DNA of 64,000 nucleotides from Maylandia zebra. Lineage: Eukaryota > Chordata > Actinopteri > Cichliformes > Cichlidae. Positions within the stretch are counted from its first letter, which is position 1; every line of letters begins with the position of its first letter. The notes under the pieces were generated by a model. The model was not told the origin of the DNA. It searched no databases and saw only the letters and a list, made by a program, of their open reading frames with translations. A program made the position numbers and the translations under genes. Location: assembly GCF_041146795.1 (NCBI RefSeq), contig NC_135167.1, positions 6,420,454 through 6,484,453 of the forward strand, read 5' to 3'. This document shows positions 1 to 64,000 of the stretch, piece after piece.

Positions 1-1239
1 AATATTATGTTCTTCATCACATTGGTTCTGCCCAGACCATTCAGTTAGCACTCTGTTCTTTACAGGTATGCTGGACCCTGTAAAAGATTCACACTGCAGC
101 AGTATAATGAGCACATCCAATAATCTGATCTTAATAAGAACTGCTCAAGGCCAAAGAGCACTAACTCTCACAGACCTCACTTGACCACCACCTGAACTCA
201 TCACTAGTAAGTATTTGTGGGTTACTTAAAAGCTGAGATAGCCTGGAAAAAGCCAAAAATTCAAGGTTTGACCTTAAGTCCATTGTAACCCTCTAATTTT
301 AAAGAGACTGGCTAACACGGGCAATCTTACTTGAAACAATGTACCTTCTGGTGCTTGTAATCATCTTTATTGGATTAACTTGTGTTAGGCTACACAGTGA
401 CTGAGAGCTCATAGTCATTTCACCCAAGCTGTTTATGCATGATGAGATTATTTTTGTGTGAATGCTAGAGAGAGAGGATTCTCACCCCATTACCCTTTCC
501 AAGCCAGAAGCTGAGCCACCAGTTGCTGAAGGCTGTGGATCCAATCATCAGGACAATGTTCAGGACAGTGAGAAAGACGAGAATGTAGCCTGTAGCAAAG
601 AGTTGCAGCACAACTATTAAGTACATATTGGTACATTATTGCTTAAAATCATGTAAATGCATGTGTGTGTTATATCAGACCTCCAGCTGCTTGACAGTAC
701 CGGTGGTAGGTTCTTAAGGAGACAGCACCCTCTGTGGAGGACTCTTGATGGACCAGCTGGTCATCAGACTTGACAGGAGCTTAAAACAGGGAAAATATTT
801 TAATAGAGTCGTAACAGGATTAGTGACTTCCATTTGCATTGACATGCATCACATGTGCATTTCCATTATAAAAAATATTTAAAAAATCTAAAGTATTGCT
901 TGGTGTAAAAAAGGGGATCACATAACAACTAAATATGTAATAGTGAAACAGCTGACAAACGGTGGGATGACACTCAGAATTAAGTGAACTTTAAAGACTT
1001 ACGCTTTTGCTCAGCTGTTGTTTCATGATCCTTTTCATCTGACATGTCAAATGCTGAAAGGAAGAATAGAAGTAATTTTATCATTCTACTAATCACAAAA
1101 ATTGACTTAAATTATCATTGTCCACATATTGTAAGACATAACTGCAAAGAGTTGAACCACAGACCCCTACAGCAAGGAAATCTGGAAACTGATCACTTGT
1201 ATACATTGTATCCATAGAGGGAAGAGTCATTTTAAATAA

Positions 1240-1515
1240 TAATAATGGCTTGGATTTATAAAGCGCTTTACAATGCCACTATTCATTCACTCTTGCATTC
1301 ACACACTGGTGGAGGCAAGCTACGGTTGTAGCCACAGCTGCCCTGGGGCAGACTGACAGAAGCGAGGCTGCCATATCGCGCCATCGGCCTCTCTGGCCAA
1401 CACCAGTAGGCGGTAGGGTAAAGTGTCTTGCCCAAGGACACAACGACCAGGACAGAGAGCCCGGGGATCGAACCGGCGACCTTCCGGTTACAGATGGGCC
1501 AATGAAGATGGGCCA
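1240..1515. repeat. Teleost interspersed repeat, SINE-like
   Basis: The segment begins with a 'ttataaagcgctttaca' phrase and ends with a tRNA-B-box-like stretch (gggatcgaaccggcgacc) followed by short ATGGGCCAATGA-type repeats. A related copy without the right part lies at 16772-16925. The family is not named with certainty. Confidence 0.45.
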
Positions 1516-2724
1516 ATGAAGATGGGTCAATGATGCATATAAATATGATAGTAATGTTATGTCATGACCTTCACAGGTCATGTTTTTGGTACGAAGTCAC
1601 AAGAACTTATAATATGGGTATATAGCAAAAACAGCCAGGTCAACAAGTTTGCTGCCCTGTCTGTTATTACTTTACAAGGCCTTGTTTTTGCTTTACAAAA
1701 CTTTGACCTGTCCCTGGTTATACAGTTGCTCTTTAACAATCAAAAGTACTGATGTGTCAACACTGCACGTGCATTGGCACAGCAACATTTAGAAAGTGTC
1801 AGCGTCATCCCCCTGAACACTGGTCTCTGGACAGTGAAAAAACAAAAATCCCACCGTATTCAAAAAAGCACAACTAAATCAAATCAAATCAAATCACTAC
1901 TAAAACATGTAAAGTCTGTCATGAATTCAAAAACACCCAAAAAGTTCAAATTATTAAAATGATTTTCTTCCTAGTTTTTTTTACCAGGGTTTGCCATCCC
2001 ACTGTCTGCACGATATCTGAGCTCAACCTCTTTCAACTCAGGGGTATCTTGGGATGATAAATCCTCCTCTTCCCCTCCCTCCTCATTCTGAGTCTGACAA
2101 GCAAGAATATCAGGAACACAGCATTACAGCACAGCCCGTACAAACGTATAACCACAAATGGAATGATTTGTACCTTGTTTTACAACTGATCATTAAGTTT
2201 ATTGTTTTTGACATAATAAAACAATAAAGAACAGGTGAGGTGGTTTGCAGGAACATAATAATAAGAATCAAAGATAAAAATAGAAGAGGTACAAGATGCA
2301 TGCTTTTAATTTAGGGTATACTTACTTTGGACTGTTCCATCTGGTAATTGGTGATGAGCTGAGCATAGCGTCCGCTGGCGTTCATCAAGGTTTGGTGGTT
2401 TCCGGCCTCCCTGATCTCCCCGTCATCCAGAACCAGGATGTCATCACAGAACTCCAAATACTAGCAAGCATAAGTGAGAACAACTGTGGCAACAAAATCT
2501 ACAGACCTGTTCAAAACTATAATCACATGTACGTACATATTTATGTCATTTGACAGATGTTCTTATCTCCAGTAGCGTGACTTACGAAATGGCTTAGAAC
2601 TCACGGGTAAGAGCACCAGTCAAATACTCTTCCTCAGATTAGTGACTTATGATTAGTAGGTAAACTATTAGCCAAGAATGCCTTCTAGGTTTTTTCAGAT
2701 TTGACTGAATTGGTCCAAAATGTC

Positions 2725-3748
2725 CATCCATCCATCTTCATCCGCTTTATCCGGGGCCGGGTCGCGGGGGCAGCAGCCTAAGCAAAGAGGCCCAGACCTC
2801 CCTCTCCCCAGCCACCTCCTCCAGCTTATCCGGGGGAATACCAAGGCGTTCCCAGGCCAGCCGAGAGATATAATCTCTCCAGCGTGTCCTGGGTCTGCCC
2901 CGGGGCCTCCTCCCGGTGGGACATGCCTGGAACACCTCACCCAGGAGGCGCCCAGGGGGCATCCTTGTCAGATGCCCGAACCACCTCAGCTGGCTCCTTT
3001 CGATGTGGAGCAGCAGCTGCTCTACTCTGAGCCCCTCCCGGATGGCCGAACTTCTCACCCTATCTCTAAGGGAGAGGCCAGCCACCCTTCGGAGGAAGCT
3101 CATTTCTGCCGCTTGTATCCGCGATCTCATTCTTTCGGTCACTACCCACAGCTCGTGGCCATAGGTGAGGGTAGGGACGTAGATTGACCGGTAAATTGAG
3201 AGCTTCGCTTTTACACTCAGCTCCCTCTTCACCACGACGGACCGGTGCAGCGTCCGCATTACTGCAGCTGCAGCCCCAATCCGTCTGTCGATCTCCGGCC
3301 CCTCCTTGAATCGCTACCTTATCGTGGTGGAGGGGTTTGTGTGTCCCAGGGATCCCAGGGGCTATGTTGTCTGGGGGCTTTTGCCCCCTGGTAGGGTCTC
3401 CCATGGCAAATTGGCCCTGGGTGAGGGACCAGACAAAGAGCGATTCTGAAGACCCTTATGAAAAGGACAGCGAGGGAACAGTTTACCCTGCCCGGGATAG
3501 GGTTACCGGGGCCCCGCCCTGGAGCCAGGCCCGGGGAGGGTGCCCGAGGGCGAGCGTCTGGTGGCCGGGCCTTAGTCCATGGGGCCCGGCCGGGCACAGC
3601 CCGAAGAGGAGACATGGGCCCATCCTCCCGCAGGCCCACCACCCGCAGGAGGCGCCATAGGGGTCGGGTGCATTGTGTGCTGGGTGGCGGCCAGGAGCGG
3701 AGGCCCTGGCGGACTGACCCCCGGCTGCCAAGACTGGCAATAGGGACA
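2725..3748 (-). mobile_element. 5'-truncated Rex3-type (RTE clade) LINE
   Basis: A GC-rich insertion flanked by the 14-base target duplication tggtccaaaatgtc at 2711-2724 and 3749-3762. The minus strand encodes the C-terminal part of a reverse transcriptase polyprotein at 2747-3259, with phrases RSQLRWFGHLTRMPPGRL and RPRGRPRTRWRDYISRLAW typical of Rex3. The tail is the short GATG-type repeat of that family. The upstream half (3260-3748) is out of frame or truncated. Plus-strand open frames here are shadows. Confidence 0.85.
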
Positions 3749-4070
3749 TGGTCCAAAATGTCATATTTAAAAATACAATTTTAGACAATATGCATATTAA
3801 TTTCATGAATATGTATATTCATATTCATGAAATCTGATTTCCAGATTTCAGAGTCTCAGACCAAGCTATGATCCATCAAGTAACCTGGTTAATTTTTCAC
3901 TTTGGTTTTTATACAGATTAACAAAATGGAATATAGTGATTTTTATAAAACATTAACGGATGTTTTTCTATTCTTCCTGTCATGGTAAGACATGGCCTCT
4001 GACTGTAAAATTACAATATATATGGTCAGGAAAGTCTTCTTTTAACTGCTTACATCAGTTGTTCTTGTCA

Positions 4071-4346
<276 letters not shown>

Positions 4347-4473
4347 TTAATATAATCCAGAAATTTACTCAATCTTTATGGAAGAGATGGTATTATATTT
4401 TAAATATTGTAATTCATTACATTATACTAGTGCATTTATTCCATACAACACTATGGCATTATTCTGTCTCAAT

Positions 4474-5005
4474 TAGGGCTGCTCGATTATGGCAAAAATG
4501 ATAATCACGATTATTTTCACTGAAATTGAGATCTCGATTATTTGACGATATTTATTTAACCCTTACGACCTACTATAGAACCAAGTCCGCCAGAGCTTAT
4601 ATTATTTTTTTACATGTTGTAGTGCCATTTGTGGGAGCATTTCAAGTTGCTATACAACTGTTATAGCCCATATTTTAATAATATGTATGCATTAAGTCCA
4701 TAGTAACTACATTAATTGCAAAAAAGTGCAATAAACTACAAAAAAATTGAAAATCATTTTTGTTTTGTTTTTTACATATATTTCTACTTGGAGAAATTTA
4801 AGAGGTTTATCCCTCAAAACTTTAAATACAAAAAAGTTGCAAAAAATAGTTTACAACAACAGGAAATTTATTTTGAGTGTCTTCATAGTTTTATTTTGGA
4901 GATACACCAATTTTTATATACTGCAGGAAAAACGAAAAAACAATCCTATGATGCAAATTTGCAAAGAAAACAGCATGTGCATCAAAATAAACTATTTCCA
5001 GCAGT
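4474..5005. mobile_element. Truncated copy of the 1.33-kb hAT element
   Basis: This has the same left terminus and left target-site copy (4466-4473), but the element stops at the duplication junction at 5005 and lacks its right end. Confidence 0.85.
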
Positions 5006-5649
5006 ATATAGATACACTTGTAACCCCAATTCATCCATACGTTTGTTAACTGCATATCCAGCATAGGGTTGCTGGTGCCCTCATAGCCCCACAACCTGTT
5101 TAAAATAAAGGTAATCTCGCTGTATATATAATTTCTTTTTTTAAAATACCAATTAATACTGAAACACAAATTTAAGTAATTTATTAGCACAGATCTTATC
5201 AGGGTCATCTGTATATACCTACACTATGAAATTTACCATGGTTTTTTTTTTTTTTTTTTTTAAATGTCACACAAAAAAACAGGATTTAAATTACATTTAA
5301 TAGCAGCAAAGAAAGACTTGGCAAATACATAACATAATTAAACTATAACGTGCATAAGAAGTCATCTCATTCGAAATATGAAGAGAAACCCAGTAAAGTA
5401 CAGTGCTCATTGTTTTGTATCAGCAGACAGGAGAGATAAATGCATAGTTTTTGAACTTTGTAAATAGTTATGTTGTCTTTCCTGCACTGTTATCAGTTTC
5501 CATCTCTGCTGCTCAGTTACATCTCATACAAGCACACCAGAAAAGAGTGTAGTATCACAGTACAGACTTCGATATGGCTGTGTATATGGATAACTGTTAT
5601 GAACATGCCCAGTGACTACTATGCAGCAGTTTTTTGGTTGTCCTTCTGT
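5006..5649. other. Junction flank and 3' region of abcc12
   Basis: AT-rich sequence between the duplication junction and the abcc12 stop. It probably holds the 3' UTR (candidate polyA signal on the minus strand near 5181-5186). I see no other gene. Confidence 0.4.
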
Positions 5650-29184
<23,535 letters not shown>

Positions 29185-29479
29185 TTTGTTCTATGTTAAA
29201 AGAGACCAAACCACAAAGTTGAAATGATACTAACCAACATGATAATTCAAGTAGAAATGTCTAATTTAAGAGCATTATTTACCAGAATCAGAAACAGGAG
29301 GCTGTAATACATCACACATGTAATGCTGGTTTTAAACTGCCCTGCCTTAAGTCCAGACCTGTTACTCACTCAAAACATTTAATGTGTTGTGAAACAAAAA
29401 TAAAACAAAAAAGGCTGTGAACTGGTAAGCAGCTGAAATCCTCCATGAAGCTAGAATGTCCTTTTAAGAATCATTGAAA

Positions 29480-30125
29480 GGCTGAAAAAATGGGTTGGTG
29501 TATTTGGAAGTGCATTAGAGTGGTTCTCCTCTTATCTCCATCACCGATCCTTTTCTGTGGCAGTCTCCGATTTTAGGTCATCCTCTACCTCCCTTACTTA
29601 TGGTGTCCCTCAAGGGTCAGTCTTGGGGCCTTTATTGTTTTTAATTTATCTTCTCCCCCTCCAGCATATAATGGGCTCTTTTGAGGACATTTCTTATCAT
29701 TGTTATGCTGATATTCAGTTGTACGTTTCTTTTATGCCCGAGGATTTATCTAAGCTTCAGCGTCTGAATGATTGCTTAGATTTGATCAAACGTTGGATGG
29801 CTGCAAATTTCCTCCAACTCAACGAGGGGAAAACCGAAGTCCCCGTATGCGCCCCTGATAGGTTTCTATCACAGATAGTGAAAGCCCTTGGTCCTCTCTC
29901 ACTTTATGTTAAATCCTCTATCAGGAATTTAGGTGTCACCTTTGACTCGAGTCTCACATTGGATGGGCATGTGAAATCTCTGGTTCGGTCTTGTTTTTAT
30001 AATTTAAGAAATGTGGCTAGGCTAAGCCCGATTTTATCTCGCTCTGAACTTGAGATATACATGCATTTATTTCGCCACGCTTGGATTATTGTAATTCGCT
30101 GCTTACGTGTCTAAACAAAGGTTCT
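29480..30125 (+). mobile_element. L2-like LINE reverse-transcriptase fragment
   Basis: The plus-strand frame at 29557-30114 encodes GVPQGSVLGPLLFLIYLLPL, then a degraded catalytic box (CYADIQLYV where YADDTQLY is expected), then LDLIKRWMAANFLQLNEGKTE. The loss of an aspartate in the YADD box shows it is dead. The 5' part of the element is not present in this orientation. Confidence 0.78.
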
Positions 30126-30810
30126 CTAACCACTGCAGAGCAGTACCACAAATGCCTATCCAGTGTTCCATTCGAGATAGTAAAATATTGCCAAAGACTG
30201 TGTCAAAGGCAGCTGTTAAGTCTAGGTGAACCAAGATCACATGATCCTGAATCTGTAGCCAGGAGAATGTCATTAACAACCCTATGCAACGCAGATTCTG
30301 TGCTATGCAGAGATTTAAAAGCAATCTCAAAGACATTATTTTTAAATTTAAAAAGTTTTCAACTGACAAGCAATTTTCTCCAGAATTTTACAGAAAAGAG
30401 TAAGCTTGCAAATAGGCCTAAAATTTGATAAAATGGCGGGCTATTTTTCTGAAGCAGAGGTTGAGCTGTAGCATGCTTAAAGGTTTTAGGAAAAGTACCA
30501 GATAAAAAACTGGTATTAATAATAGCTAGAACAGATAGACCAAGAGTAGAAATGACCTCTAATAATTGAGGTGGAGCAACATCAATAGGGAAACCTGAGG
30601 GCTTCAGATGGCAAACAGAGAGAAAGTTACAGGCTCAAACTGGTAGAAAGCAACAGAGCAAAGAACAAGGGCTTGAATGGTAAAGAGTAGGTGGTGTCAT
30701 CTGAGCCCTGGCATTATTCACCTTTTCCACAAAGAAATTCAAAAATCCCTCACATGGCTCAGGGGAGCTAACAATGTGTGAACAGTAGAAGCAGACAGCT
30801 AAAGACAAGT
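30126..30810 (-). mobile_element. L2-like LINE fragment in opposite orientation
   Basis: The minus strand encodes a more N-terminal reverse-transcriptase region (HVILVHLDLTAAFDTV, LLSRMEHWIGICGTALQWL at 30103-30369) and upstream degraded sequence. It abuts the plus-strand fragment head to head or tail to tail near 30120. Confidence 0.65.
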
Positions 30811-31169
30811 TCATCAATTATTAACATCTATTTTAATGGATGACACATTTCAAGAATTTCCCATTTTAAATATAGTTAAACTAAATCTTGCTTAAAACTT
30901 AAACTGACTCATCAGAACATGAGGTGAGGTCTGGAAAAAGCATAATTTTAAAAGGTTTTGTACAGTACCAATTAACCATTCATTTGAAGGTTTAGTTAAT
31001 GAATGGTTAACCAGTCATATGAATGGTTAACTGCTAGTTAGTATGTCCAAATTTTGGACCGATATTGAATCTGAAGAAAACAAGTTTTTTTTTTCTGAAT
31101 AAAGAATTCTGTTCATCCATAACTAACACCTGAATATAAAGTGTTAATGAATGAACAGTGTCCTCATAC

Positions 31170-31400
31170 CTGCCTCTCAGCTAAATCATCTGCACAGAAT
31201 ACAACAGGTCCTCTACTAATCAGATGGTTATTAGTTCGATCCAAGGCTTTTCCAGTCTGCATGCCAAATATCCTTGGGCAAGATACTAACCCCAAGTTGC
31301 TTTGTGATGCATCCATCAGAGTATGAATGTGTGTGAATGTTAGATAGAAAGTACTTAAATACATAATAGGTGTGTGAATGGGTGAATGAGGCATGTTGTT
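31170..31400. repeat. SINE-like repeat
   Basis: Contains a tRNA-B-box-like phrase (ggttattagttcgatccaagg) followed by the 'ccttgggcaagatactaaccccaag' and 'gtgtgaatgggtgaatgaggca' phrases common to teleost SINEs. Boundaries are approximate. Confidence 0.5.
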
Positions 31401-31957
31401 GAATCAGTTCATTTATACCATTTAGATATGTTTAAGCTTAAAATCTTATCAACTTAAAGACTGCACATGCAGATTACAGCGCTGTTTTTGAAACATCTAA
31501 CTAATAACATATAAAAAAAAACCCACTAACTATTCCTAACTAAATTATTAATAAATAAACATTAAGAATATTAATAGTAACTGTAATTTATTTTGGTAAT
31601 GATTTCTTAAAAATGAAGTTAACTATAAAACACAATCAATGAAAACTGACAATCATAAAATACAAGCACAAACTAAAAAGATCAAAACTGAGCTAAACTA
31701 ATTTACAGTAAACACAGTGAAACTTTTCCTGTCTGAATGAATGAATTAAATTAATCTAAAAAAATCTGAACAATACCTCTGTGTGGAGAACAAGGGAGAC
31801 ACACTGCCGCTAGTCAACACTGACAGTGAGTGAAGCAGCATTTTACTCTGCCTTGCATAACCTTTATGGAGATCAAAGGTTAGCCTGTTTAGAGGTGATT
31901 GCCATTCTTCGTTCTAACTGGACAGCTTAGTCACAATGACAAATCATTTAAAATCAG

Positions 31958-32702
31958 TGGTAACACTTAATAATAATGACACGCTATTGGGCATTAGTAA
32001 AGTATTAGTAAGTGCTTAATTCATTTATAAAGCATTATTCCTCCTTAGTCTGTATCAATACAGATATACATGTGATGTCTCATCATGGAGCAAGGTGTGA
32101 AAAAAGGCATGGGTCATTATCAGCAGAGGTTATTGGGTGAGGTGACCTCGATAGGTCATCATGTGAACTTTTGATGTCATCTCCATAGCTCACCATGTGA
32201 CTTATTGAGGTCACCTGATTATGTCTACTGCACATATGCATTCAAGATTATACATCAATTGATGCATCAATTGATGTATGATGTGCCATTCTGAGTTTTT
32301 ATTGAATTTGACTGAATGAGGAGGAGGAGACCATCCAATACTTCTTTTATTTCAGCCGTGTTCACCAGACACCGTTCTTTCTAATTCAGGAGCACTCTGG
32401 AATTGAACCTGACTGGATGCTGACTCATCTCACTAAAAGCTCACTAACACAAACCAGAGCAACACTGAACCTCAGGAATGAACTAAAGAACTTTCAAACA
32501 TCCCAGTAATCCTCACTAATGTTTTATCATGACCTTATTCATATTTTATTTTAAATGACAAACCTTAAACGTTATATTACCCAGTTACCCAACTGCTCAT
32601 TCTCTCTTAAACTCCTCTTACAGACTTAGACTCTCATCCTACCAATGTTTTAGTATTCTGCAAACCTCAAGTGGACTATGTTTGCATCACTCATTTTAAT
32701 TA

Positions 32703-32746
<44 letters not shown>

Positions 32747-33105
32747 CGTGCGTGTGTGTGTGTGTGCGCGCATTTAAATACTTTGTTAATCACTTTCTTA
32801 AACTTTTTAAATGATACCATGAAGATGTTATACATGTGACTGTGAATGGAGAATAAATATTTATATCTGGGGATTGAACTGGTTCTTATGTAGTGCTCTT
32901 CTATTCTACCTGAGCACTCAAAGCGCTTTATAAAACTTGACTCATTCACCCATTCTTACGAGCACGCTTTTTTAAGTAGATGAGTTACTCTACCTCCTGA
33001 GCCACAGCTACAGACTAAGGACGACTAATGCTTTATAAATGATGAATTAAGCACTTCCTAATATCTTATTAATGCATAATAGTGTGTCATTATAAAGTAA
33101 CTACC
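31958..33105. mobile_element. Non-autonomous DNA element with long imperfect inverted ends
   Basis: The left arm (about 31958-32055: GGTAACACTTAATAATAATG, cattagtaaagtattag, tttataaagcattattc) is the imperfect inverse of the right arm (about 33010-33105). The middle contains a TG microsatellite at 32707-32768 and a SINE-like fragment near 32880-32990. No coding frame. The family is not identified. Confidence 0.55.
32707..32768. repeat. TG microsatellite
   Basis: An almost pure TG run with a few CG-containing interruptions (tgcgtgcgtgcg) near its right end. Confidence 0.95.
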
Positions 33106-34116
33106 TGATAAAGACCAATATGTGTGTCATTATCCTTAAATCAAACTTACACTGAAGAATTAAACAAATAAAATCTAGATTTTAGGTTTTTCTGTCTTCT
33201 AACTTAATGTATTGGGGAAAGCATGCAACTATTCTGATAAATCTCACAAAACAAACGGCCATGTGAACATACAAACCACGCTCAGTGGTAACCTTTTATG
33301 TCAAGGTATCCCTCTTTCTGATGACTCTGTGTGGACTGGTGATGTCTAAAAGAAGAAAAGAAAAGAAGAAAATATCATTTGCTAATAATACCACTACTAA
33401 CATTTATCTGCAGGTAGATAGGACAGTAAATTCTGTGCCTTCTCAAACAGCCACCAGTTGTTTCATATTACATTCCTGACTGTGCCATATGGTGGGATTA
33501 AAGGGGAATTGCATCAGTTTTACATGTCAAAATTAATGTATTTGCATGGGAGGAGCCTCATACAGCTGGAGGAACTGTGTCATGTTTGAAGGATATTAGC
33601 GTTTAGTTAGTCTACAAATTGTAAAATCAAGGTATTCAGTTGAGTGGGTATAAAATTCAAGATACCTCTTCTTCCAATAAAGTGGACTTATCTAAGTCAT
33701 CTCAACATGTTTTTACATATGAGGGAAAAATCATAATATATCAGATAGGGAACCAATGACACCCTGTGAGCAAGCACTTCCAAATGCCACACATTTAACT
33801 GAGTGGCTCATTACAGTTTCCATTTGGATTTGTCAAGCAAATTAACATTTGATATTAATAGATAGATGAGAACACAGTTGATGTTAAGAGGTTAAATATT
33901 TATACTGTGCTTTCCGACTCCACATTAAAGTAAAGAGACCATTTCATGCCAGGATACGGAAAAGGTGAAGACATTAATTATTCAGTACAACCTTCATAAA
34001 TCTCACTGGTAACTGCTGTGTTGGTGGCTGTCATGATAGCATAATATCATTCATGAAAATAGTTTGAAGAAAATAGTTCTTAAATTGTTTAGCACTGACT
34101 TTATTGTTTGTTATTT
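33106..34116. other. Gene-less stretch
   Basis: AT-rich sequence with no conserved frame or repeat that I recognise. The short frame at 33285-33479 has no domain signature. Confidence 0.4.
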
Positions 34117-34246
34117 ACGGAAGAGGATTAGGGCCACTGGAAAAAAAAATCGGAGAAAAAAGCCAGAATTCTGACTTTTTTCTCAGAATTCAGGAAAAGA
34201 AGAAAAGAAAGACTTTTTTCCCCCAGTGGCCCTAATCCTCTTCCGT
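34117..34246. mobile_element. 130-base palindromic MITE
   Basis: Arms of 24 bases at 34117-34140 and 34223-34246 (starting acggaagaggattagggcc) are exact inverses. The centre is rich in GA/TC runs. It lies just upstream of the copia fragment. Confidence 0.75.
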
Positions 34247-34276
34247 AGTTATTAATCAAGTGTAGATTAATTAAAC

Positions 34277-36640
34277 TGCAAAATGGTGTTGCAGAGAGAA
34301 AAAACAACTCTAGTGGAATCAGCTAGAAGTATGCTGTCACATGCAAAGTTGCCAAACACATTCTGGGCAGAAGCTGTTGCTACTGCAGCTTACATACAGA
34401 ATAGGCTCCCAACACGTGCTTTAAAGAATGAAACACCCTATCAGAGATGGTATGGAAAAAATCAGACATTAGCCATATGAAAGTATTTGGTTGTGTTGCT
34501 TATGCTCATGTTCTAGACACAGAGAGAAAGAAGCTGGAAAAAATGCAGTGAAAGTTCGTTTCCTGTGATAGGCAACCAATGCAAAAGGCTACCGACTGTG
34601 GGATGAAGAAAAAGGAAAAATACTGATTCGACGAGATGTGGTCTTCAATGAAACAGAGTTTAAATGTAAACAAAGTGAAAATGATCTCTGTTTGGGGAAT
34701 GAGGTGACACTACACACGGGTGAAAGACAAACAAGTACTGAGGAGGCTGTCACCAGTGAGGCTGTAAAAGGAGATCAGCGGATCAGAAGACCTCCAAAGA
34801 GATGTGGATTAGAGGAGTTTGTTGATGTAGCTACAGTTGATCCTTGTAGCGGCAACCTTCGGTCCTTCTTTGCCGCTTCTGCAGGACGTAAAGTTTCTGA
34901 CTCGTGCTCTTGTTAAGTCGCTTGGATGCCTTCCGGTAGCAAAAACGAGGCGAAGGAAAAAAGGGGCAAAACATTTATTCTCCATACAAATCGAAAGGTA
35001 CAAAACAAATGCCTCTGGTGGGAGCTCCGTTTACATTCCCTTTATGTTACAACAAAAAATAACATTAAAACGGCGATGGTCAGAAAACTGTTGCTCCATG
35101 TCTTGCTTGCTTACCTAACCTTTTACCCACACCCCTCCGCATGCGGGCCAAATATACACCCCCTTTACGACATCTATCAACACTTTACAACAACAACAGA
35201 CTAACAAAGCAGGATTAATTTATGGAGCACAGCCTATTACATTATAACATAAAATGATCAAGATTATAATAGAAACTTAAAGATCATGACAAATACTTAA
35301 CTATGGCATGATGTAACTGAGTAAAATATTGGCCTGGACTTGGCTCCAACAATCATTATGCGAACATCTGTTGTGTCACAGAACCAAATTCACTGGAAGA
35401 GGCTATGTCAAGTCCAAATGCAAAGGAGTGGAAAGAAGCAGCTGATTTGGAATATGAGTCACTGCTGGAAAATGGCACATGGGATTTAGTGGAGCTACCA
35501 AAGGATCGCAAAGCAGTTGGATCAAAATGGGTCTTTAAAGTTAAGCATCACAGTGATGGACAAGTGGAAAGATACAAGTGCAGACTTGTTGCCAAAGGCT
35601 ATTCACAGATTTATGGTGCAGACTATGATGAAACATTCTCTCCAGTTGTACGATTTGGTTCAATTCGTACATTGTTATCATTTGCTGTGCAAAACAATCT
35701 AAATGCGCATCAAATGGATGTCGTGACTGCATTCTTGAATGGACACCTGGAAGAGGAAATCTACATGGAGAAGCCAGAGGGTTACATCAAACCTGGGCAG
35801 GAACATCAAGTGTGCAAACTAAACAAGTCAATATATGGACTGAAGCAGTCTCCACGTTGCTGGAGCAAAGCTTTTACAGAGTTCATGAAAAGCATTGGTT
35901 TTACACAGAGTACTTCAGATCAGTGTGTGTTTGTTAGAACAGGTCAGGAGTTGGAAATATTGGCTATTGATGATCTGATTTTGATTACAGAATCAGCAGA
36001 GAGCATGAAGAACTTAAAGGACACTCTGAAGAAACACTACAAAATGAAGGACATGGGTGAGCTATCCTACATTCTGGGCATCTCAGTGGTCCAAGACAAG
36101 GCCAAAAACCATGTTGTGCTTCATCAGAGACAGTATATTGAAAACATACTACAAAAGTATGGAGTGGACAGTGCCAATCCAGTAGCAACTCCAGCTGACA
36201 CAAATGTCAAATTAAGAAAGAGTGATGATGTCAGTAAACCTGCAAACCCAAGCATGTATCAGTCAATGGTTGGAAGTTTATTGTATTCTGCCATAGCCAC
36301 ACGACCAGATATAGCGCAAGCAGTGAGTGTGTTGTCAAGATTCAATGCAAACCCAAACACTACACACCTTACAGCTGTGAAAAGAATCCTGAGATATTTG
36401 AAAGGAACTCTAAACCTGGGACTCAAATATCAAAGAACAGAAACAGGAACCTTGGTTGGGTATTCAGATGCTGATTGGGCAGGTGATCAGGATGATCGAC
36501 GTTCTACAACTGGAAACATCTTTCTACTTGCAGGAGGTGCAGTTAGTTGGCTTAGCAAGAAACAAGCAACAGTTGCACTTTCAACTGCAGAGGCTGAGTA
36601 TATTGCTTTGAGCCAAGCTGCACAAGAAGGAGTTTGGTAA
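34277..36640 (+). pseudogene. Decayed Ty1/copia retrotransposon pol region
   Basis: From left to right: the end of the integrase (34283-34480: MLSHAKLPNTFWAEAVATA, YIQNRLPTRALKNETPYQRW), a frameshifted linker to about 34846, an unrelated insertion of about 500 bases, then a 411-codon frame at 35405-36640 with copia reverse transcriptase (KWVFKVKHHSDGQVERYK, GADYDETFSPVVRF, HQMDVVTAFLNG, LNKSIYGLKQSPRCW) and RNase H (YSDADWAGDQDDRRSTTG, STAEAEYIALSQAAQEG). The catalytic YVDD box reads AIDD with the expected Tyr-Val missing. Gag, protease and recognisable LTRs are absent. Copia elements are uncommon in vertebrates. The identification is firm; activity is excluded. Confidence 0.88.
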
Positions 36641-37762
36641 CCAAACCACTGCCTAGACAAAAGTTTGAGTATCTCAGAGGGAAGATTGGACTGTGTTCAG
36701 TTTAAAAGGGTTATCATATACTTAACATGCCTATACTATGCTTATGTTAAGATGGCGAGCATTTAACTGTAATGAAGAATAATAGTTTTGTCTAAGATTA
36801 ACACAGTACTTTTTTGTGTGAGTTCAAAACAAAAGAGAAAATGTTTATTTTCTAGTAACACTGTGATATAGGTGCATTTTTTTTTTTTTAAAGAAATAAG
36901 CAATGGCAGTCAAGTAAGTGAACTCCATGGTAAAATTAAGTGGGATTGTTGTAATAGTAATTTTACAATGTATGTTGAAGGGATATTACTGCCCTCTGTT
37001 GGCGTGTCTGTGCATTACATGCAATAAAAGGGGTTCCTTAAAAACATCAATGGCGGCCCACTACGATTATTTATACCATATGCGAAAGCACATCACATAC
37101 CAGAGGATATATGTGCACATTGTGTGATTTCAAAAATTAAAATAAAGTGCAGCAGCCTACAAGGAAGAGAGTAACCATGCTAAAAAATTGATATGCTCTT
37201 TCACTACTCAGGGATTCATGTTTGGACAGATGGCCACAGTGTCACAATTCTCTGGTTAACCTACCAATGATAAATCATCCATTTCACCAGAACAAAATTT
37301 TACTAATATTACATGACAATATTCACTGTAAGCTGTAACACCTGCAAACTGTAATTTTATGGCAAGCTAAAATATCAGTAAGTTGGACACCAAATCTACT
37401 CATAGCGTTATTTAAAAATGAAGGCTGTAAAAGCAATTCTCTCTCTCATACACACACATAACTCTCTAGACGAATAATATATGAATGTTTTAAGTCTGAC
37501 TGAATAAAACAAGTCTTGTAATACTTTTCTATGTTGAGCATTTGCATACTTTTGGCCAAGCTACTATTCAGTGAAGACGTGTCTCTAATCAGTTTTTATC
37601 ATTCTAAAATTGTATAAATTCTAGTTCTTCTAACGTGTTTCCTTTTTACGTTTTATGTTTTAATTCACTATTATTATTATTTCACACATTCCAAAACATT
37701 TTCGTTGTTAACTCCGACTGTTGCAAGCTTACGTGTAGGCAACCCCCCTGTTCTCAGAAGGG

Positions 37763-37764
<2 letters not shown>
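36641..37764. other. Gene-less stretch after the copia fragment
   Basis: AT-rich. The sequence straight after the RNase H stop (about 36641-36720) may include the remaining 3' end of the copia element, but no LTR could be paired. Nothing else recognised. Confidence 0.35.

Positions 37765-37827
<63 letters not shown>
37765..37827. repeat. CA microsatellite
   Basis: Pure CA run of about 31 repeats. Confidence 0.97.
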
Positions 37828-37828
<1 letters not shown>

Positions 37829-37918
37829 ATCCCTTTGCACTCCCTACATGAAACGTCCCTCTTCTTTAACATTTCGGCTAACCTGGCCTCTTCCACATCC
37901 GACGTATATCCCTGAATT

Positions 37919-39244
37919 ACGGTGGCCCCTAGAGACAAAGCATGTATAAACTCCAAAACACTTACAAATTCCAAATAGCACGCACAAACTCCTCAACACA
38001 TACAAAATCCAAGACACATGCAAACTCCAAAACACATGCAAAATCCAAAACACGTACAAAATCCAAGACACGTACAAGCTCCAAAACACATACAAAATCC
38101 AAAACACGTACAAAATACAAAACACGTGCAAAATCCAAAACACGTGCAAAATACAAAACACGTGCAAACTCCAAAACACGTGCAAACTCCAAAACACGTA
38201 CAAAATTCAAAACACGTACAAAATTCAAAACACATGCAAAATCCAAAACACATGCAAAATCCAAAACACGTACAAAATCCAAAACACGTGCAAAATTCAA
38301 AACACGTACAAAATTCAAAACACGTGCAAACTCCAAAACACATGCAAAATCCAAAACACGTACAAAATTCAAAACACATGCAAACTCCAAAACACATACA
38401 AAATCCAAAACACGTGCAAAATCCAAAACACGTGCAAAATCCAAAACACGTGCAAAATACAAAACACGTGCAAACTCCAAAACACATACAAAATCCAAAA
38501 CACGTACAAAATCCAAAACACGTGCAAAATCCAAAACACGTACAAAATCCAAAACACATACAAAATCCAAAACACGTACAAAATCCAAAACACATGCAAA
38601 ATCCAAAACACATGCAAAATCCAAAACACGTACAAAATCCAAAACACGTGCAAAATTCAAAACACGTACAAAATTCAAAACACGTGCAAACTCCAAAACA
38701 CATGCAAAATCCAAAACACGTACAAAATTCAAAACACATGCAAACTCCAAAACACATACAAAATCCAAAACACGTGCAAAATCCAAAACACATGCAAAAT
38801 CCAAAACACATGCAAACTCCAAAACACATACAAAATCCAAAACACGTGCAAAATCCAAAACACGTGCAAAATCCAAAACACATACAAAATCCAAAACACG
38901 TGCAAAATCCAAAACACGTACAAAATTCAAAACACGTGCAAACTCCAAAACACGTACAAAATTCAAAACACGTGCAAACTCCAAAACACGTACAAAATTC
39001 AAAACACGTACAAAATTCAAAACACATGCAAACTCCAAAACACATACAAAATCCAAAACACATGCAAAATCCAAAACACATGCAAAATCCAAAACACATG
39101 CAAAATACAAAACACGTACAAAATCCAAAACACGTACAAAATCCAAAACACGTGCAAAATCCAAAACACGTACAAAATTCAAAACACATGCAAACTCCAA
39201 ATCACAACGGAAGTGCTCCAGGACGCTAGGGGCAGTGTTGAGCT
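37919..39244 (+). mobile_element. Minisatellite-bearing DNA element, plus orientation
   Basis: Starts ACGGTGGCCCCTAGAGAC and ends GGACGCTAGGGGCAGTG...AGCT. The two ends are imperfect inverted repeats around a CCCCTAG core. The interior, about 37945-39200, is a tandem array of an 18-base unit of the form CAAAATCCAAAACACGTA, about 70 copies. Variants are mainly TCC/TTC/TAC and CACGTG/CACGTA/CACATG/CACATA. Long frames on both strands are by-products of a stop-free 18-base unit, so no protein is called. An inverted relative lies at 42022-42999. Confidence 0.82.
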
Positions 39245-39779
39245 CGATTTGTAAAATAAACGGCAAGTTTGTTGCAAACACATGGGCTCTAGTCTCCGTT
39301 GCGCTTCCCAGGTTGCCTAGCAACTATGATACTAACAGCTGGAAACGTGTCATACAACTTTTTTTGACAGAAATGAAGGAGAACATATTTTTTTTCATTT
39401 GTTTGTTTGTTTCTACAAGAGCTTTGTGTGATTTGATAAGTATCTGAGGCTGAGACCACAGGACAGTAAAACATGATTTTTGGGCTTCATTTCTGTACTG
39501 AACAGTCATTTAAGATTAGCTAGTAAATAACAATTAGCTAATGTTGTTCATGAGACTAAAGTCATATCACTTTGGTAATGTAAATATAATATGGACAATA
39601 TTATGGTTATTATATTAGTCATTATTAGGTATTACAGCAGTGAACATGAACTCTTTGTCAAATACTGAGCTTCAGTACAGATTCAAGTTGCAGTTATTTA
39701 CATGTCTTACCACCTTAAATCTTCACTCAAAGACAAGTATATAGGAATGACTGCCAAATTTATTTGCCACTGAAGCCAA

Positions 39780-40100
39780 AGGATGGCATCTGAATAAAAC
39801 CTCTCTTGACATGCCTAGATGACATTAAAGCTTGGTTGGCTCTAAACTTTTTAAATTTGAATGAAAAGAAAACAGATTTGTTGGTGTTTGGACCCAGTGG
39901 CCCCTGTGAGTCCTCTTCTTTTCATTTGGAACCCCTGGAGGTTTATTTTAAACCTGTTGTTACTGCCCTTGGTTTTAAGTTGGACCAGTCCATTTTTATC
40001 ATTTAAGGCGACTGGCAAGAGTGAAATCGTTTCTTTCTAGGCAGCACTTTGAAACCGTGATCCATGCTTTTATTTCTTCCCCTGTGGACTACTGTAACGC
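39780..40100 (+). mobile_element. L2-like LINE fragment
   Basis: The plus frame from 39806 encodes CLDDIKAWLALNFLNLNEKK, the segment after the reverse-transcriptase catalytic box of L2-type LINEs, then a stop and further degraded matches (VDYCNALYVG type) to about 40090. Confidence 0.6.
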
Positions 40101-40289
40101 ACTTTATGTGGGGGTCAGTCAGTTGTTACTCTGACATCTGCAGCTGGTTCAAAATGTATATTGACAGTGCATATATAGGTGTATCATATATAAGAGACAA
40201 ATGTTGTTCCTTCAGTATGTTGGCATTACTAAATTTGGCTCAAATGCTTACATACATGTGTAAAAAGAAAATGTACAAGCTGTGAGCTG

Positions 40290-40450
40290 TTTCAAATCAA
40301 ATCACTTTTATTGTCACATCACATGTGCAGGTACATTGGTACAGCACATGTGAGTGAAATTCTTGTGTGCGAGCTTCACAAGCAACAGAGTTGTGCAAAA
40401 TACAATAATGTAAACAAGCAAAATACAAGAATGGCTACATCTGAAACTAA
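40290..40450. repeat. Teleost interspersed repeat
   Basis: The phrases 'aaatcaaatcacttttattg' and 'gtgagtgaaattcttgtgtg' with 'cgagcttcacaagcaacag' recur widely in teleost genomes. The family name is not certain. Confidence 0.45.
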
Positions 40451-42021
40451 TAAATATATGTACAATATATAATAGTATATATATGTTTCTGATAAAATGA
40501 AGAGTAGACTGATGTATTAAATATTCCTTTATTGGGTGAGAAAATCAGACCATGTCATAACTGCTTTAAGTCATACAGAATAGATATCAGAGCTTTAAAC
40601 AGGCTGACGTCTGCTAAATGGGTCAAACTGGGCAGAAAGTATACAAACACATAACATCCTTATAGAATATGATGTAACACTATAGATCAACTTACCTCAG
40701 AATATATAAAGCATATAAACAATTACAGCAATATGATGCAACAAACACAGCAGTGCTACTGATCCAAAATACTCAAAGCTTCATAGAACTGAAACAAACA
40801 TTTATTTTTAGTTCCATTCTGCTGCTGATACAGACTTTAGGTTTCTGAACATTAAACTTGTTGCTGCCTTTCATAGTGCGTAACTTGAAGGCCCTGAGTA
40901 CTTTCTCCCACACTGGAAACACTGGAATGATAAAATTATTTGAACATTACCTAATAAGACTGATTCAGGACAGACAATTAGTTATTTTAAACTTTTCTAG
41001 CAGTCCTTCACAAACAGGGAACAGTCTGTCTATTCTCTCCATCTGTCAGCTGCTGCTGGCTCTTCCTCCTCCTCTTCCTCACATACTGCTGAGATTGTCC
41101 TGGTGGATCATCAGGGGTGCAAAGCCTCACAGATGATGTAATGCAGTGGGTCCCTCAGTCTGTTCTCACTCTGGACACTTGCAGGTGTCACACATAGAAA
41201 TCAAATGTGTGATAAGCTGCAGGATTCAAACACAAGTGTGACTTATAAATACATGTTCATACTTTTATTCCACAATCAGAGAGAAAGAAACAGAGAGAGA
41301 GTGCAGGACAGACAGACAGGTGACAGTCTCAGGTGTACACACTGCTACAAAACAGCACCAGAGAAGGAGGATTTAGTGTTTGTGTCATTACGAGTGCTAA
41401 ACAAGAAGAGTTCCCAGATGGTACAGTGGACACATGTGTGACTCCTGTGATTAAAGCATCTTTCTTTCAGCTTAAGGAGTGAACCGTCAGCTGACTGACA
41501 TGACTGACTTTAATTACGCATAAAATCATCACATTCTCTGTAAGATTAAAGTCAGCTATTGAACGGCGAATATTTTGAAGTGAAGGCTTTAAAACCAAGT
41601 TAGTACAAACGTCGCTAATGTCACATAACTTTCCCGACATGTTGCCAACAGTAATGTTTTAATGTTCTTCATTATAAAAACATTTGCGCATAAATAAGTG
41701 ACATAATATTCAGTACTTACTTCTGGAAGTTTACTCTTCGTCCGCTCCGCTTCCGCCGTTTTTTTTCGGCAAAATTATCCAAACCACCGCCGCGCTATGA
41801 AGTCTGGGATATGTTGGGCCATGAAGGCTACACAGACCCATCCTTAAAATTCAGGGAAATTAAGGAAGCATTTGAGGGCCGCATTTCGAGCAGCCTTGGA
41901 ATTGGGACAGTCTTTGTCGTGTCGCTGTGACATAATCGGCCTTAAAATGCGGCCTTTAAGGCTGCAGACCCCAAATCCGGTCATTGGTACTTCCTGGCTT
42001 GTGTAGTTACTAGGTAACAAA
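40451..42021. other. Spacer between the inverted minisatellite elements
   Basis: No protein gene recognised. A GC-rich patch at about 41721-41790 ends, on the minus strand, in a strong donor-like GTAAGT (41715-41720), so it could be a 5' UTR exon of an unseen minus-strand transcript. Nothing downstream supports this. Confidence 0.25.
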
Positions 42022-42999
42022 AGCTCAACACTGCCCCTAGCGTCCTGGAGCACTTCCGTTGTGTTTTGGATTTTGCATGTGTTTTGGAGTTTGCGCGTGT
42101 TTTGGGGTTTGCACGTGTTTTGGATTTTGCACGTGTTTTGTATTTTGCACGTGTTTTGTATTTTGCATGTGTTTTGGATTTTGCATGTGTTTTGGATTTT
42201 GCATGTGTTTTGGAGTTTGCGCGTGTTTTGGAGTTTGCACGTGTTTTGTATTTTGCACGTGTTTTGTATTTTGTACGTGTTTTGTATTTTGCATGTGTTT
42301 TGTATTTTGCACGTGTTTTGTATTTTGCATGTGTTTTGTATTTTGCATGTGTTTTGGAGTTTGCACGTGTTTTGTATTTTGTACGTGTTTTGGATTTTGC
42401 ACGCGTTTTGGATTTTGTACGTGTTTTGGATTTTGCACGCGTTTTGTATTTTGTACGTGTTTTGTATTTTGTACGTGTTTTGTATTTTGCATGTGTTTTG
42501 TATTTTGTAAGTGTTTTGGAGTTTGCACGTGTTTTGTATTTTGCACGTGTTTTGTATATTGTACGTGTTTTGTATTTTGTACGTGTTTTGTATTTTGCAT
42601 GTGTTTTGTATTTTGTACGTGTTTTGGAGTTTGCATATGTTTTGGATTTTGTACGTGTTTTGGAGTTTGCACGTGTTTTGGATTTTGTAAGTGCTTTGGA
42701 GTTTGCATGTGTTTTGTATTTTGTACGTGTTTTGTCTTTTGCATGTGTTTTTTATTTTGTAAGTGTTTTGGAGTTTGCACGTGTTTTGGATTTTGTAAGT
42801 GCTTTGGAGTTTGCACGTGTTTTGTATTTTTTACGTGTTTTGGATTTTGCATGTGTTTTGTATTTTGTACGTGTTTTGTCTTTTGCATGTGTTTTTTATT
42901 TTGTGTTTTGGAGCTTGCATGTGTTTTGGATTTTGCACGTGTTTTGGATTTTGTAAGTGTTTTGGAGTTTGTACGTGCTTTGTCTCTAGGGGCCACCGT
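42022..42999 (-). mobile_element. Minisatellite-bearing DNA element, minus orientation
   Basis: Inverted relative of 37919-39244. It begins AGCTCAACACTGCCCCTAG and ends CTCTAGGGGCCACCGT. The interior at about 42058-42975 is the reverse complement of the same 18-base unit (GTGTTTTGGATTTTGCAC type), about 50 copies, with more TAT and GAG variants than the other copy. Frames within it are not called as genes. Confidence 0.82.
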
Positions 43000-43507
43000 A
43001 CTGAATCGCTAATTCTACCTCCTCCCCCGGCCCGCACGAGCTGCGGCAGCAGAACTTGTGGTGACAAACATATCAGTAAGTTTTGCACATTTTGCTGCGT
43101 TCACTCGAAGGCTTTCCCCCCTTTTTTTCTCGGAATTTTCTGCACCCCCATTGCGTTTTATTTTTTTGTTGTTGTTTTTTTTTTTAATTTGTCCATTTGT
43201 CCAAATGCCACTCCTCTCCAACTCCGGCCAGCTCAAATTGATGGACGATCTGATTTCCTCGTGTCAGCATTGTTCCCACATCATCATAATTAATGTTGTT
43301 CCAGGTTCAACATTGCAAGTGACCAATCACCTTCTTGTGACGTCATTCCTTTGCGACTTCGAAATACCCGCCTTCGAGTATTTCGAAATACAAGTGAAGA
43401 AGCGAAAAACCGCCGCCTGTCCGCCGAATTTGAAGTCAATTCGCCTGTCCGCCGAATTTGAAGTCAATTTAGGATACTTTCCTTTAATAAACGGTAAGCA
43501 TTATACA
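43000..43507 (+). promoter_or_regulatory. Promoter-like region and possible 5' UTR exon upstream of the MULE
   Basis: GC-rich sequence with a CCAAT motif at 43323-43327 and a perfect CRE (TGACGTCA) at 43338-43345, followed by a 28-base direct repeat. A donor-like ACGGTAAG at 43491-43498 could splice to the acceptor just before the transposase ATG (44081). This is inference from motifs only. If true, the first exon of the transposase lies outside the inverted repeat seen at 43508. Confidence 0.35.
43414..43469. repeat. 28-base tandem duplication
   Basis: Two exact adjacent copies of a 28-base unit beginning cgcctgtccgccg. Confidence 0.95.
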
Positions 43508-43893
43508 TATGTTCCTCACTTGGCTTGCTGTTTGTTTGCTAGTGATAGGCTACTTGACAACAGCATTAGCTAACCAGTGTTCTCTAGACCAGCGTTCCCC
43601 AACTTTTTGGGTTGGGTCAGGCAAAATTGCAGTAGCTTCCCTGATCATTTTACAAACATAAGTGAAGAGAATCTGGACTAAAAGGCCTAGACTTATGGTT
43701 GTGTGCTGAATCTATGAATCAAACTATCACCTGGAAACATAATTAACTGGTCCATAGCTGTGAAACTGGACATGAGTTCTTGATTCTATGGAGATTAACA
43801 GTAATCCAGAAATTTACAAATTTGTCCCAGGGACATCGCGTAGATGTTGTCCCTGGGACATCGCGTAGATGTTGTCCCTGGGACATCATGTTA
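43508..43893 (+). repeat. MULE left terminal inverted repeat
   Basis: Inverse of the right end. Its inner part (43821-43892) has three copies of a TGTCCC-A/T-GGGACA palindrome spaced by about 25 bases (tcgcgtagatgttgtccc). Confidence 0.85.
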
Positions 43894-44083
43894 AAGTTGC
43901 CAGAGACATACCATATGAAAGTTTAGCTTCTTTTAGCCCCTGTTTGTTTTATATTATTTTATATATATATATTTTTTTAATATTATATTTAATATTTACA
44001 TTGTATTGCAAAAACCCCCAAAACAAGTTAAAATGAATTAATGAATATTAACTAATTAAACCTTCGTTATTTTTCCACCAGAA

Positions 44084-47000
44084 ATGGACGACATAATTAG
44101 AAGAAGTGTTCTGAATGATGAAAAAAAAAGAACTGGAAAAGACACACAACTTTGTGTGCATGTGTCACAATGCCAGGAGGACCCATTCATTGTTGTGTTA
44201 GAAAAATTGAACTCATTAACCCTTCATGGACATTATAAATGTTTAAATGTTGCCTCAGGTAAAGACAGGAAAAGAGATTATTACAAATTCAACTGCATCA
44301 GAGCTGGGGAAAAAAGTCGAAACAGCTACAGAGCAGTGGGCTGTAAGGCCTATGTTTCATTTAAAGTACTCAAATGTTGGAAAGACCACACAGTCATCGT
44401 GCAGCGTACATATGATAAGCATGATGGGCATGATCCTTCGGACCCAAAAGACGCACATTTCAACAATATTTCCAGTGATTTGAGGAGGAAGATTGAGGAA
44501 CTGCTTTCCCTTGGAACTAAGCCAGCCATCATACTAACCGAATGTCATAAATGGGCCAAAGAACATGGACACAGAGATCTTCACAACAGAGAGCATTTTG
44601 TCACACCACGTGACATTGACAGTGTTAGAACCTGCATGATGAGGAAGAAGCACTTTAACTGTGGAGACAGTCAATGTGTACATACCTTACTTAATGGAAA
44701 ACATCAAGAACATGTTCTCTTCTATCAACCATACACATCTGACCAAGAACTAAGGATTGTTTTGCAGACACCTGTAATGAAATCAAACATGGAGAACTAT
44801 GCAAAACAGTTAGTATTTGTTGACACCACGCACTGCGTTAACCAGTATTCCTTTCCCTTATTCACACTTGTTGTAAGAGATGATCATGGGCATGGAGTCC
44901 CTGTGGCCTATGCTATTGTCAGCAACGAAAGTCAGAAAACCCTGGAAACTGTTCTTGGAATAGTTTGTGAGCATTTCCCAACTTCCCCGAGGTAAATAAT
45001 ACATTGACAGCTATTAATTTTGAAATAATTCCTTTTCAAAAAAGTTATAACATGCCAGAATCTAATGCTATAGCTGCAGCATGGGCTGCAAAAAACTTTC
45101 CTTTCCAGTTGTTAAAGTTATTCCTATAGGCTGTATGCAGTATTTTATATATCTACTTGTGAGTTGAAATGTTTAATTTGGCATTGAAGTGGTGCTTTGA
45201 GATAGCAAAAACATTTTCATACTGTTTAATCTCATTTAGTGTTTTCTTTTTTTCTGTAGAGCATTTATGGTTGACAAAGACTTTGCGGAAATAAATGCTT
45301 TGCAGAAGGTTTTTCCAGAGTCAGCTATCCTTCTATGCTGGTACCATGTCTTGCAGGTAAACCACATTGTTTTCTTTTCACGTTGTCTAAGATGCACCTG
45401 AAACACATTTTTACAACAGGGTCCTGTTGTTATGATTTGCCTCATTGTGATATTCACCTACTCAGGTTAATGAATATAAAGGGATAAAATGTTGAGTGAC
45501 TATGTCCATCCATTTAAGACCACAGTGCACTCATCTTCTGGTGGCTGCTTCCCAAAGCTCTTTTTGACATTTAAAAATATGTTTGCCTGGTTGATTTCTG
45601 TAATGCACAGGTCCTCTTGTCCAGTGAGTGACAAAGTTATTTTTGGACGTCAGCTTTCTTTTATGCTTTTTGTACAGCTGCTCCTCTGTCTCTCTCTCCA
45701 GATTAACTTTTTTTCTCTTACATTCACAGGCTGTTAATCGATGGCTTTCAAAATCAGAGTCCGGGGTCCATGGGCTTTCTAACACCCAAAAGAGAAATGA
45801 AATCATTTCTTTCTTTTGTAAGCTGAAAGCTTGCACATCTGTAAGTGTAATTTGTCTATTTCACATTTTGATTTCTTGATTACACTAAGAGCATAATAAC
45901 TTTCAGTTGCTAAAAAAAGTTACAGAGAGATACAAAATAGATTTTTGAAACAATTTCTAAAACTGGCTTCTTATCTTGCTTATCAAAACAAGTACTTAAG
46001 CTGTGCAGAACATCATTGTGTCACCCACTGTGCAGTAGAACTTGTGAGTGGGATTCTTTCACAGACAGATGCTGAAACCAAATATGCTTATAGGTTTAGT
46101 GTTCCTTCTTAGCCATTGTAAGGGAAGAAATAATTGCTTCTTAATACAAAAACACGACATATTATTAATAACTTAAAATTCTTAATGTTATTCAATAAAA
46201 GGAAAAGGGCTTCAATACATAATATTAAAGATTTCAATAGGTCTGTTAAATGGATTGAAATATATTCTGTTGCATCCAATTCTCTTAGGAGGACGACTTT
46301 AAAGCCACATCAGCAGAGTTCTGCCAGACATTTAAGCAATACCCTTTGGTGTGCCAGTATTTTCAGAAGCACTGGGAAGGCATTGGCCACATGTGGTGTG
46401 ACTACGGCCGTCGCTTCAGTCACGCTCGTTCTGAAACAAACAATGTGATTGAAAGGTATGATTTATTATTTTGACCTCATTCAATTGTATTGCTGAAAAA
46501 AAGATATTATGCTTTAATCCAAGAGGCTAAACTGAGTAGGTTCGTCATGTCATTGCCAGAACAGGTTTTAGGCAAATCCTTTAAATTCTAGCAGCGTTTT
46601 TAATGTTATCACAACAAAAAACAGAGTAGGTGGATTTGCCTAAATCAGCTAAACCGGCACAGAGCATTCCTTTATAAAAGACGTGTGCAATAGGTATTCC
46701 AATTTTTTAAAAAATAATACAGTCTTGATTAAAACTTTAAATTCCTTCAATTACAGTTACTAATCATTTCAAATAACTGTTTTTCAGATTTTTCCACCGC
46801 CTGAAATACCAGTTTTTATCTGGCTACAAGAATAGGCGTCTGGATGATCTGATTGAAGTGCTCCTAGGGAAGGCCGACGACTACTTCTCAGTCATAAAAA
46901 CCCTGCAAGATGTGGGCCGCATGAAAAACAGGTTTGCTGACACCTTGTCTCAAGTTTCAGACTCTGCTTCAAGACTGATGGAAAGTGGTTGGGCTCTTAA

Positions 47001-47825
47001 AATTACAGTCAAGAACAGCCATGGAGTTAATGCATATCAAGTCCCATCTGAGTCAAGAGAAGACATGGTGTATGATGTCTGCCCTGTTGAGTCCTACTGC
47101 AACTGTACATATGGCTTACGAGGACTTCTTTGCAAGCATCTAGTGTTACTTGCAAAATTAGCAGAGGCTGACAATGACATCTATCCAAACATGGAAACAG
47201 ATCTTGGCAAGAATTGCAGTGAAAGAAAGGCATTACTTTGTACACTGTGAGGACTTGAAAGTGATAAAAATGCCAAGTTTGTTTGGAAATCTGTGTTTTT
47301 TTGCATCGGCTGAAACACTTCAGTGCACTTGTTGTACGTTCTCTCACTATAACACATGTGCTTGCCTGAAGGTGGCTTGTAGCCATTTTAAACAAATGAA
47401 AAACTCTCTGAAAAGTCCTCTATCAACTTTGAATGACACTCCTGTAGTTGAAAGCACAGACAAAAAATGCACAGAAGATGCAGTTGGAAAACTAAATGCT
47501 GTTTTAGACACAGTTAAACAGTGGGCATTCATTCCAGAGGGTATTACTGCAATGATAGATGAACTGCATACAAATGTCTTAAAAACAAAACAAGTAGGCA
47601 AAAGTATATGCCAGTACGAAATAAAGATGACAGATAATGCACGCAAAATTAGGCCATTGTATTCTAGCAAGAAATGTTCGGCCAGCATCGACATTCCAAC
47701 AGTCTGAAAATGAATGTGAACAGTCGATAACCACTGAAAGAGAGACATCCTCTGGAGAAAATGAAAACCTTTTGGAATACAAAACAAAAAAGAGAAGAGT
47801 TAAAGCTAAGTATATGCACAAGTAG
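44084..47825 (+). pseudogene. MULE transposase gene, frameshifted near the 3' end
   Basis: Exons: 44084-44991, 45260-45356, 45730-45840, 46289-46455 and 46788 onward, all in phase. Exon 1 carries an N-terminal zinc-binding DNA-recognition region (about residues 68-115: FNCIRAG, GCKAYVSFK, YDKHDGHDP) and the first catalytic Asp (FVDTTHCVNQYSFPLF). Exon 2 has VDKDFAEI and CWYHVLQ, and exon 4 the Glu (ARSETNNVIER). Exon 5 encodes a SWIM zinc finger (YCNCTYGLRGLLCKHL). The frame then shifts by about 47200. A second Cys-rich block (LQCTCCTFSHYNTCACLK) follows to about 47660, where it shifts again to a basic tail (KTKKRRVKAK). An intron was tested but did not restore phase. A polyA signal lies at 48069-48074. 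Confidence 0.82.
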
Positions 47826-48068
47826 ACTTTTGTGTGACATTTCAAAGGGACTGCATCCATTACTTCTGTTTATTGAAACCTAAAGCTGAATAGCTGTCTT
47901 AACTTTCTGCCAAGGAACAGATGAAAAGAAATTGTTTGGTCTCTCAAGCAGTTGTTATTTATGTGTGTTATTCATTACTTTGGCTTGGTTGCTGTTTTTG
48001 ATACAAATTCATCTGTGCCCATTGTAATATTTTCATATGTTACTATTTTTATATTGCTATGCATTATA

Positions 48069-48074
48069 AATAAA
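48069..48074 (+). terminator. Polyadenylation signal of the MULE transposase
   Basis: AATAAA about 245 bases after the last coding frame on the plus strand. Confidence 0.55.
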
Positions 48075-48844
48075 GGATTACTTATTACTATTAAAGGTCT
48101 GCATTTGTAATTGTTGGTATTATTTATAAAATATGCGCTCTTAAGTTTTTTGCTCCATAAAACGATACCTGTCACTTTTTGGACATAGAGTATCAGCTGT
48201 TGAGAATCCTGGCTCATACAAAATAGAAGTAAAAGGTTTCAACATCCAGCCTTTTTATGATTAAATACAAAGTGTAATAACAGAGTTATTGGGGTGTGAT
48301 TTTGTTAATAGTTAGTCTTAAGTATAAGTTTAATAGTAATGAGTAAGAAAATATAGCCAGAATAATGGAATGAGACTAACACCTGACCTCACACTGAGAT
48401 GAAGTGGCATGTTTGTGCTAATGCTGACATTGGGGCTCAGAGTTCCTCTGTGTGTATATATTTGTGAACGTTAACTTGGCTAATGTCCAAGGGTTTGACT
48501 GCTTTCCTGTTGGATTGTATCACAAAGAACAGGGATAAGAGCACCAGTGGCCGTGCACACCCTCATCTCTCTCCTTCACCCGATCATTAGTGTTGGAAAC
48601 CGGCATTAGCTCAGAGTAGATTAGACTTCAGTATAGTGCAAGTGATTTGATTTTATGATTATTTGATTCAGTTTTTTCTGTGTTCAAGCTCAATTACTTT
48701 AATAAAATATGTTGAGTTCAAACAAATAAATAAACAAATAAACTGTGGACATTACCCTTTTAAACCTTTCTGAAACAAGACAGGTAAAAACCAGTGTATA
48801 AAAGTTTACATAGGTATAAATAGCTCTAACACTTTACTCCAGCC

Positions 48845-49132
48845 TGGCGTCCACACATGTGGACATCACATTTTGGGTTATTTAGACCAAAATACTAAAT
48901 CTTGATCAACAAGTGCCTGATATACAGTTATGAGGACATTATACTGCAACTGTTCCATCAAAATTTCAAATTAATGTCCTCATATGTGGCTCTCATTTTT
49001 CTCAGAAACAAAAATTAGGTAAAAAAAACAAAACCTGGTAATTCTTTTTTTACATTCATCGGGTTCCAATCGGCCCAAATATCAAAGAGAAATTAAAAAT
49101 GCATGCCATGGAAGATTTCGGGTCTTAGGGGG
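48845..49132. mobile_element. piggyBac-like MITE, second copy
   Basis: Inverted relative of the outer element at 17071-18635. It shares 'ctggcgtccacacatgtgg', 'gacatcacattttgggttat' and 'atatcaaagagaaattaaaa' and ends at a TTAA (49133-49136) after gggtcttaggggg. The left TTAA is not conserved. It lies between the two convergent MULE genes. Confidence 0.65.
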
Positions 49133-49136
49133 TTAA

Positions 49137-49668
49137 AATGACCAGACCCCTCCGGCCTGTTTTCCAGGCCACTAAATTAAACCCAGTCAATTACCAATTG
49201 AACAGAATAAAAACCTACGAGGTCCACTAATAGTCCAAAAGTCCAAATCTTTAATAGAAAAGACAGGCAGAACTCAAACAAACAATAATCCAAACGAGGA
49301 GCATATATACACACTGGAAAGTAAATAATTATAAGTTATTAAATCAGACTAATTAAATACAGTAAAACTAATAAGGGAAGACAAACACACGGGAAATAAA
49401 AATAACAGTGTAAACATACCAAAACTCAAAATAAAACAGGAAAGCTACTACAAACCGAGTGTGACACAATTACATTCATATTGAAACATATGTGATAATT
49501 TTCTTTCTTTGTAGCATTTTTAAGATATGTGTTAGAACAGTCATTATGCTGTTTGGATTAGGAACCAATCATTTTTGCCAAATAGTTAACACAAACTTAG
49601 AACAACAATGAACAATTTTCAAGATTCTGATTTACAGAACAAACAAAAGTCACAAAAGGTTTCATTAT
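49137..49668. other. Region between the two MULE genes
   Basis: AT-rich, with no frame of note. It should include the 3' UTR of the minus-strand protease gene, but I did not find a convincing polyA signal. Confidence 0.35.
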
Positions 49669-52600
49669 TTAAGAGACAAGATCAAGTTTTTCACACAGGA
49701 ATGAAATGACAGAATCCAGTGCAGCGGGGCCAAAGGTGTGTGTCAGCAAACTGAAGGTTGAGGAATCAGTCAGCTCATGTTTAAGATTGTGTTGGATTTT
49801 GAGAAGAGTCTGTCTGTTATTAGAAAGTAAGATTAACAATGTTACACCAATAACCCAAATACGGGGAAATGACAAATAATACCAAAAAAGATACAACTTT
49901 CATATTGTTTTACTAACTTACTTTGTCATATCAGCACTTGAATGGTCGATGCCTTTACAGACCATGTCTGTTGTGACATCGCAGGCCAATCTTCCGGCAA
50001 ACCCGAGGGCTAGCTCCCCAGCCTCCTCTTCACTCAGAACACTAAACACTGTTACTTTAGTTTTGGCCTTCTTAGGCCTGTCAAGAATCATTGCGGGCAG
50101 TTTGGCTTTACGGCCCTAAAAAAGAAAAAGTGCAAACACCAAAAGAGCAGAGAGAGACACACACACGCGCACAAAGTTAAATGCTTTTGTTTACATGGTG
50201 TAATTGTGTATATGTTGCAGCAAATGCACAATTTCCAGCCACATTGTCACTTCATTGATACGAGTAACCCGGATTTATTTCAGGTGACATCAAAATCACG
50301 AAATGTATACCTACCCCAATCAAACCTCTGAAAACATGAACTGACATGTTCTCTGCGTTGATTCTGCGCTTGATCTCGTCTTCTGTTATTGTGTAGGTTT
50401 TCTTTTTTGAGCTTGGTACAGATAAGCGACCATGCACTCTGTAAACTGTACTAGTTCCTTCTGAATCAGTTTGGAATTCTGTATCTGCATCGATCCTGTC
50501 AACATCATCAGCAGCAGCATTATCTGTACTCAGACTTGTGCCGTATACTTCTGCTTCTTTTTCGTTGTCTTCAGTCTGTGTACCTTCATCTCTTTCAGTC
50601 TGTGTACCTTCATCTCTTTCAGTCTGTGTACCTTCATCTCTGACTGTCAGTCTTCCTATCTCACTGTTACTTGTCGATTTGCTGCAGATGTTCTCTCCCT
50701 TAGGAACTTTTCCTTTGTCATTCGCTGCCTGATGCTTTCCCTGATGACATTCTTCACTGGCTACTTCTATTGCTCCTCCTGTATAGCCACCTACTATGCT
50801 GCACAACTCCTTTCCCTCTGCTGTGCTGCACTGTGCTGTTACATAAAGAAGAATGATATAAACAGCACTATATCAATTTAATTGTGAAGAGAAATCCCCA
50901 CAATACGACACAGTTATGTCTAAAATAGTTTTGTGTAAAAACTGGATCTTGAAACGTCCACTTTAATTACACAGTCCTGGTGTGCAAAGGCAAAATTACG
51001 AAAAAAAATTTCACTTTAAACATTTTTGGACATTGTTTAGTTATATTGTGACTTACTCTCACAGAAGATACAGATGCCACAAACAGACTTTGAACAACGC
51101 ATGTGCTTGTATGCACCACATTTCTGGCACTGCACCTGTGAATTAAAAAAAAAAAAAAGAAGAAGAAGAAATAAACAAACAAAAAACAAATGAACAAAGT
51201 CCATTAAATAAACAATCTATATGGCTAAGGACATGTCATAGTGTACCCGGTCTTTGGCTGCAATCACACACCAGCACTGACTGCACTTCCTAGTTCGATC
51301 TGCAAAATATAATTTGTTTAAGTACAAGTTACATTTTCCAATGTTAGAGAAAAAGAAGGCAGCTAATTTTATCTTTACCTATTGAGGAAAATAAGTAGTG
51401 GCAAAGTCGGGATCTGAGCTTTGTGATTTCAGTGTTGTACTCCTCCACTTGTGTTTTACCGTCAATGAGAGATTGGGCAAACTAATAATTGATGAAGAAG
51501 AAAAAAAAAAAAAAAAGAACAAAAAGAATTAGATTAACAAAGAAATGTTTGTTTTAACCCCCCCCCCCCCGAGAAAAAAAAAAAAAACAGAGCAACCAAA
51601 GCAAAGCATTACTGCTGAAATGGTTCAATCTACAAAAAAAATTGAGATTTTACCATCCTGCCTCTAAGGCTTTAAAAACTGAATAGGCAAAAATGTAAAC
51701 ATTACTTATATAGGTTAAAGCTATAGTTTTCAGTACCATTATGACATGCACTCCACATGAGTTCCCATCCTGTTGATGTGGGTGGCTCACATGTGACAAG
51801 GTCCACTCTCCAGCGCAGCCTCTTGCTGAAGCAAATGAGCTGAGAGATCGCAGTTATTACAAATAAAAAGCATATAGAGAAATCAATAACCACGTTCGGT
51901 AATGATTTCAATTAAATTAAATATGTTATGTTAAATATGTTAATTAATTACCTCCAGTTTTTCAACACCGCACTTTTTCTGACCTCCGACTCGCCAAATG
52001 AATTCATATAGACTATGGTCCTCTTGGGTATGTCACAAAACTGTTTTGTAAAAAGATGGATATGGTAGGCTTGGGCCTTGAGAATTCCTAATGAGGGACA
52101 CTGAAAAGTATCATGCACTAGAGAGAGTGCAAAATCTGTGCAACTTACAAACAAGGTCCAGTGGCTGCCGTTTTCCAGACAGGCTCCAATCAATTTCTCA
52201 TACATCTGAAAGATGTTTTTCTGGAAATAAAAATAATGTGACAAGTATGTTTTTCTGTCAAGAATGACACTGCAAAACTGCAAAAGCTTGTCAGGTGAGA
52301 CTTGTAATTAATTCTGCAGATACACAAACATATAGAAAGTGTCATTTTTGGTTTACATTAATTAATTTCTATAGTGTGTACAAAACAAATCAAGACCACA
52401 GACTCAACACGCACCACTCAATTTTTGGTGTTCTTTATCAGTTGGCCAAGACAGAAATGTTTTAATCTGTGTGCATTGCTTTTGAACAAGTCTTTACACA
52501 GAAAAGGTTTCAGAAAGGTATTTTTCAGGTTCTTCTGACAAGGCTTCAATTTTGGAAAATGCTGTTTGTTTATAGTGGCAACTTATAAACCCTTTGTGAT

Positions 52601-53393
52601 AAGAACATAGTTACCACAGTCCAAGTCATACCTTCAAAAAGTATGCACTTTGTGCTCTTGTGGACCCATCCAAAATTTTTCCAGTGATTTGGCTTGGTAT
52701 TGGATAAATGTGAGGGAAATTCTATAAAAATAACATAAATACACCTATGTTTTCAAATACATTACAAAAAACGTAAACATGCTATGTCATTATGATCAAA
52801 CAAGCTTTTCAACATACCTCACACTGCAAATAGATTAGGCCATCTATTACCTTATAAAACAAATAAATAAATACATATAAATAAAAACAGAACTAAGGAA
52901 TACGATTCATTAAGTAAATTGTACAATAAAGTGTATTTAAAGCAGAATTTAACATTAGTTTTATGACAACATAAAAGGATTTTTATGTCAAGAGGTACCT
53001 CATCTGAAATGTTAGTCTGGTCAAACAGGGATTTCAAACTTGAAATACCAATAGAGTTTGGTCCAGCTACTCCCACAAGGTAATCTGTGAGAAAGCATAT
53101 GCTGTAGTCAACAGATATCATTTTCTTTTTGCATGCTGCAACCATCATCCATTTCAGTCTTCTAGGAGCTTTGTCTGGTTGTAGTTCTTTTTTCTCCTCC
53201 TCATCTATTAATTAAATTGTTTTCTGACCTTCCTAACTGTTTCCGACCTGTCTTCCCAATGTGATGTTTAAGCAATATATGTATGGTCAGAAGGGGGTGA
53301 AATTTTCATTGCAGTTGTACGTGTAACATTGCATGTGATAATAAAAGGCTTGATTGGTTGATTATTCAACATGAGTTGACATTTACCTGACAT
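49669..53393 (-). CDS. MULE-borne ULP1/C48-type cysteine protease with PHD-like zinc finger
   Basis: Thirteen coding exons: 53387-53393, 52999-53204, 52818-52850, 52632-52721, 52149-52220, 51952-52040, 51737-51821, 51379-51481, 51247-51299, 51057-51135, 50315-50835, 49922-50115 and 49669-49813. Together they make 1677 bases, 558 residues, with every phase consistent. Residues 75-225 are a ULP1-like (SUMO-protease superfamily) domain. It has the catalytic His in SHWTLF (about 132), Asn where Asp is usual (YMNSFGE, about 149), and Gln and Cys in HQQDGNSCGV (about 182 and 188). Residues 229-272 are a Cys-rich PHD-like finger (CSQCWC, VQCQKCGAYKHMRC, CGICIFC). An acidic linker with three tandem TQT motifs and a helical C-terminus follow. 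The start exon encodes only Met-Ser and is preceded by an acceptor, so a 5' UTR exon lies upstream. The substrate is unknown; desumoylation or processing of the transposase are guesses. Confidence 0.82.
50569..50643 (-). repeat. In-frame 24-base tandem repeat, three copies
   Basis: Encodes RDEGTQTE three times within exon 11 of the ULP1-like gene. The copies are nearly exact. Confidence 0.92.
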
Positions 53394-53511
53394 TGTGAAG
53401 GAGTCACAGTTTCTGTAAGGGTGTAAGAACATAACATGTGGATTTGTTACACTTCTTTTTCACAAGTTAATAACAATCAATAATTTTCATTCCATTATTT
53501 ACAAGCTATCA

Positions 53512-54036
53512 CACGATGTCCCAGGGACAACATTTACACGATGTCCCAGGGACAACATTTACACGATGTCCCAGGGACAACATCTACACGATGTCCCAGG
53601 GCAAATTCTACATGATGTCCCAGGGACAACATTTACACAATGTCCCAGGGACAACATTTACGCGATGTCCCTGGGACAACATTTACGCGATGTACCTGGG
53701 ACAAATTTGTAAATTTCTGGATTACTGTTAATCTCCATAGAATCAAGAACTCATGTCCAGTTTCACAGCTATGGACCAGTTAATTATGTTTCCAGGTGAT
53801 AGTTTGATTCATAGATTCAGCACACAACCATAAGTCTAGGCCTTTTAGTCCAGATTCTCTTCACTTATGTTTGTAAAATGATCAGGGAAGCTACTGCAAT
53901 TTTGCCTGACCCAACCCCCGGGCCACGAAACACCCAAAAAGTTGGGGAACGCTGGTCTAGAGAACACTGGTTAGCTAATGCTGTCGTCAAGTAGCCTATC
54001 GCTAGCAAACAAACAGCAAGCCAAGTGAGGAACATA
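53512..54036 (-). repeat. MULE right terminal inverted repeat with palindromic array
   Basis: 53512-53706 is a tandem array of eight units of about 25 bases, each holding the 13-base palindrome TGTCCC-A/T-GGGACA. One unit is degenerate and one is a base short. From about 53700 to 54036 the sequence mirrors the left end. Subterminal repeats of this kind usually bind transposase, but here that is inference. Confidence 0.85.
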
Positions 54037-55310
54037 GTGATGGGACGTTCTGTATCGAGGCTTCGGAGCGTGTGTCGAGTAATGGAGGGGGCGTTTCCGC
54101 GAAGCGCGTATCGAGGCTTGCTTCATTTATGGGAGGAGCTGAAAATGATGACGTCCGAAGCCTCGCTGCCCGGCTGTACCACGTGACTGGTTCATGAAGT
54201 GGTTCGAACTTTGCCGCGAGATATGACAGCGATATAAACCCCTCAGACTTCATTCAAAAATGTGGGTGTTTGATGGAGAGTTGCGGTTAGTGAGAGTTTG
54301 GAGACCGTTTGGAGGTTTATGAGAGTGAGGAAAGTCAGGAGAGAATGGAGCCAGCTAAGAAGAGGAGGATGTCCTCCCCTGTGTGGGAACATTTTGATCT
54401 TATTCCTCCCAACAAGGTATGTAAATTTCTACAGAAGATGTATTTTCATGATACTGATGGTGCAATACAATTTATGTTGAGCTGTCTTGACTTTTGTACA
54501 AGGTGAAGTGTTTTCTATGTGCCAGGGAGCTGGGATATAACAACAACAACACCTTACCCATGCTTAGGCACTACAGAGCTTTGCATGAGAATAAGGGGGA
54601 CACCGATTGTGGAGCAAGACCAGGTGAGCCATCAAATGCAATGATAATATAGGATGCAGTAATGTTACTAAATGATATAACAATATTATACAACTGTTAT
54701 AAGTTACGTATGTGATATTTATATTTGTGCTTTATCTTTATTGTCTTTCCTCAGGAGAACAATCTCAAATAGATGAAGACCTGGTCAGCATGGTGATTGA
54801 GGACTCCCAGCCATTTAGCATTGTGGAGGACAAAGGATTCAAAAGATTTGTTAAATCATTAAATCCTAGCTATGTTCTCCCCACTAAAAAGGTCATAAAA
54901 GCAGTGAAAATTTAGTTTTTACAGAATAAAATGTGAACAGGCAGTGTGTAGCTGTCCATACCTCAACGTTACAAAAGCACAACCACTGTCCACACCCCAA
55001 CCACACCTCACCTCACAGTAAATGATCATTTCCATTTCAAGCATTTCCAAATAATCATTTCCCATACTGCCACTATAAATATACACAGTATACTGCCATC
55101 ACTACAATATACATGTTTTACACACTCCTTTTGTTGTTGACATTTACAGGCTGTGTGCAAAATGCCACACTCTTCAAATTCATGCCAGCTATTATTTTTA
55201 CGTCCTGCTAGAGCAAATGAAGCTTCATGAAGCTTCGCGTTGGGGTGAACCAATTGGATGAAAAGCTTCAGTGCTTCATGGGGCTTCATGAAGTTCTCTT
55301 ACCGTAATAT
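54037..55310 (+). mobile_element. Truncated hAT element with BED finger
   Basis: Begins GTGATGGGACGTTCTGTATCG, a common teleost hAT terminus, right at the MULE end. It contains a 5' part of a transposase gene. The right limit near 55310 is set by repeated GAAGCTTCATGAAG-type sequence typical of these elements. No matching target duplication was found. Confidence 0.6.
54345..54915 (+). pseudogene. 5' fragment of a ZBED-like hAT transposase gene
   Basis: Exons at 54345-54416, 54503-54623 and 54755 onward. They encode a BED finger (VWEHFDLIPPNK, KCFLCARELGY, TLPMLRHYRALHE) and the next conserved block (SQPFSIVEDKGFKRFVKSLN, PSYVLPTKK). The frame then reads into intronic sequence and stops at 54915. 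The catalytic domain is missing. Confidence 0.75.
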
Positions 55311-55929
55311 TTAGGACACACACAACTCCAAACATGCACCCCCTGCACTGACTGTGCTTCTAAAACTGGAGGCTGGTTTGAGGAAATCCTCATCTGAACC
55401 CACCTGTGATGTCCAGTCCTGAGGCATAAGGGTCACAGGACAGACCAACCTCTCTGATAAGGTCTCAGGCAAACCAGATGTCGAAATATTTGCGCAGTGA
55501 AATTTGGCTACCTGTGGTAAGTAAGGAAAATATTAACCTGACAGCTTGAACATGTTCTTCCCGTGATACCTACCTACATCCATCTAGTGTCAAGCAGTTT
55601 TCCTTTTCTCATTCTTCCTAATCACCTCCTGGGCTCTATAGGCGTATTTTCTCTAGAGTTTTTGTTTTTTCAGGGAGCAGGTCAAGTTCCTGATAAATAC
55701 CCCAAACTTTGAAAACGCCACCTACTGACCAATCATTTCTCAGGAAAGATGGCGTTAGCAGATAATCCGAGGACCGCTGTGTGGAGATGGTAAGAAGGTA
55801 TCTCTTTTTAACAAACTGTCTAAAACTGACGATTTGCGTGATTAGTAGAGAAAATTCCGAATCAGAAGAGAGAACTTTTTCCTTTATTTAGGTCTAAGTA
55901 AAATACTATTTTTAAAGTAGTTTAATTTG
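55311..55929. other. Gene-less stretch
   Basis: No domain recognised. A short ATG segment at about 55749-55790 ends in a donor-like ATGGTAAG. Without a partner exon it cannot be called. Confidence 0.3.
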
Positions 55930-55937
55930 CTCTAGAC

Positions 55938-56163
55938 CAGGGGTGCCCAATCCCGGTCCTCGAGAGCTACCGTCCTGCAGCTTTTAGATGCATCCCTACT
56001 CCAACACAGCTGAATCAAATGAATGGCTTGTTATCAGGCCTTTGCCAAACACGATGGCATGCTGAAGAGGTAATCAAACCATTTGAATCAGCTGTGTTGG
56101 AGTAGGGATGCATCTAAAAGCTGCAGGACGGTAGCTCTCGAGGACCGGGATTGGGCACCCCTG
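55938..56163. mobile_element. 226-base palindromic hAT MITE
   Basis: Inverted arms of about 75 bases, starting CAGGGGTGCCCAATCCC, are flanked by the 8-base duplication ctctagac (55930-55937 and 56164-56171). The loop is about 70 bases. No coding capacity. Confidence 0.92.
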
Positions 56164-56344
56164 CTCTAGACCATTAAAAAAAATCATAAAAGAGCACAAG
56201 AGACTTCCTCCCGTGCCTAAGTGAAATAACAGTGTCACTGATTAGGCATTTACCCCAAAGTCATATTTACTTGTTATTCCCAGTAAATATGCAGCTCTGG
56301 ATCTGTCCCCGTTTGACAGTCATCCTCGATTGGAAAAAACCTGT

Positions 56345-56894
56345 TGTTACGTCCCCTGGCTAGTCTAGGGGGTTGAAGGGACGAACATAAAGGTGGATAG
56401 AGAAGGAGGAGCCAAGATGGTAAGTGTAGAAGGTCTATTTAATGCTGGTGATGAGATTTGGGTTCAGACTGAGGTATAACGTCAGGGAGAGCCATGGCCA
56501 ACATAACAAACAAAACATCCCTGATGTAGAAATAAAAGAAACTTACCTAACTCCAAAGAAACAAAATATACAACCTATAACCATAACCTACCTAACAACA
56601 CATAAACAGGAGAAAACAGAGTGTCAAAACAAAAGGCAGCTCTCCCCTACAAGCAGTCTGAACATGAAAAACAACAATGTTCATACAAGTTACAAAGGCA
56701 TGCAAGCCTGCACGAGTATGGCAACCAAAATGGCCAGAGGGCACAGAAGCACAGCTCCACAGGCATTAAGTAGTGCTTTGCTGATTACCAATTAGCCAGA
56801 CTCTGCGCAGCATCCAATCAGGACAGAGGAGGTGGAGCCTAGACAAAACAAAGGGTTAGTAGGGAGAAGAGACATCCTCCTGGGGGATGTAACA
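56345..56894. repeat. Solo-LTR-like repeat
   Basis: Starts TGTTACGTCCCC and ends GGGGGATGTAACA (TG...CA, with short inverted ends), flanked by cctgt and cctat, a near-match 5-base target duplication. No coding frame. A DNA element with TIRs is an alternative. Confidence 0.5.
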
Positions 56895-57321
56895 CCTATA
56901 ATAACCAGCGTCTCGTGTTCTTATTGGGATAAGTGAAGCCACACAATAAAAAGATGCACCCAGTATGTCAAACTTGATTCTTATGACTGGCGTAGACTTG
57001 CAAGTTGAGTTAAACATATTCAAAAAAGCCTACTTTCACTAAAAGACTTGTGCTGTAGTTACTATATCGACCCTCACACTATCTCCTTCAGATGTTGCTG
57101 ACGTTGGTACGCAAAGGTCTCTGATTCCCATTTCTTTACACTCATTTATCATATACTGTAATACTAATGCATAATAGACCTAGTTTATGAAATTTGTATT
57201 TGAGCCAAAGATTCATCAAAAATTAGACTATACTGTCCACATCAAATGTAGGATGTTTTAATCATGGAAAAAGACTTGATTTGTTGTTTAAATGAGACCA
57301 CTGAGTGTGAGTGTCTGACAG
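56895..57321. other. Gene-less stretch before the abcc12 pseudogene
   Basis: AT-rich, with no exon of the abcc12 family recognised. Confidence 0.35.
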
Positions 57322-59514
57322 GTTTCAGAGACTCTGGAAGGAAGAAGTGGCAAAGAGAGGCCCGGAGAAGGCCTCGCTAGTTCGTGTGGCCCTGCGCTTT
57401 CTGAGAACCAGGCTGATTCGGTCGACTGCTGTTTCCGTCTTTGTGGCATTGTCATTATTTCTCGGGCCTGTGAGTTATCTGTCTTACAATATATAATACA
57501 CTGCTCCAAAAAATGAAGGAGAATTTTATAATTAGAGTATAACGCCAACTAGGATAAAGCTCTGGGATATTTATCTAGTCAGTTAAGTAGCAGAGGGGGT
57601 TATTCATCACTTTCAACTGCTTTGGTATTAAGGGTAAGTTAAGTAGCTGTATGTTGGCCAACAGAATTATGTTATGTGTATATAAGCATGCATAAGAGCA
57701 TTCAGTGTGATTGTTTTCCCCATCTTTAAACATTATAAGGAACTATGCCTTTATTTGTCTGTAATTTTTAACATGAATGTTCAACTCTAGCAGAATTGGT
57801 CAGAGCAAAAAATATTATTGAAGGTAAAGAGAACTGGCAAACTTTTTCTCTCACAGGATTTAGAAAAAAGAAAAAGGAACAACTAAAGTTGGTGGGTTAC
57901 ATCCAGGCTACTAATTGTACCACTACCCTAATCTCTGCCACCTTTGCCACCGTTCTGACCCTCTTTATACACCCCGTGATAGGCTTGCCACTTTGTGCAG
58001 CTAGTGTGAGTACCACAGAAGTACAGCAGTAATGACAAATTTTAAATGTGGTTTACCACAAATTGAAATTTTCCTGTATTTTTCTTTATTTCCAGGCCTT
58101 TACCACTTTTGCCATCTTCATCTTCATGAGTTACTGCATTGCTCTTATGTTTATGTCTGTGAAGTGGATAATTGAAGCTGGAGTGTCACTAAAATGATTA
58201 AGGGTAGATATACTGTAAAGGCTTGCTTTTCCTCCTCCCAGAGGGAGGGCGTGTGTATGGGTTCTGTTTGTCAGTTACTTAGCAGTCTAGCAGTTTTAAA
58301 TTTATCGTTTTCAAATTTTGTGTGATGTTAGATCTTAATAAGAGCTTAAGCATATTTAATTTTGGTGATAATTGGGTCAAGGTTGCTCACACCTACTGTT
58401 AAAATTGGTAAAAACTTTATATTACCCAGAATTTTTTATGGACTGTCTTCAAAGCTTCATAAAAATACACTACACCTTTGGGGACTTGAGTAACTATATT
58501 GGTTAAACAATGTTGACTTTGACCTCCCAGAAATCATATGGAGTAATATATAAAAAGTGCACTCTCGCTCACCTTCAACTTTAATTTATTCTGCACATTT
58601 TGACTGCTTTGTCCCCCTCCCTGGATCAACTGTTCTCACACTTTGTTCATCAGCAGTCTTCAGAGTCCACTGAAGGTTGTTCCCTATGAGCAAAGTATAG
58701 TGTGCATTGGCTTTCATCAGGAATTGAAAGAGTCTGCTGAAAGGGAATTTCAGGTGGCCAGAGCAGGGCTTCTAGGGACTAATCTAAAAGCAGTCATACT
58801 TGAAGCAGTGCAGTCTTCCCTGAAAAGGCCACCTTCAAGAAATATAGAAATATAAACCTGTTTAGGTTTTAGCTTTGCTTTTATAGGCAGTCTTGGAACT
58901 TCTTGGTCACACCTGGTATATAATCTAAATAAATCACTGTGCTGTGATTGTTGAAACTTAAACTTAATGGTATTGTTTTAATCACAAATTGTGAACCATT
59001 TTGGTAAGTCACTCCACTTCAGATGCAACAAGAGTGTTTGGGGGGGGGGGGCATTTCTCACAGTTGTCTTAACTTGTGTCTTTTAGTATTTGGAGTTCTG
59101 TGATGGCATCTTGGTTCTGGAGGATGGTGAGGTTCAGGAGGCTGGAAACCATCAAGCCCTGATGAATGCAAATGGGCGCTATGCTCAACTCATCAGCAAC
59201 TACCAGATGGAAGAGTCTAAAGTAAGGATTTCACACAAACTGCAGTACAAATGTTTGTAGCTCTGTTACTCTTACTGTTCAGTTAGCTCAAAAGCCTTAG
59301 TATCAGTTCTTTGTTGCTTTGAATTCACTGAGTTCTGTAAGCTTTATTATGTTAAGTATGCAGACCTAACTGTGAAACTGTTATTGTTCTCTTTTCAGAA
59401 GCAGATGGAAGATGAAGTGATGTCCCTGGATCCTGCCAACTTGAATGAATCTGAGCTCAGACCTGGTGAAGATGTTGGAATGATGAACAACGGTATAAAA
59501 AACATGAGCATGAA

Positions 59515-59566
<52 letters not shown>

Positions 59567-60413
59567 GATTTGTAATGCACTATTTAATTCATGGTGAACT
59601 ATGAAGACACATGTAAGAAATGTTTGGAATAACGGAGATGTTATGGGACAGGTGCACCATTGTGGCACATTTCTCAAAGTCCATGTGTGACAGTGTCTGT
59701 GCCTTCAATCTAGCTGTCATGATATGACTCTGTTAGCTACTTTAACTTTTATTGATGTCTTAGAACTTAGAAAATAACTGCATTTTGTGCAGGTTTATGT
59801 TCATATTGGAAGAGAGATATCGGGTGAAACTGAAGAGCTTAAAAAGTTGTGCTGTCCGAGTATAGTGTTCATTGATTGTTTTTATAATCTCTAAAATATC
59901 TATAATCTGACCATATATCTATCTTTATCAACTCTCTAGAGATACAACTGTATACCCCAAAAATTGGATCCGTTCAATAAGTACACTGATGAGGAGATCT
60001 GGAGAGAAGTTGTTTCTTTCCATGTGCTCCTCCTTAAATCAGTACTTTCCTGCAGTAACAGAGGCTCATATTGTCTGATAGATCATTCTTTTGGATGAAG
60101 CCACAGCCTCCACAGATCCAGAAACAGATGCTCTGATCCAAAAGACAGTCAAAGAGGGCTTTCAAGACAGCACTGTGCTCACCTAGCACATCGCATCAAC
60201 ACAGTGATGAATGCAGATCGTATTCTAGTCATGAACAATGGACAGGTAACAAAGACGGTTAGACAAAACTAATCCGTATATGATCTTCAGCCTCAACTTA
60301 CCAAGTGTTCTCTTTGACAGGTGGCAGAATTGGACCACCCAGATGTCCTGAACCAAAGGCCAGAGTCTCTGTTCTCTTCTCTCCTGGCTGCTTCTAAAAC
60401 AATGAAGAGATGA
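57322..60413 (+). pseudogene. Broken, partial ABCC12-like paralogue
   Basis: Exon-like pieces match the complete gene in order: 57322-57469 (exon 4; same 148 bases, LWKEEVAKRGPEKASLVRV), 57857-58005 (exon 8; 149 bases), 58096-58203 (exon 9; 108 bases), 59087-59221 (exon 15), 59399-59492 (exon 16), about 59940-60012 (exon 28, with an internal insertion), 60082-60245 (exon 30) and 60321-60413 (exon 31 with stop). Exons 1-3, 5-7, 10-14, 17-27 and 29 are missing, so most of both NBDs is gone. The exon 9 copy has TGA at 58195-58197 where the gene has CGA. The exon 30 copy is one base short near 60180. Splice signals survive at many edges, so inactivation followed duplication of a spliced gene and this is not a retrocopy. 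Confidence 0.88.
59516..59565. repeat. ATT microsatellite
   Basis: Pure run of ATT triplets just after the exon 16-like piece of the pseudogene. Confidence 0.97.
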
Positions 60414-63400
60414 ACTGGTGTAAAGCTGTGATATCAAATAAGCACAGTAATCCCTGTAATGTAATACATTTACACAACATATTTTAATGTTAATGAAAAG
60501 GCAGTGTAACCTTTTTATAATTTTGATCAGTCACAAACATATTGGAGTATGTCGACCTGTCCCTCACACTTGGCTGCTATTTAGTTTTTGCTTGTTTAGT
60601 TCTCTGTTTTATTAGGTTTAAGCAGCAAAGCTTTTTTAAGCTTGATCATCAAGCTAACCATTAGGTTCAGGTTTAGGTTAAAATGTACTTTCACAGTATA
60701 AAACATCACAGCATTTCCCATTAGTATTCACATGCACTGTACACAGTTGTCTGATGTCTCTGAAATAATATTGCTCTGTTTATTACCAATAACTACTGAT
60801 GATGCTGCCCTATTTTAAATGACAAGAAGGCAGAGGAGGGTACACAATGGCGAGAAATGATGAACATTCACTTATCAGTATTTTATTATTTCTCTATTTA
60901 GATAAGCAGGATGTGTTTTTGTTTTTCAACCTCGAAGTTTTTATAAATAGTGCATTTTACTTTTTACTTAATTGCATGTTAAATGTTTCATGGCTTTAAA
61001 TAGAAGTGAACACGAGTTTTTTTTAATGTAAGTTTTAAATCTATTGTGTAAGAAGGGACAACTCACTTAAAAAAAAAAAAACATGGTGAGGGCTAACCTA
61101 ATAGTTACGTAGGTTTTTAGGTTTAATTTAAAAACGTAATTAGTTGATGTAGTAGCAGACAAGCTCACAAGAACCTTAAAAGAACCTTTTGATGGGTGCA
61201 TAAAAAGTTTTTTTTCTTATTTTAAATAAATTTCAGCTGTTAACTGGTTAAAAAGTGCCACAAACTGACCCACATTAAGAGGATGTGTAGCAGGTGAAAC
61301 TGCTGTAAACTAGGGCAAAATGTTTACTGCCACACATTAATAGATGCCTTTTCTTAAAATTGAAGAGCTTAAAAATCATTCATTTTAATAGAGGGTTATT
61401 TGGAACTTTGAGTTGTATGTTGTTGGAAAATGTATGAAAAATGAAATTATAATTAATAAAAAGTCATCAAAACTTGTCTTTCAATTAAGCAGAGGTCAGA
61501 TGGTTATAAAGAAGTAAAACTTCAGTGAAAGAAGCTCGAGTCAAGTGCACTTCAGCTGTCACGTGGGGTAAGGACACACGAGGGCACTACAGGCTTCTAT
61601 ACTCGTATCCTTGAAGGACTGGGTTTCATTTTTAATATGACTGATCCTCCCTTGGCACAGACACATGTTCTCAAAGAAATGCTCTGTGAGGTTACCTTTT
61701 ACCCACTGAACTTTAAAAATAACTCATCTCTCTGAAGAGAAACTACAAGCCTCTAAATATATAATAATGTATGGTTCAGTTAAACAGTACGAGTCTTTTT
61801 ACATCACTTAATTGTAAATATCCACACCTGCTGAACAGATTAGACTGGGCTTAATAATTCATTGCAAGTTGTTGCATTAATATTGGTTTAAAAAATAATT
61901 TGGTTTTCCCAAGCTACATGGGAAAATATGCCATTTTATTGAAACTAGGAGAGGTTTTCTTTTTCTAATCAGTGATTGTATAGAATTCTTCTAAAGTTTT
62001 CTACAGTCATTATTTCTAATACTACAGGTATTTAGATTCATCTGAAGTCAATTATAATTGTTTATAAATAAAAATTATACAGCAAAACTCTTTTTGTTAT
62101 CGTCTTTTGTTTTGTTTGCAGCATCCAGGATCTTGTCTTATCTGATCATATGTAAAGCTTGCTTCAGTCTTTTACTAGTAAAGAATCACGACTTGCATGA
62201 GAGAAACTGAAACATCAGATTAGCAATGAAATAGTATTTGAGGTATACGGACAAGTATTGTACTTCAGAAAAGTATTCTACAAATGTAAAGAATTTTTTA
62301 TCTTTACATTTGTGCAGAATAAACTGAAGGTTGAATTGCACAGAAGGCACTGAAGGAAAAAATATACTGGTGGCAGCTCAGTCAGCACAAGGCCTGCTGT
62401 GTGTCCTCAGGCGTGACTTCTGTGTGCTGCTTTAATGTAACTAAACTGAACTTGTAACATATAACAATAGAAGAGAGAAGCATGACATGCTCACAGTTTA
62501 TTTACCCTTATGCAAGTCAGGTCTGTCTTGGAGTTTGAATGATTTGGTTTATGTTTCTTAACAATTAAAAATTTCCATGCAGAGAAATCTCCAGTGGTCT
62601 TCAGGCAGCATCTAAAGATTTCAGCTGGGTGCTCAAAGCTTCACCAGCAGTGTTGTTGAAGGAGGAATGTAACACTGAATGTTCTGCTTCGAGCAGATCT
62701 TCTCAGCTGCCTTAGAAATTTAAACCAGTGACCTCACAGTCACAAGCTTTCTCACCCCTCCTTGAGGCACAGGCTAAATTAAAATATCAATGGATCAATT
62801 ATTATACTGGGTCTGTGTTTGGGTGAGTGCCGACTCACATGCTGTGTTTTCCGCCTAAAAAGTCTTGATCTCCTGTTTTTGAAAGATTGCATCTGTGATT
62901 TAAACTAATAAAGTACTAGATTGAATACACCCATGTACAGATGAAATATTGGGGCCTGGGCACCAACATGAACACCCAGCTCTCCCACAGTGAAGAGTCA
63001 CTGAAATGAAAACACATACAAAATTACAGAAGAAGACAAAAAGTGATGACAGAATGTTTTGCATGTTTTTGCAGATGTTTCATACTTCTTTAGTATTTGT
63101 ATATTTTGCATGGGTTGTGTGGTCTTGTATACTGAGTTGGTCTTTTTGCAGCCATATCTAGTGTAGTTGTGCCTTTATTGTAAGTTTGTGCCATATTTCT
63201 GTAGTTTTGCTTCATTTGGAGTCATTTTGCATCTCCTCTGTATCTTTTTTTGCTGTTATTTTTGTCATTTTAGTGGCCAATTTGTTGCTGCTTTTGGTTG
63301 TTTTGCCCTTTAATGTAATAAAGCAATAGTTTGTCTCTTATTGTTGGAGTTATTTGTGTGTTTTTTCACATTACAGTGGCCATTTTGTTTCTGTTTGTGA

Positions 63401-63560
63401 TTGCTTTAGGTGTGTACCAATTTGTGTGTGTGTGTTTTCTTTTTTTTTGTTGTTGTCATTTTTAAGTAATCATCTCTTTATTTTTTGTCTTTTTTATTTA
63501 TTTGAATGTTGTTGTTTTTTTGGGTGGGGTGTAGTGTGTCTCAGAGTTGAAGGTCAGCTA
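60414..63560. other. Gene-less 3-kb stretch
   Basis: AT-rich, no domain, no clear transposon. 63040-63540 is a run of T/G-rich low-complexity sequence. Confidence 0.4.
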
Positions 63561-63779
63561 ACCCTTTGTGCCCCTTATCCACCAAAGAAGATCTAGATTG
63601 TTTTCTGAAGCGTTGTTTTATTCGTTAGCGAGCTACTTACACTGACACGTTTAAAGTATAAATGTGAACTCATATTTACAGCCCTGTTTCAGACACGTAC
63701 ACACTGCAGTACAAATCGTGTATGTCTGTCAGTGTGAGTGTGTTGGAAGATCCAAGCACACACGTACAGACGCTGCTAT

Positions 63780-63929
63780 ACACACACTCCAGTGGGAGGA
63801 GCCAAACCTCTCGCAGCTCCGAGTTTGTCAGTTTCCTAAATATAGCGGACAGGATCTGTCCGTGTCTTTCAGCCGGAGACACTTTGATAAAAAGCCCGTA
63901 TTTACAGAAGCACCGGGAGGCCAGCGGGG
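63780..63929 (+). promoter_or_regulatory. Possible promoter and first exon
   Basis: A TATA-like taaatata at 63837-63844 is followed by a GC-richer stretch ending in the strong donor-like GGTAAGTGG at 63930. This could be the 5' UTR exon of a plus-strand gene running off the window. No coding sequence is visible. Confidence 0.3.
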
Positions 63930-64000
63930 GTAAGTGGAGCAAACATGTCTTTGTATGTGAAAGTGTGCTGACTGTGTTCTGTGCTTTGGAGACTGAAAGG

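Follow-up and report, generated by a model that had tools for sequence, protein, structure and literature searches.

A single copy of a young Mutator-like element (MULE) with two genes is contained in the 64-kb stretch of Maylandia zebra DNA analysed here (hereafter the window; Table 1). One gene encodes the transposase, and the product of the other, gene 2, joins in one protein a Ulp1/C48 protease, a zinc-binding-like Cys/His segment and a C-terminal AP-2-type domain. It is probable, at roughly 0.7, that we are dealing with a young two-gene vertebrate MULE whose gene 2 serves the element and is not a passenger; this figure refers to the identity of the element together with the service of gene 2 to it, and both the exact mechanism and the soluble-target alternative discussed below fall inside it. 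What is new is a well-supported vertebrate MULE and the protease-AP-2 fusion; Ulp1 in MULEs is already known.

Table 1. Features of the MULE copy, in positions of the window
Feature	Position	Strand	Remark
MULE copy, 10.8 kb	43243..54036	.	left terminus kept, right terminus missing; other copies with 9-10 bp target-site duplications
Left terminal inverted repeat (TIR)	43243..43899	+	43508-43899 pairs with right arm; 43243-43507 unpaired in window copy
25-bp subterminal tandem repeat, left	43818..43899	+	3 GTCCCWGGGAC palindromes
Transposase exon 1	44084..44991	+	N-terminal Cys/His motif; first catalytic D247
Transposase exon 2	45260..45356	+	second D308, CxxH
Transposase exon 3	45730..45817	+	
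Transposase exon 4	45907..46043	+	
Transposase exon 5	46289..46455	+	E465
Transposase exon 6	46788..47250	+	SWIM-like CxC...CxH; frame shortened by 8-bp deletion
Open frame continuing transposase C-terminus in deletion-free copies	47162..47707	+	second Cys/His cluster
Gene 2 exon 13, end of AP-2-like domain	49669..49813	-	
Gene 2 exon 12, middle of AP-2-like domain	49922..50115	-	
Gene 2 exon 11	50315..50835	-	linker with RDEGTQTE repeats; AP-2-like domain begins at ~50440
Gene 2 exon, Cys/His segment, second part	51057..51135	-	C4HC3-like spacing
Gene 2 exon, Cys/His zinc-finger-like segment, first part	51247..51299	-	
Gene 2 exon, protease domain end	51379..51481	-	
Gene 2 exon, Gln and catalytic Cys	51737..51839	-	HQQDGNSCGVH
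Gene 2 exon, Asn replacing usual Asp	51952..52040	-	VYMNSFG
Gene 2 exon, catalytic His	52149..52220	-	HWTLF
Gene 2 exon	52632..52721	-	
Gene 2 exon	52818..52850	-	
Gene 2 first coding exon	52999..53204	-	start region with 7-bp deletion in window copy
25-bp subterminal tandem repeat, right	53511..53708	+	8 units; 6 exact GTCCCWGGGAC and 1 with one mismatch
Right TIR	53627..54036	-	outer ~265 bp gone at junction with hAT-like sequence

A first-pass annotation, made from the sequence of the window, had described long inverted ends beginning at 43508. The complementary arms are real (105 nt at 98% and 291 nt at 97% complementarity, 43508-43899 against 53627-54036), but position 43508 lies inside the TIR, and the true left terminus, as defined from other copies, is found 265 bp further left, at 43243. 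The TIRs are several hundred bp long. Foreign sequence begins at 54037, where the outer right arm of the window copy should be, and is presumably hAT-like, judging by its terminus. When the outer TIR was used as a query against the window, the junction and weak short matches were detected and no second outer arm. Nested repeats are abundant in the region around the copy. A search with the terminus pattern gave 123 matches, as against 0 for the reversed control. Of 13 long-pair rows, 8 have target-site duplications (TSDs) of exactly 9 or 10 bp, as have 4 of 8 short elements; amongst individual copies, c3b/c3c and c5a have exact TSDs and c3a has none, and the two rows on C18 fail the TSD test, their common right end being directly adjoined by what looks like the end of another TIR. 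In the table of a 2019 Mutator survey, MULE TSDs measure 8-11 bp, usually 9-10 (PMC6446971).

The spliced transposase matches the MULE domain PF10551 (E 4e-19, 69.2 bits, cut-off 27.6) as well as PF21056, the RNaseH-like domain of ZSWIM1-3 (E 7e-22, above cut-off), which bears out the earlier assignment of a MULE transposase with a DDE core. PF21056 is the best Pfam match of the core and leads to the ZSWIM1/ZSWIM3 proteins; unlike these, the fish gene sits in a mobile, multi-copy element. The residues D, D and E, which we take to be the MULE catalytic residues, are kept in 13/13, 13/13 and 10/10 readable copies respectively; the label of the exon 1 motif is likewise our assumption. As for the SWIM finger also claimed earlier, a feature common but not universal in MULEs, its CxC...CxH pattern is there and is invariant in all 10 readable copies, but the Pfam SWIM model reaches 15.2 bits on the exon open reading frame, under its cut-off of 19.6, and is unlisted for the spliced protein. 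The 8-bp deletion in exon 6 is absent from 4 of the 8 other copies that cover the site. Membership of Zisupton/KDZ, for which we assume a KDZ-type transposase to be the criterion, was considered and rejected, as the Pfam scan of the transposase gives MULE and ZSWIM1-3 and no KDZ model at E <=5. In the viral_contigs collection, transposase exon 1 matched no relative, and a protease exon gave 7 pattern matches with 0 confirmed. The DDE domain, the 9-10 bp TSDs and the long TIRs that characterise a MULE are all present.

For gene 2, the 13-exon model of the first-pass annotation (558 aa) was obtained again, with GT-AG borders, 564 aa and no internal stop, but other copies naturally begin with an ATG located at the 'exon 2' acceptor, and the gene therefore has 12 coding exons. 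At this start the window copy carries a 7-bp deletion relative to 6/6 other copies aligned there. Three other copies were recovered with all pieces of the gene; it is broken in two of them and intact in the third, c3a, where 548 aa are read without interruption. The protein scores 30.2-32 bits against Pfam C48 (cut-off 20.7), the top solved structure for the protease is ULP1 (1euv, E 1.2e-5), and His, Gln and Cys are invariant in 12/12 readable copies, the window included, the usual catalytic Asp being Asn in 11/11. Gene 2 is thus predicted, as had been proposed, to encode a C48/Ulp1-type protease. The PHD-like finger reported alongside it does not hold up: Pfam PHD_3 (E 1.9) and C1_1 (E 0.42) give no convincing match to a segment that has C4HC3-like spacing only, and the AP-2-type C-terminus had been overlooked.

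This C-terminus was recognised with TF_AP-2 (PF03299), which scores 31.7 bits in the whole protein (cut-off 23.4; best stretch, profile positions 3-91) and 39 bits (E 1e-9) in three stretches of the last 158 residues, the best of them covering positions 3-32 and 156-191 of 197. Exons 12-13 alone reach 22.2 bits, slightly below the cut-off, and a single-sequence search against solved AP-2 structures yields a weak match (E 0.09-0.12). In a gapped alignment with the DNA-binding/dimerisation domain of a host TFAP2, 58 of 147 aligned residues are identical, and the alignment score of 126 compares with 22+-8 (maximum 67) in 1000 shuffles. Judged by these similarities, the C-terminus of gene 2 is a homologue of the AP-2 (TFAP2) DNA-binding domain, in a version that differs from TFAP2 in being diverged, with a shortened loop and a fused protease. 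Five ordinary TFAP2 loci occur elsewhere in the same genome. In exon 11, the RDEGTQTE repeats number 1-3 units, varying by copy.

MULEs that capture host gene fragments are known as Pack-MULEs, and gene 2 might in the same style be a passenger assembled from fragments of a host SUMO protease and TFAP2, with no role in transposition, a reading that we consider unlikely. The 2019 survey describes MULEs as prone to acquiring host gene fragments (PMC6446971), and one intron of the AP-2 part falls close to an intron of a host TFAP2. On examination, however, intron positions proved non-deciding at both boundaries: the first is about one codon from the host intron and in a different phase, and the second is in phase 2 at Lys-Gln in both element and host but several residues apart in the alignment. 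The AP-2 part of gene 2 shares just 58/147 residues with the compared host TFAP2, which itself matches, over 203 residues and with E 9e-118, the AP-2alpha of a solved structure; it is therefore no recent capture from this host gene. Further points against a passenger are that the AP-2 part has an uninterrupted frame in the window copy and in c3a, that the gene bearing it accompanies the transposase in 22 clusters, and that its exons show a codon-position bias in an older relative, as described below.

The first-pass annotation had suggested looking for both genes between the same ends at different loci, and this is what was found: transposase and protease are paired and convergent in 22 of 31 clusters of the same genome, counting the window and some duplicated clusters, and with contig C49 (25.6 kb), where transposase and protease exon sit at opposite ends, scored as two single clusters. 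The AP-2-bearing exon 11 is also present in 18 of the 22. The copies are young (0.4-2.3% mismatch), and amongst them gene 2 shows a synonymous excess (30/78 non-stop changes, p 0.007). Perfect 9-10 bp TSDs flank both genes, intact or broken, at 7 independent insertions, and the whole unit has therefore moved together; the TSDs and the young copies imply past movement, as far as such sequence traces tell. A chance nesting of two elements unrelated to each other, or a host gene resident between repeats, would find some support in the nested repeats common in the region, but the identical convergent layout of the 22 clusters and the TSDs at the 7 insertions refute it for the Maylandia zebra genome, leaving it a negligible probability.

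The first-pass annotation had named copies free of the protease as evidence against a two-gene element; copies without the His/Asn catalytic exon do occur. The two examined are decayed derivatives and did not lack the gene from the outset, a reading that covers C15:3.02 and C4:32.8 and leaves out the second C15 copy (3.097 Mb). At C15:3.02 the N-terminal exons and AP-2 exons 12-13 are kept, with an insert between them, whose frames we take to be retrotransposon-like, and the His/Asn exon is gone; at C4:32.8 the Cys exon of the protease is retained. An older relative still has AP-2 exon 12 together with half of exon 13, with 13/7/27 mismatches at codon positions 1/2/3 (binomial 0.0006), as against 36/51/33 in an intergenic control. 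Its transposase pieces show no third-position bias (20/16/19; C-terminal frame 11/11/6), and the protease catalytic exons are absent from it.

The first-pass annotation had supposed that the protease may act on SUMO-modified host factors or on the transposase; with an AP-2-type domain in the protein, a DNA-targeted protease becomes likelier than a free one. We tentatively propose that this domain would tether the protease to DNA, most plausibly at the GTCCCWGGGAC arrays just inside the ends of the element, and that the tethered protease would there strip a SUMO or ubiquitin-like tag from host silencing proteins, repair proteins or the transposase, whereby the element could stay expressed or able to transpose. 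All 10 occurrences of CCCWGGG in the element fall within the subterminal arrays (mean 0.37, maximum 2, in 100 shuffles), with 11 more in the rest of the window. The AP-2 consensus site is GCCN3-5GGC (PMC9877354), and a scan of the element with the 3-nt spacer found 0 sites of the form GCCN3GGC, so that it is a guess that the AP-2-like domain recognises the palindrome. Reasons other than AP-2-like binding may also account for the arrays. Five short elements of 402-431 bp have the termini and lack the palindrome, and no exact copy of it occurs in the stretches taken from two older relatives. The 25-nt repeat unit forms at best a weak hairpin (z -2.1).

It is also conceivable, at less than even odds, that gene 2 aids transposition through soluble targets such as the transposase or repair factors, the AP-2-like domain being a dimerisation or nuclear-localisation module or a binder of host promoters. 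Ulp1-bearing Mutators are on record from plants, hydra and lancelet, and Bao et al. suggest that their proteases may serve to activate repair factors when transposition takes place (PMC2836005); the lack of GCCN3GGC in the element points the same way. Against this stand the match to the AP-2 profile, which extends to its N-terminal as well as its C-terminal part, and the constraint in the older relative on exon 12, the middle of the domain.

The first-pass annotation had given plants as the known hosts and no vertebrate counterpart; hydra and lancelet are reported animal cases, and no vertebrate is named in the available text (PMC2836005). Like the fish MULE, these plant, hydra and lancelet Mutator/MuDR elements encode Ulp1 (pfam02902), but the fish protease has a convergent gene of its own and is fused to an AP-2-type domain, which goes unmentioned in the portion available (PMC2836005). 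The legend of a figure in the same paper refers to aligned Ulp1 and PHD domains from Ginger1 and Mutator proteins (PMC2836005). Ginger1 elements likewise move by cut-and-paste and carry Ulp1, in one case (Ginger1-9_HM) along with PHD; they differ in their Gypsy-integrase-like transposase, to which the protease is fused, with no AP-2 named (PMC2836005). Within open-licence PMC titles and abstract starts, among the matches listed, no vertebrate MULE with Ulp1 and no AP-2 domain in a transposon appeared; subscription papers and Repbase reports fall outside this scope.

VANDAL elements are MULEs, and the role proposed for gene 2 might perhaps be analogous in logic to that of the plant VANC anti-silencing proteins. 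Arabidopsis VANDAL21, like the fish MULE, is an element with an accessory protein, and the target motifs of its VANC are, as in the fish MULE, short, arrayed and often tandemly repeated in the element's noncoding regions, with units gained and lost between VANDAL21 copies (PMC5735166). VANC differs in carrying DUF1985/DUF287, the available text being without 'ulp', and its binding and demethylation are experimentally demonstrated (PMC5735166), whereas the activities of fish gene 2 are predictions from sequence.

The 2019 survey raised the question whether vertebrates truly lack MULEs and judged vertebrate Repbase entries probably misidentified (PMC6446971); for one vertebrate genome the present family, with its MULE domain, long TIRs and perfect 9-10 bp TSDs at many sites, answers that question clearly. 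Here a transposon unites a ubiquitin-like protease with a DNA-binding domain of the transcription-factor kind, and the question arises whether AP-2 domains passed between host genes and transposons, and which way. The long-standing question of the role of transposon Ulp1 genes becomes testable in an animal, where ordinary binding and transposition assays are feasible because the copies are young and the candidate binding sites are short repeats. A bolder and rather doubtful version of the DNA-targeted mechanism is a self-addressed deSUMOylase, in which the AP-2-type domain would have co-evolved with the palindrome arrays at the element's own ends and would bring Ulp1 to them, where it would remove SUMO from host silencing complexes. 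If true, it would be a case of a mobile element carrying an AP-2-type domain, and a vertebrate counterpart, built from unrelated parts, of the VANC anti-silencing of plant MULEs.

The transposase and the protease gene of the MULE (Mutator-like element) recur together across the genome. Searches with the MULE core, the exon carrying the protease His and Asn, the AP-2-bearing exon 11 of the accessory gene and transposase exon 1 were merged (24 of 24, 29 of 31, 25 of 36 and 27 of 39 rows entered, respectively, those omitted being second fragments of places already counted) and gave at least 31 clusters, a lower bound from the best candidates scored. Transposase and protease occur together, as a convergent pair in every case, in at least 22 of these, at least 18 of which include exon 11 as well; the others comprise at least four with transposase only, at least one with transposase and exon 11, at least two with protease and exon 11, and at least one each with protease only and with exon 11 only. 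The clusters are partly non-independent, with duplicates at contigs C3, C12 and perhaps C15; C49 was entered twice, each time as a single cluster, since 25 kb separates its two ends on this short contig, and C11, C12:31.05 (contig:Mb) and C18 each mix more than one element or gene copy. The first-pass annotation had read the element as carrying its own protease gene, which is borne out both by this recurrence and by seven insertions that carry the two genes, whether intact or broken, and are flanked by a perfect target-site duplication (TSD), namely C4, C12, C14:34.36, C22:6.90, C22:42.18, C3 (copies c3b/c3c) and C5. The element is a mobile unit with two genes. A full-length C15 copy (TSD 9/9) has a broken protease, in which an insert with retrotransposon-like frames separates the retained N-terminal exons from a remnant of exons 12-13.

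Comparison with other copies places the terminus, which starts GGACGATCTG, at window position 43243; the inverted ends earlier placed at 43508..54036 do contain inverted repeats, but only the inner portion of longer terminal inverted repeats (TIRs). In the window copy the outer arm of the right TIR is absent and gives way to different sequence, which we take to be a hAT-like terminus directly adjoining the truncated TIR; sequence resembling this stretch is found within the right arm of the C5 copy. Across the 962-Mb genome (63 contigs), in which the window corresponds to C1:6420454-6484453, the 23-nt terminus gave 63 forward and 60 reverse matches with at most two mismatches, the reversed control giving 0. 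Flanks of 13 long-pair rows (C18 forming two, with two left ends and one right end) and eight short elements were compared at TSD lengths of 8, 9 and 10. An exact 9- or 10-bp TSD was present in 8 of 13 long rows and 4 of 8 short elements and a near-exact one (7-8 of 9 positions) in three long and two short rows, while two long rows (both C18) and two short rows had none at these lengths. Additionally, exact 9-bp TSDs flank c3b/c3c and c5a and none was found at the flanks of c3a, the remaining copies having one terminus or none within the stretch taken. Since c3b and c3c have their flanks in common, they were regarded as one duplicated locus, and two C12 copies with a common TSD were counted as a single event.

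Elements that have these termini but measure only 151-667 bp presumably derive from the MULE as non-autonomous forms. Five elements of 402-431 bp (L065-L069; C7, C9, C10, C15 and C16) have variant termini (GGATGATCTGAT... at one end) and probably form a MITE-like family mobilised by the transposase of this MULE or a related one. On C21 an exact 10-bp TSD flanks a 10.7-kb element that contains two inverted protease exons but nothing matching the transposase, a rearranged form that is probably non-autonomous. The minisatellite arrays adjoining the MULE resemble an inverted pair in the older relative L070, and therefore they are probably arms of another repeat family. Three long reading frames that recur at a fixed offset suggest a duplication of ~10.9 kb in the left part of the window.

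Coordinates of the element and of other features (window positions unless a locus is named)
Feature	Position	Strand	Remarks
MULE, window copy	43243..54036		
Accessory gene	49669..53204	-	
In-frame 24-bp minisatellite (RDEGTQTE)	50570-50641		within accessory gene; 1 or 2 units fewer in other copies
hAT-like sequence	from 54037		
Large 18-bp minisatellite arrays	37948-39205; 42061-42982		opposite orientation, ~2.9 kb apart
Similar inverted pair	L070:3421-4782		
Three long reading frames	2705-3780; 13592-14667		identical translations, offset 10,887 bp
ABCC-type exons	8904-9669	-	best match of 9157-9669 is ABCC5
10.7-kb element	G000:C21:5337592-5348269		

The transposase gene was modelled in the window as six exons with GT-AG borders encoding 619 aa, with the Pfam domains MULE and ZSWIM1-3 RNaseH-like over cut-off. 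D247, D308 and E465, which we take to be the catalytic residues, are invariant in 13/13, 13/13 and 10/10 readable copies, counting the window; the CxC...CxH residues likewise do not vary in 10/10. An 8-bp deletion, absent from four of eight other copies spanning the site, truncates the C-terminus in the window copy. Amongst the seven other copies with all six exons recovered, four (c3c, c4a, c5a, c6a) are without an internal stop and three (c3a, c3b, c6b) contain one.

The accessory gene had been described as a 13-exon protease gene. Thirteen pieces can indeed be spliced in the window (564 aa), but the other copies indicate that the reading frame opens at the ATG of the second piece, leaving 12 exons; among the three other copies that yielded every piece, this frame is open over 548 aa in c3a and disrupted by small indels in c3c and c6a. 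Peptidase_C48 and TF_AP-2 both score over their Pfam cut-offs, and the C48-like assignment is upheld further by the alignment of this part with yeast ULP1. The protease motifs are HW, Asn where Asp is usual, Q and SCG, with His, Gln and Cys invariant in 12/12 readable copies and Asn in 11/11. Eight Cys/His residues after the protease domain, each conserved in 11 or all 12 of the copies, had been taken for a PHD-like finger; the likeness is confined to C4HC3-like spacing, and PHD models gave no significant match to the protein.

The TF_AP-2 model matches the last 158 residues with 39 bits (E 1e-9), and exons 12-13 alone with 22.2 bits, slightly below the 23.4 cut-off. Global alignment of the AP-2-like part with a host TFAP2 gave 58 identities over 147 aligned residues, with a score well beyond those of 1000 shuffles, and a single-sequence search of solved structures gave weak matches to AP-2 (E 0.088 and 0.12), the sole two hits up to E 1. 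The host genome has five TFAP2 loci, one of which matches AP-2alpha of a solved structure over 203 residues (E 9e-118); together with the ABCC5-like exon region, these make the host look vertebrate.

Over aligned pieces no shorter than 500 bp, mismatches to the window amount to 0.43-2.27% in 12 additional copies and a fragment. In these young copies 30 of 78 non-stop changes in the accessory gene are synonymous against 25% expected (p 0.007; 3 stop changes excluded), and 21 of 62 in the transposase (p 0.075; 1 excluded). At 33.49 Mb on C21, an older relative (71-76% nucleotide identity across its five matches over 200 bp) retains transposase pieces and, convergent to them, all of exon 12 with half of exon 13. 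In these two exons the mismatch counts by codon position (1/2/3) are 13/7/27 (p 0.0006), as compared to 36/51/33 in intergenic DNA, and 49 codons of exon 12 gave dN 0.11 and dS 0.69; no such bias was found in the transposase pieces of this relative (20/16/19 in exons 1 and 6, 11/11/6 in the C-terminal frame). A third fragment, L070 (83-84% identical), also retains the end of exon 11. Since exons 12-13 were kept with a third-position bias, the AP-2 domain already belonged to the element, and was apparently constrained, long before its recent burst, a conclusion limited to this domain because the older copy lost the catalytic exons of the protease.

Mutators with Ulp1 domains are on record from Arabidopsis, maize, rice and melon as well as from hydra and lancelet (PMC2836005); one legend in that paper refers to an alignment of the Ulp1 and PHD domains found in Ginger1 and in Mutator proteins. 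As regards vertebrates, the existence of true MULEs was doubted in 2019 (PMC6446971). Among the matches listed from the open-licence PMC literature, none described a vertebrate MULE that carries Ulp1 or a transposon that contains an AP-2 domain.

Directly inside both element ends lie 25-bp tandem repeats carrying the palindrome GTCCCWGGGAC. All ten CCCWGGG sites of the element fall in these arrays (100 shuffles: mean 0.37, maximum 2), with 11 more in the window outside it; the exact palindrome occurs nine times in the element and 0 times in the rest of the window. Stretches around other copies, not all reaching both ends, contain from 0 (c4b) to 49 (c11, with more than one element) exact palindromes; none was found within the stretches taken from the older relatives L070 and L072, and only the 667-bp one of eight short elements scanned has it. 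GCCN3GGC is absent from the element. In view of this patchy occurrence and the absence of GCCN3GGC, the array is a candidate target and no more.

MULE transposases cut and paste, Ulp1-type proteases strip SUMO or related tags, and AP-2 domains dimerise and bind palindromes. A protease-AP-2 fusion would bring the protease to DNA, for which the most economical target would be the element's own repeat arrays. Among experimentally studied systems, the nearest in logic is that of Arabidopsis VANDAL elements, whose protein VANC binds arrays of short motifs within the element encoding it and relieves silencing (PMC5735166). The accessory protein would share this logic but not the parts, which are unrelated, and hence it may be said to work like VANC rather than to be one.
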